Of a stretch of 64,000 nt of DNA, positions 1 through 64,000 are shown one piece after another. A model generated the notes under the pieces. The model saw only the letters and a program-made list of their open reading frames with translations. It searched no databases and had not been told where the DNA came from. Each line of letters starts with the position of its first letter. The stretch's first letter is position 1. Origin of the DNA: Myxococcales bacterium (GTDB lineage: Bacteria; Myxococcota_A; Bradymonadia; Bradymonadales; Bradymonadaceae); assembly GCA_007120035.1 (NCBI GenBank), contig SKON01000002.1:1-64000 (forward strand), written 5' to 3'. Position numbers and translations under genes: made by a program.

Positions 1-501
1 GAAGATCGCCGGGATGGCGACGAAGAGCTTCAAGAGCGACCGGGCCACGTTGATGGCGCAGACGACCTTGAAGTTCAGATCTCGGGTAAAGAAGATCTCC
101 CCGGGGTTCTTCGCTCCGATGAAGAGCACGTAGAGCCCGGCGAAGGCCAGGGTGGGGGCCAGGATGGGCTCATCGTAAAAGGCGGCCACGAAGGGGGCGG
201 CGAGGAACATCGCCACCGCCAGGAGCACGCCTCGGCCCAGGTGCCAGGTGAAGGCCACGTTCAGGTATGGCGTGGGGTCGTCTTGCTTCTGGATCAGGGC
301 CCGCTCAAAGCCGGTGCGGGTGAAGGCCTCGAGGATCGCCAGGACGAGGAAGATGATCCCCATCAGGCCGAAGTCTTCCGGGGCCAGCACTCGCGCGGCG
401 ATGATCGCCGTGGCCAGAGAAGCGATGGCCGTAAACCCCTCGCTCACGGAGATCCAGAAGGACCCGGTGACCAGCTTGCGATTTGACTCGATGGAAGGCA
501 T
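1..501 (-). CDS. Polysaccharide flippase of the MOP/Wzx type, N-terminal part only
   Basis: This gene runs off the left edge; only the first 167 codons are present. Translation from the ATG at 501 begins MPSIESNRKLVTG and gives alternating hydrophobic helices. The pattern (SEGFTAIASLATAIIAARVL, then APEDFGLMGI, then FTRTGFERALIQ) is typical of lipopolysaccharide or exopolysaccharide flippases of the MOP superfamily. Such proteins move lipid-linked oligosaccharide repeat units across the inner membrane. The gene is divergent from a glycosyltransferase at 581 and close to two more, which supports a role in surface polysaccharide export. The missing C-terminal part prevents assignment to a Wzx subfamily. 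Confidence 0.8.
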   Translation of the reverse strand, partial: MPSIESNRKLVTGSFWISVSEGFTAIASLATAIIAARVLAPEDFGLMGIIFLVLAILEAFTRTGFERALIQKQDDPTPYLNVAFTWHLGRGVLLAVAMFLAAPFVAAFYDEPILAPTLAFAGLYVLFIGAKNPGEIFFTRDLNFKVVCAINVARSLLKLFVAIPAIF

Positions 502-580
502 GGAAGGATCGACGGGGACGTGGTAAGCCGCGCCAGCAAACGCGGGGCGCTACCACGGTCATACAGAAGGCGCGAAAGCG

Positions 581-1795
581 ATGAAAGAGACGATTCTATG
601 CTTGTCTTCGCAGCGGTGGAGAGATCCCCTGTGGACCAACAAGCAGCACGTGATGAGCAGGATGAAGGAGCACTACCGGGTGGTCCACGTGGACTACGGG
701 TTGCGGCCGCTGCCGCAGTACCTCGTGGAGCGGGCGTGGCACCACAGGCGGTCGCTGTGGCCGCCGCACCGTGCGCTCACCGACGGCGTGGTGCCCGTGG
801 AGGAGGACCTCTATCTTGGGGACGCCTACTCGCCATTGGTGGCCGGGGCGTTCCCCCACGCCCATCCGGTGCGGGACTTCTTCACCTTCGACGCCAAGGT
901 GTTGATGGCCCGTCGGTTCTTGAAGCGCACAAAGTCCAAGCCCATCGTGTGGGTGTACCACCCGGGGTTCGCCGACGCCGTGGAGCGGGTGGACCGGAAG
1001 CTCCTGGTGTACGACTGCGTGGATAACTACGAGGCGTTTCCGACCTATCGCGACGATCCGGGGTGGTTGATGGCCCGAGAGGAGCGGTTGTGTCGAAACG
1101 CCGATCTGGTGTTCTGCACGAGTCGGGCGCTCTACGAGAGCCGGCGGGAGTTCAACCCGGAGAACACCTTCTTGGTTCATAACGTGGGGGACGCCGAGCA
1201 CTTCGGGGCAGCGCTTCTGGACTCCACGGAGGTGCCCGAGGAGATCGCGTCCCTCGAGGGGCCCGTGGTGGGGTTCGTGGGGGCCGTGAGCGACTACAAG
1301 CTGAACATGGAGTGGTTGATTCGGACCGCTGAGGCCCGCCCGGAGTGGAACCTGGTGGTGATCGGCCCTGTGGGGATGGCGGATCCGACGACCGAGGTAG
1401 GGGCGCTGCGGGCGTTGAAGAACGTGCACCTCCTGGGCCGGCGAGACTACCAGGAGCTGCCGAAGTACCTGAAGGGCTTCGACGTGGCGGTGATCCCCTA
1501 TCGGCTGAACGCGTACACGGAGTCCGTGTTTCCGATTAAGTTCTTCGAGTTTCTGGCCACTGGAAAGCCCGTGGTGATCTCCGATCTGCCGGCGCTGCGA
1601 GAGTTCTCGGAGTACGTGGGGGTGGCCCGGGATGCTGGCGAGTTCATCGAGTGGTGCGAGGCCTATCTGGAGGACGATGATCCCGAGGAGCGGGCGGCTC
1701 GAGTCGAGGTCGCCCGTCTGCATAGCTGGCCCCAACGTGTCGGGACGCTCCGGGAACACGTGGAGCGCAAGCTCGCCGAACTCCAGCAAGGCTAG
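581..1795 (+). CDS. Glycosyltransferase, GT-B fold (GT4-like)
   Basis: The 404-residue protein has the two-domain organisation of GT-B glycosyltransferases. The linker region carries VYDCVDNYEAF, a signature of a GT4-like subgroup in polysaccharide clusters. The C-terminal domain contains FPIKFFEFLATGKPVV, matching the sugar-nucleotide-binding E-x7-E region. A glycine-rich turn (GPVVGFVGAVSDYKLN) starts the second Rossmann domain. No signal peptide or membrane segment is seen, so it should act at the cytoplasmic face of the inner membrane. It probably adds a sugar to a lipid-linked repeat unit exported by the divergent flippase. Donor and acceptor cannot be told from sequence. The start is ATG with a purine-rich AGAAGG upstream. 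Confidence 0.85.
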   Translation: MKETILCLSSQRWRDPLWTNKQHVMSRMKEHYRVVHVDYGLRPLPQYLVERAWHHRRSLWPPHRALTDGVVPVEEDLYLGDAYSPLVAGAFPHAHPVRDFFTFDAKVLMARRFLKRTKSKPIVWVYHPGFADAVERVDRKLLVYDCVDNYEAFPTYRDDPGWLMAREERLCRNADLVFCTSRALYESRREFNPENTFLVHNVGDAEHFGAALLDSTEVPEEIASLEGPVVGFVGAVSDYKLNMEWLIRTAEARPEWNLVVIGPVGMADPTTEVGALRALKNVHLLGRRDYQELPKYLKGFDVAVIPYRLNAYTESVFPIKFFEFLATGKPVVISDLPALREFSEYVGVARDAGEFIEWCEAYLEDDDPEERAARVEVARLHSWPQRVGTLREHVERKLAELQQG

Positions 1796-1807
1796 AGGGC
1801 TGGCAGG

Positions 1808-2677
1808 CTATCGGCGGAGCAGCCCGAGGCTGACCTCAAGGGCCTGGCGCGCTGAACCGGGAGGGAAGCGTTCCCGATATCGAAGGGTGTCCAGGAGGAA
1901 CCGCCCCGTGCGGCGGGCGATGAGGGCGTTCAGGGAGGTCGCTGAGAGGCTGCGGAATCGGTCGGGCTCCCACCGCTGAAGCTCGGCCAGGGCGTAGAGG
2001 CCGCCGGAGTGGTGGCGGACGGGGTCGACGCCGACGCGGTTGTCGGCGTGGACTGTGTAGAGGACCCCGACGTGAGGAACGTAGACCAGGGGAAAGTAGG
2101 CGGCGATGCGCAGCCAGAGGGCGTAGTCCTGGCCGGCGCGGCGAAGCTCCGGGGTGTCCGGAAAGCCCCCGGCACGGGTCAGACACTCTCGGTGGGCCAC
2201 GACGGTGGAGGTGCCGATGAAGTTCTGGATGAGGAGCCGACGGGCGGAGGGCTTCAGATCCACGGCCGGGTGTTCCGGGGCGATGGAGAGGGGCTCGCCG
2301 GCGGGGGTGACCCGGCGGTAGCGGGAGAAGCTCAAGGCCGGGCGACTCCCGGCCTGGAGGGCCTCCATATGACGGGTCAGGTGGTCCTCGGTCCACCGGT
2401 CATCGGCGTCGAGGAAGGCCACCCAGGTGCCCGTGGTCTCGCGGATCCCGCGGTTGCGGGCCCCGGCGACGCCCCGGTTCAGTTGGCGGATCACCCGGGG
2501 TTTCAGGGGATGATTCCGAGCCCGGCCGCCGACGTCGTCAGGGGACTCGTCATCGATCACGACGACCTCCAGGGGCCCCTCCCAGGATTGGGCGGCCACG
2601 CTGTCCAGGCAGGCGTCGATGAAGTCGGCCTGTCGAAAAGCGGGGATAATCACCGAGACCGAGGGAAGATCGCTCAT
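1808..2677 (-). CDS. Family 2 glycosyltransferase
   Basis: The 289-residue protein starts MSDLPSVSVIIPAFRQ, the classic N-terminus of GT-A family 2 enzymes. It has the nucleotide-binding VVVIDDESPDD segment and the metal-binding FLDADDRW. I chose the ATG at 2677 because it overlaps the TGA of the preceding gene as ATGA, indicating translational coupling; the in-frame extension upstream is just the upstream gene read in another frame. It likely adds a sugar residue to a surface glycan, in a two-gene operon with the GT2 gene 2674-3618. Donor sugar unknown. Confidence 0.87.
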   Translation of the reverse strand: MSDLPSVSVIIPAFRQADFIDACLDSVAAQSWEGPLEVVVIDDESPDDVGGRARNHPLKPRVIRQLNRGVAGARNRGIRETTGTWVAFLDADDRWTEDHLTRHMEALQAGSRPALSFSRYRRVTPAGEPLSIAPEHPAVDLKPSARRLLIQNFIGTSTVVAHRECLTRAGGFPDTPELRRAGQDYALWLRIAAYFPLVYVPHVGVLYTVHADNRVGVDPVRHHSGGLYALAELQRWEPDRFRSLSATSLNALIARRTGRFLLDTLRYRERFPPGSARQALEVSLGLLRR

Positions 2678-3618
2678 GGGTCGTTCTCTCTCGAGGACGC
2701 CCGGGCGGCCAGGAGGCCCCCGGTGGTGACCACGCTCCGGAGGGTCATCAAGCCTCGGCGGGCGACGCGGCGATGGAGGGGGAGTCGGGGCCGGGGGAAC
2801 CGGCGTTGGAAATACTCCTCCATGAACCGGGCCACCTCGGGATCTCGTCTCGGGGCTTCGCCTTCGCTCCGGCCGAAGGTCCAGCACTTTCGAAAGAAGG
2901 CCCTCCAGGAGGTCAGGTAGTCGTGGTGGAGGACCATGTCCGGGGCGTAGAGGACCCTTGCGTCGTCGGTCTGGCTCAGGAGGCGACAGGTCAGCTCGAT
3001 GCCCTCGTGGCCAACGACCTCGTCGGAGAGGCCGTCGGCGTCGAGGTAAGCCTGGCGCCGCACCATGGAGGCACCTTCGGTGACCAGGGCGTCGTCGAGG
3101 GGCTCGGGGCCTCGGTCGTAGTGGGTGGCCAGGCTGGAGAAGTAGGGGTGCTCCCGGGCGACCACTCGGCCGCGGACGGCCTGAACGCCGGGGTCGTCGA
3201 AGTAGGCCAGGCCGGCGTCGAAGAAGTCGGGGGCCACCAGGCCGTCGTCGTCGATGAAGGCGATGACTTCTGCGGTGGCCCGGGCGACACCGAGGTTTCG
3301 AGCCGGGTTCAGGCCCAGGTTGTTGTTGTACCGGATCCAGCGATGCCAGAGCCCGGTCAGGTCCTCTCGAAGCGTCGGCGGTCCGTGATTGTCCATGACC
3401 AGGACTTCCACGGGGCGCGACGCCCGGGCGACCGCCTCGGCGACGGCTTGCAGGCAGTCCGCCAGGTGGGGGGCGCTGCCCTCCCAGGTGACCACCACGG
3501 CGGTGACGGCGGCGTCGGGGAGGCCCTGTCCATGCTCGGACTCCACCAGCGGTTCGTACCGGGACCGAAAGCCCGCAGCGCCTCCCGTGGGTGTGCCTTG
3601 TAGTCTGTGGTTATTCAT
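2674..3618 (-). CDS. Family 2 glycosyltransferase
   Basis: The 314-residue protein is a GT-A family 2 enzyme. It shows a VTAVVVTWEG first strand, VLVMDNHG, RYNNNLGLNPARNLG and the metal-binding IAFIDDDG, an arrangement like rhamnosyl- or galactofuranosyl-type GT2 proteins. The ATG at 3618 (MNNHRL) was chosen because CAGGAG lies about six bases upstream; an in-frame ATG at 3666 lacks this. The stop codon overlaps the start of the next GT2 gene by four bases, so both are made from one message. The acceptor is not predictable. Confidence 0.87.
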   Translation of the reverse strand: MNNHRLQGTPTGGAAGFRSRYEPLVESEHGQGLPDAAVTAVVVTWEGSAPHLADCLQAVAEAVARASRPVEVLVMDNHGPPTLREDLTGLWHRWIRYNNNLGLNPARNLGVARATAEVIAFIDDDGLVAPDFFDAGLAYFDDPGVQAVRGRVVAREHPYFSSLATHYDRGPEPLDDALVTEGASMVRRQAYLDADGLSDEVVGHEGIELTCRLLSQTDDARVLYAPDMVLHHDYLTSWRAFFRKCWTFGRSEGEAPRRDPEVARFMEEYFQRRFPRPRLPLHRRVARRGLMTLRSVVTTGGLLAARASSRENDP

Positions 3619-3726
3619 AGGGGCTCCTGGCGAGTCGGTCTTAGTCGATCCGTGGACGATTCTCAACGGCGACGGTCGTGGTATAGTCGCTCCCAGGTGG
3701 GCCTGAGTTTCCTTTGTTTGCCGCGG

Positions 3727-4758
3727 ATGGGTACTATGGAAGCCTTTCTGGACTCCACATTGCTAACGATCCTGGTGGTCATCGTCGTGGCCACGATCCT
3801 GGCGTTGGTCCGGGTGCAGAAGCGGGATCGATGCCTGACTCACTTCGACGGCTACCACGTGACCCTGGCCGAGAAGGATGGGAACGTGATCTGGGGGCGG
3901 CTGGACCTTCGGTCCACGGGGATGGAGCTCCACTATCCGGGCCCTCGGAGGTCGAAGAAGGGATTCTGGCAGCAGAGCTTTCTCTACTATCGAGACCAAT
4001 ACGAAGCCATGGACGGGGTGTATCGGTCCACGGCGGGCCTGACGGACGAACAGATCGAGGCCCGGCGGCGGTACCTGATGCAGACAGCCAACCCCGGGAT
4101 CTTTCGTTGGCTCTATCGGAGCACCCGGAATTGGGTGGGGATGGTTCGAGACGCGTTGGTCCAGGCCGTCTCGCTGCTCTTGGGGGCGGCGAAGAGCCGG
4201 GCCCAGCCGGCAGCGGTGCTCACCAGGGATCAGGAGCGGGTGTCCACTTTGTCGGAGGAGATCATCGGTCACGCGGGGAACTCCTTCGATCCCTTGTTGG
4301 AGCGCCACCTCTTTACCCGGGTGATCGTGAACGTGACCCGCCAGGGAGAACGGTACAGCTACTGCGGGTACCTGGCGGATTACACGTCGAAGTTTCTGGA
4401 GATCATCGACGCCCAGGTGAACTCCTCGGAGGATGAGTTCGACGTGATGACCCTGAAGCCCGGGGAGGTCCCCGTGGAGGGGCTGGAGATCGAGGTGGAG
4501 GACGATAAGCTTACGGTGGAGAATAAGACCGGGAAGGTCCTCTTGCTCCACAAGCTGATCCACGACGGAGAGGAGCGCAGCCTGGGCGCAGTGATCCCCG
4601 AGGGGTTTACGGCGAGCCTGAGGGTGGGGACTCAGTTCGACGCGGAGAAGCTGGAGGTTCTGGTGGGATCAGCGCTCCGGGTGGACCTGTTGGTCCCCAG
4701 ATCCCACGCGATTGTGCGGCACGGCGTGAGCGGGTTGGAGCTGGAAGAGTTGTTGTAG
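3727..4758 (+). CDS. Membrane-anchored protein of unknown function
   Basis: About 344 residues. One hydrophobic helix near the N-terminus (LTILVVIVVATILALV) anchors it, and the rest is predicted soluble. Two segments read like small beta-barrel strands: HVTLAEKDGNVIWGRLDL early on, and HLFTRVIVNVTRQGERYSY with a following LADYTSKFLEII later. No enzyme motif is visible and I do not recognise the family. The start may be ATG 3727 or ATG 3736 (MEAF); neither has a strong ribosome binding site. It is divergent from the glycosyltransferase pair and converges on the hypothetical gene at 4763 with a four-base gap. Confidence 0.7.
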   Translation: MGTMEAFLDSTLLTILVVIVVATILALVRVQKRDRCLTHFDGYHVTLAEKDGNVIWGRLDLRSTGMELHYPGPRRSKKGFWQQSFLYYRDQYEAMDGVYRSTAGLTDEQIEARRRYLMQTANPGIFRWLYRSTRNWVGMVRDALVQAVSLLLGAAKSRAQPAAVLTRDQERVSTLSEEIIGHAGNSFDPLLERHLFTRVIVNVTRQGERYSYCGYLADYTSKFLEIIDAQVNSSEDEFDVMTLKPGEVPVEGLEIEVEDDKLTVENKTGKVLLLHKLIHDGEERSLGAVIPEGFTASLRVGTQFDAEKLEVLVGSALRVDLLVPRSHAIVRHGVSGLELEELL

Positions 4759-4762
4759 TGCC

Positions 4763-5374
4763 TTAGAGCACGGCTTCGTCGGAGGCGACGGCGTAGGGCC
4801 ATCGGATCTTCTGATACTCTTCGTGGTGGCGGCCCAGGTCGCGGCGCAGGGCTCGTCGGAAGCTCGCCACGGTGTTCACCAGGGTAGTCATGGCGTCGGA
4901 GCGCATCTGGGCCTGTCGCTTGTACTCTTTGAGGGCCGCCAGGCTTTCGCGGCGGGCGCTCTGCGCGGACGCGCGCAGGCGCTTGAGGGCTTCGGCCTGG
5001 GATTCGGCGAAGTCGATGCTCTCTTTTTCTTCCTGGAGGTAGCCGATCATCTCTTCGATGAAGGGCAAGAGCCGGGTGTGGTCCCAGTACATCACCTTCT
5101 GGTCCACGAAGCCCGTGGCGTTGACCTTGCGGAGCATCTCCTGGGTCTCGCCGAAGCCGCGGGCGACGTGTTTCCAGGCCAGCCGCTCGGCGCGGTCTCT
5201 GTGTTTCCAGGTGATGAAGGCGCTGTCCGAGTTGGCGACGACCTTCTTCATGTCGCGGTCGGCTTTCTCGAGGAGGCCGGCGAAGTTCTCGCACGTGGGC
5301 TGATCTTCATGGCGCGCACAGTAGGCCAGGGAATCGAGGATACATTGATCTAGCTCAAACCGGTTTGCATACAT
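4763..5374 (-). CDS. Hypothetical helical protein
   Basis: A 203-residue, charged, almost wholly alpha-helical protein with a long coiled-coil-like stretch in its second half (roughly residues 110-180, rich in A, E, R and K). There is no signal peptide, membrane helix or catalytic motif, and I do not recognise the family. The start is ATG 5374 (MYANRF), which has GAGGTGG five bases upstream; a GTG two codons earlier is less well placed. It is divergent from the methyltransferase gene at 5486. It was examined as a possible restriction partner, but no nuclease motif is visible. Confidence 0.65.
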   Translation of the reverse strand: MYANRFELDQCILDSLAYCARHEDQPTCENFAGLLEKADRDMKKVVANSDSAFITWKHRDRAERLAWKHVARGFGETQEMLRKVNATGFVDQKVMYWDHTRLLPFIEEMIGYLQEEKESIDFAESQAEALKRLRASAQSARRESLAALKEYKRQAQMRSDAMTTLVNTVASFRRALRRDLGRHHEEYQKIRWPYAVASDEAVL

Positions 5375-5485
5375 CGCCACCTCGGGGCCGGGGGACAGTC
5401 CGGGCGATTTTATGCCGTATTGGGGTGGGGGCTGTCAATCGGCGGGTCGCCGTGTAAGCTGGCGGGCGGCAAAGCGAGGTGTGTT

Positions 5486-6400
5486 GTGCGCGGTATTCGA
5501 GCGTTGGAGCTGTTCAGCGGGATCGGGGGGTTCTCCGAGAGCCTGCGGGCGTTGGGGCCCGCGGCGAGTGGGGTGGAGGTGGTGGCGGCCGTGGAGATGG
5601 CTCCCCATTTGATGGAGGCCTACGGGGAGAACTTCCCGGGGGCCAAGCGGTTGCGAAAGAACCTCTTGAGCTTGCCGACCAAGGCACTGGCGAAGGTGGA
5701 GGCCGATCTGTGGTGGATGTCGCCGCCCTGTCAGCCGTTTACGACCCGGGGGTTGCAGCGGGGGTTGGACGATCCGCGGGCCCAGATCCTGCCCCGGCTG
5801 ATGGCGTGGATCGAGGAGCTCGCGCCAGCGATGGTGGGGATGGAGAACGTACCGGGGTTCTCGGGGTCCCGGGCTCATGAGCAGCTCATGGCGACGTTGG
5901 AGCAGGGCGAGTACGAGGTGGAAGAGCGCCTGCTCTGTCCCACGGAGCTGGGGATTCCGGCGCGTCGGGAGCGCTACTATCTGGTGGCTCGCCGGGGTGG
6001 GCTGCCGGAGCGAGGGGAGCGGCGGGAGCGGCCGGCGCGAGAGCTTCTTGAGTTCCTGGACCAGGAGCCCGATGACGACCTCCGGGTGCCGGCAGAGGTG
6101 CTGGCGAAGTACGAAAAGGGGATGCGGATTCTGGACCTGGAGGCCGACCCGGGCGCTATAGCCAACACGTTTACGTCGGCCTACGGCAAGAGCTGGCGAG
6201 CCTCGGGGTCGTACCTGAGGATCCCCGATGGGGGAGCCCGGTTCTTGTCGCCCCGGGAGATCCTGCGGGTGATGGGGTTCTCCGAGGAGTTTCGGTTCCC
6301 CGAGGGGTTCACGCGCCGAAGAGCCTACAAAGCTGTGGGCAACAGCCTGTCGGTCTTCGCGATGCAGGAGGTGTTGTCCAGGCTCCTCGGCGCTCCCTGA
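5486..6400 (+). CDS. C5-cytosine methyltransferase, Dnmt2-like (probable tRNA methyltransferase)
   Basis: About 304 residues with all main C5-methyltransferase motifs: I (ALELFSGIGGF, SAM binding), IV (SPPCQPFT, catalytic Cys near residue 82), VI (MENVPGF), VIII (GIPARRERYYLVAR) and X (GNSLSVFAMQEVL). The target-recognition region is very short and resembles Dnmt2/TRDMT1, the tRNA-Asp/Glu C38 methyltransferase. It reads NTFTSAYGK, then a GSYL segment, then LSPREILRVMGF and FRFPEGFTRRRAYKAVGNSL, in the order of the Dnmt2 C-terminus. The Dnmt2 CFT tripeptide is TFT here. The start is GTG 5486, with GCGAGG six bases upstream. There is no restriction enzyme beside it. It ends immediately before the convergent moeB-like gene. 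A solitary DNA methyltransferase remains possible. Confidence 0.85.
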   Translation: MRGIRALELFSGIGGFSESLRALGPAASGVEVVAAVEMAPHLMEAYGENFPGAKRLRKNLLSLPTKALAKVEADLWWMSPPCQPFTTRGLQRGLDDPRAQILPRLMAWIEELAPAMVGMENVPGFSGSRAHEQLMATLEQGEYEVEERLLCPTELGIPARRERYYLVARRGGLPERGERRERPARELLEFLDQEPDDDLRVPAEVLAKYEKGMRILDLEADPGAIANTFTSAYGKSWRASGSYLRIPDGGARFLSPREILRVMGFSEEFRFPEGFTRRRAYKAVGNSLSVFAMQEVLSRLLGAP

Positions 6401-7561
6401 TCAGCTCACGTTGCAGAACACGTCGTAGTCGATGAATCCCGTGAACTCGGCGTCGTCGCCACACATGGAACACTCCGGATCGCGGCGCAGCTTCAGCTCC
6501 CGGAAGGAGGTCTTCATCCCGTCGAAGGTCAAGAGACGGCCCGCCAGGGGCTCGCCGATTCCTGCGGCGAGCTTGATGACCTCGATGGCTTGCAAGAGGC
6601 CGATGATGCCGGGGAGGACGCCGAGGACGCCAGCCTCCTGGCAGCTCGGGGCGAGCTCCGGGGGCGGGGGCTCGGGGTAGAGGCATCGGTAGCAGGGGCC
6701 CTGTCCGGGAACAAAGCTGGTGACCTGCCCCTCGAACCGGTATACCGACCCGTGGACGTTGGGGATGCCCAGGTGCACGCAGGCGTCGTTGACCAGGTAT
6801 CGGGTGGCGAAGTTGTCGCCGCCATCGACGACGATGTCCCAGCCCTCGAAGATCTCCAGGGCGTTCTGGCTGCTGAGCCAGTCCTGGTATTTCACGACCT
6901 CCACGTCGGGGTTCAGAGCTTTGATGGTCTTCTCGGCGGAGTCCACCTTGGCCATGCCCACCCGGTCATCGGTGTGGAGGATCTGGCGCTGGAGGTTGGA
7001 GCGATCCACGACGTCGCTGTCGATGATGCCGATCGTGCCGACGCCGGCGGCGGCCAGGTAGTAGGCCGCGGGGCTGCCGAGGCCACCGGCTCCGAGCATC
7101 AGGACTCGGGTGTCCAAGAGCTTGGCCTGACCTTTCTCGCCAACCTCGGGGATGATCAGGTGGCGGCTGTATCGGTTGAGCTGCTCTTGGGACAGGGTCT
7201 TGGGGATATGGACGGGGTGACCGCTGCGCTTCCAGGCGGTGAAGCCGCCGGCCATGGACTTCACGTCGGCGTAGCCGAGCTCCAGAAGGGTGCGGGCGGC
7301 CAGGGCCGACCGGGTGCCGCCAGCGCAGTAGAGGATCACGGGCTGGGACTTATCGGGGACGGCGTTTTCGATCTTCAGGTCCAGGAGCCCCCGAGGGATG
7401 AAGTCGGAGCCCTCGATGTGGCCTTCGACGAACTCATCGCGCTCCCGGACGTCGATGATCCGGACGTCGGAGCCGTCTAATTGGAGGGCGCGCACGTGGT
7501 CGGGGTCGGTCTCTTTGATGGAGGCCTTCACGCGTTCGATGAGGTCGGAGAATGAGGACAC
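6401..7561 (-). CDS. moeB: ThiF/MoeB-family adenylyltransferase with N-terminal rhodanese domain
   Basis: A 386-residue fusion. Residues about 10-115 form a rhodanese domain with the active-site loop CAGGTRS (catalytic Cys). Residues about 135-386 are a MoeB/ThiF E1-like domain with the ATP-binding LMLGAGGLGSPAAYYLAAAGVG, an IIDSDVVDRSNLQRQ segment, a catalytic-Cys region PSCQEAGVLGV, and a zinc tetrad made by CYRC and CSMC. These enzymes adenylate the C-terminus of a ubiquitin-like sulfur carrier (MoaD, ThiS or similar), and the rhodanese can supply sulfur for the thiocarboxylate. The start is GTG 7561, preceded by AAGGAG at good spacing. No MoaD, ThiS or other cofactor gene is adjacent, so the carrier is unknown. 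Confidence 0.9.
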   Translation of the reverse strand: MSSFSDLIERVKASIKETDPDHVRALQLDGSDVRIIDVRERDEFVEGHIEGSDFIPRGLLDLKIENAVPDKSQPVILYCAGGTRSALAARTLLELGYADVKSMAGGFTAWKRSGHPVHIPKTLSQEQLNRYSRHLIIPEVGEKGQAKLLDTRVLMLGAGGLGSPAAYYLAAAGVGTIGIIDSDVVDRSNLQRQILHTDDRVGMAKVDSAEKTIKALNPDVEVVKYQDWLSSQNALEIFEGWDIVVDGGDNFATRYLVNDACVHLGIPNVHGSVYRFEGQVTSFVPGQGPCYRCLYPEPPPPELAPSCQEAGVLGVLPGIIGLLQAIEVIKLAAGIGEPLAGRLLTFDGMKTSFRELKLRRDPECSMCGDDAEFTGFIDYDVFCNVS

Positions 7562-7690
7562 GGGGTACTCCTTACGAGGTCTTGACGATACAAAGGGTGG
7601 GGCCATTCCGTGGACGACAACGGTCGTCGGGGGCGCTGCATTCCCGGAGGAAACGCGAAACTGGGGGTATTCATACAGACTTGGTAGGGA

Positions 7691-10507
7691 TTAATCAACG
7701 GGGTCGTTGCTGTCGTAGAGATCATCGGCCTCGTCGGCCTCTTCCAGGGCCTCTCGGAGGAGCTGAATCTCCCGGTCTGCGTCCTCAATGGCGAGGCGGC
7801 TGCGGATCTGGTTGATGGTCTGTCGCAGGGGAGTGCGGAGCTCCCGAGGGAGCTCGGAGGCCCGGTTCTGGAGGGTGTCGGCGATCTCCTCGTTGGAGAC
7901 GAACCCCAGACCGCGGAGGGCTCGGCTTCGGGTCGACACCTCCCGATTGGAGTCGAACGCGACGGAGAGGAGAAAGTCCGTGGCCCGCGTGGATCCCCGC
8001 AGGCCCAGGCCGACGAGGGCCCGGTGGCTGAGGTCCTGGTTCGCCTCCGGGGGGCGGTGTCGAAGGCCCTCATAAGACTCGGCGGCCACGGCGATCAGGG
8101 TCTGATCGGCCATGGGGTCGTCGACGAAGGCCAGCATGTCGACGAGCTGGCGAAGCAGGGCGTGGGGGACGGCGTCGTCATCGAGGTAGGCGGTGATCCG
8201 AGGCAAGGGGAGGGCCCGTTTCTCTCGGCGAAGGGCCCGCATGGCTGTGGCGGCTTCCCGGGTCGTCGGGTCTCGCTCCACGAGATCAGCGAGGGCCACG
8301 GCGGCCTCGTCGTGGGGGGAGGCGGCCAGGAGGAGGGCAGCGTGATGGATCGCCCGGGGCCACCGCTCGGCCTCCAAGAAGGCGATCACGACGGGGGTGG
8401 CGTCGGGGGCGTCGTCGCGGCGAGCAAGGGACCGGATGGCGGCGATTCGGACGTCGGGCGAGGCGTCCTGGAGGGCTTCTTCCAGAGCCTGCCGAGGGGC
8501 CGACCCGAGGTGGAGTCGCAAGGCGCCGGCGGCGAAGCTCCGGATCAGCGGATCCGGGTCGTCGCTCAAGAGCTCGATCAACACCGCCGTGCCGCCATCG
8601 GTCAGGAGGTAGCCCAGGGCCTCGATGGCTCGCCGACGGAAGGCCCGGGGCGTGCCGGTCTTCGCCCGCTCCAGGAGCATCTCGGTGCCATCGGCGTCGG
8701 TGGCCTCGTGATAGAAGTGCCGCTGGCCGATGAAGACCAGGGTGGTCAGGCCGTCCAAAGACGTCGGAGACTCCTCCGGGGCGTCGGCGACGGCGGACAA
8801 GACCGGGACGACCATGGGGGTTCCGCCGGCGGCGATGGCGCGGATCCGCTCTCGCCTTAAGAATTCGGGGCCCTCCCCGAGCTCTCGGAGCAGGGGCTGG
8901 AGGTCCAGGGGCCGTCCAACGCGGCCCAGGAGGCGCACGACGTCGACGTACTTTCGCTCCTCCATGTCGAGCTCTCCCAGGACCTCCAGGAGAGCCGGGG
9001 CGGCGGTCTCGCCATGCCCGGCGATAGCCCGCTTGGTGCGCCGGTAGTCCACCTCGGCGGGGTCGATGCGCAGGAAGTGCTCCGTGAGGATCGGGAGGGA
9101 GAGCTCCGGGTCGAGGCGACCCAACAAGGGGAGAGTGCGAGCGTTGCGGTCGGCGTCACCTTCTCGGAGGAGCTCGTCGATGGCTGTGGACAGGTGCTCG
9201 GGGATCTCGGCGCCCAGCGCGGAGACGCGGTCCCGCTCGTCGGGGCGGTCTTTCGAGAGGATCAGGTCGATCAAATTGCGGGCCGTCTGCTCCGCCTCGG
9301 GGTGGTCAGCGGCGGAGTAGGGGGTGATCTCCGAGATGGTCACGCTCCGGCCCAGCCGTTGGTTCTCGGTGTTTCGGGATCGGATCAGGGCTCCGGGACG
9401 AGCGTCGAGGATCATCACCGAGAGGCATCGGGTCGTCACGGGCTCCGGGAGCTCTATCAGATACCCACCGGTGCGTTGGATCTCCTCGAAGGACACCTCC
9501 GGCAGGTCCACGAGGAACCGCTCACCGTCGCTGAGGCCGATGAGCACTTGCGTGGGGAGGGCGTAGTTCCCGTAGTGGTCCACCGAGGCGCCGTGGCCCG
9601 GGGCGATCCGTAGCCCGGTCACGGGCACGATGTCGTTGACGCTGGCCGTGACGAACTCCCCGCTGCCCCCGTCGCTGCTCCCCTCGATCCAGGCTCGGCG
9701 CAGGTTGAAGGCCCCCAATTCCAGGGGCCGCGGCGGCGCCGCTCCCGCGGGCGCGCCCCGAACGTCGCTGCTGGCCGCCACCCAGGAGAAGAAGTTGCGG
9801 GTGTGGGGCAGGGGGATCTCCTCCTCCGGCAAGGTGGCCTCCAACTCCAGGGCTTCCCCGGTGAGGACCTGCACCTCAGTGGCGGGCTCGAACCGTCCCG
9901 TGCCGGGATCGTAGAGGTCGTACTCCGGCACCTCATCGGACTGGAGGCCGCAGAAACGGATCGTGTCTACCACGTCTCGTCGGGTCAGTCGGGACTCACC
10001 CTCGTGGTCTTCGAAGCGGAAGAGGGGGCCTCCGTCGAGCTCGGTCCGCTCCCCGCGGGCCACGACCTGGCATCGCCACCCGGAAGCCCCGGCGTGGGGG
10101 GTCAAACCGAAGACGATCTGGTAGTGAGGTGGGTCGAGAGGCCCGTCGGCGGAGTTGACCCGGGCGTCCAAGAGAAGCAGGTGCTGGGCCGACGCCGTGG
10201 GTTGGTCTTGAAGCGTGAAGTCGTAGTAGTCGGCCCCGGCCTCCCGCGGCAGGGTCGTTCGGCAGAGCACGGCGCCGGCTTCGGCGGTGGCGACCGTGAC
10301 GTTCCAGTTTCTACGCGAAGCCTCGGCCTCTCGGGAGACCTCCACAGTCAGGGCGTTTCGGCGGGGGACTGGCCGGACATCTTCGGAGAACCGAAGGACC
10401 GCGCCGTCCTCAGTGGGCTCCGATGCCTCTGCCTGTGCGGGCGCCACGGTGGCCAGTAGAGCAGCCCCGACGAGGGTCGCCTTAAAAGTGTTACGTAAAG
10501 GTTCCAT
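7691..10507 (-). CDS. Secreted HEAT-repeat protein
   Basis: The 938-residue protein begins with a signal peptide (hydrophobic ATLVGAALLATVAPAQA, predicted cleavage after AQA). The first half, roughly residues 30-430, is beta-rich, perhaps two beta-sandwich domains. The second half is a long run of HEAT/PBS-lyase-like helical repeats, for example FRRRAIEALGYLLTDGG and IRSFAAGALRLHLG. Such proteins usually scaffold protein-protein contacts, here outside the cytoplasm. The start is ATG 10507 (MEPLRN); the ribosome binding site is weak. It lies four bases after the Nudix gene, so they probably share a transcript. Function not recognised. Confidence 0.8.
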   Translation of the reverse strand: MEPLRNTFKATLVGAALLATVAPAQAEASEPTEDGAVLRFSEDVRPVPRRNALTVEVSREAEASRRNWNVTVATAEAGAVLCRTTLPREAGADYYDFTLQDQPTASAQHLLLLDARVNSADGPLDPPHYQIVFGLTPHAGASGWRCQVVARGERTELDGGPLFRFEDHEGESRLTRRDVVDTIRFCGLQSDEVPEYDLYDPGTGRFEPATEVQVLTGEALELEATLPEEEIPLPHTRNFFSWVAASSDVRGAPAGAAPPRPLELGAFNLRRAWIEGSSDGGSGEFVTASVNDIVPVTGLRIAPGHGASVDHYGNYALPTQVLIGLSDGERFLVDLPEVSFEEIQRTGGYLIELPEPVTTRCLSVMILDARPGALIRSRNTENQRLGRSVTISEITPYSAADHPEAEQTARNLIDLILSKDRPDERDRVSALGAEIPEHLSTAIDELLREGDADRNARTLPLLGRLDPELSLPILTEHFLRIDPAEVDYRRTKRAIAGHGETAAPALLEVLGELDMEERKYVDVVRLLGRVGRPLDLQPLLRELGEGPEFLRRERIRAIAAGGTPMVVPVLSAVADAPEESPTSLDGLTTLVFIGQRHFYHEATDADGTEMLLERAKTGTPRAFRRRAIEALGYLLTDGGTAVLIELLSDDPDPLIRSFAAGALRLHLGSAPRQALEEALQDASPDVRIAAIRSLARRDDAPDATPVVIAFLEAERWPRAIHHAALLLAASPHDEAAVALADLVERDPTTREAATAMRALRREKRALPLPRITAYLDDDAVPHALLRQLVDMLAFVDDPMADQTLIAVAAESYEGLRHRPPEANQDLSHRALVGLGLRGSTRATDFLLSVAFDSNREVSTRSRALRGLGFVSNEEIADTLQNRASELPRELRTPLRQTINQIRSRLAIEDADREIQLLREALEEADEADDLYDSNDPVD

Positions 10508-10511
10508 GAGG

Positions 10512-10955
10512 TTATGCTTTATGTTTCTCGAGGTAGTCCATCGGCGAGGGCCGGGTCTGGGTTCGGCGAAACTCAAGGAAATCTTCCCAGATCTCGCGGT
10601 GGTCAAACACGATCTCTTCTGGAGGATGCTCGAGATCGAAGAGCTCCGCTCGGGTGGCGTCGTCGGCGGCCTGGGGCGTCCCGGAGGCCGTGGCGGTGAA
10701 CACCACGGAGAGGTTGTGCTGACGAGGGTCACGACCGGGGCGGGAGTACACGTAGAGGAGCTCCTTCAGCTCGATCTCCATCCCCGTCTCTTCTCGGGCC
10801 TCGCGGATGGCGGCGGTCTCCACGGACTCTCCGTAGTCGACGAATCCGCCGGGCAGCGCCCATCCCCGGGGCTCGTTGGCCCGGTAGATCCAGAGGAGTT
10901 TTCCGTCGACCTCGACGAGGACGTCCACGGTGGGGAAGGGGTTTCGATAGGTCAT
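10512..10955 (-). CDS. Nudix hydrolase
   Basis: A compact 147-residue protein with a complete Nudix box, GX5EX7REUXEEXGU, seen as GGFVDYGESVETAAIREA followed by REETGMEI. The ALPGG just before it also fits. These enzymes hydrolyse nucleoside diphosphates linked to another moiety; the substrate cannot be predicted (ADP-ribose, sugar nucleotides and oxidised nucleotides are all possible). The start is ATG with AAAGGG upstream. It is the first gene of a likely two-gene unit with the HEAT protein and is divergent from maf. Confidence 0.9.
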   Translation of the reverse strand: MTYRNPFPTVDVLVEVDGKLLWIYRANEPRGWALPGGFVDYGESVETAAIREAREETGMEIELKELLYVYSRPGRDPRQHNLSVVFTATASGTPQAADDATRAELFDLEHPPEEIVFDHREIWEDFLEFRRTQTRPSPMDYLEKHKA

Positions 10956-11043
10956 GCCGGGGACCCTTTGACAGTGTCTGCGGGGCGTCGTAGCTTCGGA
11001 CGAGCCCGGTGGATTTCGCCATTATAACCCGGAACGTGTATCC

Positions 11044-11676
11044 ATGCAGCCCGTAGGACCGCAAGACCGAAGAATCCTTTTGGCCAGTGGCTCGCCGCGT
11101 CGATTGGAGCTGACCCGGAGGATCGGGTTTGAGCCTGTGGTCCGAGTCAGCGATATCCCGGAGGCGCCTCATCCCGGGGAAGGTCCGGCGGAGTACGCCC
11201 GGCGTCTGGCGACGGAGAAGGCCGCCGCCGTGGCGAGAGAGACCGCCGGAGAAGACCTGCCGGGGTGGATCTTAGCGGCGGATACGATCGTGGTCCACGA
11301 CGGGGCGATCCTGGAGAAGCCCGCCGATGATGAGGACGCCGTGGGGATGCTGAGCCGCCTGCAGGGGAGTGTCCACGAGGTGGTTACGGCCTTCTGCTGG
11401 CGGTGGCGAGTCGACGGGCCGAGGTTGACGCGGTCGGTGCGGGCCGACGTGGAGATGCGCCCGCTGCCGGAGGCGGTGATCCGCCGGTATGTGGCGAGCG
11501 GGGAGCCTATGGACAAGGCCGGAAGCTACGGAATTCAGGACATCGGCAGCGTACTGGTGCGGCGGATCGAGGGGTCCTACTTCTGCGTGGTCGGGCTGCC
11601 GGTCTGCGAGGTCGTGGAGACCCTGGAGGAGCTGGGCGGGCTGACGGAGTACCCCTTCGCCGAGATTCGGCGATGA
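11044..11676 (+). CDS. maf: Maf-family nucleoside triphosphate pyrophosphatase
   Basis: A 210-residue cytoplasmic protein with the Maf signature motifs: LLASGSPRRLEL at the N-terminus, LAADTIV in the middle, EKP, and DKAGSYGIQDIG near the end. Maf enzymes hydrolyse non-canonical or pyrimidine nucleoside triphosphates (dTTP/UTP or modified forms) to the monophosphate and pyrophosphate, and are linked with nucleotide-pool cleaning and cell division. The DKAGSYGIQ region resembles the dTTP/UTP-acting group. Its TGA overlaps the ATG of yggS as ATGA, so the two are coupled. Confidence 0.93.
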   Translation: MQPVGPQDRRILLASGSPRRLELTRRIGFEPVVRVSDIPEAPHPGEGPAEYARRLATEKAAAVARETAGEDLPGWILAADTIVVHDGAILEKPADDEDAVGMLSRLQGSVHEVVTAFCWRWRVDGPRLTRSVRADVEMRPLPEAVIRRYVASGEPMDKAGSYGIQDIGSVLVRRIEGSYFCVVGLPVCEVVETLEELGGLTEYPFAEIRR

Positions 11677-12371
11677 GCGACGACGCGGCGACGAGGCTGG
11701 AGGCGGTTACCAGGCGGATCGAGGAGGCTCGACGAAGAGCTGGCCGGGAGGACCCTGTGCGCCTCGTCGCTGTCAGCAAAGGGCACGGGGTGGAGGCGAT
11801 CCGGGCGCTCTACGACCTGGGAGTGAGGGATTTTGGGGAGTCCTACGTGCAGGAGTGGCAGGAGAAAGCCGAGGAGCTGCCCCGGGACATCGAGTGGCAC
11901 TTTATCGGCCGATTGCAGTCCAACAAGGCCCGGTTCCTCGCCGACCAATGCGCGTACGTGCACTCCGTGGATCGGCGAAAGCTGGGCAAGGTGTTGGACC
12001 AGCGGGGAGAGGAGATCCAGCGGATCCTCTTGCAGGTGAGCCTCGGTGAGGAGGAGAGCAAGGGCGGGGTGGATCCGTCGAAAGCGGGTGAGCTCCTGCG
12101 ACAGATGGAGGCGTTCTCGAAGGTCCAGGTGGTGGGGCTGATGGGGATCCCCCCCTACGTGGAGGACCCCGAGGAGAACCGGGTCCACTTCGCAGCGCTT
12201 CGGCGGCTCTGCGAGGAGCTGCGCGAGGATCTAACGGGCAGGGACGACGCCGGAGCCGAGGCGTTTCGGCAGCTCTCCATGGGGATGACCAATGATCTGG
12301 AGGTCGCCGTCGAAGAAGGGGCGACCATGGTGCGGGTTGGCACGGCTCTCTTCGGGCCGAGGAGCTATTGA
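11673..12371 (+). CDS. yggS: YggS-family PLP homeostasis protein
   Basis: The 232-residue protein matches the YggS/PROSC family: RLVAVSKGHG contains the PLP-binding Lys, followed by DFGESYVQE, IEWHFIGRLQSNK, VGLMGIPPY and SMGMTNDLEVAVEEG. These PLP-binding TIM-barrel proteins keep free pyridoxal phosphate under control and affect amino-acid metabolism. The start is fixed by the ATGA overlap with maf. The next gene is proC, the classic yggS-proC synteny. Catalytic activity is not expected for the family. Confidence 0.95.
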   Translation: MSDDAATRLEAVTRRIEEARRRAGREDPVRLVAVSKGHGVEAIRALYDLGVRDFGESYVQEWQEKAEELPRDIEWHFIGRLQSNKARFLADQCAYVHSVDRRKLGKVLDQRGEEIQRILLQVSLGEEESKGGVDPSKAGELLRQMEAFSKVQVVGLMGIPPYVEDPEENRVHFAALRRLCEELREDLTGRDDAGAEAFRQLSMGMTNDLEVAVEEGATMVRVGTALFGPRSY

Positions 12372-12372
12372 T

Positions 12373-13254
12373 ATGGACGAGGCGAAGAGTCAGGCGTCGG
12401 TGCTCGACCCCTACGTAGTGGTGCTCGTGGGGTGTGGGAAGATGGGGACCGCCCTCGCCACCCGGTGGGTAAAGAGCGGGGCCATTTCGGGAGAACAACT
12501 GGTGTGCCTGGACACCAACGAGGAGCGCGCAGAGGAGCTCGCCCTGTCCCTGAACGCCTGGTTGGAGGTCCCGCCGAAGTCGGGCGACGACGACGAGCAG
12601 ATGCGGCTCTACGTGATCGCCGTAAAGCCCGCGGGCGTTCGGTCGGTCCTGGAGGCCTATCGAGAGACCTTCACGGACCGAGACACGGTGATCTCCATCG
12701 CCGCCGGGGTATCCGTGGCGACCCTCCGAGAGGCCGCCGGGCCCCTGCCGGGGATCACCCGGGCGATGCCCAACACCCCGGCGCTGGTCGGGGCGGGGGT
12801 CACGGGGCTGATGGGAGATGGCACGGTGGACATGGCGGCGATCACGGCTCTCTTCGAGGCCGTGGGCAAGGTCGTTCGCCTGCGGCGGGAGGAAGACTTC
12901 CATCCCCTGACGGCGATCAGCGGCAGCGGGCCAGCCTACTTCTTCACCGCCATCGAAGCCCTGGCCGACGGGGGCGTGCTGATGGGGCTGGACCGGGGGA
13001 CCGCCGTGGAGCTCGCCACGAGTGTTCTGGAAGGCGCGGCCCGGCTGGTGCAGGAGCACGGCGGGCAACACACGGCGGAGCTCAAAGACCAGGTCGCGAG
13101 CCCGGGAGGCACGACCATCGCCGCCCTGGCGGCCCTGGAGGAGAGCCGGTTTCGCCACGCCCTGATCTCTGCCGTGAAGGCCGCGGCTCAACGGAGTCGA
13201 GAGCTCTCCGCAGAGGAGAGCACAAGAAAACTCGACGGCGAGGGTCCTATCTGA
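12373..13254 (+). CDS. proC: Pyrroline-5-carboxylate reductase
   Basis: A 293-residue enzyme for the last step of proline synthesis, reducing 1-pyrroline-5-carboxylate with NAD(P)H. Visible features are the Rossmann fingerprint VVLVGCGKMGTALATRWV, the conserved TRAMPNTPALVGAGVTG, and in the C-terminal helical domain SGSGPAYFFTAIEALADGG and LKDQVASPGGTTIAAL. The start is ATG 12373, with GAGGAGC about eight bases upstream. It lies one base after the yggS stop, in an apparent maf-yggS-proC-divIVA unit. Confidence 0.96.
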   Translation: MDEAKSQASVLDPYVVVLVGCGKMGTALATRWVKSGAISGEQLVCLDTNEERAEELALSLNAWLEVPPKSGDDDEQMRLYVIAVKPAGVRSVLEAYRETFTDRDTVISIAAGVSVATLREAAGPLPGITRAMPNTPALVGAGVTGLMGDGTVDMAAITALFEAVGKVVRLRREEDFHPLTAISGSGPAYFFTAIEALADGGVLMGLDRGTAVELATSVLEGAARLVQEHGGQHTAELKDQVASPGGTTIAALAALEESRFRHALISAVKAAAQRSRELSAEESTRKLDGEGPI

Positions 13255-13311
13255 GACAAAGGAGGGGAGGGGTCGCAGGGAGCGCGGCCCAATGAGTACT
13301 CACGGACGAGG

Positions 13312-13833
13312 ATGAGGATGTTCAAGTTCAGCGCTGAAGACATCGCCAACCAGGGGTTCCAGTCTCGATTTCGGGGATACGACCCCGACCAGGTCCACGA
13401 GTTCCTCGACGGCCTGGCCGCGGCCTGGCGAGAGATGCAGAAGTCCTATCGGGAGATGAGCGCCCAGGTGGAAGAGCAGAACCGGGAGCTCAGGGAGTAT
13501 CGGCGCCGGGAGAAGAGCCTGGTCCAGGCCCTGGAGATGGCCCGGCAGGTCGCCGAAGAGATCCGGCACCAGGCCGACCGAGACGCCGAGTTGGTGCTCG
13601 CCGACACGGAGCTGAAGGCGGAGCGGATGCTCGCCCAGGCCGAGAATCGGGTGGCGGCGGTGCGAAACGAGCTCTTTGACCTGCAGCAGCATCGGATCCG
13701 ACTTCACAGCGAGATGCGAACTCTGATCTCCCATTACGCGGGGCTGATGGATCGTTACGACGATCCCGTCACCGACGAGCCCGAGGACGGTCTCGAGGAG
13801 ACGGCCGCCGCAGAAGGTGCCCCGGCGCACTGA
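13312..13833 (+). CDS. DivIVA-domain protein
   Basis: The 173-residue protein has an N-terminal DivIVA lipid-binding domain (FKFSAEDIANQGFQSRFRG then YDPDQVHEFLDGL), followed by a long coiled coil (about residues 40-130) and an acidic tail. DivIVA-like proteins bind curved membranes at poles and septa and recruit division or growth factors. Location after yggS-proC is the usual genomic neighbourhood, although the yggT/yggU genes often found between are missing. Start at ATG 13312 or 13318; neither has ideal spacing to a ribosome binding site. Confidence 0.9.
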   Translation: MRMFKFSAEDIANQGFQSRFRGYDPDQVHEFLDGLAAAWREMQKSYREMSAQVEEQNRELREYRRREKSLVQALEMARQVAEEIRHQADRDAELVLADTELKAERMLAQAENRVAAVRNELFDLQQHRIRLHSEMRTLISHYAGLMDRYDDPVTDEPEDGLEETAAAEGAPAH

Positions 13834-13991
13834 AAAGTCGTGGGTGGGAAGAAGAGCTCGGAAAAAAGATTGCCAAGTCAGGCTCGGTCCGCCATGATGG
13901 TCGGGACAGGATCTCACACAAGAAGTTGAGAGAGTCGACTTAGCTGTGCGCCAAGGATGGTGCGCGGTCCATGTTGTACGAGGAGCTACGG

Positions 13992-16900
13992 ATGGCTCAG
14001 AGTATTTCGGACGTATTCGCCCGCGGCGTCACCCCGGAAGAGGGTTCCCGCCGCCAGGCTCGCCTGGTCCACCCCGCAGGGGAATCCCAGACACCCGAGG
14101 AGGGCTCCTCCACGACGCGAGTGATTCGCTCGCCAGGTGGACGATTAGGTCGTCGGGCGGCCTTTCGACCCGCCGAGGATCTGGCCCTGCGACAGGATGT
14201 GTTGCAAGCCTTCGCCACGGGGATGGTCCGTGACGGGGAGTGGGTCGCTGCTGCTCGCGCCCTGGAGGCCCTTGGCGAGTACGGCTCGGCCATCGACCAC
14301 CTGCAGCCCGGGGAGGAAGGGCCCTCCGACGAGACCTGGGAGGTCGGGTTTCTGCGGCGGCGAGTCCTGCGAGCCCTGGGGTCATCGGAGGAGCTGAGCC
14401 GGGAGCTGAAGCGGGCCCAGGACCTGGTGGGTGCCCCGATCTGGGCGATGCTCTACTGCGGGCTGGAGCGGGCTGACCTGGGATGGACAAGCGGCGACGA
14501 TCCCCTGCGGGTACGAAGGCGAGTAGAGCGAGCGCTCCGATCGCTGGAGACCGAGAAGGTCGACCCCTTTGGCGGGTTGTGGGCGATGCAGCTCCTCTGC
14601 GACGTCTGCCTGGAGTCCGGGGACACGGAACGGGCCATGGAGGTCCTGGCGGAGGCCACGCAGCGCCCGGGGCTCCCTGTGGAGATCCGAAACGCCCTGC
14701 AGGCTCGCCGGGCCGTGTGGCTCCACGTGGTCGGCGATCACGAGGAGGCCCGGGCGGAGCTCGAGCAGCTGGTCAGCCGGGGGCGACTCCCGGGCGATCT
14801 CGACGACCTCCTGGTGAGCCTCTGCTTTGAGGTCGGCGACTGGCAGCGGGCGTTCTCGGTGCTCCGTTCCACGGCCCGAGACACGAGCCGCCTGGTGAGC
14901 CACGCCGTGCCTCTGGCGATGCTCCATCATACTACGACGGACAATCCGGCCACGGGGCGGGATCTCTTGCGCCAGGCGACCCAGGAGCGGGACGACTGGA
15001 CCCTCCTGAGACTTCGGGAGCGCCTGCTGGAGGCGGCCTACGAAGAGCAGGGCAGGAGCCTGGGAACGGAGCTGATCGACGTCTTGAACCGACGGCTCGA
15101 AGGTCCGCTCTCCGTGGACGAGCGGGTCAACACGCTGACCCGGCTGGGGCGCCTCTACGAAGAGGAGGCCGGTCTCGAGGAGGCCGCCGCCGAGGTGTAT
15201 CGAGAGGCCCTGAGCTACGACCCCCATCACGTACCGGCCCTGCGGGCCCTGGGGCGGCTCTACACGCGGCGGGAGAACTGGCGCGGACTGGCCGAGCTCT
15301 ACGAGCGGGAGATCAGCACCCTGCATCGCCGACCCGGGTCGTGGCGCCGCCATTTCCAGCTCGGGGAGCTCTACGAGTGGCACCTGGAGCTCGATGAGCG
15401 GGCCCTGGAGAACTACCTGATCGTGCTGGAAGAGCGGCCGAACTACCTGCCGGCGCTGAAGGCAAGCGCCCGGATTCTGGGGCGGCTGGAGCGGTGGACC
15501 CGGCTGGCGGATCTCTTCCTTCAGATGGTGGAGACCGCCCCGAGTCGGCGGCAGAAGCTCTATCTCTTGGACAAGGTGGCCGAGGTGGCCGAGCAGCGGC
15601 TGGAGAACTACGAGGTGGCTATCGGGGCCTGGCGGGAGATCCTGTCGCTGGATCCCGAGAACCCCCGGGTGTACTCGGCGCTGGGGCGGCTCTACTCCCG
15701 GACCGGGCGGTGGGAAGACCTCCTGGCGCTCAACGAAGAGGAGACGGCCCTGATCGACGATCCCGAAGAGGTGGCGTCCGTGCTCCTGCGGAACGCCGAG
15801 ATCGCCGAGCAGGAGCTCGACGACCCCGATCGGGCTGAGCGGTTCTACCGCCGTTGCCTGGATATCCTCCCGGACTACCTGCCGGCGCTGGAGTCCCTGG
15901 GGCGGATCTACCTGCGGGGAGGGCGGTGGACGGAGATCGCCTCCATGACCGGACAGGAGCTTCGATCCCTGGACGATCCGGCCAAAGCGGTTCGGCAGCT
16001 TGGGGCTCTCGCGGAGATCCTGGAGACGCACCTGGACCGGCGCCAGGAAGCGATCGCGATCTACGAAGAGCTCTGGGAGATGAACCCCGGCGACGGGCAT
16101 ATCTTCGCGGCGCTGACCCGACTGTATCGGCGGTCTGGAGACTCCCGCGCTCTGGCGCGAGTGCTGACAAAGCGGCTGGAGAGCAACCCGGCCGCCGCGG
16201 AGTTCGCCGAGCTCCAGGGAGAGCTGGGGCTCCTGGCGGAGTGGTATCGAAGCCAGCCTGGCGAGGCCTTTGGCTACTACCTGGCGGCCCTGCAGTGCGA
16301 GCCTGCGAACCTTCACTGGTTGGGAGGGGTCGCCCGCACCTGGACCGCCGCTGGAGCGGACGCCACCGAGGTGGCGGGGCAGCTCGAAGATCTCTTGATG
16401 TGCGCTACCGAAGAAGAGGTCCGGGACCGCTACTTCGCGATCATCGCCCGGCTGCGAGAACGGGCCGAAGGCGGACCCGAGGCCAGCCGGGCCTACCGGG
16501 CGCATGGCGCCGTGGACAGCCTGGAGAACCAGATCGTACTCCGCATGGCTATGGCCGCCGCCGGGGAGCGGGCGGAGTTGACCAGCAGCCGACGGGCCTT
16601 GCCCCATCATCCGTTGCAGGCGTCTCTGACCCTGGACCGGAACGATCGCTCCGAGGAGGCCGCCCAGACCCTGTCGCAGGAGCGGGCCTACCTGAGCGAG
16701 GCGGCGCGCCGGTTTTTGGCCGGCGAATTGCCGCCCGAGGTCGTCGGGGAGCTCTTGGAAGGTGAGTCATTGGCGACGGATCTGATGGCGATCCTCGACG
16801 GAGATGACCTCGCCGCTCAGGACGACGAGGAGTTCGCCGGAGAGCTTCGGATGCGGCTGCGAGGGTTGCAGGCCCGACGGGCCGGTGATCATCAAGGCTA

Positions 16901-19124
16901 CCTGCGGTGGACCCTGGCGGAGGCCGAGGTGGCCGCCCCGAGTCGTCGGGCGGCCCGGCTCCTGGAGCTGGCCCGGTACGCGGCGCTCCACGAGTTGCCA
17001 GAAGAGGACACGCTCTTTGAAGAGGCATGCCGCGCCACCTTCCCGGAGCTCGTCGCCGAGGAGGACACCGATGAGGCGATGCAGGTGGAGCTGCCGGTGT
17101 TCCGAAACGCCGAGGAGCCGCCCACGGACATCGGGCATATCCACAGCCTCTACGCGGCGCTGAAGCAGACCGAGCGCTGGGCCTGGTTGCGTCGGTGCAT
17201 GGAGGCTCAGGTCTCCCGGCCCCAGACCGAGCCCGAGCAGCGGCTGACGCTCTTCGAAGAGCTCGCCGAGCTGATCAGCGAGAGGTTGGAGGACTACTCG
17301 GGCAGCCGAGATGCCCTGGTTCACTGCTGGCAGCTCTCGGAAGACCCCCGATATTTGCGCGAGATCGTGCTCCTGGCGCTGGCTCACGAGGAGCGAGACG
17401 ACGCGCTGCGCTTTCAGCGACGCCACTTCGAGGAGCTCCACGACCGGCGGCGGGAGCCCGAGGTGGTGCTCCAGCAGCGGGTCCGCTCCGGCACCAGCCT
17501 GGCCGGGCTCTTGTTGGAGTCCGGGGAGGCCGACGACCTCGATAGCGCTCTGGAGGTATTGGAAGAGTTGGTCCACTCACACCAGGGTGTCGAGGGCCTC
17601 GACGAGGCGCGCAGGATGCTCGCCAGAGCCCACGCCCGAGCGGGGAATCCGACCCGGACTGTGGAGCTCTTCAGCGATGTGCTCCACTTCCAGGTGCGGG
17701 CCGATGAGCTCGACGATTGGCGGCTCCTCGTGGACGTGTACCGGCGGCAGCTCGGTGACGCCCAGGGGGCCTACACCCGGCAGTGGGCGTTGGTGCGTGC
17801 CTTCCCGAATTCTCAGAAAGATCTGGATCTTCTGATCGACTTGGCCGCTGAGGCCGACGAACTCCACGACTGCGTGCAACAGCTCGCGACTCTGGCCCAT
17901 GCCGTCTCCGATGGTGGCAAGCGGGCGCTCCTCGCCAGGGCCGCCGAGGCCGCCGACGAGGAGCTGGGCCACGCCGAGGAGGCGTTCCGGCTCTTCGAGC
18001 GAGTCCTGGACCTGACCGCCGAAGACGACGACCAGCGGGTGTACTTCGAGCGCCGCCGCGCGGTCTGCCTGGCTCGGATGGCCGGCCGGGAAGGGCGAGC
18101 TCTGGAGGCGTTCCGAGGCCTCGTGGACCGAGATCCCTTCGAGCCGGCGACCTATCGCGGCATGGAGATCCTCTTTGAGCGAGTGGGAGCCCTGGATCGG
18201 TTGCGGGTGACCCGACAGACCCTTCGAGCCCTGGGTTGCACGGCCGAGGAGTCCGGTTCTCCCGGAAAAGTCCGGGCCACCCGGGCGTTCCCGGAAGGCG
18301 TGGTGGAGACCAACCTGATCCCCGATGATCTGGCCGGCGCCCTGCCGGTGCTGCGAGCGGCGATGCCCCTGGTAGAGAAAGCCTGGTCGGAAGCGCTGCC
18401 CCAGCGAAAGGCGTTTGACGGCAGGCGGGTGAAGTCGTCGGCGGAGACGCCGTTCTTCGACGAGCTCGAGGCGTCGCTCCTGGCGTTCGGGATCCCTCGG
18501 TTCCGCTTGATCCTTGGCGAGAGCGGTCCGGACCACCCGGTGATCTTCTCCGAGAGCACCCCCACGGTGTGGATCTCCCAGCTCTTGTTGGACGGCCTGT
18601 CGGCAGCCCAGGTTCGGTTCTTGGCCGGCTATTGCGCGGCCATGGCCTGGAGCGACCTCTCGGGGTTGACCGCGCTGGACGGTCGCCAGGTCTGGCACCT
18701 CCTGGAGGGAGTGCTCTACCGTCAGAAAGGAGAGGGCTTTTCCAACCGGATCGATCCTGCCAGCCAGGAGATGGCCGACCTTGTGTCGAGCCCCTTCGAC
18801 GGCGGCGCCCGCCGGCGAGTCGTGAAGGCGATGGAGGAGACGGAGTTCGACTTCGCCGGCTGCCATTGTGAGGCGTGGGGCCGAATGGTCGAGCGGTTCG
18901 CCGCTCGGGCGGGGCTCCTGCTCTGCGGTGACCTGGAGGCCGCCGCGGCGACCTGCCTGAAGCTCGATGGGTGGAGCCTTCCCCTGGAGGAAGACGCCAC
19001 CCAACGGCGGCTGCGCCACGACTCGACGGTCTCCGACCTGGTCCGCCTCGCCCACTCCGAGGAGTACCTGGAGCTGCGGTACAAGGTCGGGTTGGCGGGA
19101 CGGCCGAGCAAGCTGAAGGTCTAA
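13992..19124 (+). CDS. Giant TPR-repeat protein
   Basis: A 1710-residue protein without an evident signal peptide. It is built largely of helical tetratricopeptide-like repeats, with clear TPR units around residues 390-700 (for example AAEVYREALSYDPHHVPALR and AIGAWREILSLDPENP). The last 250 residues form a distinct, less repetitive domain (FGIPRFRLILGESGPDHPV onward) that I do not recognise. The start is ATG 13992 (MAQSIS), with GAGGAGC at correct spacing; an ATG at 13971 overlaps that ribosome binding site. It follows divIVA after 158 bases, in which I see no confident promoter or terminator. A scaffold role is likely but unproven. Confidence 0.85.
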   Translation: MAQSISDVFARGVTPEEGSRRQARLVHPAGESQTPEEGSSTTRVIRSPGGRLGRRAAFRPAEDLALRQDVLQAFATGMVRDGEWVAAARALEALGEYGSAIDHLQPGEEGPSDETWEVGFLRRRVLRALGSSEELSRELKRAQDLVGAPIWAMLYCGLERADLGWTSGDDPLRVRRRVERALRSLETEKVDPFGGLWAMQLLCDVCLESGDTERAMEVLAEATQRPGLPVEIRNALQARRAVWLHVVGDHEEARAELEQLVSRGRLPGDLDDLLVSLCFEVGDWQRAFSVLRSTARDTSRLVSHAVPLAMLHHTTTDNPATGRDLLRQATQERDDWTLLRLRERLLEAAYEEQGRSLGTELIDVLNRRLEGPLSVDERVNTLTRLGRLYEEEAGLEEAAAEVYREALSYDPHHVPALRALGRLYTRRENWRGLAELYEREISTLHRRPGSWRRHFQLGELYEWHLELDERALENYLIVLEERPNYLPALKASARILGRLERWTRLADLFLQMVETAPSRRQKLYLLDKVAEVAEQRLENYEVAIGAWREILSLDPENPRVYSALGRLYSRTGRWEDLLALNEEETALIDDPEEVASVLLRNAEIAEQELDDPDRAERFYRRCLDILPDYLPALESLGRIYLRGGRWTEIASMTGQELRSLDDPAKAVRQLGALAEILETHLDRRQEAIAIYEELWEMNPGDGHIFAALTRLYRRSGDSRALARVLTKRLESNPAAAEFAELQGELGLLAEWYRSQPGEAFGYYLAALQCEPANLHWLGGVARTWTAAGADATEVAGQLEDLLMCATEEEVRDRYFAIIARLRERAEGGPEASRAYRAHGAVDSLENQIVLRMAMAAAGERAELTSSRRALPHHPLQASLTLDRNDRSEEAAQTLSQERAYLSEAARRFLAGELPPEVVGELLEGESLATDLMAILDGDDLAAQDDEEFAGELRMRLRGLQARRAGDHQGYLRWTLAEAEVAAPSRRAARLLELARYAALHELPEEDTLFEEACRATFPELVAEEDTDEAMQVELPVFRNAEEPPTDIGHIHSLYAALKQTERWAWLRRCMEAQVSRPQTEPEQRLTLFEELAELISERLEDYSGSRDALVHCWQLSEDPRYLREIVLLALAHEERDDALRFQRRHFEELHDRRREPEVVLQQRVRSGTSLAGLLLESGEADDLDSALEVLEELVHSHQGVEGLDEARRMLARAHARAGNPTRTVELFSDVLHFQVRADELDDWRLLVDVYRRQLGDAQGAYTRQWALVRAFPNSQKDLDLLIDLAAEADELHDCVQQLATLAHAVSDGGKRALLARAAEAADEELGHAEEAFRLFERVLDLTAEDDDQRVYFERRRAVCLARMAGREGRALEAFRGLVDRDPFEPATYRGMEILFERVGALDRLRVTRQTLRALGCTAEESGSPGKVRATRAFPEGVVETNLIPDDLAGALPVLRAAMPLVEKAWSEALPQRKAFDGRRVKSSAETPFFDELEASLLAFGIPRFRLILGESGPDHPVIFSESTPTVWISQLLLDGLSAAQVRFLAGYCAAMAWSDLSGLTALDGRQVWHLLEGVLYRQKGEGFSNRIDPASQEMADLVSSPFDGGARRRVVKAMEETEFDFAGCHCEAWGRMVERFAARAGLLLCGDLEAAAATCLKLDGWSLPLEEDATQRRLRHDSTVSDLVRLAHSEEYLELRYKVGLAGRPSKLKV

Positions 19125-19128
19125 GACC

Positions 19129-20616
19129 TCACCGCGCCGAGACGGCGTCGTCGGGGACCTCGTCAATGGTCTCCACGGCGTCGTCTTCCACGCCGAAGAG
19201 CTCGCCGGGAACAGCCTCGGGATCTCCGACGACCCCGAACTGGACGTTTTGGATGTATCGGTCGGCGACCCGTTGGATGTCCTCGGGGGTGACGGCATTG
19301 ACGGCGTCGAGGAACCGGAACATCTGGCTCCAGTCGCCGCCGATCAGCTCAGACCTCGCCAGCTGGGAGGCGATGCTGGAGTTGGTCTCAAGGCCCATGT
19401 AGTGGGAGGTGAGGAAGACGTTGCGGACCTCCTCGAGCTCCTGGTCGGTCAGGGGAGTCTGCTGCATCTTCTCCACTTCATCGAAGATCACCGGGATGGT
19501 CGCCGCGGGGTCCACGGCGGTGACGTAGAGGAAGCCCACGTTCGTGCCGCGGCTGCCGAGGCCAGAGCTGACAGCGTAGGTCAGGTTCCGGCGGGTCCGG
19601 ACCTCCTCGAAGAGGCGATCCCGGAGGTGACGGGTGGCGAGCACCATGGCCGCGTAGTCCCCGTGATCCATGCCTGGGGCGCCGAAGTATCCGAGGATGT
19701 AATTCGTGGGGAGGCTCATGGCCTCCACGCGGAGCGCCGGCGCCGAGGGCTCGAGCTCCGGAAGGTCGGCGATCTCGAGCCCCGTCGAAGCCACCCGGCC
19801 CAGGCTCTCCTGGACCCGCTCCACGAGGTGGTCCTCGTCGACGTTGCCCACGACGACCAGGAGCATCCGCTCCGGGGCGAGGAGCCACCGCTGCCAGGCG
19901 CGGAGCTCGTCGGTGGTGAAGGCTTCGACAGTGTCTCGGGTGCCGATCTCACGGAAGTAGTAGGGGTGCCCTTTGAAGGTAAGGTCCCGCGCCACCTCGC
20001 TGACCAGGGCGTCGGGGTTGTCGAAGATACCGTCGATGTCTGCGAGCTGGCGATCTCGGCGGAGCTCGACCTCTTCGTCGGTGAAGGCAGGCTGAAAGAT
20101 CACCTCTTCGAAGAGCTCCCAGGTGTCGTCGAAGTGTTCCCGCACGGAGTTCATCGTGATGGCCGAGAAGTCTCGATCGGCGATGAACCCGATGGAGGAT
20201 CCCACTGAGTCGAGGCGGGCGGTGAACTCATCCTTGGGAGTGTTCTCCGTGCCGCCGCGAGTGGCCACGGCCAGGGAGAGGCGCTCGATGCCGGCGGCGC
20301 CTTCGGTCAGGTTCTGGGCACCGCCTCGGAAGTAGAGGCGGGCGGAGACGACCTCGTTGGCCGGGGTCGGCATATGGATCACCTTCAGGTTCCCCACCCG
20401 GAGTGCTGAGACCCCATCGCTCTCTCCGAGGTGCACGACCTCGGGGTCTTCGTCGATGAATTCGAGATCTTTCATCTCCGGGATCCACCGCGACGTCTCG
20501 ACCTCCGGGGTCTCGTCTTCCGTGGGGACCTCGTCGGGGGTCGCCGGGGCCGAGGTGCAAGCTCCTGCGAGGAGGAGACCGGCGAAGAGTAGAGACGTAT
20601 TCTTGAGGGTCTTCAT
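19129..20616 (-). CDS. M16-family peptidase-like lipoprotein, inactive subunit
   Basis: A 495-residue protein with a lipoprotein signal peptide (LLFAGLLLAGAC lipobox) followed by a Pro/Glu/Thr-rich linker, then two M16 peptidase domains. The position of the zinc-binding HXXEH motif reads GIERL, so this chain should not bind catalytic zinc. In two-chain M16 systems one subunit is active and the other shapes the cavity. Its ATG overlaps the TGA of the upstream active M16 gene, making a coupled pair. It is likely tethered to a membrane on the periplasmic side. Confidence 0.9.
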   Translation of the reverse strand: MKTLKNTSLLFAGLLLAGACTSAPATPDEVPTEDETPEVETSRWIPEMKDLEFIDEDPEVVHLGESDGVSALRVGNLKVIHMPTPANEVVSARLYFRGGAQNLTEGAAGIERLSLAVATRGGTENTPKDEFTARLDSVGSSIGFIADRDFSAITMNSVREHFDDTWELFEEVIFQPAFTDEEVELRRDRQLADIDGIFDNPDALVSEVARDLTFKGHPYYFREIGTRDTVEAFTTDELRAWQRWLLAPERMLLVVVGNVDEDHLVERVQESLGRVASTGLEIADLPELEPSAPALRVEAMSLPTNYILGYFGAPGMDHGDYAAMVLATRHLRDRLFEEVRTRRNLTYAVSSGLGSRGTNVGFLYVTAVDPAATIPVIFDEVEKMQQTPLTDQELEEVRNVFLTSHYMGLETNSSIASQLARSELIGGDWSQMFRFLDAVNAVTPEDIQRVADRYIQNVQFGVVGDPEAVPGELFGVEDDAVETIDEVPDDAVSAR

Positions 20617-22031
20617 TGGTCACCTCCTTCGGTGAGTTCGACCTGGACTTCGGCGACGAGCGTAGCGAGCTCTTCTTCGGTGAAGCCGAGGGCTTCGGCC
20701 TGCTCTTCGGAGAGGATCACGCCCAGGACGAAGGGCTGCCCCGAGATGTATCGCTCCACGTAGGCGGCGATATCCTCGCGGGTCACGGCCCGGAGGTTGT
20801 CGATGTAGTCCAGGTAGTAGTCGAGTCCGGCCACGGCCCACCAGAAGGTGACGGTCCGAGAGAAGGAGCTGGTCTTCTCACGGGCGTAGATATCCTGAAC
20901 GGCCAGGATAGTCTGGGCGGCGGCGAGCTGTTCGTCGGTGTAGTAGTCGGGGTCGGTGAGGGCCTCGATTTCGAGGAGGGTGGCCCGGATGGCGTCTCGG
21001 AGGTTATCCGGCGTGACCTGAACCACGAAGAACGAGGGCCCCGTGAACGCCTGGGTGTAGTAGCCCTTGCCGGCGCCCAGGGCGATGCGGCTCTCCACCA
21101 GGTTCTGTTGGAACCGGCTGTTGCTCTGCTCCAGGATGTAACTCAGGACATCGGCGGCGTAGGTAGCGCCCGGATCTTCACCGACGCTCGGCCCGTGCCA
21201 GGCGATCTGAAAGGCCGGGATCTGCACGGGGTGCTCGACGACGGCGAAGGTGTTCTCCTCCAGGGGCGGGTGCTCCGGGACGGGGTAGAGTTCGAAGGGA
21301 TCGGGGCCCCGCTCCCATTCACCGAACTGGCGCTCCACGGCGGCGACGGCCTCTTCGGCCGTGACGTCTCCGGCGACCATCAGGACAGAGTTGTTGGGAA
21401 CGTAGTAGGTCTCCTGCATCCACTCCATCTGCTCGATGGTGGCGGCGAGCACGGTCTCGCGCTCCCCGAGGGGGTCTTTGCGGGCGGGGTACTCGTGCCA
21501 TAGGGCCTGGTTCACGGCCCGGCGAAGCCAGTAGTAGGGGTTGGCCTCGGCGCGGTCGGCCTCTCCGAGGATCACCTGCTTCTCCTGCTCGAACTCGTCC
21601 TCATCGAAGGTGGGGCTCACCGTGGCGTGGTACATGAACTCCAGGCCCTCCTCGAGGTTCTGTCGGGGGAGGGTGAAGAAGTAGTTGACCCGCTCAGCGC
21701 TGGTGGTGCCGTTGAACACGATGCCGAGCTCCCGCATCCGCTGGAGGTAGGCCTCCTGGTTGGGGATCACGGCGTTGCCCTTGAAGAACATATGCTCGTA
21801 GAGGTGGCTGAGGCCGTTGAGCTCTTCCGTCTCGGTGTAGGCGCCGTTCTTGACGGTCAGCTCGATGGTCACGATCGGGACTGAAGCGTCGGGGATCACG
21901 ATGATCTCCAGCCCGTTGTCGAGGGTCTCGTGGTGGATCACGTCTCGCAGGTCCTGGGCTGTGGCCGTGGTGGCCAGGCCCAGCACCAGGAGGAGCGCCA
22001 GGAGGGCGCCCGCGATTCGATAGCGTGTCAT
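20613..22031 (-). CDS. M16-family zinc metallopeptidase, active subunit
   Basis: A 472-residue protein with a Sec signal peptide (ALLALLLVLGLATTATAQ) and an intact HXXEH zinc motif, HLYEH at residues 76-80, followed downstream by the Glu-containing helix expected of inverzincins (LGEADRAEANPYYW). It should cleave short or misfolded peptides in the periplasm together with the inactive lipoprotein partner encoded next. I chose ATG 22031 because GGGAG lies about six bases upstream and the signal peptide then sits at the N-terminus; an extension to 22223 adds an implausible leader. Confidence 0.92.
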   Translation of the reverse strand: MTRYRIAGALLALLLVLGLATTATAQDLRDVIHHETLDNGLEIIVIPDASVPIVTIELTVKNGAYTETEELNGLSHLYEHMFFKGNAVIPNQEAYLQRMRELGIVFNGTTSAERVNYFFTLPRQNLEEGLEFMYHATVSPTFDEDEFEQEKQVILGEADRAEANPYYWLRRAVNQALWHEYPARKDPLGERETVLAATIEQMEWMQETYYVPNNSVLMVAGDVTAEEAVAAVERQFGEWERGPDPFELYPVPEHPPLEENTFAVVEHPVQIPAFQIAWHGPSVGEDPGATYAADVLSYILEQSNSRFQQNLVESRIALGAGKGYYTQAFTGPSFFVVQVTPDNLRDAIRATLLEIEALTDPDYYTDEQLAAAQTILAVQDIYAREKTSSFSRTVTFWWAVAGLDYYLDYIDNLRAVTREDIAAYVERYISGQPFVLGVILSEEQAEALGFTEEELATLVAEVQVELTEGGDQ

Positions 22032-22219
22032 GAGTGCTCCCAGGGTTGAGTGTAAGGTCTGGTGCGATTCGTTGTACGTGCGGTCGGTCCTAGCATTGCT
22101 GGGCATCGTCGTCCACGGTGGTGGCGTGGTCCAGGGGTGAAGCGCCCCGCCTGGGTTGGTTATTTCACAAGTAGTCCGGGAGTAGTCCGAGATCAGCAGG
22201 GAGTAGCCGGCGACAAGGA

Positions 22220-23329
22220 TCAAATGGGGAGCCGACAGATCGGACAGGTGTTCAGCGGGGGGGAGACCTCGGCCAAGACCGTGGAGCAGCTCGAACAGGT
22301 CCGGGAGCCCCGACCCAGGCCGAGCTCCTCGCGGTATCCCTGAAGCACACTGTCGGGGCGATCCGAGGCCATCTGCTCCGCCATGTAGAAGATCATGACC
22401 CGTCCCTGAGGACTCTGGGGATCAAGGTCGGGATAAGAGGACTTCACGGCGTCCCGGGAGAGTTGGAGGTAGTCCGGTTGAGCCCAGGTCGCCTGGGCAA
22501 GATCACCGGCACTTTCCTGGAACACTTGAGCCATCTTCGAGAGGGCCACCTGCAAGTAGGTCACGGCTTCGCAGTAGGGGCATTCCACGAACTCCGCCCC
22601 CTGAGGTGCCTGAAGGGGAGCTGAGCATCCCTGGCATTCCACGGACCGGACACCCTCCTGGTCGACCTCGGCATCGTAGACGCTTTCAAAGCCCAGGTAT
22701 TCGAGCTCGGCGGGACCCACCCAGGACTGGTCGCGGAGCATATTCTCCATGGAGCCTCGGATCTGATGCTCGACCTCCTCTTCGGTGAGTTGGGGCTGGT
22801 ACTTTCGAAGCGAATAGGAGAGTTGCTCCCGCCAGGCGTGGGCAAACCCGTCCAGATCCTGCCGGGCCAGAGCATCCGCGGTGGCCTGTTGAAGGCGTTG
22901 GACTCGGTCGTGCTCTTCTTGAGCCCCGGTGGGGGACGCCATCTGCTCCACCATCTCGTCGTAGACGGTCAACCCCTGGCGAACCGATTGGTCGATGTAG
23001 TCCTCGGGCTCTGTGCCGGAGATCTTCCAGTAGCCTACCCGGTCGAGGGCCTGCACCTGGATCGCCGCTTCTTGTTCGAGCCCCTGGTGGTAGGCACCGC
23101 GGTCTCTGGCCGCCAGGGCCTTGGCGAGGACCTCTTGGACCTCCTGGTTCTCCTGGCGGAAGTCCGTATTCAGTACTTCAACCATCCGGTAGGAGGCCTG
23201 AGCGAGATCCCGAACCGACATGGGCACCCAGACGGGTTCCCGACAGTAGGGGCAGGCAACCCTCATCTGATCCTGAGGTACTTCGAGGGAACCGGAGCAG
23301 TGAGGACAGTGGAGAGCCGTGGTCTTCAC
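22220..23329 (-). CDS. Triple zinc-ribbon protein
   Basis: The 369-residue protein has three zinc ribbons separated by helical regions: CPHC and CPYC at residues about 8-34, CQGC and CPYC in the middle, and CSSC with CPIC at the C-terminus. The helical parts are acidic and do not resemble a known enzyme. Its GTG start overlaps the stop of the SPFH gene as GTGA, so the two are translated together and probably form a complex. Comparable zinc-ribbon proteins sit beside SPFH and PspA genes in Bacillus-type ydj clusters; the comparison here is by layout, not by alignment. Confidence 0.75.
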   Translation of the reverse strand: MKTTALHCPHCSGSLEVPQDQMRVACPYCREPVWVPMSVRDLAQASYRMVEVLNTDFRQENQEVQEVLAKALAARDRGAYHQGLEQEAAIQVQALDRVGYWKISGTEPEDYIDQSVRQGLTVYDEMVEQMASPTGAQEEHDRVQRLQQATADALARQDLDGFAHAWREQLSYSLRKYQPQLTEEEVEHQIRGSMENMLRDQSWVGPAELEYLGFESVYDAEVDQEGVRSVECQGCSAPLQAPQGAEFVECPYCEAVTYLQVALSKMAQVFQESAGDLAQATWAQPDYLQLSRDAVKSSYPDLDPQSPQGRVMIFYMAEQMASDRPDSVLQGYREELGLGRGSRTCSSCSTVLAEVSPPLNTCPICRLPI

Positions 23330-24444
23330 GAAGCAGGGGTTCCACAGTCAGAACAGAACTTTCCGGAGACCTGAGAGCCACATTCGGAGCAGAACTTCTT
23401 CTGCGCAAGACTGTGTCCACACTCAGAGCAAAACTTGCCTGGCGAGACGGTCGCACCACAGGCCCCACATTGCACACCGGTGGTCTGGGGAGCCGGGGAT
23501 CCTGCGGCACTGTTGTCCCCGGGGAGGTTGACCCCGGACTGCCCGGGGCCTCCCTGTGGGCCTCCGGTCAGCTGGTTGCCGAGTTGAAACCCGAGGCCGA
23601 GACCTGCGCCGTCCAAGAGGGTGCTCCCACCGGAGCCTCCGCCCTTGGCGAGTCCTTTGGCGGCACCTCGTTTCATATCGGCCTGGGCCAGCTGATTGTA
23701 GCCGTCGAGCCCGCCGGCCATGCGGATGTAGGCGGCCTTCTCGTAGAAGTCCTCGAGGCGCTTTTCGTCTTTCTTGTTGATGCCCACGTGGAAGTTGCCC
23801 AGGCGGGGAACCTCGATGCCGTAGTCCTGAACGTACTCTCGGACTCCCTCCAATACAGCCACCTCGACTTCCCGGGTGTACGCCCCGGAGGTGACGTTGA
23901 GCAGGGGCCAGCTCTCCTTGACTACCAGCTCGGCGAGGACGTCGCGGATGACCTTCAGCACTTGTTCGACGAACCAGCTGTTGAAGCCATCGGCTTGAAA
24001 CTTGCCCATGCCGGAGAGGCTGGTGAGCATCGCGTCCGGGTGTTCGACCCGAAGGGAGAACGTACCGTGGACCATCAACTCCGTGGCCAGACCGCTCTCG
24101 GGATCTCGCATCTTGCCGATACGTCCGCCAAACTTGATCCCCGTCTGGTGCCGGAGGGTGACAAAGAACACCTGGGCTCGAAAGACGTTCCCGTCTGTGA
24201 GCCGGTCGATGAGCTGGCCGAGAAAGGGGATGGAGTCGCTGTCCAAGACGTGGCGTCCGGCCGGAAACCGACCTGCCAGTTGACCGTCACGGAAGAAGAG
24301 CGCCACGTCGTCAGCATCCACGGTCAACCGGGCCTTCATCGGGATCGTGTCGTCGGGGTGTTTGAACACCAACTCGCTCTTCGACTCTTCAGGCCTGGCG
24401 ATCGCGAGCTGTGACACCCCTTCTTTGATAAACTTCCGGACCAT
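23326..24444 (-). CDS. SPFH-domain protein with C-terminal zinc ribbons (YdjI-like)
   Basis: A 372-residue protein. Residues about 30-250 form an SPFH/band-7-type domain of the YdjI (virion core protein-like) group, with ARLTVDADDVALFFRDGQLA and a long helix ending around EKAAYIRMAGG. A Gly-rich linker leads to three or four short zinc ribbons (CGACG, CSECGH, CSECGS, CSDCG). These proteins assemble at the membrane and are linked to PspA-type envelope stress defence. Two pspA-like genes are elsewhere in this window. The start is ATG 24444, divergent from a lipid kinase. Confidence 0.87.
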   Translation of the reverse strand: MVRKFIKEGVSQLAIARPEESKSELVFKHPDDTIPMKARLTVDADDVALFFRDGQLAGRFPAGRHVLDSDSIPFLGQLIDRLTDGNVFRAQVFFVTLRHQTGIKFGGRIGKMRDPESGLATELMVHGTFSLRVEHPDAMLTSLSGMGKFQADGFNSWFVEQVLKVIRDVLAELVVKESWPLLNVTSGAYTREVEVAVLEGVREYVQDYGIEVPRLGNFHVGINKKDEKRLEDFYEKAAYIRMAGGLDGYNQLAQADMKRGAAKGLAKGGGSGGSTLLDGAGLGLGFQLGNQLTGGPQGGPGQSGVNLPGDNSAAGSPAPQTTGVQCGACGATVSPGKFCSECGHSLAQKKFCSECGSQVSGKFCSDCGTPAS

Positions 24445-24615
24445 GACTGAACCTCATTGCTGAGAGGGAATAGTGTTTCGACCACTGTCAGATGGCCGTT
24501 AAGATATCAAACGCGAGACCTGTTGACCACGACGTTGGCCGGCGGGGCGACGGGACCTAAGATGGAGGGGGGGGCGAAGATGGGCCGCTGTTCAGGGAAC
24601 ACCGAGGGAGAAATG

Positions 24616-25494
24616 ATGTGGATTCGGTTCGTAGCAAACGGGGAAGCGGCCGCTGACGAAGAGCTTCGCCGACTCGTCGCAGACCTTCGAGGTAGAAACG
24701 TCAAGGTCGACGTGCGACCGACCTGGGAGGACGGCGATGGGCACCGTCTCGCCAGGGAGGCGGCCAGAGAAGGGGTAGATCTGGTGGTTGCCTGCGGGGG
24801 AGACGGGACACTGCATGAAGTGGTCAACGGGGTCATGAAGGAAGACAAGTCTCCTGTGCTCGCGGGGTTGCCCTACGGAACGGGCAACGACTTCTTGAGC
24901 GCCCTCGGGATTGAGGGCGGGCCCCGGCAGTTCGGGAGGTGGCTCGACACCAGCCCTCGCCAGATCGATCTCGGGCGGGTAGGAGACCACTACTTCCTGA
25001 ACATGATGACCGTGGGTGTCGGCGCCGAGGTAACCGCGGAAGCGTCGCAGCCCATGAAATCAGCGGTCGGCAGCCTGGCATACTTCCTGCGCGCCATTCC
25101 TGCCGCCTTGCAACGGGAGACCTTCGATGTTTCCGTCGAGAGCCCGGACCTGCAATGGGAAGGCGAATCGGCGTTTCTCTTCGTGGGCAACGGACCTCAG
25201 GCCGGGGGCGGCTGGCGGCTCTGTCCGGCGGCGATGCTCGACGATGGGCTCCTGGATCTGGTCCTCGTCCCCGAGATGCCCTGGACGGAGATCCTGGGCG
25301 GCGTCCGGGAACTCGTGGATGCCGAACAGCCCGGCGACTACGGGGGGATTCTGTACCGCCAGAGTGATCGTTTGGAGCTTCGGTTCGCTCAGGAGGTGCC
25401 GATGAACCTCGACGGGGAGCCTCGGCCGGCCCGGGAGCTCGATGTCGTCGTGGAGCCGGGAGCGATTCGATTTCTGGTCCCGGAGAGCCTTTGA
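24616..25494 (+). CDS. YegS/diacylglycerol kinase-family lipid kinase
   Basis: The 292-residue protein has the DAGK catalytic domain: VVACGGDGTLHEVVNGV (nucleotide-binding GGDGT) and LPYGTGNDF, followed by a beta-sandwich substrate domain with MNLDGEP near the end. Such kinases phosphorylate diacylglycerol, phosphatidylglycerol or sphingoid lipids at the membrane face. The start is ATG 24616, with GAGGGAG five bases upstream; ATG 24613 is adjacent and in frame. It is divergent from the SPFH operon, which fits a membrane-lipid theme. Exact lipid unknown. Confidence 0.9.
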   Translation: MWIRFVANGEAAADEELRRLVADLRGRNVKVDVRPTWEDGDGHRLAREAAREGVDLVVACGGDGTLHEVVNGVMKEDKSPVLAGLPYGTGNDFLSALGIEGGPRQFGRWLDTSPRQIDLGRVGDHYFLNMMTVGVGAEVTAEASQPMKSAVGSLAYFLRAIPAALQRETFDVSVESPDLQWEGESAFLFVGNGPQAGGGWRLCPAAMLDDGLLDLVLVPEMPWTEILGGVRELVDAEQPGDYGGILYRQSDRLELRFAQEVPMNLDGEPRPARELDVVVEPGAIRFLVPESL

Positions 25495-25611
25495 ATATCC
25501 CTGGCCCAGAGACCGTACTCTCCCTCGTGATCAGGCGAGGCCTGAGACATAATGGTTAGAACGGTTTCTCGGTCACCTGGCGGTGACCTGTGCTTTCGAC
25601 TCGGAGTTCAG

Positions 25612-26844
25612 ATGAAGACGAAGTTTTGTACGCGAGTAGGGTTGGTCGGTCTGTTCCTCTTGCTGGCGGCTCTGGTCGGCTGTGGTGACAATGAGGCGGA
25701 GCCCGTGGACAACCAGAATCAAAACCAGAATCAGAATCAGAATCAGAATCAAAATCAAAATCAAAATCAGAACCAGGGCCTCGATTGTGAAAGTGAGGGT
25801 CTCGTGGAGTGCTCCGAGGTCTGTGTCGATACCAGTGTGGACGACAACCATTGCGGTGATTGCGGGGTTGTGTGCGGCGAGGGTCAGGTCTGTGAGGGTG
25901 GACTCTGCCTCGATATCTGCGCGGCGGAGCTGGACTATTGCAGCGGCGACTGCGTGGACTTGATGACCGATGACGATCATTGCAGCGCTTGTGATTTTCC
26001 CTGTCCCGGGGGGACTGAGTGCGATGATGGGGTCTGTCATATGGTGGCAGACGCCGTCTATGCCGGCGATAGCCTGAGCTGTGCCACAGTGTCTACGGGA
26101 GACACAGTGTGCTGGGGGACGACCGCGTTAGATATGTTCTTCGACCCCTTGCCGATAGACCTGCAGCATATCGACATCGGGTCTCTTGCGGCGTGCCTGC
26201 TGCTGGAAGACTCAACGGTTCAATGTGACGACGAGAGCGGAAGAGGGATCGACGCCGCGCCGTCTGGAGACTTTCAGTCCGTCTCCGTGGGAACTCGACA
26301 CGCCTGCGGTGTACGAGACGTCGGAAGCCTTGCGTGTTGGGGTGAGAACCCCGACGGGATGGACGTCTTGGATGCGCCCGGGGGCACGTTCATCGATGTC
26401 GCGTCCTCGTTCTTTCATAATTGCGCCATTGAGAGTGGAGATCAGGAGCTGAGTTGCTGGGGAAGCAATACCTATGGTCAGTTGGATGCCCCGGAAGGAG
26501 GCTTTCGCCAGGTCGTATCGGGCATCGCCTATTCCTGTGGGATTCGCCTCGACGACACCGTGGAGTGCTGGGGCGATACGCAGGTGGGGACCCTTGCGCA
26601 GGCGCCCTCCGGGACGTTCCAGCAGCTCGCGGCGGCCTACGATTTTATCTGTGGGCTGCGTGCGAATGGGCAAGTCGAGTGCTGGGGTTCCGATAACACG
26701 GTGGCTCCGGAGAAGCTCGATCCGCCGGATGAGGAGTTTCTCTCTGTGGCCGTGGGCGATTACCACGGCTGCGGGATCCGGGCCGACAATCGACGGATAG
26801 AGTGCTGGGGCGCCACCAACGCCGCGGAGGTCCCCGTCTTCTGA
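25612..26844 (+). CDS. Lipoprotein with (NQ)n linker and RCC1-like repeats
   Basis: The 410-residue protein starts with a lipoprotein signal (FLLLAALVGC lipobox). After the Cys comes an (NQ)11 linker, then a Cys-rich segment (CGDCGVVCGEGQVCEGGLC and a second similar unit), then about six repeats of roughly 40 residues containing a CWG signature (VCWG, ACWG, SCWG, ECWG), as in RCC1/BLIP-II-like beta-propellers. It is probably a surface or periplasmic binding protein. The start is ATG 25612, with CGGAG upstream. The ligand is unknown; the architecture is common in myxobacteria-like genomes. Confidence 0.87.
   Translation: MKTKFCTRVGLVGLFLLLAALVGCGDNEAEPVDNQNQNQNQNQNQNQNQNQNQNQGLDCESEGLVECSEVCVDTSVDDNHCGDCGVVCGEGQVCEGGLCLDICAAELDYCSGDCVDLMTDDDHCSACDFPCPGGTECDDGVCHMVADAVYAGDSLSCATVSTGDTVCWGTTALDMFFDPLPIDLQHIDIGSLAACLLLEDSTVQCDDESGRGIDAAPSGDFQSVSVGTRHACGVRDVGSLACWGENPDGMDVLDAPGGTFIDVASSFFHNCAIESGDQELSCWGSNTYGQLDAPEGGFRQVVSGIAYSCGIRLDDTVECWGDTQVGTLAQAPSGTFQQLAAAYDFICGLRANGQVECWGSDNTVAPEKLDPPDEEFLSVAVGDYHGCGIRADNRRIECWGATNAAEVPVF
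25711..25776 (+). repeat. Asn-Gln codon repeat, (NQ)11
   Basis: Twenty-two codons alternate AAY and CAR without interruption. The codons vary (AAC/AAT, CAG/CAA), but a core of AATCAG hexamers is nearly perfect and could change length in frame. It forms the linker between the lipid-anchored Cys and the folded part of the lipoprotein. Confidence 0.95.
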
Positions 26845-26869
26845 ATCACCGGAGGGGTCGACGGCTGGA

Positions 26870-26899
26870 TTGACACCGGGAGCGCTTTGTCGATACAAC
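26870..26899 (+). promoter_or_regulatory. Sigma70-type promoter for the opp operon
   Basis: TTGACA at 26870-26875 and TACAAC at 26894-26899 with an 18-base spacer. Transcription would start near 26906, about 50 bases before the oppA-like ATG. It is the only good match in this 113-base gap. Confidence 0.5.
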
Positions 26900-26957
26900 C
26901 GAGCGCGAAGTGCGCAAACGGTGCGGCGTAGCTGGTCGTTGAACCTCGAGGCCCGAG

Positions 26958-28604
26958 ATGGTGGCGAAAATTTGGAGTTCCTTGCTGCCGGCGGTGGCGA
27001 TCATCCTGATGGTGGTCCTGGGGGCGGGATGCGAACGGCGCGGCGGCGAAGACTTCGTGGCCGGCTACAACGCCGACATGTTCACCTTCGCCGTGGCCGC
27101 CGACCCCCAGACCCTGGACCCGGGGCGGATGAGCGGCGCGCCGGAAGGTCGAATCGCGTTCAATATCTTCGAGGGGCTGATGATGCCCGGGCCGTCCACC
27201 CAGGACTTAGAAAACCCCGACGACGTGGTGGTGCCCGGGGTGGCTCACTCCTTTGACGTCAGCGACGACGGCCGGGTCTACACCTTCCATCTTCGGGAGG
27301 AAGCCCGGTGGTCCAACGGGGACCCCGTTACGGCTCATGACTTCGAGTGGTCCTGGCGACGGGTTCTGACGCCGAACTTCCCCGGCGATTACGTACAGAT
27401 GCTGTGGATCCTGGAGAACGGGCAGGAGTACTCCCAGGGAGAGATCGACGACTGGTCCCAGGTGGGAGTCAAGGTACTCGACGACCACACCCTGGAGGTA
27501 ACGATCAGGGAGCCCACCCCGTACTTCCCGCAGCTCGTGGCGTTCTACACGTTCTATCCCGTCCCGCGGGCCGTCGTCGAGGAGCACGGGATCCGGTGGA
27601 CTCGGCCAGAGAATATCATCAGCAACGGGGCCTACGTGTTGGCCGACTACCGGCCCCAGCGGGACATGCTCCTGGAGAAGAATCCCCATTACTGGGACCG
27701 AGACAACGTGAAGATGGAGCGGGCTCGGGTGCGGATCATCGACGACATCAATGCCGTGGTGAACGCCTACCGCACGGGGATGCTGCACTGGACGGGGACC
27801 AGCTTGCCCGTAGCCCAGATCGCAGGCCTCCTGACCCACCCGGACTACGTGCGGGAGCCCATGCTGGGTACCTACTACTTCCGGATGAACGTCTCCGACC
27901 CGGACCACGTCCTGGCTGACAACCGGGTCCGGCAGGCCCTGGCGATGGCCGTAGACCGGCGGTCTCTCGTAGAGGAGACCATGAACAACCTCTACTATGT
28001 GGCGGACACCTTCGTCCCGCCCATGGAGGGATGGGAGTCAGGCTCAGCGCGGCTGGAGTACAACCCGAGCCGGGCTCGGGCCTTGCTGGCCGAGGCCGGG
28101 TTTCCCGACGGGGAAGGGTTCCCGCAGGTGGAGTTTCTGTACAACGTCGATGAGAACCACAAGCTCATCGCCGAGGCCGTGCAGGCCATGTGGCAGCGCA
28201 ACCTGGGGATCGGGATCACCCTGAACAACAAAGAGTGGCGGACCTACCTCCAGGATATGTCGACCCTGAACTACGAGATCGCTCGAGCCGGGTGGATCGG
28301 CGACTATAACGACCCCACGACCTTCCTTGACCTCTGGGAGTCCACCAACGGAAATAACAACACCGGCTGGGCCAACGAGGAGTACGACGACCTCCTCGCC
28401 CAGGCTCGCCTGGAGACCGACCCGGAGACTCGGCTGCAGCTCTTGCAGAGGGCCGAGGAGATCGTGATGCGGGAGGGCCCGGTGATCCCGATCTTCTTCT
28501 ACACCAACAACTTCCTGGTATCCCGACAATTGGAGGGCTTTGAGCCCCACAACCGAGACATCCACCTCTTGCGATACCTCTCATTGCCGGACGACACGGA
28601 GTAG
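26958..28604 (+). CDS. oppA: Oligopeptide ABC transporter substrate-binding lipoprotein (OppA-like)
   Basis: The 548-residue protein has a lipobox (MVVLGAGC) and a family 5 solute-binding fold: VAADPQTLDPGRMSG, FNIFEGLM, YTFHLREEARWSNGDPVTAHDFEWSWRRV (given in parts, YTFHLREEARWSNG and DPVTAHDFEWSW), and GWIGDYNDPTTFLDLW near the end. It should capture peptides in the periplasm and deliver them to the permease pair encoded next. It heads a tight five-gene ABC operon plus a TPR lipoprotein. The start is ATG 26958; GTG 26961 is also possible. Confidence 0.93.
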   Translation: MVAKIWSSLLPAVAIILMVVLGAGCERRGGEDFVAGYNADMFTFAVAADPQTLDPGRMSGAPEGRIAFNIFEGLMMPGPSTQDLENPDDVVVPGVAHSFDVSDDGRVYTFHLREEARWSNGDPVTAHDFEWSWRRVLTPNFPGDYVQMLWILENGQEYSQGEIDDWSQVGVKVLDDHTLEVTIREPTPYFPQLVAFYTFYPVPRAVVEEHGIRWTRPENIISNGAYVLADYRPQRDMLLEKNPHYWDRDNVKMERARVRIIDDINAVVNAYRTGMLHWTGTSLPVAQIAGLLTHPDYVREPMLGTYYFRMNVSDPDHVLADNRVRQALAMAVDRRSLVEETMNNLYYVADTFVPPMEGWESGSARLEYNPSRARALLAEAGFPDGEGFPQVEFLYNVDENHKLIAEAVQAMWQRNLGIGITLNNKEWRTYLQDMSTLNYEIARAGWIGDYNDPTTFLDLWESTNGNNNTGWANEEYDDLLAQARLETDPETRLQLLQRAEEIVMREGPVIPIFFYTNNFLVSRQLEGFEPHNRDIHLLRYLSLPDDTE

Positions 28605-28606
28605 AC

Positions 28607-29632
28607 GTGACCCGTTTTATCATCCGGCGCCTCTTTGCATCGATCTTCGTGATCCTGGCGATCATCACGATCACCTTATGGATCACGAGGCTGGCGCCGA
28701 GTAACCCCTGTTTGGATGAGCGGGACGTCAACGCTTGCGCCTGCGTCCATCAGCATAAGCTGGATCGACCTGTGTTCCCGGTGTACGCCGGCGAGACCCT
28801 GGCGCCCCTGTCGGGGTGTCAGTACTGGGAGCCCGAGACGGGCTTCTCCGCCGGCCCGGTCACCTTCGTGGGGCCCACGGAGTGGGGCGAGACCCAGTAC
28901 GCCATCTACCTGAAGACCCTGGCGTCGGGGAGCCTCGGGGATTCGATGATCTCGGACCTGACGGTGCTGGAGATCCTCGGCGAGGCCTTGCCCTACAGCC
29001 TCTTGCTGGGGCTACAGGCCCTGTTGATCGCCCTGATCCTGGGGGTACCGGCGGGGCTCTTCGCCGGGCTTCGGCAGAACACGGCGGCTGACTACGGCGT
29101 GATGACCGTGGCCATGATCGGGGTGAGCATCCCCAACTTCGTGTTGGGGCCGCTGCTGATCTTGATCTTCGCTATCCACCTGGGGTGGTTCAGCGCAGTG
29201 GGGTGGTACTCCTGGACGGATAGCATCTTACCGAGCATCACCCTGGGGCTCTTCTACGTGGCCTACGTGGCGAGGCTGACCCGGGGTGGGGTGCTGGAGG
29301 TGATCCGAAAAGACTACATTCGGACCGCCCGTGCCAAGGGGCTCGTGGAGCGCCTGGTGGTGATGCGCCATGCCTTGAAAGGGGCGCTCTTGCCGGTGGT
29401 GAGTTACCTGGGGCCGGCCTTCGCGGCGCTTCTGGCGGGCTCCGTGGTGGTGGAGGAGATCTTCAACCTCCCCGGGGTGGGGACCCACTTCGTGCGGTCC
29501 GCCCTGAACCGGGACTACAACCTGGTGCTGGGGACGATCATCCTCTACTCGTCGCTGCTGGTCTTCTTGAACATGGTGGTCGATATTCTCTACACGGTCC
29601 TCGATCCCAGGGTGAGCTACGATGACGACTAA
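28607..29632 (+). CDS. oppB: Oligopeptide ABC transporter permease (OppB-like) with a Cys-bearing loop
   Basis: A 341-residue inner-membrane permease with TM1 at residues about 9-28 and the DppB/OppB C-terminal block, including the EAA-type loop (IRKDYIRTARAKGL) and FNLPGVGTHFV. The first periplasmic loop is longer than usual and carries four cysteines (35, 44, 46 and 71), absent from typical OppB proteins I know. The start is GTG 28607, two bases after the oppA stop. The C-terminus overlaps oppC by 11 bases. It should pair with OppC to form the channel. Confidence 0.92.
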   Translation: MTRFIIRRLFASIFVILAIITITLWITRLAPSNPCLDERDVNACACVHQHKLDRPVFPVYAGETLAPLSGCQYWEPETGFSAGPVTFVGPTEWGETQYAIYLKTLASGSLGDSMISDLTVLEILGEALPYSLLLGLQALLIALILGVPAGLFAGLRQNTAADYGVMTVAMIGVSIPNFVLGPLLILIFAIHLGWFSAVGWYSWTDSILPSITLGLFYVAYVARLTRGGVLEVIRKDYIRTARAKGLVERLVVMRHALKGALLPVVSYLGPAFAALLAGSVVVEEIFNLPGVGTHFVRSALNRDYNLVLGTIILYSSLLVFLNMVVDILYTVLDPRVSYDDD

Positions 29633-31013
29633 TCTGCCGCCAACAGGGGCCGATGGGTCGGTGCCGCCGCCCCGCTCGGAAGAGCCACCGCCGACGCAGG
29701 ACCTCTTGATCGAGGGCACGAGCCTGTGGAAGGACGCCTGGCGACGGCTCCGAAAGAATAAGGCCGCCGTCACGGGAGCCCTGATCGTGCTGATCATGGC
29801 TGCGTCGGCGATCTTCTACGAGCAGATCGTGCGGTACGGGACCCGGTTCACCCACGAAGAGCAGCACTCCTACGTGATGCCGAAGCCGCCGGGGTCGTTC
29901 AGCGTCCCGTCGTACCACTTCCGGTTCATGGACCCCGAGGGGCCATACAACTTCAACGTGATCGACCTCGACGGCGACGGGCGGATCACCGCCGACGAGC
30001 TGCAGGAGGCCTACCGGCGGTGGGAGTTCAACCGCCTGGACCGCGACGGCTCGGGGACGCTCTGCTGGGAGGAGTACAGCGCGGCGCCGTTCTCCATGTC
30101 CGTGGACAACGTGCCATCCTGTGAGCGGTGGGATGAGATCCGCCTGAGCCGGGCGCCCATCGACCATCCGGACGTCTTTGCCTGCGACGCCACCGATGGG
30201 GTGCTGGCCTACGAGGACGCGGGGCGCCTCTTGGATATCGTGTCCGTCGGAGAGGCACGAGACATCGTCGGCCGGTTCGACGTGACCGGTTCGGGGTATC
30301 TGACGCCCGAGGAGTTCATGGGTTTGCCCCGGCCGGAGCGAAACTGGCTGGGTACGGACCAGCTCGGCCGGGATCTCTTGACCCGGCTGATCTACGGGGG
30401 ACGAATCTCGCTGGCAGTGGGCCTCCTGGCCACGCTGGTTTCGTTCTTGATCGGCGTGACCTGGGGAGCCACGGCGGGGTTCGTGGGCGGCAAGGTGGAC
30501 AACATCATGATGCGGATCGTGGACATCATGTATGGCCTGCCGTTCATCTTCCTGGTGATCCTCTTGATGGTGGTCTTCGGTCGGAACATCATCCTCCTCT
30601 TCATCGCCCTGGGCGCCGTGCAATGGCTGACAATGGCCCGGATCGTTCGGGGGCAGGTGATCAGCCTGAAGAGCCAGGAGTTCGTGGAGGCCGCCCGGAC
30701 CATCGGGGTCTCGAAGCCGGCGATCATCTTCCGGCACCTGATCCCGAACGCTCTGGGGCCGATCATCGTGTACGCCACGCTGACCGTGCCGGCGGTGATG
30801 TTGGAAGAAGCCTTCCTGTCGTTTTTGGGGCTCGGGGTGCAGGCACCTCAGACCTCCTGGGGAGCCCTGGCCAGTGAGGGCCGGCAGGTGATGGAGATGG
30901 CCCCGTGGATGATCATCTTCCCGGGCCTGGCGCTGGCGATCACGCTCTTGAGTTTGAACTTCCTCGGTGACGGGCTCCGCGACGCGTTGGACCCGCAACT
31001 TCGTAAGGATTGA
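29622..31013 (+). CDS. oppC: Oligopeptide ABC transporter permease (OppC-like) with EF-hand insertion
   Basis: A 463-residue permease, much longer than the usual 280-320. Residues 1-45 are a Pro-rich cytoplasmic tail, TM1 lies at about 49-66, and the conserved OppC core resumes at LGTDQLGRDLLTRL (243-256) with the EAA loop EAARTIGVSKPA later. Between TM1 and this core lies an insertion with EF-hand loops at residues 115-126 (DLDGDGRITADE), 140-151 (DRDGSGTLCWEE) and 220-231 (DVTGSGYLTPEE), and a degenerate one near 188-199. By topology this module faces the periplasm. Calcium would then bind outside the membrane, next to OppA docking. The rest is ordinary OppC. Confidence 0.92.
   Translation: MTTNLPPTGADGSVPPPRSEEPPPTQDLLIEGTSLWKDAWRRLRKNKAAVTGALIVLIMAASAIFYEQIVRYGTRFTHEEQHSYVMPKPPGSFSVPSYHFRFMDPEGPYNFNVIDLDGDGRITADELQEAYRRWEFNRLDRDGSGTLCWEEYSAAPFSMSVDNVPSCERWDEIRLSRAPIDHPDVFACDATDGVLAYEDAGRLLDIVSVGEARDIVGRFDVTGSGYLTPEEFMGLPRPERNWLGTDQLGRDLLTRLIYGGRISLAVGLLATLVSFLIGVTWGATAGFVGGKVDNIMMRIVDIMYGLPFIFLVILLMVVFGRNIILLFIALGAVQWLTMARIVRGQVISLKSQEFVEAARTIGVSKPAIIFRHLIPNALGPIIVYATLTVPAVMLEEAFLSFLGLGVQAPQTSWGALASEGRQVMEMAPWMIIFPGLALAITLLSLNFLGDGLRDALDPQLRKD
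29964..30314 (+). other. EF-hand calcium-binding module inside OppC
   Basis: Codons 115-231 of the permease encode three canonical 12-residue EF loops, with acidic residues at positions 1 and 12 and Gly at position 6; positions 3 and 5 are D/D, D/S and T/S. A degenerate fourth loop has D192, G193 and D199. Spacing of 25 and 32 residues is consistent with two EF pairs. Confidence 0.85.
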
Positions 31014-31014
31014 C

Positions 31015-32115
31015 GTGGCAGACGAAGAGACCCTGCTGAAGGTCGAGGGCCTGAAGACCTACTTCGACACCGACGACGGCACCGTGAGGGCCGTCGACGG
31101 GGTCAGCTTTGAGGTGCGCCGCGGCGAATGCGTGGGCGTGGTCGGTGAGTCGGGATCGGGCAAGTCGGTCTGCCAGATCTCGATCTTGGGGCTGATCCCG
31201 TCGCCGCCGGGGAGGATCGCCGGCGGCTCGGTGACCTTCGATGGCGAGGAGCTGGTCGGGGCGTCGCAAGATCGCCTGCGGAAGCTTCGAGGCAACCGGA
31301 TCTCGATGATCTGGCAGGACCCGATGTCCAGCCTGAACCCCTTCTTGCGGATCTCGCGGCAGCTCGTGGAGCCCCTTGAGATCCACAAGGATATGGGGCG
31401 CGACGAGGCCCGGGAGAAGGCCATCGAGATGCTGGAGAAGGTGGGTATCCCGGGCGCGAGAGAGCGAGTTGACCAGTACCCCCACCAGTTCTCCGGAGGG
31501 ATGCGCCAGCGGGTGATGATCGCCATGGCGCTCTTGTGCCAGCCCGAGCTCTTGATCGCAGACGAGCCGACGACGGCCCTGGACGTGACGATCCAGGCGC
31601 AGATCCTGCAGCTCATCCAGGAGCTCCGCGAGGATCTGGGCACGAGCGTGATCATGATCACCCACGACCTGGGGGTCGTGGCGGGCATGGCGGACCGGAT
31701 CATCGTGATGTACGCCGGGCGAATCATGGAGCGGGCCACGGCGACGGACCTCTTTCGCCAGCCCGCCCACCCCTACACGGTGGGCCTCTTGAAGAGCGTC
31801 CCTCGCCTCGATCGAGGCGGCGGCGAGCGGCTGATCCCCATCGAGGGGCGGCCCCCTGACACGTCCAAGGAGATCCCCGGGTGTCCCTTCGCGGACCGCT
31901 GTGGGTGGGCCCAGCCTCGGTGTCGAGAGAGCAGGCCCCCCGTCGTGGAGGTCGGCGACGGCCATGAATCGGCGTGTTTCCGAGCCGACGAGGTCTACCG
32001 GTCTCATCTGGGCTCGAAGGCGACCCCGGAGCACGTGGTCCGAGTGGAGGCGAAGGCCCGAGAGGTGGAGATCACAGACGAGGTCCTCGGAGAGCTCGAA
32101 AAGGAGGCGTCATGA
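31015..32115 (+). CDS. oppD: Oligopeptide ABC transporter ATPase (OppD-like)
   Basis: A 366-residue ATPase with Walker [11 protein letters not shown]-loop [12 protein letters not shown], signature FSGGMRQRV, Walker [14 protein letters not shown] and the H-loop ITHDLGVV. The C-terminal OppD/DppD extension contains [14 protein letters not shown], a cysteine cluster of the family that can hold an iron-sulfur centre. The start is GTG 31015, just after the oppC stop, with TAAGGA upstream. It powers peptide import with OppF. The last 45 residues are charged. Confidence 0.94.
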
Positions 32116-33260
32116 GCGAGCCCTTACTCGAGATTCGCGGCCTGAAGATGCACTTCCCGATCTACGAGGGGGCCTTCATCCGCAAGGAGGTCAACCGGGT
32201 TCGGGCCGTCGACGGCCTCTCTTTCGACATCCTCCAGGGAGAGACCCTGGGGCTCGTCGGGGAGTCGGGGTGCGGCAAGTCCACCACGGGCCGGGCCATC
32301 ATCCAGCTCTATCGGCCCACCGAGGGAGAAGTGCGGTTTGATGGGACGAACCTCTGCGACCTGAGCTCCAAGGAGCTACACCCCCTGCGGCGGGACCTGC
32401 AGATGATCTTCCAGGATCCCTACGGGTCGTTGAACCCCCGGATGACCGTGGGCGATATCATCGCCGAGCCCCTGAAGGTCCACCAGTTGGCCGAGGGCAA
32501 GGCCAGGCAGGAGCGGGTGCAGGAGCTGATGGAGATCGTGGGCCTGGACCCGCGGTTTATCCGGCGGTACCCCCACGAGTTCTCCGGCGGCCAGCGGCAG
32601 CGGATCGGGATCGCCCGGGCCCTGGCATGTAAGCCCCGGTTTATCGTCTGCGACGAGCCGATCAGCGCCCTCGACGTGTCGATTCAGGCGCAGATCATGA
32701 ACCTCATGGAGGACCTGCAGAACGAGTTCGACCTGACCTACCTCTTCATCGCCCACGACTTGTCGGCGGTGCGGCACATCTCGGATCGGATCGCCGTGAT
32801 GTACCTGGGCCACCTGGCGGAGCTCGCCGAAGGGGCGGAGATCTACGAGAACCCGCTGCACCCGTACACAGAGGCCCTGATCTCGGCGGTGCCCATCCCC
32901 GATCCCGAGGTGGAGAAGACCCGGCAGCGGATCGTGCTGGAGGGCGACGTCCCGAGCCCGTTAGACCCACCGTCGGGGTGCGTGTTTCACACCCGGTGCC
33001 CCTACGCGTGGGATCGGTGCGCCAAGGAGGTCCCGGCGTTCCAGGAGGCGGAGCCCGGGCACTTCGTGGCATGCCACCTGGTGGACGAGCCCGAGCGTCG
33101 AGGGAAAGCTGGGGCGGCGGAGCCCGTGGCGACCAAGACCCCTGAGGTCAACGGGCCCACCGACGAAGAACCGGCCACCGAGGAGCCCCATGTTGAGAAG
33201 GCGGCCGACGAAGAGGCAGCCGATTCAGAAGAAACGAGCGAAGAAGAGGTCACCTCATGA
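32112..33260 (+). CDS. oppF: Oligopeptide ABC transporter ATPase (OppF-like) with acidic tail
   Basis: A 382-residue ATPase: Walker [25 protein letters not shown], signature [15 protein letters not shown], Walker [15 protein letters not shown]-loop IAHDLSAV and the family Cys motif [14 protein letters not shown]. The last 50 residues or so are a disordered Glu-rich tail not typical of OppF. The start is fixed by ATGA overlap with oppD and by AAGGAGG four bases upstream. Its own stop overlaps the TPR lipoprotein by four bases, so that protein is in the same operon. Confidence 0.94.
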
Positions 33261-36200
33261 GTGGACGCCTGTGGGTCGCCGTACTCTCCCTGGCGCTTCT
33301 GATCGCCTGCGGCGGTCTGACAGGCTGCCGTGTCGCCGTCCCCGTGGAGGGCAACCTGGCGCCGAGGCACTTCGCCAGCTCTCAGGCTTCGCTGACGAAA
33401 GACCCCGGGGGACGGCTCTTCGTGGTCGCCGCCGAAGGGGAGCGAATCCAGCCCTTCGTGGTGGTGCGATCCCAGGAGCGGGAAGAGCTCTTCTGGACGC
33501 GGCCCCTGGGGGAGCGGGCGGCGGAGATCTTGCCCCTGACCCGGATGGATATCGACTGGTACAACCGAGCGATGCGGCAGGCCCCGGAGCTGACGTTCCT
33601 CGACGATCTCACCGATCTGGAGATCGACGAGTCCATCGGGCTCTGGGGCGGGGGCGGTTCTTCGGGAGTGCGGTGGTTGGGTCCTCCCCCCTCGGGTGAG
33701 CAACAGGCCGTCGTGATTCCCCTGTCAGAGCCCCTGGAGTCGCTCTCCCTGGCCGAGAACATCGCCGGCGTGGTTCACGTCAGTGATGACGCGGTGGAGA
33801 CCCTGGGACGGTCGTTCCCGCCCCATCGTGGGCCCTACGTGGTGATCTTGGACGGGTTTGTCGAAGATCGGTCACCCCGGGTGGGGATCCCGGCGGGGAT
33901 GACCGGCCTGGGTAGCCAGGTGGGCCCGGAGTGGACCTGGGTAGAAACCGGAGACGGCGCGGCGGTGCGCTCCAACGCGGAGCTTCAAGAGAAGGCGGCT
34001 CGAGCGGGTGTGGAGATCCTGGTGGTGCCCACGGCCGAGGGCCATCGCGTGGGCTTCGCCGCCGACGCCGGCCCGCCCGGTGTGGGCCCCTGGGCGAAGC
34101 GACCGGCCATCGCCGAGTCGGGAATTTTGCTCGCCAACGAGGCCACCGACGATGACCGGCGACAGGTGCTGCGGGCCCTGGGCGCGATCTACGGCGGACA
34201 TCCGCTGAGCGCGGCCTACTTCTTGGCCCAGGCGGACCACTGGAGCGTCGATCAGAACGAGTTCGCGACCCTCTTGCGACATCAAGATCTGTTGAGCGCC
34301 GGTGGATACATCGCCTGGGTTCGAGCCCGGACCCTGGAAGACGCTGAAGGGCTGGGGCCCGAGGTAGCGCTTTACATGGCCCGGGCCTACGCCTACCAGG
34401 GGCATTGGCGAGCCGTGGACGCGAACGCCGACCGGGCTTATGAGCTCTTCTCCGTGTGGCCCCGAGGGGAAGGGCGGATGGGGATGGCGTCGGCCCGGAT
34501 CCTGATGGCCCAGGCCGCGGCGGGTCGCGGAGACGCCCAGCGGAGTCGGGCTCTCTGGAACGACGTGGCGCAGATCTACGCTCGGGCGCGGGACCCTTAT
34601 CGTGAGGGGCTGGCCCGGCGGCGGATGGCGCTGCTCGACCCCGAGGCCGGGGAGTTCGAGCGGGTCGCGAGGTTTCTCGGGGAGACCCGGGCGGAGCACG
34701 AGGCCGCCCGGTCGATCCTCCTGGGAGCGGCGGCCCGGATCGACGTCGGGGATCGCGAGGGCGCCGCCGACCTGCTCTCAGCCTGGGAGGATCAGTCCCA
34801 GGAGTTCCCCCGGTTGAATCTTCTGGCCGATGCGCTACGAACGAACCAGGCGCTGGCTCGGGGAGACGCGCCGGCCCTGGATCGGGTCCGCGAGAACCGG
34901 GCCGAGGCGTTGGCCCTGAGCGCCTGGGACGCCACGGTGGTGTCGTCGGTGGCCCTTCAACAGATGGATCCAGCGGGCAGCTCCGAGGAGCTCCGGCAGG
35001 TCGGAGAGGTCTTGATCGAGGCCCGGTTGCGGGCTTCCGATCCGGTCCTTGTGAGCGCGTCGAACCGAGCACTGGCGGCCCTCTGTACGGATGTCCTCTT
35101 CCCCATGGAAGAGCTCACCGCTCGGATCGACCGACGGTGCCTCCATCGGATTCAGGCTGCAGCCGGTGAGCCCGAAGGGGTGAGATCTCTGATGAGCGGC
35201 GGGTATCGCTTCCTCCAGCGTGGGAATCTGGAGGGCGCCCGGTCCGTCGCTGATTTTCTCTTGGAACGGGTCAGCTCCCAGCAGGGCGATTGGCCGCTCG
35301 TGCGGGCTGAAGTGCTACTCCTGGACTCCGCCGTGTTGCACGAGGAAGGAGACTCCACAGAGAGGAGCGCTCGGATTCAAGAGGCTTTCGACCTCATGCG
35401 CCAGAACGTGGCGCCTCGGGAAGCCCCGGAACTGCTCCTGGAGCTCGGTGACTTCTTCCAGGCCCGGGGGTTTGAGCACCACACGGGGATCCTCTATCGA
35501 GCGGCCGGGCAGGCCGCTCGTAGCGCGAACCGGAGCACCGTGGCGGCCGACGCCACGCTGAAGCTCGCCGAGTCCCTGGCAAGGGCCGGACAGTGGCAGG
35601 ACCTTTTGGAGCTCTCCGGAGTGGAGAGCCCGCTGCACAGCGTCCGCGTCGACCTCTATCGGGCCCAGGGGCAGTTCCTGTCGGACAACCGAGGGGCGGC
35701 CCGGGGGCTCTGGAGTGACGCCCTGCGACAGGCGTCGGAGTTCGGAGACTTTCAGCGGATCTCCGTGAGCTTGATGGCCGGGCGACTGGCGGCAGAGCGA
35801 GGAGAGCGGGAAGCCGCCATGGGGCTCTTCGACGAGGCCATGGAGGCCCTCGACGGGCTGCCCGAGGGCCTGGCCGGTCGGGAAGAGGGCCGGGTATTGC
35901 GGGCCCGAGCCGAGGCGATGCGGGCATGGCAGTGGTTCGCCAGTGGTGACGGGGCGGAGGCTCAGGCAGCGATCGAGCGAGCCCTCGGTGCGCTCGAAGA
36001 GGTCGCCACGGGGGCGGCGCCGCAGGTCCGCCGAGAAGTGTTGGAGGTGGCGCTCTTGCAGGCCGACGAGGAGGGTCGTCGGGCCGCCCTACGAGGGCTC
36101 GAGGAGCTCAACCGTGGTCTCGGTCCGGACACCTCGGAGATCATCGAACGCGACGTGGGTACGACCCTTGTTCAGGCGCTGATCACCCATGGCGAAGCTC

Positions 36201-36988
36201 GGCGAGCAAAGGACCGGGCCGATGTCCTCCTGGCCGACGGCCTGGCGCTGGGGACGACCAGGGACGAGCATCAATGCCGGTTTGGCGAGGTGCTGCTCCT
36301 CTCTGGCCGACGGGACGCCGGGATGGAGGCGTTGCAGCGCTGTGCCGAGGCCCCCGAGGATCAGCTCGCCGCCCAGGGCGCATTCTGGCTGGGGATGGCA
36401 AACCCCGACGCCTCGGCGAGCTACCGGGCGGGGCTGGCGCGACACCTGGCCGGGGTGATTCCCCCGGAGCGGGAAGCGACCCGTCGCCGGCTTCGGTGGG
36501 TCGCTGAGAGCACGGAGCCCGTCGAGGACTACTCGGCGGCGCTGGAGGAAGAGCTTCGAGGCGCGCTGGAGGCCGATGATCTGACCGATGATCAATTCGT
36601 CGACCGCGTGGTGGCTCTCGTGGACTACTTGATCCACGTAGCAGAGTGGGAGACCGCCGGGGAGGAGCTGCGACCCCGTTCCACGGTGTTCTATCGGGCC
36701 GATCGGCAGGACGAGTTCGTGCGCCTGCGGCTGCGGGCGTCCCTGGGCAAGCTCGACGGGCTGCAGGTGCTCTCGACGATGGGTCGGACCCTCGAGGAGG
36801 CTCCCGCTACGACCCCGGAGGGTGAAGCGGAGGCCGCTTACCTGCGAGCCGTGGCGCTGGCTCAGACCGGGCAGGTGGAGCCGGCCCTGGCGGAGCTGCG
36901 AGGCGCTCGGGAGTTGCTCGACGAAGGGGCCCGACTCCTGGCGGCGATCGAGGCGCTGGAATCTGCGCTCCTGCCGCTGGGTTCCTGA
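33257..36988 (+). CDS. Large helical-repeat (TPR-like) lipoprotein in the opp operon
   Basis: The 1243-residue protein begins with a lipoprotein signal; the modified Cys is residue 18 (LLIAC) or 24 (LTGC). Residues about 30-290 are a mixed region. From about 300 to the end it is almost wholly helical with TPR-like units, for example [20 protein letters not shown] and [20 protein letters not shown]. Translational coupling to oppF (ATGA overlap) suggests it works with the peptide transporter or the cell envelope around it. Not recognised as a named family. Confidence 0.83.
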
Positions 36989-37051
36989 CCGAAGGCTTGG
37001 GCCAACGGTACCTGAGAGTCCCTGCTGCATCTAAGAGACTTGGAGTCGCGC

Positions 37052-39814
37052 ATGCACGAGGTTCACCTCCGAGGGGTTCGGACCCACAATCTGAAGAATA
37101 TCGACTGCTCTATCCCGCACCACCACCTGACAGTGGTCACCGGGGTGAGCGGGTCGGGGAAGTCGAGCCTGGCCTTCGACACGCTCTACTCCGAGGGGCG
37201 GCGCCGGTACACGGAGTCCCTCTCGACGTACGCCCGCCAGTTCTTGGAGCGGATGGCGCGACCGCCCCTGGACTCGATCCAGAACGTGCAGCCCTCGGTG
37301 GCGCTGAAGCAGGTCAACGACGTGAGCAGCGCCCGCTCCACGGTAGGGACCATCACCGAGATCGACGACCACCTGCACCTGCTCTTCACCCACGCCGGGG
37401 TGACGTTCTGCCCGACCTGCGATGTGCCCGTGACCCGCGACGAGGCGGCGGGCGTGGCCGAGCGGCTCCTGGAGCTGCCCGAGGGCACCCGGGTGGTCCT
37501 GGTGGCCGAAGTAGAACCCCCAAAACCGGAGCACCGGGGAGCGCTCCTGGAGCACCTCCTCGCCGAGGGGTACCGGCGGCTCTACGTCGACGGTCAGACC
37601 GTGGACATCACCGATGAGGACGTGGAGACCCTCCTGGGCCAGGCGTCGTTCCCGGTGGTCGTGGATCGCCTGGTGGTGCGACCTGGCGATGAGATGAGGG
37701 TCGCCGAAGCCGTGGAGGCCGGCTTCGAGCTCGGCAACGGGCGGCTCCTGGCCTTCGAGCATGGCGCCGATCGGCCCCCGTGGACCTTCGACCAGGCGTT
37801 CCGGTGCAACCACTGCGGCCAGGATATGGTGGAGCCCCAGCCGGCGCTCTTCAGCTTCAACAGCTCGCTGGGGGCCTGTCAGACCTGCTCCGGGTTCGGC
37901 AAGACCATGGGCATCGACTACCGCAAGGTGATCCCCAACCCGGGGCTCTCCCTGGAAGAGGGGGCTATCGCCTGCTTCGAGAAGGGGCGCCACAAGCGGC
38001 AGAAGTCCCGGCTGCTGAAAGCCTGCCGGGAGCAGGGGATCCCCACGGACGAGCCCTTTGAAGAGTTGTCCGCCGACCATCGGGCCTACGTCCGGTTCGG
38101 CGGCGAGGGGTATACGGGGTTGAAGGGGTTCTTTCAGAGGCTCAAGCGCAAGCAGTACAAAGCCTATGTTCGGATCTTCCTGGCCAAATACCGGGGCTAC
38201 GACCTCTGCGAGGACTGCGATGGCGCTCGCCTCGGCCCGGAAGCGCGACAGGTTCGGGTGGCCGGGCGGCGGATCAGCGACTTCTGGGAGATGCGCATCG
38301 AGGAGGCGCGAGCCTACTTCGACGACGCACCTCTCGAGGAAGACCGGGCTGCTCGGGTGCAGACGCTGTTGCGGGAGATCCGATACCGGCTTCGATACCT
38401 CGACGAGGTGGGGCTGGGGTACCTGGAGCTGGGGCGCCAGTCCCGGACGCTCTCCGGCGGGGAGATGCAGCGGATTCACCTGACGTCGAGCCTGGGCCGG
38501 GCGCTCACGGACACCCTCTATGTGCTCGACGAGCCGACGGCCGGGCTCCACGCCCGGGACTCCCGTAAGCTCATGGAGATCCTGCAGGGGCTGCGGGATG
38601 TGGGCAACACCGTGGTCGTCGTGGAGCACGACCCGGAGATCATCGGCGGCGCCGACCACGTGTTGGAGCTCGGGCCCGTGGGCGGAGACCGGGGCGGGGA
38701 GCTGACCTACGCCGGGCCGCTGACCGGGTACGACCTCCACGAGGAGGTCGACTTCTCGGTGGCGCACCGGCTCGGGACGAAGAATCGGGAGGCCCCCTCA
38801 GAGGGCCGGATCGAGATCGTCGGGGCCAACCACCACAACCTCAGGGACGTAGACGTGTCGATCCCTCTGGGCCGACTGACGGTGGTCACCGGGGTCAGCG
38901 GCAGCGGAAAGTCGACTCTGGTGGAGGACGTGCTCTACAACGGCTGGCGCCGCCTGCAAGGGCAGGGCGGGGTCGCCGCCGGCGAGGTCCGGGAGCTCCG
39001 AGGTCTCGACGACTTCGACGCCCTGGAGCTGATGGATCAGCGGTCCATCGGGCGGTCCAACCGGTCCAACGCCATGAGCTACACCAAGGCATACGACACG
39101 ATCCGCAAGCTCTTCGCCGGGACACAGGCGGCGAAGAACGCCGGCGTGACCGTTGGGGACTTCTCGTTCAACACGAAAGGGGGTCGGTGCGACGCCTGCG
39201 ACGGGACGGGGACCCTCACGGTGGAGATGCATTTCATGGCCGACGTGGAGATCCCCTGTCAGGTCTGCGAGGGGAAGCGGTTCAAGCCGCGGATTCTGGG
39301 CGTGAAGTATCGGGGCAAGTCCATCGACGAGATCTTCGAGATGACCGTCGAGGAGGGTCTGCATTTCTTCGAGGAGTCCCAGGCCGTCCAGAACCGTCTG
39401 CGCCCCCTGCAGGAGGTCGGGCTGGGATATCTACGGCTGGGGCAGACCACGGACACCTTCTCCGGTGGCGAGGCGCAGCGGCTGAAGCTGGCGACCTACA
39501 TCGCCGAGGGTCGACGCCGGAGCAAGACGAAGCCGATCCTCTTTCTCTTCGACGAGCCGACCGTGGGCCTCCATCTCAAGGACGTGGCCGTGCTCCTGGT
39601 GGCGTTGCGCAGGCTCGTGGAGCTGGGGCACACCGTGGTCGCCGTAGAGCATAATATCGACTTCATCGCCCGCTGCGATCACGTGATCGACCTCGGACCG
39701 GAGGCGGGCCCCCGGGGAGGGCGGATCGTAGCTCAGGGGTTCCCCGGCGAGGTGGCGGCCGCCGAGGAGAGCATCACCGGCCGGTACCTGCGAGAGTTCT
39801 TTCAGGGGGCGTGA
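37052..39814 (+). CDS. uvrA: UvrA-family ABC ATPase (possibly a divergent paralogue)
   Basis: The 920-residue protein contains both UvrA ATPase modules: Walker A VTGVSGSGKSSLAFDTL and VTGVSGSGKSTLVEDVL, signatures LSGGEMQRIHL and FSGGEAQRLKL, Walker B VLDEPTAGLHARD and LFDEPTVGLHLKD, plus zinc modules (CPTC, CNHC with CQTC, CDAC with CQVC). UvrA recognises DNA lesions for nucleotide excision repair. Several otherwise strict positions differ, for example ALKQVNDVSSARSTVGTITE where canonical UvrA has an EQK-type sequence, so it may be a UvrA2-like paralogue. The start is ATG 37052, with GGAG upstream. Confidence 0.88.
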   Translation: MHEVHLRGVRTHNLKNIDCSIPHHHLTVVTGVSGSGKSSLAFDTLYSEGRRRYTESLSTYARQFLERMARPPLDSIQNVQPSVALKQVNDVSSARSTVGTITEIDDHLHLLFTHAGVTFCPTCDVPVTRDEAAGVAERLLELPEGTRVVLVAEVEPPKPEHRGALLEHLLAEGYRRLYVDGQTVDITDEDVETLLGQASFPVVVDRLVVRPGDEMRVAEAVEAGFELGNGRLLAFEHGADRPPWTFDQAFRCNHCGQDMVEPQPALFSFNSSLGACQTCSGFGKTMGIDYRKVIPNPGLSLEEGAIACFEKGRHKRQKSRLLKACREQGIPTDEPFEELSADHRAYVRFGGEGYTGLKGFFQRLKRKQYKAYVRIFLAKYRGYDLCEDCDGARLGPEARQVRVAGRRISDFWEMRIEEARAYFDDAPLEEDRAARVQTLLREIRYRLRYLDEVGLGYLELGRQSRTLSGGEMQRIHLTSSLGRALTDTLYVLDEPTAGLHARDSRKLMEILQGLRDVGNTVVVVEHDPEIIGGADHVLELGPVGGDRGGELTYAGPLTGYDLHEEVDFSVAHRLGTKNREAPSEGRIEIVGANHHNLRDVDVSIPLGRLTVVTGVSGSGKSTLVEDVLYNGWRRLQGQGGVAAGEVRELRGLDDFDALELMDQRSIGRSNRSNAMSYTKAYDTIRKLFAGTQAAKNAGVTVGDFSFNTKGGRCDACDGTGTLTVEMHFMADVEIPCQVCEGKRFKPRILGVKYRGKSIDEIFEMTVEEGLHFFEESQAVQNRLRPLQEVGLGYLRLGQTTDTFSGGEAQRLKLATYIAEGRRRSKTKPILFLFDEPTVGLHLKDVAVLLVALRRLVELGHTVVAVEHNIDFIARCDHVIDLGPEAGPRGGRIVAQGFPGEVAAAEESITGRYLREFFQGA

Positions 39815-40743
39815 CCGAGGCGTTGGGCTACGTCGAGGTAGTCCGGGAACCGGTCGTAGATGGCCTGGTAGTCGGCCCGGGCCGCCTCGTACTCCTCGCG
39901 GTCCTGGTAGATCCGGCCCCGGTCGTAGTGAAGCGCCAGAGTGACCGCTGGCTCTTCGGGGCCTACAGGCCGCAAACCCTCGGTGAGCGCTGAGATCGCC
40001 TCGTCGTAGCGCTCGAGCAGGGCCAGTGCCCGGGCCCGGTAGAGCAGGAAGACGGCGTGCCACTTGCTTTTGCAGGAAAGCCCGTCGGTCAGGGAGACCA
40101 CCTCCTGCCACCCCGCGGGGTCGGAGAGACCTGTAAGGAGCTCCGCCCGAGAGACGCCGCCGACGATGTCCCGGGGAGCCTCGTCGTGCAACTGGTCCAA
40201 GCATTGAAGGGCTTCTTCCGTCCGGCCCACCTCCTGATACGCCTCGGTCAGGGCCAGGAGAAGGCCCCGGCGGTCCGGCTGAACGGCAGAGGTGATCTCC
40301 GGGGTGATCATCAGCTCCATCGCCGGGGAGAGGCCTTCGCTCTGGAAGAGCGCGGCCATCTGGTCGGAGTGGTCCAGGGCGAACCGAAGATAGGCGATGG
40401 CCCGGGAGAACTCCCGCTGCCGAAGCGCCAACAGGCCTACAAGAAAGGCCGCCGCCGGATCGTCCTGGGACTTCATGAGGGTGGTCATGGCGTCTTCTTC
40501 GGCGCCTTTTGCGACCTGTCGAGCCCCGGTCTTCAGGAGACTCTCGTCGGCGGAGGAGTCTTCGAAGGTATGAGCCGTAAAGATCAGGGGCAGCCCGGGC
40601 ACGGCGGTCTCGATGTGCCGACCCCGCTGATCGACGCGGTAGGCGAGCCCTCGGGGGCCGAGGACAAGGCTCGGGCCGCCGGGACCGACGCCGAGCCGGA
40701 CCCCCGGGAGGAGCCGAAATCGTGGTCGAAACCGAAAGCCCAT
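39802..40743 (-). CDS. DUF4236-domain protein with TPR repeats
   Basis: The 313-residue protein begins MGFRFRPRFRLLPGVRLGVG, then GPSLVLGPRGLAYRVDQRG, matching the small DUF4236 domain. Residues about 75-313 are TPR repeats (LLYRARALALLERYDEAIS and LALHYDRGRIYQDREEYEAA). No signal peptide. It overlaps the end of the convergent UvrA gene by 13 bases and lies 22 bases downstream of the DUF3825 gene, probably on one transcript. DUF4236 has no firm function. Confidence 0.8.
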   Translation of the reverse strand: MGFRFRPRFRLLPGVRLGVGPGGPSLVLGPRGLAYRVDQRGRHIETAVPGLPLIFTAHTFEDSSADESLLKTGARQVAKGAEEDAMTTLMKSQDDPAAAFLVGLLALRQREFSRAIAYLRFALDHSDQMAALFQSEGLSPAMELMITPEITSAVQPDRRGLLLALTEAYQEVGRTEEALQCLDQLHDEAPRDIVGGVSRAELLTGLSDPAGWQEVVSLTDGLSCKSKWHAVFLLYRARALALLERYDEAISALTEGLRPVGPEEPAVTLALHYDRGRIYQDREEYEAARADYQAIYDRFPDYLDVAQRLGHAP

Positions 40744-40765
40744 CAGCGTCCCCGTCGCGATCTCT

Positions 40766-41533
40766 TCAGCGCAGCCACTGGTCGTTCAGCCGTCCCAAAA
40801 GCCGGGCGTTGCTCAACGCCTGGTCCAGGTTCAGACAGGTCGCCACCCGGTAGTAGCCGTCCATCTTCTCGATCACCGCCGCCAGGTCGGGCTCCGAAGG
40901 GCTCCGCATGCAGATCGGGAGGAGGAGCTGGACCCGGCCCCGGTGGTACTGAGGCACGGCGATTCGGAAGTTTCGCCGGGCCCGCAGTAGGGCGTTGTCG
41001 AAGGCCCCGGAGAGGAGCATCTGGAGCTGGTGATCGCCAATGCCGTCGAACTCACGGGGGAACCGCTCCCGGTTCTCGGCGACCAGGTGCTCCGTGTTCT
41101 TTCGGAGTTCGCACTCGGGATCGAAGACGAAGTCCTCGGGATCCTCGAGGTAGTTTGCCATCTCAGGGAGCTGGGCGAACCGGGTCATCCGGACGTCGCC
41201 CTTGCGCACGAATCCCTGGAAGTACCAGGGCTGGCGGTCGGGGATCTTGTTCTCATCGAAGAAGGCGTAGATCGGCTCTTGCTGTTCTGTGACCAGACCC
41301 GTGTCAAAGGAGGCGGCCCCGTCGTCGGCCGCGTAGGCGATCTTGTCTTCATCCTCGATGCGATTGAAGGTGTGGATGATGTAGGCGTAGAGAATCGGCC
41401 GGGGGAAGTCGCTGTCGGAGTAACGGTATTCCCAGTTTTCCGGTTCCGCCAGTTCCTCGAGCTCCGTCAGACGGTCTGCGAAATCGGGAAGATAGGCGAA
41501 TTCTTTGATGGGGGGTAAGGAGTGATCGTTCAT
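40766..41533 (-). CDS. DUF3825-domain protein
   Basis: A 255-residue soluble protein. The sequence FAYLPDFADRLTELEELAEP, then ILYAYIIHTFNRIEDEDKI, FDTGLVTEQQEPIYAFFDEN and PWYFQGF matches DUF3825, a domain found alone or beside OST-HTH/LOTUS and other predicted RNA-binding domains. Nothing catalytic is apparent. The start is ATG 41533; upstream ribosome binding is weak. It is the first gene of a likely two-gene unit with the DUF4236-TPR gene. Confidence 0.8.
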   Translation of the reverse strand: MNDHSLPPIKEFAYLPDFADRLTELEELAEPENWEYRYSDSDFPRPILYAYIIHTFNRIEDEDKIAYAADDGAASFDTGLVTEQQEPIYAFFDENKIPDRQPWYFQGFVRKGDVRMTRFAQLPEMANYLEDPEDFVFDPECELRKNTEHLVAENRERFPREFDGIGDHQLQMLLSGAFDNALLRARRNFRIAVPQYHRGRVQLLLPICMRSPSEPDLAAVIEKMDGYYRVATCLNLDQALSNARLLGRLNDQWLR

Positions 41534-41859
41534 TGGTTTCCAGTTCGGGGGAGTGTCGCGCCGTCCCCCCGACGGAATGGCGCCAGGTTTTTCTGGGTTC
41601 GAATTTTTGCGCTCTGCGCACGTTGCCGCCGAAGATGCGTCGTCCCCTCGGCTTTGTCAAGACCCCGGGAACGGCTGGATTTTCGCGCTCTGTGGTCCGG
41701 CATTGAGAAGCCTATGGCTTCCTTGACACCCTCACAGCTGCGGGCCTACACTCACGCCGTTTGTTGCCCTTGGAAAATGAATCGAGGTTGGCCCGTCCGA
41801 AGGTGGCTCGCGGGACAGGCTACTCCCCGGGGAAATTCAACTCACGGAGGTAGGCGTCT
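41534..41859. other. Divergent intergenic region, 326 bases
   Basis: No gene is supported here. It holds the start signals of the DUF3825 gene (minus strand) and of the ybjN-pspA unit (plus strand). Apart from the plus-strand promoter listed separately there is a TTGACA on the minus strand at 41660-41655, without a convincing -10 box. The AT content is higher than in flanking genes. Confidence 0.6.
41723..41752 (+). promoter_or_regulatory. Sigma70-type promoter for ybjN-pspA
   Basis: TTGACA at 41723-41728, 18-base spacer, TACACT at 41747-41752. The start site would be near 41759, leaving a leader of about 100 bases before the ybjN-like ATG. The same -10 hexamer and spacing occur upstream of the J-domain-like gene at 61328. 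Confidence 0.6.
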
Positions 41860-42300
41860 ATGAACGCATCTGAGGTAGAACTCAACGACCGAATCGAATC
41901 CTTCATCATCGAGATGGGGTTGCCTTTTGAGCAGGTGCAGGAAGGACTATGGCTGGTCCACGACGAGGCGGACTTCATCGACAATATCGTGGTCTACCAC
42001 AACTATCCGGTGCTCACGTTCCGGGTGAAGCTGGTGGACCTCCCCGAAGGGAAGGGATTTCCCGAGCTCTTTCGGCGGCTCTTGCAGTTGAACAGCTCGA
42101 GCATGATCGCCGGGGCCTTCGGGCTGGAGGACAACTCGGTGGTCGTGGTGGACACCATTCAGTCCGAGAACTTGGACGCCAACGAGTTTCAGGCCTCCAT
42201 TGACGCCATGGCGCTGGCGGTGCGAGAGCACTACGAAGAGCTGAAGGCCATCGTCGACGGAGAGACCGGTGAGCAGCAAGCGGCCGCTGCCGAAGCGTAA
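41860..42300 (+). CDS. YbjN-domain protein
   Basis: A 146-residue soluble protein with the YbjN fold: IESFIIEMGLPFEQVQEG, HNYPVLTFRVKLVDLP, ELFRRLLQLNSSSMIAGAFG and VVVVDTIQSENLDANEF. YbjN-like proteins resemble type III secretion chaperones and affect stress responses and motility. It lies 30 bases upstream of pspA, an arrangement consistent with a membrane-stress role. The start is ATG 41860, with GGAGG about ten bases upstream. The C-terminus is Ala/Gln-rich. Confidence 0.82.
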   Translation: MNASEVELNDRIESFIIEMGLPFEQVQEGLWLVHDEADFIDNIVVYHNYPVLTFRVKLVDLPEGKGFPELFRRLLQLNSSSMIAGAFGLEDNSVVVVDTIQSENLDANEFQASIDAMALAVREHYEELKAIVDGETGEQQAAAAEA

Positions 42301-42330
42301 GTCATTCTCAGGGTATAAAGGAGAAGAGTA

Positions 42331-43098
42331 ATGGGCATCTTGAATCGCATCAGCACGCTGCTCCGGGCAAATATCAACGACCTGATCAGCCGTTCCGAGG
42401 ATCCGGAGAAGATCCTCAATCAGTTGATCCTCGATATGCGGGAGCAGCTGATCCAGGCCAAGAAGCAGGTGGCCGTCGCTATCGCCGACGAAAAGCGGCT
42501 GAAGAAGCAGCTCGACAATGAGATCAGCAAGAGTCAGGACTGGGAGAAGAAGGCCATGATGGCCGTCCGAGCCGGTCGCGACGACCTGGCTCGGGAAGCG
42601 TTGTCTCGCAAGAAAGAGCACGACGACCTGGCTCAGGAGTTCCAGGGGCAGTGGGAGGCGCAGAAGAACGCCGCCGACCGCCTTCGCGACTCCCTGCGGC
42701 AGTTGAACGCCAAGATCGAGGAGGCCACCCGGAAGAAGAACCTCCTGATCGCGCGGAAGAAGCGGGCCGAAGCTCAGCAGACCATCCAGCAGACCATGTC
42801 GGGGATGAGCGACACCTCGGCGTTCGACGCCTTCGATCGGATGCAGGGTCGGATCGAGCAGATGGAGGCCGAGGCGGAGGCCTCTGCCGAGCTGGCCGAG
42901 CACATGGCCGGCGACGATCTTTCGGCGCAGTTCAGCGCCCTGGAGCAGGACCACGGCGCTGATGAAGCGCTGTCGGCTCTGAAGGCTCGGATGGGCGTCA
43001 GCCGAGAGGCCGAAGAGACCCAATTCGAGTTCGAAGAGGAAGAGGTGGAAGAAGAGGTGGAGGCCCGCAGGGGAACCTGGGACTCCGACGACCTCTGA
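42331..43098 (+). CDS. pspA: PspA/IM30-family membrane-stress protein
   Basis: The 255-residue protein starts MGILNRISTLLRANINDLIS, typical of PspA/Vipp1, and continues as a long coiled coil (EDPEKILNQLILDMREQLI and KKQLDNEISKSQDWEKKAM). It lacks a membrane helix; PspA binds stressed inner membrane through its N-terminal amphipathic helix and assembles into ESCRT-III-like scaffolds. The C-terminal 40 residues are acidic (EEEEVEEEVE). The start has AGGAG about seven bases upstream. Cotranscribed with ybjN. A second PspA-like gene is at 46280. Confidence 0.93.
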   Translation: MGILNRISTLLRANINDLISRSEDPEKILNQLILDMREQLIQAKKQVAVAIADEKRLKKQLDNEISKSQDWEKKAMMAVRAGRDDLAREALSRKKEHDDLAQEFQGQWEAQKNAADRLRDSLRQLNAKIEEATRKKNLLIARKKRAEAQQTIQQTMSGMSDTSAFDAFDRMQGRIEQMEAEAEASAELAEHMAGDDLSAQFSALEQDHGADEALSALKARMGVSREAEETQFEFEEEEVEEEVEARRGTWDSDDL

Positions 43099-43127
43099 AC
43101 TGCTGAGAGACAGACGCCAATGACCCC

Positions 43128-43166
43128 GACGACCGCGGCTTCTCCGAGTGAGGAGGCGCGGTCGTC
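43128..43166 (+). terminator. Hairpin after pspA, possible terminator
   Basis: A perfect 10-base-pair stem, GACGACCGCG with CGCGGTCGTC, whose loop can extend the pairing further. There is no U-tract, so it may be an attenuator or mRNA end rather than a standard intrinsic terminator. Confidence 0.4.
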
Positions 43167-43193
43167 TGCTCTGACCAAGAAAAGGTGCCCGCG

Positions 43194-44225
43194 ATGACGA
43201 CCACACCCGACGCCGTAGGAGCCGTGCTCTGCGCCGGCTTCGGCACTCGCCTCTCACCGCTCACCGAGACGCTCCCCAAGCCGCTGATCCCCTTTCTGAA
43301 CACACCTCTGGTGACCTACGGACTGGACCACCTGGCCTCGGCGGGCATCAAGCGCGTCGGCGTAAACCTCCATCATCTGCCCGACGCGATCCCTCCCGTC
43401 GTGGATCGTCTGGCGGTGACCATGGGGCTCGACGTGGTGTACGCACGGGAGTGGGAGATCCTGGGCACCGCCGGGGGCATCAGGGGGATCTGGCACGCCC
43501 TTGGGGAGCCCGACGCCACCCTGGTGGTCCTCAATGGCGACAGCGTGATGGACATCGACCTTGGGGACTGTCTGAAGAAGCATAGGGCCAAGGGGCGACG
43601 GGCCTCCCTGGTGGTGCGGGTAAAGGACGAGTCCCAACCGGGGAAGGTGTGGGTCGACGAGGAGAGCCTCGAGCTGCGAGGCCTTCGAGACATGCGACAC
43701 CCCGAAGCGACCGGCGATCTGAGGGAGTTCGACTACACCGGCGTGGGCCTCTACGAACCCTCGCTCCTGCGGGAGATCCCCGTGGAGAAGGGGTGCGTCG
43801 TCGGCGACGTGTTGGGCCCCTTGATGGAATCTGGCGAGGGGTTCGGGGCGGTGATCCACGAGGGATTCTGGGCCGCCCTGGACAACCCGACGTTGTACTT
43901 TCAGACCACCCGACAAGTCCTCGACGACCCGGAGCTCTTCGCCCAGGTGCCCCTGCCGGCGCCGCTCGACGAAGGTCTCTTTGTCTTCAACCAGGACGGG
44001 ATCCACGACAAAGCCAAGCTCGCGGGGCCTTTGCTTACCGGGGCACACGTATCGATCGAGCGCGGCGCCCGGGTGGGGCCCTACGCTGTCCTCGACGGGG
44101 TGGAGGTGTCCGAAGGGGCCCGGGTCAAAGACGCTATTCTCTACGGGATGGGGCGGGTCGAGGGGGAGTGGGAGCGGTGTATCGCCGTGGCCGGGAAGGT
44201 GCTGCCCATTCCGGAGGACGCCTAA
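43194..44225 (+). CDS. Sugar-1-phosphate nucleotidyltransferase
   Basis: A 343-residue protein with a GT-A nucleotidyltransferase domain: GAVLCAGFGTRLSPLTETLP then KPLIPFLNTPL (the GXGXRLXPLT...KP signature), GTAGGIRGI, LVVLNGDSVMDIDL (metal-binding GD), and a C-terminal left-handed beta-helix region (GPLLTGAHVSIERGARVGPY). It makes an NDP-sugar from a sugar-1-phosphate and NTP, like mannose-1-P guanylyltransferase or MurNAc-1-P uridylyltransferase. Which sugar is uncertain. The start is ATG 43194, with AAAAGG nine bases upstream; GTG 43185 would overlap that ribosome binding site. Confidence 0.9.
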   Translation: MTTTPDAVGAVLCAGFGTRLSPLTETLPKPLIPFLNTPLVTYGLDHLASAGIKRVGVNLHHLPDAIPPVVDRLAVTMGLDVVYAREWEILGTAGGIRGIWHALGEPDATLVVLNGDSVMDIDLGDCLKKHRAKGRRASLVVRVKDESQPGKVWVDEESLELRGLRDMRHPEATGDLREFDYTGVGLYEPSLLREIPVEKGCVVGDVLGPLMESGEGFGAVIHEGFWAALDNPTLYFQTTRQVLDDPELFAQVPLPAPLDEGLFVFNQDGIHDKAKLAGPLLTGAHVSIERGARVGPYAVLDGVEVSEGARVKDAILYGMGRVEGEWERCIAVAGKVLPIPEDA

Positions 44226-44427
44226 GAGGTGCCAGGTTCGCCTCCTGGGGTCGCTGGAGGACGAACCGCCGAGGAGGACCGATTTGTGTACCGGAGATAG
44301 AGGGCGGCGCGGAACCTCCCCTCGGGCCAAGGCCCGCTGCGGTCTGCGGCCTACCGATCAACGTGGATCCCACTCATGCCCTTCGGATGAGGGATACGCC
44401 CGTGATTCCTAAACCAGGCGCGCATCA

Positions 44428-44456
44428 TTGACCCTCAATTGCGCGAAGTCTACTCT
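44428..44456 (+). promoter_or_regulatory. Sigma70-type promoter of the glycine-rich lipoprotein
   Basis: TTGACC at 44428-44433, 17-base spacer, TACTCT at 44451-44456. The start site near 44463 supports translation from ATG 44496, since upstream starts would lie at or before the transcript end. Confidence 0.5.
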
Positions 44457-44495
44457 GATGGCCAAGAGATGACTTCCAGCACCGCAGGGCTGACG

Positions 44496-46121
44496 ATGGC
44501 TTCGATGATGCGCACATGGCTCCCACTCACGGTCCTTGTTTTGGCGTTCACCCTCTGGGGTTGTGGCGGTGAGACGGCTGCTCCGGGAGACAACCAGAAC
44601 GGGGATCCCGACGCCGGCCATGAAGACGCCGGGGAGGACGCAGGCAACGGCAATCATCACGATCCCGACGTGGGCAATGGCGAAGACGCTGGCAACGGCC
44701 AGACCGACACCGGGCCCGATGAAGGCGAATGTGGCCCCGGCGAAGCGATCCCCTTGCCGGCGGCGAGCCTCGAGGACCCCTGTCGCCCCGACGATGGCTG
44801 GGGACAGAAGGCGGTCTTTGTCGCTCCTCACGGCGATGATGACGCCGAGGGCACCCTCTCGGCGCCCCTGAGATCCATTCAGGCCGGCCTCGATCTGGCC
44901 GAGGCTGAGGGGTTCATCTATGTGCTGGTTCAGGGAGGGAGCTATGATGAGGCCATCGAACTCAAGGACGGCGTTCAGTTGATCGGGGCCTACGACGTGG
45001 GCTGGAACTTCCAACAGTCCTCCCGGGCCATCGTCCGTGGTGGGAACCCCACGATGTGGGGGGAGGGGATCGCCTCCCGTACCCGAGTGATCAACTTCCG
45101 GTTCGAGCCGGCCTCCACGGTGGGGTTCGAGGAGTCGCTGATCACGGTGTACCTCAAGGACTCCGACGGCGTGGCGCTCCATAACGTGCAGATCAACGGC
45201 GGTCGGGCCGGTGATGGGGTGGCCGGTCAGGGCGGGAGTCCCGGGAGTCCGGGGGCCCCTGGAGAGGAAGGGGATGACGCTGCCCGTGGAATCTGGGGTG
45301 CCTGCGGTGTCGTCGATGGGAACGAACCTATCGGAGGAGATGGGGGATCGAATTCGTGTAGCTTCGGGGGCGACGGCGGCAACGGTCCACGGGGAGACGA
45401 TTCCGGAAACGCCGGAGAACCCGGTGATGATGGGGCCGCCGGGGGCGAACCGGGACCCCACGAGGGAGACGGGGACGACGGAGAAGACGGAGAGGATGGG
45501 GTCGATGGAGAGCACGGCGTCGGCGGCGGCGCCGAAGGCAGCTTCGATGGACTCCAATGGGTCGGTCAGGATGGGACCTCTGGCACAGACGGTACCCGTG
45601 GCACCGGCGGTGGAGGAGGGGGATCGGGAGGTGGCGAGGACACTGGCTGGACCAGCTGTGATCGGTGGGGCCCCGCCGGCGGCGGCGGGGGATCCGGTGG
45701 GTGTGCTGGAACCGCCGGGACAGGGGGAACTCACGGTGGTGCCTCGGTGGCGCTCTTTCTCGACAACAGTGACGTGGAGTTGGTGTCCTGTCGAATCGAC
45801 GGGGGTACCGGCGGTGACGGTGGTCGAGGTGGTGTTGGGGAGCCCGGTGGTCCCGGCGGCGGCGGTGGTCCCGGCGGCGAGCCGGCCGGCAGCACCGGAC
45901 GCGCTGGCGCTGGCGGCGACGGCGGCGATGGTGGTGACGGCGGAAACGGTGGAGGCGGTGCCGGCGGCCCGTCGTTCGGGATCTTCTCTACTGTGGACTT
46001 GACCAGAATTGACGAGGCCACCCGGGTCGACGTGGGAAGAGCCGGACGAGGCGGTGGGCCCTCAGGGCCCAGCACCCAGGCTGAGGATGGCCTGGAGGCG
46101 GCGATTCAGATCGGGCTGTAG
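44496..46121 (+). CDS. Lipoprotein with glycine-rich repeat region
   Basis: About 541 residues. It has a lipoprotein signal (LTVLVLAFTLWGC), an acidic Asn/Asp/Gly linker, then a region resembling parallel beta-helix proteins (GTLSAPLRSIQAGLDLAEAE, then VLVQGGSYDEAIELKDGVQL), and finally about 250 residues of collagen- or PGRS-like GG-rich repeats ending in a short non-repetitive segment. It is likely displayed on the surface or in the matrix. The start is ATG 44496, with AGGG six bases upstream; in-frame ATG codons at 44469, 44505 and 44508 are alternatives. Confidence 0.82.
   Translation: MASMMRTWLPLTVLVLAFTLWGCGGETAAPGDNQNGDPDAGHEDAGEDAGNGNHHDPDVGNGEDAGNGQTDTGPDEGECGPGEAIPLPAASLEDPCRPDDGWGQKAVFVAPHGDDDAEGTLSAPLRSIQAGLDLAEAEGFIYVLVQGGSYDEAIELKDGVQLIGAYDVGWNFQQSSRAIVRGGNPTMWGEGIASRTRVINFRFEPASTVGFEESLITVYLKDSDGVALHNVQINGGRAGDGVAGQGGSPGSPGAPGEEGDDAARGIWGACGVVDGNEPIGGDGGSNSCSFGGDGGNGPRGDDSGNAGEPGDDGAAGGEPGPHEGDGDDGEDGEDGVDGEHGVGGGAEGSFDGLQWVGQDGTSGTDGTRGTGGGGGGSGGGEDTGWTSCDRWGPAGGGGGSGGCAGTAGTGGTHGGASVALFLDNSDVELVSCRIDGGTGGDGGRGGVGEPGGPGGGGGPGGEPAGSTGRAGAGGDGGDGGDGGNGGGGAGGPSFGIFSTVDLTRIDEATRVDVGRAGRGGGPSGPSTQAEDGLEAAIQIGL
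45198..45985 (+). repeat. Glycine-rich, irregular GGxGG coding repeats
   Basis: A long stretch of codons for Gly, Asp, Ala, Pro and Glu in short GDGG, GGNG and GGGG units, interrupted by short hydrophobic segments such as VALFLDNSDVELVSC. It codes for the repeat region of the lipoprotein. Confidence 0.85.
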
Positions 46122-46132
46122 GAGCGTTTTGT

Positions 46133-46194
46133 CTAGACCCTGGGCCACACGAGGCAGGTGGTTTGCGGTGTGAGGCGGCAGGCGTGGGGTCTAG
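46133..46194. other. Nested inverted repeat between convergent genes
   Basis: CTAGACCC at 46133-46140 pairs with GGGTCTAG at 46187-46194, and within it CACAC pairs with GTGTG. It lies between the stops of two convergent genes. A bidirectional transcript end is possible, but the loop is large and there is no U-tract. Confidence 0.3.
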
Positions 46195-46279
46195 GAGTGG
46201 AAATGTGGTGGGGAGAACACCTGCGCCGGAGGCGGCAGGGCTCCTTTGGCGGGCTCCTTAAACGGGCTTGGTGTAGAGT

Positions 46280-47155
46280 CTACTCGAACTTGGCCTTCAG
46301 GTCGGCGAGGTCATCGTCGCTGTCGCGGCGGTCGCTGCGACGGTCGTCGCGCCGACCATCGCGACCCGAAGAGGGACGTTGTCCGCCTTCCATTCGTCGG
46401 AAGATGCTCTCCAACTCGGAGCGCCGGGGGTCGAGGTCGTCGAGCTCACGGATAGCCTCGATCTCGGCCTCCATGGAGTCGATCTTGCTCGCCATCCGGT
46501 TCATCTCGCTGAAGCTTCGAGAGGTGTCGAACCGATCGTCGATGTCGGGATCCACGGGGGCTCGGCGGGGTTCGGTGCTTCGAGGCGGGGCGCTTCGAGA
46601 CCCTGAGCTTCGAGACTCCGAGCTTCGACACTCCGAGCTTCGAGACTCCGAGCTGGGGGCTTCTCCGGCTTCCCGCTGTCGGCGACGTCGCTCCATCTCC
46701 CGGTCCCAATCAGAGAGCCGGGGCTCGCCGGAACGACGGGGGCCTGGCGAGGAGGAGGCCCGCAACCGGGCCCGGGTACCTTCGAGCTTGGCCTCCAGGG
46801 CTTCCAGGGCTCGCTCGATGTCCTGGAGATAAGCCCGCTGATCGTCGAGCTGATCCCGGAGGTTCTCGGCCTCTCGCATGGCCTTATTCTTGACGATCAG
46901 GGCCTCTCGGGCCAGATCTTCCTCGCCGCGGCGAAGGGCCAGCATGGCTCGCTCTTCCCATTGATCGGCGCGCTCCCGGGTTTCTCGGATCTGACGGATC
47001 AATTGGGCCTCGCCGCGTTTTAGCTCCACCCGCTGCCGGCGAGCGTCCCGGAGGCTGTTCTCCATCTCCGAGAGGGCACGTCGGGGGGAGGTGCGTCCCG
47101 TGGCGTCGTTGATGTTGGAGCGGATCAGAAGGTTCAGGCGGTCCAGGATGCTCAT
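46280..47155 (-). CDS. Second PspA/IM30-family protein with Ser/Arg/Glu-rich linker
   Basis: A 291-residue protein starting MSILDRLNLLIRSNINDATG, parallel to the first PspA, followed by the PspA coiled coil up to about residue 130. The second part differs: a low-complexity linker of RSSES-type repeats (residues about 165-200), a short helical segment resembling the C-terminal PspA helix (MASKIDSMEAEIEAIRELDD), and a charged tail ending in DDLADLKAKFE. It may form mixed assemblies with the PspA at 42331. The start is ATG 47155, with GGAGA upstream. Confidence 0.87.
   Translation of the reverse strand: MSILDRLNLLIRSNINDATGRTSPRRALSEMENSLRDARRQRVELKRGEAQLIRQIRETRERADQWEERAMLALRRGEEDLAREALIVKNKAMREAENLRDQLDDQRAYLQDIERALEALEAKLEGTRARLRASSSPGPRRSGEPRLSDWDREMERRRRQREAGEAPSSESRSSECRSSESRSSGSRSAPPRSTEPRRAPVDPDIDDRFDTSRSFSEMNRMASKIDSMEAEIEAIRELDDLDPRRSELESIFRRMEGGQRPSSGRDGRRDDRRSDRRDSDDDLADLKAKFE
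46590..46649 (-). repeat. Four tandem 15-base repeats in the second pspA
   Basis: Consecutive units of GAGCTTCGAGACTCC (plus-strand reading), the first unit diverged and the third with one base change. They code a five-residue Ser/Arg/Glu repeat in frame, so copy number can vary without a frameshift. Confidence 0.85.
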
Positions 47156-47198
47156 GTCGGTCTCTCCACAGGGGGCGATTCCAGGGCGCGATCAGAAA

Positions 47199-48317
47199 TT
47201 AGTCACCAAAGAGGCTCAGGTTCGGGTTGTTCAGGGCCGGCTCGGCTGCTTCGCCGTCGCCGCCATCATCGGGGGTGCCGTCGCCGGTGGCGAGGCCCGG
47301 CGCCGAGGTGTCGACGGGCTCCGGGGCTGTGGCCGGCGTGCCGAGGAAGAAGGCGCTTCGCAGGACCCGATCGTAGTCCGTCCAGCCGGGGCGAGCGTCT
47401 TCGTCACCGACCAGGGGTTGAGCGGCATTCCAACACATGTTCATCCGGCTGTCGACCATATCCAGGTGATGGAGGAGCAGGGCCTCCGGGGTCTGAGGGA
47501 CCACGGGAGAGCCATACTCCTGCTTGCCGTGGTGGCTCAGGATCAGGTGCTTGAGCTGCAGGAGGAGCTCATCGGGGAGGGGCGGGGAGAGGTCGCGCGC
47601 CACGGCGTCGACCCGGGCGACTCCCATGGCGATATGCCCCAGGAGCTTCCCCTCGGTGGTGTAGTCGAAGGTGCGGCCGGCGCTGAGCTCTTCCACCTTC
47701 CCCATGTCGTGGATGATGCACCCGGCGACCACGAGATCGACGTTGACCAGCCCCGGGTAGTAGGCCCGGTAGTGGCGACCCATGGAGAGGGCCAGTCGAG
47801 CCATGGAGAGGGAGTGCTCCAGGAGCCCGCCCAGGTAGGCGTGGTGGTTCTGCTTGGCCGCGGGGGCCCGTTGGTAGGCCCCCTGGAAGTCGGTGTCGGC
47901 GAGGAGGGCCTGTAGAAACCGGCGGACCTCATCGGACTCGATCTCCTCCTCGACGAGCTGCACCATAGTCTCCAGGAGGCTCTCCGTGCTCCACCGTGAG
48001 TGGGGCAGGAAGTCTCGCAGGTTGAGGTCGGCCTCGTCGATCCGCTGGATGTCCGTGAGGGTGAGCTGGAGCACCTCCCGGTACATGCTGACTCGGCCCC
48101 GGATGGCGACGAAGTCCTCGGCGTCGAACCGGGCCGCCAGTGCCGCGGCGTCGTCCCAGGCCCGCGCCTCGATGGAGCCCGTGCGGTCCTGCAAGGTCAC
48201 GCAGAGGTAGGGATCGCCGTTGCGGGTCTCCCGTAGAGACGTGGACGACACGAGAAAGATCGACTCCACCACCTGCTGGTCTTGTAAGTCGGCGACGTAG
48301 GCTTTCCGGTCAAGCAT
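47199..48317 (-). CDS. YhaM-like 3'-5' exoribonuclease (OB fold plus HD domain)
   Basis: The 372-residue protein has an N-terminal OB-fold (residues about 15-90: YLCVTLQDRTGSIEARAWDD and FVAIRGRVSMYREVLQL) and a C-terminal HD phosphohydrolase domain with HHAYLGGLLEHSLSMA and IIHDMGKVEEL. This order matches YhaM/CBF1 exoribonucleases that trim RNA 3' ends in a metal-dependent way. The last 60 residues are a disordered tail. The start is ATG 48317, supported by a promoter just upstream. Confidence 0.88.
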   Translation of the reverse strand: MLDRKAYVADLQDQQVVESIFLVSSTSLRETRNGDPYLCVTLQDRTGSIEARAWDDAAALAARFDAEDFVAIRGRVSMYREVLQLTLTDIQRIDEADLNLRDFLPHSRWSTESLLETMVQLVEEEIESDEVRRFLQALLADTDFQGAYQRAPAAKQNHHAYLGGLLEHSLSMARLALSMGRHYRAYYPGLVNVDLVVAGCIIHDMGKVEELSAGRTFDYTTEGKLLGHIAMGVARVDAVARDLSPPLPDELLLQLKHLILSHHGKQEYGSPVVPQTPEALLLHHLDMVDSRMNMCWNAAQPLVGDEDARPGWTDYDRVLRSAFFLGTPATAPEPVDTSAPGLATGDGTPDDGGDGEAAEPALNNPNLSLFGD

Positions 48318-48343
48318 GAGGGCTCCGTTCCATGGGTGGGCGG

Positions 48344-48372
48344 AGTATAATGGAGGCGCACGTCGTTGGAAA
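48344..48372 (-). promoter_or_regulatory. Sigma70-type promoter of the YhaM-like gene
   Basis: On the minus strand, TTTCCA (48372-48367), 17-base spacer, TATACT (48349-48344). The start site would be near 48337, giving a short leader of about 20 bases. Confidence 0.5.
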
Positions 48373-48437
48373 CGGGGTTGTTACCTCGGGCTCATTGTGT
48401 ACCTTTTGGATGAAACCGGAGCGGTGAGAGCATTTAG

Positions 48438-48465
48438 TTGAAAACCCCCTTCAGCGTGGCACAAT
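48438..48465 (+). promoter_or_regulatory. Sigma70-type promoter of the kinase pair
   Basis: TTGAAA at 48438-48443, 16-base spacer, CACAAT at 48460-48465. A start near 48473 leaves a leader of less than 20 bases containing GCGAGG before the GTG at 48490. Confidence 0.45.
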
Positions 48466-48489
48466 GAGCGCGCCGGAGCGAGGAAGAGA

Positions 48490-50763
48490 GTGTCGCTGTC
48501 GGGGCGAAGGAAAGCCCCGTTGCCGAGGATGGTGGTGAGTCAGGACGACAAGGAACATCCCGCCGGGGAGGCCAGCGGACCGAAGACGGACCCGATCCAT
48601 CGGCCAGTCGCCGCTCGGGAGGACCATCAGCATCCGACGCTGCCCTCCGAGGAGCCTGTGGACCTGGCGGCCGAGGAGGCCGACCGGATCGTCAAGATCT
48701 GCAAGGCTTGCATGGTGTCGCAGCGGGGCGGGGGCAACTTCTGCGTGAAGTGTGGCGCCGAGCTGGTGCCCATCCGATCGGTTCGCAACTCTTACGAAGG
48801 CGAGGTGGTCGGGGGAAAATACACCATCGTCGAGACCATCGGCTCGGGGGGAATGGGCGACGTCTATCTGGGGGTCAACAAGCCCCTGGGGCAACGGGTG
48901 GCCGTGAAGTTCTTGAACCAGAAGTTCACCTCCGACGAGAAGATCGTGCTCCGGTTCTTGAACGAGGCCCGGTCCTACTGTCGGGTGAATCACCCCAACG
49001 CCGTGACCCTCTTGGAGTACGGGCAGCACGACGACGGATCCCTCTACCTGATCACGGAGTTCATCGAGGGGGACAGCCTGACCCGAGTGGTGCGGGACAA
49101 GGGACCCCTGCCGACGGAGACGATCCGATCCATCGGGATCCAGGTCTGTGAGGTGCTCACGGCGGCCCATAAAGAGGGGGTGATCCATCGGGATCTCAAA
49201 CCCGATAATCTGATGCTGATCCCCGGGACCCGCGGTCGCTTCGCCGTGAAGGTCCTGGACTTTGGGATCGCGAAGATCGCCGATGACGACGGGGAAGGGG
49301 GGATGACCGAGACCGGCTCGGTCTTCGGGACGCCGGAGTTCATGGCTCCCGAGCAGGCGCGGGGAGACAGCGCCGATCATCGGTCCGATATCTACGCCGC
49401 CGGGGTGATCCTCTACTTCATGGCCACCGGGAAGCTGCCGTTCCGGGGAAAGAATAAGTTCGCCATCCTCAACAAGCAGCTCAACGAGGAGCCCACGCCG
49501 CCCGGGGAGGCCCGTGAAGGCGTGGCGGTTCATCCTGGCCTGGAGAAGGTGATCCTCTGGTGTCTCGAAAAAGATCCCGCTCGCCGCCCTCAGGACGCTG
49601 ACGAGCTGGTTCAGGCCCTGGAGAAGATCGATCCCGCCGAGGGCCCGTCGCCGGAGGAGCAGATCCCTGCGAAGACGAGCGCCGTCGAGAGAGAACCGGA
49701 CTCGGAAGAGGTGGTGGGAGCGCCTGGGACCTTCGACGATAACCCAGGCGGCCCGCTCGGCGTGTCGACCTTTGACGACGGGCGTGGCGAGCCGCTGGAG
49801 ATGGAGTTCGACGACGGTGGAGTGGACGTGGACGCCCTGGCGTCGACCCTCACCGATGACGACTCGGAGCCCGCGGAGTTGAGCCGCGACCTCGACGGGG
49901 AACCCGAGGAGGCTGAGGAGGTCGACATCTGGGGGGAGCTGGGAGAGGAGGATCCGATCTTTCGGAGGCCCCGGCGTCGGCAGGGAATCCATGGCGGGAT
50001 CATCGCTTTCGTGATCACCGCCGCCGTGGTGGGGGCGGTCGTGTTCTGGAACCACCGAGGGGGAGACGAACCGGCGACCCCTGAGGAGGCCCTGCAGGTG
50101 GCCGGAGAGCTCACCGACAAGGCGTATGTATCTGGGGTTATCGAGAGCGCCCGATGGCTCGTGGAGCAGGGGCGGTTTCAGGAGGCCGATGGTGTTCTGG
50201 CCGGGCTGGAGCGCAGACTGTCCGCCCAGGATCCGGGCCACGAGGCTTTTCAGGAGTTCGTGCGCGTCGCCAGCGGAGCTCGCAATACAGAGATGCGGCT
50301 GCGATCTGCCTTGGACGCTCGTCGGTGCGATGAAGCCAGGGAGTTTCTGGGCCGTCTCGCCGAGGTGTCTCCGGGGGCGGCGGCCCCCCTGATGGACCCT
50401 GTGGACGCATGTGGGACCGAAGAGCCCGTGGTGGTCGCCGAGGAGCCTCGCCATGAGCCCGAACCGGAGCCGACCCCAGAGCCCACGCCGGAGCCCGAAC
50501 CGGAGCCAGAGCCGGAGCCCGAGCCCACGCCAGAGCCCGAACCGGAGCCGACGCCAGAGCCCGAACCGACGCCCGAACCGGAGCCGACGCCAGAGCCCGA
50601 ACCGACGCCCGAACCGGAGCCCGAACCGGAGCCCGAACCGACGCCAGAGCCAGAGCCGACGCCCGAACCGACGCCCGAGCCAGAGCCCGAACCGGCACCC
50701 GAGCCACAGCCGAACGAAGACGAGGACGAAGACGAAGCAGGCGTCCCTCCCCGGCGACTGTAG
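48490..50763 (+). CDS. Membrane Ser/Thr protein kinase with zinc ribbon and (EP)n tail
   Basis: A 757-residue kinase. Zinc ribbon CKAC...CVKC at about residues 71-91; kinase domain about 110-385 with G-loop GSGGMG, VAVKF Lys, [14 protein letters not shown] and MAPEQARGD. All catalytic residues are present, so it should be active. An acidic juxtamembrane region leads to one TM helix (about 502-520), then a periplasmic domain of about 130 residues and an 86-residue (E/T-P)n tail. Membrane-anchored Hanks kinases of this kind are common in Myxococcota. The start is GTG 48490, with GCGAGG six bases upstream. It is followed by a pseudokinase gene. Confidence 0.92.
50455..50712 (+). repeat. Glu-Pro/Thr-Pro coding repeat
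   Basis: Eighty-six codons of mostly EP and TP dipeptides built from GAGCCC, GAACCG and ACGCCC-type hexamers. Polypeptides of this kind are extended and stiff, as in TonB, and would reach across the periplasm from the membrane helix of the kinase. Confidence 0.93.
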
Positions 50764-50827
50764 CGTCAGAGTTGCAGCCCCGCAGGGGATTTGCTACTCC
50801 CAGAGTCTCCGGAATCCCTACCTCGCC

Positions 50828-50842
50828 GGGAGGTTCGCCATC
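50828..50842 (+). promoter_or_regulatory. Ribosome binding site in front of an ATC start codon
   Basis: GGGAGG at 50828-50833, six bases, then ATC at 50840. No ATG, GTG or TTG lies in this frame between the upstream stop (50763) and the conserved zinc ribbon, which begins three codons later. Confidence 0.5.
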
Positions 50843-53062
50843 GTAGTCTGTCACCAATGCGGGAGCCCGATCGGCAAGGCCGTCAAGGTCTGTCCGAACT
50901 GCGGGGCGAAGCAGAAGAAACGAAAGAAGCCCTCCCGGGAAGCCTCCGAGGGGTTGCGCCGGATGACGATGGAGCTGAAGGCCATCGACTTCTCGGGGCG
51001 GTACTTTCCGCCCGGTGAGGTGATCGCCGACCGGTTCACCCTCCAGGAGCAGCTCGGGGAAGGCCCCTTCGGTCAGGTCTATCGCGCCGATGACAACCTG
51101 ATCGAGGCCTCGGTGGCGATCAAGATCTTCTCCGGGGACCTCCTGACCATACCGCTGGAGGAGGAGCACTTCCTGAAGGCCACCCGTCGGGCACGGGCGC
51201 TGACACAGAAGAACGTGGTCCGCCTTCACGACAGCGGCCTCCACAAGGGGCACCCCTGGGTGTCCATGCAGGCGCTGGAAGGTTTGCACCTGCGCAAGGT
51301 CGTGCGGATGCGGCACGACCGCGGCGAGTCCTTCTCTGTGGAGGAGATGGAGCCGATCTTGGCCGAGATCACCCTGGCGCTTCAGCACGTGGCTCGAGAC
51401 TACCCTCACGGGAACCTGAAGCCCGAGAACGTCCTCTTTTTGCCGGATCTGCTGAAGATCACCGACAGCTACCTCTACGACGCGCTCCCGTCGGCGGCGT
51501 TCGCGAAAGGCAACGCCGAGAGCCCCTTCGTGGCTCCCGAGCTCTTGGTCCCTGGTGGAGAAGGGGACCAGCGGTGCGACGTGTACAGCGTCGGCGCTCT
51601 GATCGGGCTGATGCTCTTTGGGGAGGACTACGAACCCGGCGCGTACAACGGCGACGACGCGTCGCTCACGGCCATCGACGCCCTCTGCCGTCGGGCGATG
51701 GCCTTCGACCCGTCGGAGCGATACCGATCTGTCGAGCGGCTCAATGAGGACTTCACGTCCATCGTGGACACCGGGGTTCTCCTCACGGACTCCCAGCGAA
51801 TGCGGGGGATCTCGGCCGCAGGTATCTCCGCGCCGTCCTCGCCGGAGATGGCGCCGCCGCCGGCTCCCGGACCTCCGCCGGCTCCGGCTCCGGCTGCCCC
51901 GGTGGACCCTCTGGACGTGGAGACCTCTCCCGATATCGCCACGCCGTTGCAGGAAGATCTGACCACGCGAGAGTTCACCCGAGACGGGGAGCCCGAACTG
52001 GGAGACCTTCTTCCTACCAACGAAGTGGACCGAAGCGTCTTTCCCGCACCTCCCGCGCCTCCCCCAGAGGAGAAGCCCGCAGCACCGGCGAAGACAACGG
52101 GCACACCGGCGAAGAAGCCATCGGAAAAGAAGGAAGGACCTTCGGCCCTGATCATCCTCGGAATCGTCGGCATGGTGGTCATGGCGGTAATTGTTGGTCT
52201 CTTGACCCGTGACAGCCCTGTGCCGCCCACAGCCCCGATGACCCCCGAGGTGGCCGAAGAGGCAGCGGTCGCCGAAATAGACGAGGCCGATGAAGACCGG
52301 GCTGACGAGGATGAAGAGGCGGACCAGAACTGGGCGGCCGCGCTCTCCGGGGCCTGGGATGAGGTAAGGGCGGCGCTGGATGCGGCCGAAGAGAGCGCTC
52401 AGGCACGGGCCGAGGAGCTCGCCGAGGAGGCAGACGACGCTGAGGAGGCCGAAGAGGTCGCCGAGGAGCGAGACGAGCCGCCCACGGTCGCAGCGGCCGG
52501 TGGGAGGACCGCGGAGCGGGAGAGCCCCACGGGAGCGGCTCGGCCACCGAGAGGAGCCTCAGAGCCCGAGGCAGCCCCGGCGGCCGGCACGGATTGCCCC
52601 TCGGGGATGGTCCTGGTTCGTCGCAGCGCTGGAAACGTCTGCGTCGACGCCTACGAGTATCCGGGGCGAGGTCGAACTCCCGAAGTGCGAGTGAGCTGGT
52701 TCGACGCCAGCCGCCTGTGCGAGCAGCAGGGCAAGCGGTTGTGCACCCTCTCGGAGTGGCGCTCTGCCTGCGGGACCCACTACCCCTACGGGAGCACCTT
52801 TGATGCGGAACGGTGCAACACCGCCGATGAAGACGGCTTCGAGCGGTCCCTGGCCGCTGCGGGCTCCTTTCCGGGCTGCCGAAGCCCCTCGGGAGCGTTC
52901 GACATGAGCGGCAACGTCCACGAGTGGGTCGAGGAGCGGCGGGTCGCCGGCGGCGGCTACGACAGCGACGAAGATCTGGCCTCCTGTCGGTACTCTTCCC
53001 CCAAGGCCCCGGGTTCCCGGGATCCCAACGTGGGCTTTCGATGTTGCGCTGACCCGAGCTAG
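50840..53062 (+). CDS. Zinc-ribbon pseudokinase with C-terminal SUMF1-like domain
   Basis: About 740 residues: zinc ribbon (CHQC at 4-7, CPNC at about 18-21), kinase fold (about 63-310), Pro-rich linker, TM helix (about 435-457), acidic helical segment, and a FGE/SUMF1-like domain from about 585 (CPSGMVLV, then KRLCTLSEWRSACG, GNVHEWVEE and NVGFRCC). The kinase has G-loop GEGPFG and AIK Lys95, but HRD is HGN (190-192) and DFG reads TDSY (208-211), so catalysis is unlikely; the APE motif remains. The start is probably ATC 50840. The upstream reading frame crosses the (EP)n repeat and is a shadow. Kinase-SUMF1 fusions are known (Pkn1-like); an inactive kinase half makes this a candidate sensor for the neighbouring active kinase. 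Confidence 0.88.
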   Translation: MVVCHQCGSPIGKAVKVCPNCGAKQKKRKKPSREASEGLRRMTMELKAIDFSGRYFPPGEVIADRFTLQEQLGEGPFGQVYRADDNLIEASVAIKIFSGDLLTIPLEEEHFLKATRRARALTQKNVVRLHDSGLHKGHPWVSMQALEGLHLRKVVRMRHDRGESFSVEEMEPILAEITLALQHVARDYPHGNLKPENVLFLPDLLKITDSYLYDALPSAAFAKGNAESPFVAPELLVPGGEGDQRCDVYSVGALIGLMLFGEDYEPGAYNGDDASLTAIDALCRRAMAFDPSERYRSVERLNEDFTSIVDTGVLLTDSQRMRGISAAGISAPSSPEMAPPPAPGPPPAPAPAAPVDPLDVETSPDIATPLQEDLTTREFTRDGEPELGDLLPTNEVDRSVFPAPPAPPPEEKPAAPAKTTGTPAKKPSEKKEGPSALIILGIVGMVVMAVIVGLLTRDSPVPPTAPMTPEVAEEAAVAEIDEADEDRADEDEEADQNWAAALSGAWDEVRAALDAAEESAQARAEELAEEADDAEEAEEVAEERDEPPTVAAAGGRTAERESPTGAARPPRGASEPEAAPAAGTDCPSGMVLVRRSAGNVCVDAYEYPGRGRTPEVRVSWFDASRLCEQQGKRLCTLSEWRSACGTHYPYGSTFDAERCNTADEDGFERSLAAAGSFPGCRSPSGAFDMSGNVHEWVEERRVAGGGYDSDEDLASCRYSSPKAPGSRDPNVGFRCCADPS

Positions 53063-53064
53063 AC

Positions 53065-54849
53065 CTAGTTCACGATCGGTGGGCACTCGGCGATCACGTC
53101 CATCACCTCCAGGCGAGGGACGAAGAACTCCAGCCCCTGCTGGGCGGGCTCAAGGCGAACCTCGATCTCCAGGTGGTTGGCCCGGGCCAGGCCGTGGGCC
53201 GCCAGGGCGCTCCGAAGGTCCACGGGGGACTCCAACGGCGGGGTCAGCCCCAGTGAGATCCACTCGGCGTCATCGAGATCCATGACTCGCGTGGCGCCTC
53301 GGACGCGCCATTGGAGGCGGCTTCCACCTTCAGCGGTGGCCTCAAACCGAAGGGTCTGCCACTCCGAGTAGAGGTGCTCGTTGAGGTGGCATCCCTCCAG
53401 CCGGATTCGCCAGATGCCTCGCTGATCCGTGGCGAACTGGAGCTGAGTCCCGGTCATATCCGAATACGTGTACGGCCCAACGAGGCCCGTGGGTTGATCG
53501 ATGACCTGGCCATCGTAGAGCCCGACCCCGGGCTCGATCACGAAGGCGTCATTATGGTTGAGGTTAATGGCCCACACCCGGTCGTGGAAGTCCACGGCGA
53601 TGCCCTTGACGCTCCGGTTTCGGGTCCCCGGGATGAAGGTGGAGCGGCTCAGGTCCTCGGCGTCCACCCGGATCACTCCTTCGGCCATGGCGGCGCCATA
53701 GACGTAGCCGTCACGGTCGGCGGTGATCCCGTGGATGGCGAACCCAGGGTCCCAGTGCTCCCATCGCTCCCCGGAGGGCTGGGCCGGGTCGTAGCGCATG
53801 AAATCCCCACCGACCCAGACCCGCTGCTGATGGTCTACGGTGATCCCGTAGCCGTTGGCGGGCATCTCGATGACCTCCTTGACGCAGTCGTCGCCGTCAC
53901 CGCCGTCTCCGCCGTCACAGATCTCCACGTCGCAGGTGGGGTGACTGCGGCAGACGTTGGTGTCGACTCGCCCCAGCTTCTGGCCGGAGAAGGTGGCAAT
54001 CCAGAGGTTTCCAGCCTCGTCGAGGGCGAACCCGTACGGGCGAACCGGGGACTCCGTGAAGAAGATCACCTGTCCCGTCTCGGCGTCGAGCTTCCAGATC
54101 CGGTGATCCCAGCCGCCGACCCATACGAAGGAGCCCTCCTCGGTGTCCTGGGCGGCGATGGATCGGAGCACCCCGTGGCCGGGGAGAGTAGTGCTCCAGA
54201 TCACGCAGTCGTCCTCCTCCCAGCCCAAGATATCGTTGGGACCCGATGAGGTGTTCAGAGAGCCGTCAGCGCTCTGGCTCGGACAATTGGGAGGAAGGCC
54301 GATCTTGGTCACCCGCTGGCCCTCTCGATTGGCGACGAAGACCTCCCCGAGGCCATTGACGGTGGTCCGCGACGGCTGCAGGTCCTCACCGGTCGGACCC
54401 GTTCGATACCGGGCGACCTCTTCTCGGGTCTCGGTGTCGAACTTGGAGACCGTGCCCTGGTCGGTGTTGGCGATCCAGATGAAGAACCGCCGCTCGCTCT
54501 CGTCATCGAGGGTGATCGCGCCGTCGTCATCGATCAGAGCGCCCACGAGGTCGCCTTCTTCGAAGGGGCTCTCTGTGCCGGCGCCGAAGGGCGTCCACCG
54601 GCAATGGCCGTCAAACCCGCAGGGATCCTCGCCGGCGGCGGACTCGCCACCGGGGAGATCTTCGGGCTCTCTAGGCTCCTGCTCGATGGGCTCGTCACAG
54701 GGGCCCCAGTCGCAGATCTCGGGCTCCTCCGGCTCCTCTTCCTCGGCGTCAGGCACCGACGGAGGCGTGTCCACCTCACAGGCGACGAGGGCGCCGGCGA
54801 GCAAGGCGATCCAGAGGAGGTTGAGATGGAAGGGACGATGGCAGGTCAT
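53065..54849 (-). CDS. Lipoprotein with beta-propeller (NHL/Vgb-like) domain
   Basis: The 594-residue protein has a lipobox (LLAGALVAC), an acidic Glu/Pro linker, then repeated strands of an NHL or virginiamycin-B-lyase-like propeller: FIWIANTDQGTVSKFDTET, NLWIATFSGQKLGRVDTN and RVWVGGDFMRYDP. The C-terminal 120 residues look like a carbohydrate- or protein-binding beta domain. It is a likely envelope or surface protein. The stop lies two bases from that of the convergent pseudokinase gene. No enzyme motif seen. Confidence 0.85.
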   Translation of the reverse strand: MTCHRPFHLNLLWIALLAGALVACEVDTPPSVPDAEEEEPEEPEICDWGPCDEPIEQEPREPEDLPGGESAAGEDPCGFDGHCRWTPFGAGTESPFEEGDLVGALIDDDGAITLDDESERRFFIWIANTDQGTVSKFDTETREEVARYRTGPTGEDLQPSRTTVNGLGEVFVANREGQRVTKIGLPPNCPSQSADGSLNTSSGPNDILGWEEDDCVIWSTTLPGHGVLRSIAAQDTEEGSFVWVGGWDHRIWKLDAETGQVIFFTESPVRPYGFALDEAGNLWIATFSGQKLGRVDTNVCRSHPTCDVEICDGGDGGDGDDCVKEVIEMPANGYGITVDHQQRVWVGGDFMRYDPAQPSGERWEHWDPGFAIHGITADRDGYVYGAAMAEGVIRVDAEDLSRSTFIPGTRNRSVKGIAVDFHDRVWAINLNHNDAFVIEPGVGLYDGQVIDQPTGLVGPYTYSDMTGTQLQFATDQRGIWRIRLEGCHLNEHLYSEWQTLRFEATAEGGSRLQWRVRGATRVMDLDDAEWISLGLTPPLESPVDLRSALAAHGLARANHLEIEVRLEPAQQGLEFFVPRLEVMDVIAECPPIVN

Positions 54850-55001
54850 TCAAAGCCTCGTCGGCAGGTCGCGGTGTCTCCGACGTTCACGCTACCAGAC
54901 CGGTGATCCCCGGGCAAAGCCGGTGGCGTCCGGCCGCCGATCCCTGCTATGAAGAGGCATGGTAGGTGTACGCGAACCGAGTCGATGAGAGAGGTTCCAA
55001 G

Positions 55002-55858
55002 GTGTTGCCAGAGTGGTCCCGGCGGGTCATCGCCGATGAAGAGGTGGAGAGGGCTGTGCGGCGTCTCGACGTCCCGTTCAACGAGTTCGGCCTGGACCCC
55101 TACGGCATCTCTCAGGATCACCTGATCACCTTCTTTTCCCTCCTGGCTCCCTTTTATCGTCACTACTTCTCGGTGAAGACCTTCGGCGCCGAGCACGTCC
55201 CAGAGTCCGGGCGTGTGATGGTCGTGGGGAACCACTCCGGGGGGCTCCCCGTGGACGGGGCGATGGTCCTCACGTCGCTCTTGCTGGCCCTGGAACAGCC
55301 CCGGCTGGGCCAGGGAATGGTGGAGAAGTTCGCCAACCGGTGGCCCTTCGTGTCTCATTGGTTCAGCCGCGTGGGCCAGTTCACGGGACTGCCGGAACAC
55401 GCCGTACGACTCCTGGAGGACGATCGCTGCCTGATGGTCTTCCCCGAGGGCGCCCGGGGGACGGGAAAGCTCTACCGAGATCGGTATCAGCTGGTGCGGT
55501 TCGGGACCGGGTTCCTCCGCTTGGCGTTGACCACGCAGACCCCGATCGTGCCCTTCGCGTTCATCGGTGGGGAAGAAGCCCTGCCCACGGTGATGCATCT
55601 GAAGAAAGCCGCCCGCTGGATCGGCGCACCCTACATCCCCGTGAGCGCCTACGGCCTGCCGATCCCGCTGCCGATCTCATGCCAGGTCTTCTACGGAGAG
55701 CCCCTGCGGTTTGAGGGCACGGGCCGGGAGACCGACGACGTGATCCAGGGGTACGTGGCGACCGTACAGGAACGAATCCGAGAGCTCATCGAAGAAGGGC
55801 GAGCCTGGCGTCGTGACGCCGTCAGACAGGGCCAACTACCGGGCACAGGGGAGGGGAC

Positions 55859-55862
<4 letters not shown>
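55002..55862 (+). CDS. Lysophospholipid acyltransferase-family protein
   Basis: About 286 residues with the acyltransferase motifs [10 protein letters not shown] (catalytic His) and [10 protein letters not shown], in the LPLAT group near PlsC-like and hemolysin-type acyltransferases. The spacing His to Asp is longer than the canonical HX4D. It should transfer an acyl chain to a glycerolipid at the membrane. Start choice: GTG 55002 has GAGAGAGG seven bases upstream; GTG 54966 would give 12 more residues. It overlaps the SDR gene by four bases (GTGA). Adjacent acyltransferase-SDR pairs also occur in actinobacteria. Confidence 0.87.
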
Positions 55863-56782
<920 letters not shown>

Positions 56783-56802
56783 ATCCCTTCTATTTCTCGA
56801 GG

Positions 56803-58440
56803 TCATTTATCATTGGGGATGAACTCGGCGTCGATCACGTCGGCGTCGTTTCGGCGTCTGCGGAGGACCTGGGCGGCGGCGTCGGCGCCGTCATCTCCGC
56901 GGCGGGAGATCTCCTCCAAGAGCGCGTTGGACTCCGGAGAGTCGGCGCGGTCCAAGAGCACCACGATCACCGTGGCCACGTCGACCTCGCCGCTCCGGTA
57001 GAACTCCCGGGCGACCTCGGTGAGCTCCGGGAGGCCCCGGGGGGCGCACCGGGCGAGGATTGTCCCCAGCCGCTGGAGCGCCGGGCCGTCGCAGTGGGGG
57101 AGGACCTCGAGCAGACGGGAGACATCCCGCTCATCCCATCGCCACACCTCGTCGAGGCCCTCCTCGGGGGTGCTGGCCAGGAGCAGCTGCAGCGCCGTGA
57201 CCCGAATCGGCTGGTGCCTGCCGGCTCGCCGCAGCTGGGTAATCGCGAGGCGATGGACGGTCTCCACACCGACCAGCCCGGGGTGGACCATCTTTCGCAG
57301 CGCCGACTGGAGGTAGGCGATGATCTTGATCCGGTCCGGGTCGTTGGCCTCTTCGGTTCGTCGGCGATCGTTAAGCTCGATGGACTGAATCATATCTCGG
57401 ACCCGCTCGGAGTCGTCTCGGCTGGCCAAGTGGTCCACCCCGGCGGCCGCGGCGAGGCAGACGGACAGATTGTTGGAGTGGGTCAGGGACAAGAGGCGCC
57501 GAAAGGCACCGGCCGGTCGAAGCCGGGCCGCCGCGTCGCAGGCAGCCCCGGTGGTCACCACGGAGGTCGTCTCCAACCCTCGGCGGATCGCCTGCTCTTC
57601 CTCATTCGTGAGGGCAGGGGCGCTATCCTGCGAGGCCAGGGCGGTCAGAAGTCGGAGCGCCAGGGCGGCGTCAGGGCCATCGGGGGCGTCGAGGACGATC
57701 CCGGCCAGGGAGGGGCGGACCTCCTGACGAGGTTCTTCAAGAAGTACTTGAAGGGCCTGGGTGCGGAGATCTCCGGTCTTGAGAATCGCCGCGGCGATGT
57801 CCGCCTTCTCCGGATGGCGCCGCCATTGGCGCACCAGCTGGCGGCGAAGGGGGCCCGCCGACTCCAGCAGGAGCCTCTGGAGCTCGGCCGCCGATCGGGG
57901 CTCTTCCGTGTCGTCGGGGCCTGCCTCGGAGAGGACGTTCATGGCCTCATGGGCGGCGGCCCGGACCTCCTCGTCGTCGTCGGCGAGGCGAGGCTCCACG
58001 AACGAGACGGACCGCTCGTTGCCCACGAAGGCCAGGATCCGGAGCGCCTGGCGGCGGATCTCCGGGGAGAGATCTTCCGTGAGGTCTTCGGCGAAGGCCC
58101 GCAGGCGACCGCGCTCCTCGGGTTCGCCGGTCTGGCGAGCCCGACGGTGTAAGATGGCCATGGCGATTGCTCGGCCAGCCTGCTCGGCGATGGTGTTTCG
58201 CTCGTCGAAGACGTACCGCATCAAGGGCAGGGTGGACCTGGCGTCGTGATGACGAGTCAGCCACCGCAGCAGCGCCCGCCGGACCCGGTCGTTAACCAGG
58301 GGCAGGTTCGCCAGGATCACGGGGCGTACCCCCTCGGGGTCCCGAGAGAACTCATCCAAGATGGTGTCTTGGAGTCCGGCGTCGGGGTGGTCGAGGCGGT
58401 CGATCTTTTGGACTAGTCGGGTCCGGGTTCTTTCATCCAT
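56803..58440 (-). CDS. HEAT-repeat protein
   Basis: The 545-residue cytoplasmic protein consists of HEAT/armadillo-type helical repeats (EIRRQALRILAFVGNERSV and EVRAAAHEAMNVLSE are clear units). No signal peptide or enzyme motif. The C-terminus ends in a charged DADVIDAEFIPNDK tail. The ATG at 58440 (MDERTR) is preferred over an upstream TTG. It probably acts as a scaffold; it is convergent with the SDR gene and divergent from the YbgF-like operon. Confidence 0.83.
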   Translation of the reverse strand: MDERTRTRLVQKIDRLDHPDAGLQDTILDEFSRDPEGVRPVILANLPLVNDRVRRALLRWLTRHHDARSTLPLMRYVFDERNTIAEQAGRAIAMAILHRRARQTGEPEERGRLRAFAEDLTEDLSPEIRRQALRILAFVGNERSVSFVEPRLADDDEEVRAAAHEAMNVLSEAGPDDTEEPRSAAELQRLLLESAGPLRRQLVRQWRRHPEKADIAAAILKTGDLRTQALQVLLEEPRQEVRPSLAGIVLDAPDGPDAALALRLLTALASQDSAPALTNEEEQAIRRGLETTSVVTTGAACDAAARLRPAGAFRRLLSLTHSNNLSVCLAAAAGVDHLASRDDSERVRDMIQSIELNDRRRTEEANDPDRIKIIAYLQSALRKMVHPGLVGVETVHRLAITQLRRAGRHQPIRVTALQLLLASTPEEGLDEVWRWDERDVSRLLEVLPHCDGPALQRLGTILARCAPRGLPELTEVAREFYRSGEVDVATVIVVLLDRADSPESNALLEEISRRGDDGADAAAQVLRRRRNDADVIDAEFIPNDK

Positions 58441-58492
58441 GGAAGGTCCCAATTGCCTGAAAAATCAGGGGTGATAGCAATTCTTAACTTTC

Positions 58493-58520
58493 TTGACACG
58501 ATCCGGGGCCATGTTAGCAT
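58493..58520 (+). promoter_or_regulatory. Sigma70-type promoter of the YbgF-LysM unit
   Basis: TTGACA at 58493-58498, 16-base spacer, TAGCAT at 58515-58520. The leader to the TTG start at 58591 would be about 64 bases. Confidence 0.55.
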
Positions 58521-58590
58521 CGACGTCGACAGGATGTAAGCGACTTGACTGATCCCGCGGAGAATCGCGACCTCCCGAGGAGGGCTGGTT

Positions 58591-59757
58591 TTGAAGGACC
58601 GACATTTTCTAATGGTACACTTGAGGTCTTTCGTGTGGCCTTCCGTCATCGCCGGCTCGACGATGCTCCTCGTGGGGTGCGCGACGCCGGCTCCGGAGGT
58701 CTCCCCCGATGATCTTCGGGCCGTGCAGCAGCGGGTCGAAGACGTAGAGCGCACCAACGGGCGGTTGATGGTCCGGGTGGAAGAGGTGGAGCGCCAGATG
58801 GCCCTGATGCAGGACCGCGTGGAGTCCAACCGGATCGCCTTGCAGCGCCGGGGATATCTGCGGCAGCGGGAGGGCTTCGCCGACTCTCAGGGGAGCCACC
58901 AAGAGAGCCAGCAAGCACAGCGGCCGGCCCCGGCCCCGCAGTCTAGCTACCACGGCTCGGACTATCGGGCCGATCCATCCATGCAGCAGCGCCTGGATCA
59001 ACGAGGGGTGGCTCGGATCCCCCTCTCTCAACAGCAGAGCGGTCACTACGTAGCCGATGACGACTACTACTTTCAGGACATGCCTGCCCCCGATACCTCC
59101 CGGGACGGGGAGGAGATCGTGATCACCAACGAGCGGCTCGAGGAGTACTTCGGGACCGCCGGCTCGTCGAGCCGACAGGCCCGGTCGACGTCCTCATCGT
59201 CGTCGTCCTCCTCCTCAAGCTCTTCATCGTCCTCGTCGACACCGCGGCGAAGCGGCTCGGCGCATCCACCGGTGACCAGCGAGCGACTGCCCACCAGCCA
59301 GGAGCTCCGAGAGGGGAGGGTGCAAGACTCGACTTCCGAGCCCCAGCGGTCCGAGCCCCGTTCGCAGCGAGAGCTCTTGGATCTCTACCAGGACTCTCTG
59401 GCGCAATACCGGGCCGGCGACTACGCCCAGGCCCTGCGAGGGTTCACGGACTTTTTGAACGCCGGTCCCCGCGCGGACTATGTGGACAACGCCCTGTACT
59501 GGATCGGGGAGTGCCACTACGGACTCGGGGAGTACGATACCTCGGTCCGGTACTTCCAGCGGATCCTCGACGAGCTACCGACGGCCAATAAGGTGCCCGA
59601 TGCCATGTTGAAGATGTCTCTGGCCTATGACCGTCTGGGTCAGCCCCAGCGATCCCTGGAGCTCTTGACGGAGCTCGTGGAGAGCCACCCCCGAAGCAAT
59701 CCGGGCCGTCTGGGAGCGGAACGATTGGAAGACCACCCCCTCTATGATGGCCAGTAA
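58591..59757 (+). CDS. YbgF/CpoB-like lipoprotein with coiled coil and TPR
   Basis: The 388-residue protein has a lipobox (STMLLVGC), a coiled coil of about 45 residues (RAVQQRVEDVERTNGRLMVR), a long low-complexity middle with a run of 16 Ser codons, and a C-terminal TPR/YbgF domain (YQDSLAQYRAGDYAQALRGF then YWIGECHYGLGEYDTSVRYF). YbgF/CpoB proteins link Tol-Pal with peptidoglycan synthesis at division. No tol or pal gene is nearby, so this is by similarity only. The start is TTG 58591: GAGGAGGG lies six bases upstream, much better than at ATG 58612. Confidence 0.87.
   Translation: MKDRHFLMVHLRSFVWPSVIAGSTMLLVGCATPAPEVSPDDLRAVQQRVEDVERTNGRLMVRVEEVERQMALMQDRVESNRIALQRRGYLRQREGFADSQGSHQESQQAQRPAPAPQSSYHGSDYRADPSMQQRLDQRGVARIPLSQQQSGHYVADDDYYFQDMPAPDTSRDGEEIVITNERLEEYFGTAGSSSRQARSTSSSSSSSSSSSSSSSSTPRRSGSAHPPVTSERLPTSQELREGRVQDSTSEPQRSEPRSQRELLDLYQDSLAQYRAGDYAQALRGFTDFLNAGPRADYVDNALYWIGECHYGLGEYDTSVRYFQRILDELPTANKVPDAMLKMSLAYDRLGQPQRSLELLTELVESHPRSNPGRLGAERLEDHPLYDGQ
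59191..59238 (+). repeat. Poly-serine coding run
   Basis: Sixteen consecutive Ser codons using TCC, TCA, TCG, TCT and AGC. The mixture of synonymous codons points to selection for the peptide rather than to simple slippage. Confidence 0.95.
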
Positions 59758-59791
59758 ATTCGACGGCCTTCGCCCTCGTGGGAGCTTGCAA

Positions 59792-60904
59792 ATGAATCAG
59801 AAGAAGATGAGGCGCTGGACCACCGCTGCTCTGGGCGCTGCCGCGCTCGGGGTGGCCACCCTGGGCGTCACTCCCTCCGACGCCGACGCGCAACAGCCGC
59901 GGGTACGGACAGGGGAGAACCCCGATTATCATGTGATCCGCGACGGTGATACAATCTGGGATCTCTCCGGGTTCTACTACGGCGACTCCTTCGAGTGGCC
60001 TCGCCTCTGGAGCTACAACCCCCACATCACCAACCCCCACTGGATCTACCCGGGAGATATCCTCTACCTCCGGGCGATGGCCGGAGAGACCACTGCCGGA
60101 GACGGGGTCGCCCAGCAACAGCGGGGGCTGACCCAGGACGACTCGGCGACGGAGCAGCCCATGGGGCTCTATCTGCCTCTGGGGGGGATGATCACCACCG
60201 AAGAGCTCGAGAGCGTGGGTCGGATCATCGGCTCACCGAAGGCCGCCCACATGCTTGTGGAGCACGACACGGTGTGGGTCGACTTCGGAGAGAACGCCTA
60301 TCGAGAGGACGAGCGGGAGAGCCTCGACGATGACGAGATCATGGCCATGCAGGACACCGACGTCAGCGTCGGCGACCGGTTCGCCATCGTCCGCCTCGAA
60401 GGGCCCTTGGAAGACGCCGACGGGGAGCACCGAGGGGATAAGTACATCGTCCTTGGCAGCCTCGTGATCACCGAGATCTCGGAGCGGGAGAACGTCGCCA
60501 AGACGGCGCTGATCGACCAGTCCTGGCGAGAGATCGAGCGGGGAGACATCCTGGTTCCTTACGAGCGCCAGCTCAAGCTGGTGCAGCCCCGGCAGGCCGA
60601 GCAAGACCTGGTGGCTCATATCGTGGACAGCCTGGACCCGGGATTCGCCTTCGGGCCCCAGCAGTACGTCTTCATCGATCGGGGCGCCGAGGACGGGGTT
60701 CGGGTGGGCAATCGATTCTTCATCTTCCAGCGCTTTGAAGGGCTCGACCGTTTCGGCTCCGACGCGCCACCGGAGATCCCCTGGCAGCGGGTCGGCCAGG
60801 TCTTGGTCCTCGACGTCCGAGAGCAGCACTCCATCGCCGTGATCACCCGGTCGAACCGGGAGGTGATTATCGGCGACCGGCTGGAGATGTACGCCGGCCA
60901 CTGA
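59792..60904 (+). CDS. Secreted LysM-domain protein
   Basis: A 370-residue protein with a signal peptide (AALGAAALGVATLGV, cleavage near ADA-QQ) and one LysM domain (residues about 47-97: YHVIRDGDTIWDLSGFYYGD then NPHWIYPGDILYL), which binds peptidoglycan. The rest is beta-rich with repeats of a VGDRFAIVRLEGPLE-like strand pattern. The start is ATG 59792, with GGGAG about eight bases upstream. It follows the YbgF-like gene by 34 bases and ends just before a strong terminator, so they form an operon. Confidence 0.88.
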   Translation: MNQKKMRRWTTAALGAAALGVATLGVTPSDADAQQPRVRTGENPDYHVIRDGDTIWDLSGFYYGDSFEWPRLWSYNPHITNPHWIYPGDILYLRAMAGETTAGDGVAQQQRGLTQDDSATEQPMGLYLPLGGMITTEELESVGRIIGSPKAAHMLVEHDTVWVDFGENAYREDERESLDDDEIMAMQDTDVSVGDRFAIVRLEGPLEDADGEHRGDKYIVLGSLVITEISERENVAKTALIDQSWREIERGDILVPYERQLKLVQPRQAEQDLVAHIVDSLDPGFAFGPQQYVFIDRGAEDGVRVGNRFFIFQRFEGLDRFGSDAPPEIPWQRVGQVLVLDVREQHSIAVITRSNREVIIGDRLEMYAGH

Positions 60905-60945
60905 TTCGTTTTCAATCTTTAAAGGTCCGTTCCAGAAGAGGAGAG

Positions 60946-60977
60946 GCCCGCCCGGGAAACCGGGCGGGCTTTTCTTT
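60946..60977 (+). terminator. Intrinsic terminator
   Basis: A perfect 10-base-pair GC stem (GCCCGCCCGG with CCGGGCGGGC), GAAA loop, then TTTTCTTT. It ends the YbgF-LysM operon. Confidence 0.95.
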
Positions 60978-61024
60978 GGGTTCGACGAGGACTCGAAGAT
61001 CCTTTCTCAGATCCTCAAGTTGAC

Positions 61025-61038
61025 ATAATATATATTAT
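61025..61038. other. AT-only 14-base palindrome
   Basis: ATAATATATATTAT is a perfect inverted repeat directly after TTGACA-like bases, in an otherwise GC-rich region. It lies between the terminator and the tRNA promoter. It could be an operator or an easily melted site; no function is assigned. Confidence 0.5.
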
Positions 61039-61062
61039 CGGACGTGACGCCCCAATTTTCTC

Positions 61063-61090
61063 TTGACCCCATGGCGCCTCTTGCTCTATT
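61063..61090 (+). promoter_or_regulatory. Promoter of the tRNA gene
   Basis: TTGACC at 61063-61068, 16-base spacer, TCTATT at 61085-61090. The start would be near 61097, about 30 bases upstream of the mature tRNA. Confidence 0.45.
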
Positions 61091-61128
61091 TCTTCGCCCC
61101 TCGCAGGACGTTCGACCTCCTGTGATAC

Positions 61129-61202
61129 GGCTACATAGCTCAGCTGGTTAGAGCGAGCGGCTCATATCCGCTAGGTCCGGGGTTCGAGTCCCTGTGTAGC
61201 CA
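61129..61202 (+). tRNA. tRNA with CAT anticodon, probably elongator Met
   Basis: A full cloverleaf: acceptor GGCTACA with TGTAGCC, D arm GCTC/GAGC, anticodon stem AGCGG/CCGCT around loop CTCATAT (anticodon CAT), T arm with TTCGAGT. The CCA end is not encoded. The acceptor stem resembles elongator tRNA-Met; tRNA-Ile2 (lysidine-modified CAT) cannot be excluded. Initiator tRNA is unlikely, since the acceptor begins with a normal G-C pair. Confidence 0.95.
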
Positions 61203-61215
61203 CTCGAGAACAAAG

Positions 61216-61239
61216 ACCTCGCCCCATGGCGAGGTTTTT
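61216..61239 (+). terminator. Intrinsic terminator after the tRNA
   Basis: A perfect 8-base-pair stem, ACCTCGCC with GGCGAGGT, CCAT loop, then a T-run. It starts 14 bases after the tRNA. Confidence 0.9.
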
Positions 61240-61250
61240 CTCTGCCCCCG

Positions 61251-61280
61251 TTGTCAGCGGGATGGATTGTGCCGTACACT
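61251..61280 (+). promoter_or_regulatory. Sigma70-type promoter of the J-domain-like gene
   Basis: TTGTCA at 61251-61256, 18-base spacer, TACACT at 61275-61280. The start near 61287 rules out translation from the in-frame ATG at 61226, supporting ATG 61328. Confidence 0.6.
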
Positions 61281-61327
61281 CTTCGTCGGCGTTTCTCCTT
61301 TTCCCCAAACGGTTTCACGAGGACTCC

Positions 61328-62098
61328 ATGGCCGAAGACACCGAAGCGGTTCGACGAAAGATCGTCACCATGCACGAGAAGCTCGGTGAGCTGACCCACT
61401 ACGAGATCCTGGGGGTGAAGGCCAACCTCGACCAGACCCTCCTCGACGCCGAGGTCGCCAAGCGGTTCCGTGAGCTCGCCAAGGAATGGCACGTCGACCG
61501 CTTCAGCGGCTACGACATCGGCGCCGATAAGCAGAAGGTCCAGGAGATCTTCGCCCGGATCAACACGGCCAAGCAGGTCCTGGGCGACCCCGACAAGCGA
61601 GCCATGTACGACATGGAACTCGCCGGCGAGAACGTCGACATCGGCTCGATCTTGACCGCCGAGAGCGCTTTTCGCCGCGGCCAGACCATGCTCGACTCCG
61701 GCTCCTACAAGGGGGCCCACGAGCAGTTCAAGATCGCCTGCGAGGAGAACCCCGACGATCAGGAGTACTTCGCTCACTTCCTGTACACCGAGTTCCTCCT
61801 CTTGCCGAAGAAGAAGGACGGCAGCCCCGAGGACCGGTCCCGCGGAAAGGAGATCTACGACGAGCTCGACAAGCTCGTGGCCCAGCTCCCGGATAGAGAT
61901 TGGCTCCTCTGCTTCCTGGGGGTCGTCGCCAAGTCCCTGGGCAAACACCGGGAAGCCTATGCCCTCTTCATGGAAGCTCTTCAACACAACCCCAAGAACG
62001 TGATCGCCAAGCGCCAGGAGCGCTTGATGAAGATGCGCCGAGAACAGAAGAAAGGATTCTTCGCCTCCTTAAAGGAGAAGCTCGGTCTGGGCGGATAG
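61328..62098 (+). CDS. J-domain-like TPR protein
   Basis: The 256-residue protein has an N-terminal J-domain-like region (residues about 18-90: LTHYEILGVKANLDQ, then KRFRELAKEWHVDRF and AKQVLGDPDKRAMYD) and C-terminal TPR-like helices (residues about 105-235). The HPD tripeptide needed by DnaJ proteins to stimulate Hsp70 is HVD here. Whether it still acts on DnaK is open. The start is ATG 61328, with GAGG five bases upstream. It is followed by the PBP gene, which has its own promoter. Confidence 0.85.
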   Translation: MAEDTEAVRRKIVTMHEKLGELTHYEILGVKANLDQTLLDAEVAKRFRELAKEWHVDRFSGYDIGADKQKVQEIFARINTAKQVLGDPDKRAMYDMELAGENVDIGSILTAESAFRRGQTMLDSGSYKGAHEQFKIACEENPDDQEYFAHFLYTEFLLLPKKKDGSPEDRSRGKEIYDELDKLVAQLPDRDWLLCFLGVVAKSLGKHREAYALFMEALQHNPKNVIAKRQERLMKMRREQKKGFFASLKEKLGLGG

Positions 62099-62108
62099 TT
62101 CGCAAAAG

Positions 62109-62136
62109 TTGACAACCCGATCTGCGGATGTACAAA
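62109..62136 (+). promoter_or_regulatory. Sigma70-type promoter of the PBP gene
   Basis: TTGACA at 62109-62114, 16-base spacer, TACAAA at 62131-62136. The 11-base sequence AAAGTTGACAA recurs at 62147-62157, where it lacks a good -10 box. Confidence 0.5.
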
Positions 62137-62179
62137 GAAGGCTGGAGAAAGTTGACAAGGATGTCCCCTTTCCAGTGAT

Positions 62180-63601
62180 GTGAAAATGACAAACCCACCG
62201 AAAAATAAGTTCTTTCGCTCGCTCGCCATCACGGGAGCACTGACCTTTGGCGTCGTGGGAATGACCATGGTGAGCGCCGGGGCAAGCCCCCCCGCCGATG
62301 AGGTGGAGCGGGCCGTGACCGCCGCCGAGCGCGCCGCGGCCGCCGAGTCGGCGGTCCGTCGTCTCCGCCTCGACGTGGCCACCGATCAGGCCGCCTCGGA
62401 CGCTCGAGAGCAGGCCGAGGCGATGATCGCCGCCGCCCGGAACTTGCAACCCGTGACCTTCCCAGCCGTCCCCGACGACTGGGCCGCCGCCGGCCTCGAC
62501 CCCTCTCAGGCCGTTCGCAACGAGCACGGCCAACTGGTGCAGGAGCTGGAAGACGGCAGCCGGGTCTACTTCACGATCGACCCCGATGTGCAGCAGCGGC
62601 TCGACGGGATGCTCCGGGAGACCCTGACGCCTCACGGCGCGGTCGTCCTGATCGATCCCCCCACAGGACGAGTGATCGCCAAGAGCCACAACTCGCGACG
62701 CGGCGGGGAGTACTCCGACTTCTCTCGAAACGCCGCGCCGCCCTCGGCTTCTGTCTTCAAGGTGGTCACCGCCGCGGCCCTGATGGAGGCCGGCCAGCGA
62801 GATCCCCACGCCGAGGTCTGCTACCACGGCGGCCTGCGGAGCTTGACGGAGCGCAACATCACCGGCGACCCGGCCCGAGACAACGCCTGCAGTGACCTGG
62901 AAGGTGCCCTGGCCCGGTCGTTGAACTCCCTGATCGCCAAGGAGAGCTATTACCACCTGGAGCAGGCCGACCTGATGGAGTGGGCCGAGCGGTTCGGGTA
63001 CAACCAGGAAATCCCCTTCGAGCTCCCCGTGGACGTGAGCCGGGCGGAGTTCGTCGATGACCCCTTCGAGCGGGCCCGGGCGGCCGCCGGCTTCTGGCAC
63101 ACCCACCTGAGCCCCCTGCACGGAGCGATGATCGGCGCGGCCCTGGCCAACGACGGCGTGATGATGCAGCCCACGATCATCGACCGCTACGAGGCCCCCA
63201 ATGGCGAGGTGCTCTACCAGTTCGAGCCCCGAGTGTGGCGCGAGGTGATGCCCGCCGAGACCGCCCAGAAGCTGACGGAGATGATGGTCACCACCACCCG
63301 GACCGGCTCGGCTCGCCGGTACTTCGCCCAGCGGCGGGCCTTCCCGAACACCATCGAGGTCTCGGGCAAGACGGGCACCCTCTCCAACCAGAACCCCTTC
63401 CTTCGGTTCACCTGGTTCGTGGGCTTGGCTCGCCACACTCAGTGGGATGACCACCCTGGGATCGCCGTGGCCGGCCTGATGGCCAACGATCCGGAGTGGC
63501 ATATGCTCGGACCCATGGCCGCCAGCGAGGGGTTGCGGCACTACTTCACCGTGGAGTCCGCCCGACGAGCCCAGGCCGAAACCGAGGTGGCCTCACGGTG
63601 A
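62180..63601 (+). CDS. Penicillin-binding protein transpeptidase
   Basis: About 473 residues with an N-terminal signal/anchor helix (ITGALTFGVVGMTMVSAGA), an Ala-rich helical segment, then a transpeptidase domain with all three active-site motifs: SxxK in PPSASVFKVV, SxN in ARSLNSLIAK, and KTG in VSGKTGTLSN. It lacks the glycosyltransferase and dimerisation domains of class A and long class B PBPs, so it is a short transpeptidase working on peptidoglycan cross-links in the periplasm. The start is GTG 62180 or ATG 62186; ribosome binding is weak for both. The stop overlaps the convergent ABC-F gene. Confidence 0.88.
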   Translation: MKMTNPPKNKFFRSLAITGALTFGVVGMTMVSAGASPPADEVERAVTAAERAAAAESAVRRLRLDVATDQAASDAREQAEAMIAAARNLQPVTFPAVPDDWAAAGLDPSQAVRNEHGQLVQELEDGSRVYFTIDPDVQQRLDGMLRETLTPHGAVVLIDPPTGRVIAKSHNSRRGGEYSDFSRNAAPPSASVFKVVTAAALMEAGQRDPHAEVCYHGGLRSLTERNITGDPARDNACSDLEGALARSLNSLIAKESYYHLEQADLMEWAERFGYNQEIPFELPVDVSRAEFVDDPFERARAAAGFWHTHLSPLHGAMIGAALANDGVMMQPTIIDRYEAPNGEVLYQFEPRVWREVMPAETAQKLTEMMVTTTRTGSARRYFAQRRAFPNTIEVSGKTGTLSNQNPFLRFTWFVGLARHTQWDDHPGIAVAGLMANDPEWHMLGPMAASEGLRHYFTVESARRAQAETEVASR

Positions 63602-64000
63602 CTCCAGCGCCTCTTCTCGAGAGGCGTACCGCTGCTCGATCTCCTCCAGCAGCCCCCCCTTCTCTTCCCAGGATTCCAGGACCGCGGCGAGCTCCGATGA
63701 GAGCTCGCCGTGGCTCTTTTGGAGGCCAGCCACGGACTCACCACCTCCTTCGTAGGTCTGGGGGTCGGCGAGCTTCTCTTCCAGACCAGCGACCTCTCGC
63801 TCCAGTTCTTCGATGCGTGTCTCCAGGGCGTTTAGCTCCTGCCGAAGGGTACCCACTTCGGCGTCCCGCTCTTGTCGCAGCTCCGCGCGAAGCCGTCGCA
63901 GATCCTTACGAGACAGGACCTCCGAGGCGCCGGAGTCGTCGCCTTCTTCGACCTCCCCCCCTTCCCTGGCCCGACGCCACCGGTACTCCTCAAAGGTCCC
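63593..64000 (-). CDS. ABC-F family ATPase, C-terminal end only
   Basis: The gene runs off the right edge; only the last 135 codons are seen. It starts GTFEEYRWRRARE, the segment after the second ATPase domain of ABC-F proteins, followed by VLSRKDLRRLRAEL and a coiled coil with LEREVAGLEEKLADPQTYEG, the Uup/YheS-type C-terminal domain. ABC-F proteins act on stalled ribosomes or confer antibiotic protection. The subfamily cannot be decided from this fragment. Confidence 0.85.
   Translation of the reverse strand, partial: GTFEEYRWRRAREGGEVEEGDDSGASEVLSRKDLRRLRAELRQERDAEVGTLRQELNALETRIEELEREVAGLEEKLADPQTYEGGGESVAGLQKSHGELSSELAAVLESWEEKGGLLEEIEQRYASREEALESP

Follow-up and report, generated by a model that had tools for sequence, protein, structure and literature searches.

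Dnmt2 has the fold of a DNA methyltransferase but acts on tRNA, a textbook instance of such a switch, and the base it modifies lies beside the anticodon. M.HhaI-type enzymes belong to restriction systems and methylate DNA at specific sequences. C38 is the base methylated by the Dnmt2s that PMC5372726 reviews, and substrate choice varies between the known members; the Schizosaccharomyces pombe enzyme is stimulated by Q, and Table 1 of the same source reports that the Geobacter sulfurreducens enzyme, whose own sequence lies outside the set compared here, methylates tRNA-Glu. A CFT triplet beside motif IX was published as diagnostic of Dnmt2, in a 2011 survey that recognized one bacterial group, represented by Geobacter (PMC3227630). 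Exchange of the Cys of this triplet in human DNMT2, C292, is reported to lower activity without abolishing it, and Dictyostelium DnmA, with CVT as its signature, is reported to be active (PMC12405889) and methylates tRNA (PMC5372726).

We analyzed a 64,000-nt stretch of the forward strand of contig SKON01000002.1 (the window, to which all coordinates refer), from a genome that is 93% complete. An intact reading frame on the plus strand at 5486–6400, running from a GTG start codon (5486–5488) to a TGA stop (6398–6400), encodes a 304-aa C5-cytosine methyltransferase of the Dnmt2 clade, as judged from PF00145, a tree and structure matches. A GAGG at 5476–5479 (+), 6 nt upstream of the GTG, is likely to be the ribosome-binding site. 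Alignment located motif I, LELFSGIGG, for SAM binding (5504–5530), motif IV, PPCQP (5723–5737), with the codon of the catalytic Cys82 (human C79) at 5729–5731, motif VI, ENV, with Glu120 (human E119; 5843–5851), motif VIII, RER, with Arg161 and Arg163 (human R160 and R162; 5966–5974), and motif X, GNS (6338–6346), all on the plus strand. Equivalents of Cys82, Glu120, Arg161 and Arg163 were invariant in 90 of 90 alignment rows, and every predicted catalytic residue of the window protein is intact. Pfam and NCBIfam resolve the protein to the level of the C5-cytosine methylase superfamily only, and PADLOC, like them, labels it a DNA methylase; such models do not separate Dnmt2.

The protein falls with Dnmt2 by sequence, tree and fold. 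In a phmmer search of the PDB, human DNMT2 ranked highest (124 bits, E 4e-35), followed by the insect, Entamoeba and yeast Dnmt2s and then by M.HhaI, at no more than 80 bits; a 12-member profile of the window protein's family scored DNMT2 at 232 bits versus 133–134 bits for M.HhaI. A phylogeny separated a Dnmt2 clade, comprising the window protein, 38 other bacterial proteins and 4 eukaryotic ones, from 20 DNA C5-methyltransferases with support of 100/100, the latter being M.HhaI and those sequences from plasmids, phages and same-phylum genomes that were chosen as resembling the window protein. A 103-row tree likewise set the clade apart (SH-aLRT 98). PDB chains confirmed the M.HhaI sequence used at full length and that of human DNMT2 at all but about residues 192–235, which these chains lack; the three remaining eukaryotic sequences came from printed PDB alignments. 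Within the clade, a 21-row sub-clade (96/95) joined the window protein with Geobacteraceae Dnmt2s (Geobacter argillaceus L065 and L067), which, unlike it, carry CFT, and the protein was bracketed by eukaryotic and Geobacteraceae members. An AlphaFold2 model (pLDDT 96.5) gave Dnmt2 crystal structures at ranks 1–5 of a structure comparison, with Z of 32.8–37.5 against 30.7 for M.HhaI, and Dnmt2 structures at ranks 1–9 in Foldseek. A sequence-only reading had proposed a Dnmt2-like enzyme and named phylogeny as its check; both trees uphold that identity, and placement inside the DNA methyltransferases was not what they returned. The likeness to Dnmt2 that it saw in the C-terminal half is real, although not restricted to that half, as the whole protein resembles Dnmt2.

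Human DNMT2, S. pombe Pmt1, Entamoeba histolytica EhMeth and Spodoptera frugiperda Dnmt2 share clade, fold and catalytic residues with the window protein, and their motif IV SPPCQPFT and target-recognition segment are alike in it. Compared with human DNMT2 it is bacterial, shorter (304 versus 391 aa) and has Thr in place of Cys at 292. This change lies in the target-recognition segment TFTSAYGKSWRASGS (6167–6211, +), which alignment pairs with human CFTKGYGSYIEGTGS. The codons at 6167–6175 (+) are ACG TTT ACG, so that residues 228–230 read TFT where Dnmt2 has CFT, with Thr228 equivalent to human C292 and to M.HhaI T250. The rest of the signature segment is kept, with F229, T230, Y233, G241 and S242 corresponding to human F293, T294, Y297, G305 and S306. 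Clade placement, catalytic set and closest fold all agree on Dnmt2, and the literal CFT is the published mark that the protein lacks. DnmA also has a broken triplet; its change is at the F, whereas that of the window protein is at the C.

The substitution had been noticed in the sequence-only reading as a peculiarity that could alter activity or specificity. The alignment confirmed the TFT, but showed it to be no isolated lesion. Among 86 distinct bacterial clade members, gathered from a search of the phylum's genomes and an alignment scan of genome contigs, the triplet was CFT in 71, CFA in 6, TFT in 5, VFT in 3 and TVT in 1. TFT was common to the window protein and three genomes of the genus Lujinxingia (one of them L. 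vulgaris; L031 = L003), and these formed, with a TVT-bearing relative (G006), a clade with support of 99/84, in which one Lujinxingia representative stood in the tree. TFT is ancestral to this clade. Across the TFT/TVT clade the reading frame and all catalytic residues were kept at roughly 50–55% identity. Thr had a separate origin in an Acidobacteriota genome and was also present in a genome of another family (G123); Val or Thr arose in the place of Cys more than once in the Dnmt2 clade. A sequencing error at 6167–6169 was ruled out because the relatives carry the same Thr. Strict use of CFT would drop 15 of the 86 bacterial members as well as the active DnmA, and we therefore regard the triplet as a marker and not a requirement. 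Given its spread over a whole clade, the human C292 result and the CVT of DnmA, the change from Cys to Thr is an inherited and probably tolerated variant.

The sequence-only reading had also taken bacterial Dnmt2s to be rare, and this did not survive a wider search: they are far commoner than assumed. The alignment scan found at least 156 bacterial Dnmt2-type loci, of which 80 were kept, in Planctomycetota, Thermodesulfobacteriota/Desulfuromonadales, Myxococcota, Acidobacteriota, Campylobacterota, Melainabacteria and others, the names being those of record titles and NCBI ranks and uncertain for several records that are metagenome bins. The eukaryotic Dnmt2s were a sister branch to these proteins. 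A Dnmt2-type gene was present in 31 of 237 genomes of the window bacterium's phylum and in 10 of 21 of its GTDB family; since it is absent from the other 11, the gene is dispensable or often lost. In two loci titled as Klebsiella pneumoniae MAGs (L081 and L095) the Dnmt2 genes fall with Myxococcota; the L095 protein is identical to that of a genome of the window bacterium's phylum (G092), and these bins look mislabelled. In two further loci, L104 and L233 (G161), the Dnmt2 domain lies in open frames of 655 and 708 aa from stop to stop, which could be fusions or merely long open frames.

We also examined the setting of the gene. The flanking genes scanned encode glycosyltransferases, two hypothetical proteins, MoeB/rhodanese, a HEAT-repeat protein, NUDIX, Maf, YggS and ProC, all of them housekeeping, glycosyltransferase or hypothetical; the scan of this set picked up no restriction gene. 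A PF00145 search of the 93%-complete genome found no other C5-methyltransferase, in agreement with the earlier description of the gene as solitary. An adjacent endonuclease and grouping with DNA C5-methyltransferases would be expected of a type II restriction-modification system, and neither was seen. PADLOC matches beside the gene were set aside as the generic E1-fold similarity of a MoeB. Across long loci, gene neighbours were not conserved beyond short lineage-specific runs. The two hypothetical proteins, at 3607–4758 (+) and 4763–5380 (−), matched no Pfam family over its cut-off, and the 1013-aa HEAT-repeat protein (7691–10732, −) matched an F5/8-type-C-like domain below threshold.

Suitable tRNAs are present in the genome. 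Human DNMT2 follows the rule C32-U33-(G/I)34-N35-(C/U)36-A37-C38 together with U11:A24 (PMC12780215). Among the tRNAs examined, tRNA-Asp(GUC) alone fitted this rule in full; tRNA-Glu(UUC) shares C38 and U11:A24 but departs from it in U34, and tRNA-Val(GAC), tRNA-Val(CAC) and tRNA-Ala(CGC) have C38 without U11:A24. The anticodon stems of tRNA-Asp and tRNA-Glu are identical (CCGGC/GCCGG), and C38 was kept in the copies of both that were read in 10 of 10 gene carriers of the family. A relative that lacks the gene (G009) has an identical tRNA-Asp. Because C38 and U11:A24 are widespread in tRNA-Asp and tRNA-Glu on account of synthetase identity and GluQ-RS, their presence is weak evidence. Within the family a tRNA-Glu lacking C38 occurred in none of the 10 carriers versus 4 of 11 non-carriers. 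Tracking of gene presence by tRNA-Glu C38 was nevertheless set aside, as the four reduce to two sister pairs and a tRNA-Glu with U38 occurs in carriers of other families (G081, G088, G092, G100, G104 and G123). If those carriers have no second isoacceptor with C38, tRNA-Glu cannot be a universal bacterial substrate. Matches resembling tRNA-Glu with U38 or A38 occurred in about half of the 237 phylum genomes, some of them Dnmt2 carriers (loop UUUUCAU), and tRNA-Asp kept C38 wherever it was read in phylum genomes. The genome encodes a Q-inserting TGT, and a GluQ-RS-like gene scores above its curated cut-off, so that tRNA-Asp may bear Q or GluQ at position 34, near C38. There were two strong TGT matches, G000:C278:74077-75156 (499 bits), about 10 kb beyond the window, and G000:C342:700-1779 (490 bits), a pair that may reflect a paralogue or a contaminating contig.

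Together these data point to an active Dnmt2-type tRNA m5C38 methylase, stand-alone and tolerant of a change from Cys to Thr in its signature, as the likely product of the gene. Activity, an RNA over a DNA substrate, position 38 and the choice of tRNA are inferred from family membership and tRNA anatomy. Cys82 would attack C6 of the flipped-out cytosine and SAM would donate the methyl group, converting C38 of the anticodon loop to m5C, with tRNA-Asp(GUC) and/or tRNA-Glu(UUC) as likely substrates. The change would have been fixed in the ancestor of the window bacterium, Lujinxingia and one more relative; in restoring the M.HhaI residue, T250, it probably tunes activity and does not abolish it. 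The missing literal CFT, the patchy occurrence of the gene and the lowered activity after exchange of human C292 count against this explanation. The last two would also suit a Dnmt2-clade enzyme that the signature change has crippled or left non-catalytic, and that is retained only to bind tRNA or is in the course of loss. We consider this very unlikely, as the TFT/TVT clade has kept frame and catalytic residues over its divergence, DnmA methylates tRNA with CVT, and Thr or Val has originated repeatedly.

M.HhaI-type DNA C5-methyltransferases share the fold, the chemistry and the Thr (T250) with the window protein, and Thr occupies this column, where the alignment is loose, in most of the HhaI-like DNA methyltransferases that could be aligned. 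With the names given by Pfam, NCBIfam and PADLOC, this could mean that the protein is an orphan DNA C5-methyltransferase whose Thr marks a return to DNA. That is unlikely in view of the full support for the split from DNA methyltransferases, a target-recognition segment that is otherwise that of Dnmt2, the lack of a restriction partner among the flanking genes, and bracketing by clades with reported tRNA substrates. An active RNA methyltransferase with another cytosine or another RNA as its main target is hardly to be expected: the two tRNA-Val species and tRNA-Ala(CGC) carry C38 as well, and known Dnmt2s differ in their choice of substrate, but those three lack U11:A24 and the reviewed enzymes act at C38. 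We give a small chance to a related idea, that the Dnmt2 of the family of Lujinxingia regained the Thr of DNA methyltransferases and with it changed substrate, to another set of tRNAs or to DNA. If so, CFT, VFT, TFT and TVT would form a natural series with which to test the choice between RNA and DNA in this fold.

The repeated replacement of Cys by Thr or Val makes CFT an unreliable criterion of membership and offers natural variants at the target-recognition site. The wide bacterial spread, with the eukaryotic enzymes as a sister branch, suggests that the switch to tRNA possibly took place before eukaryotes, and it provides many bacterial models.
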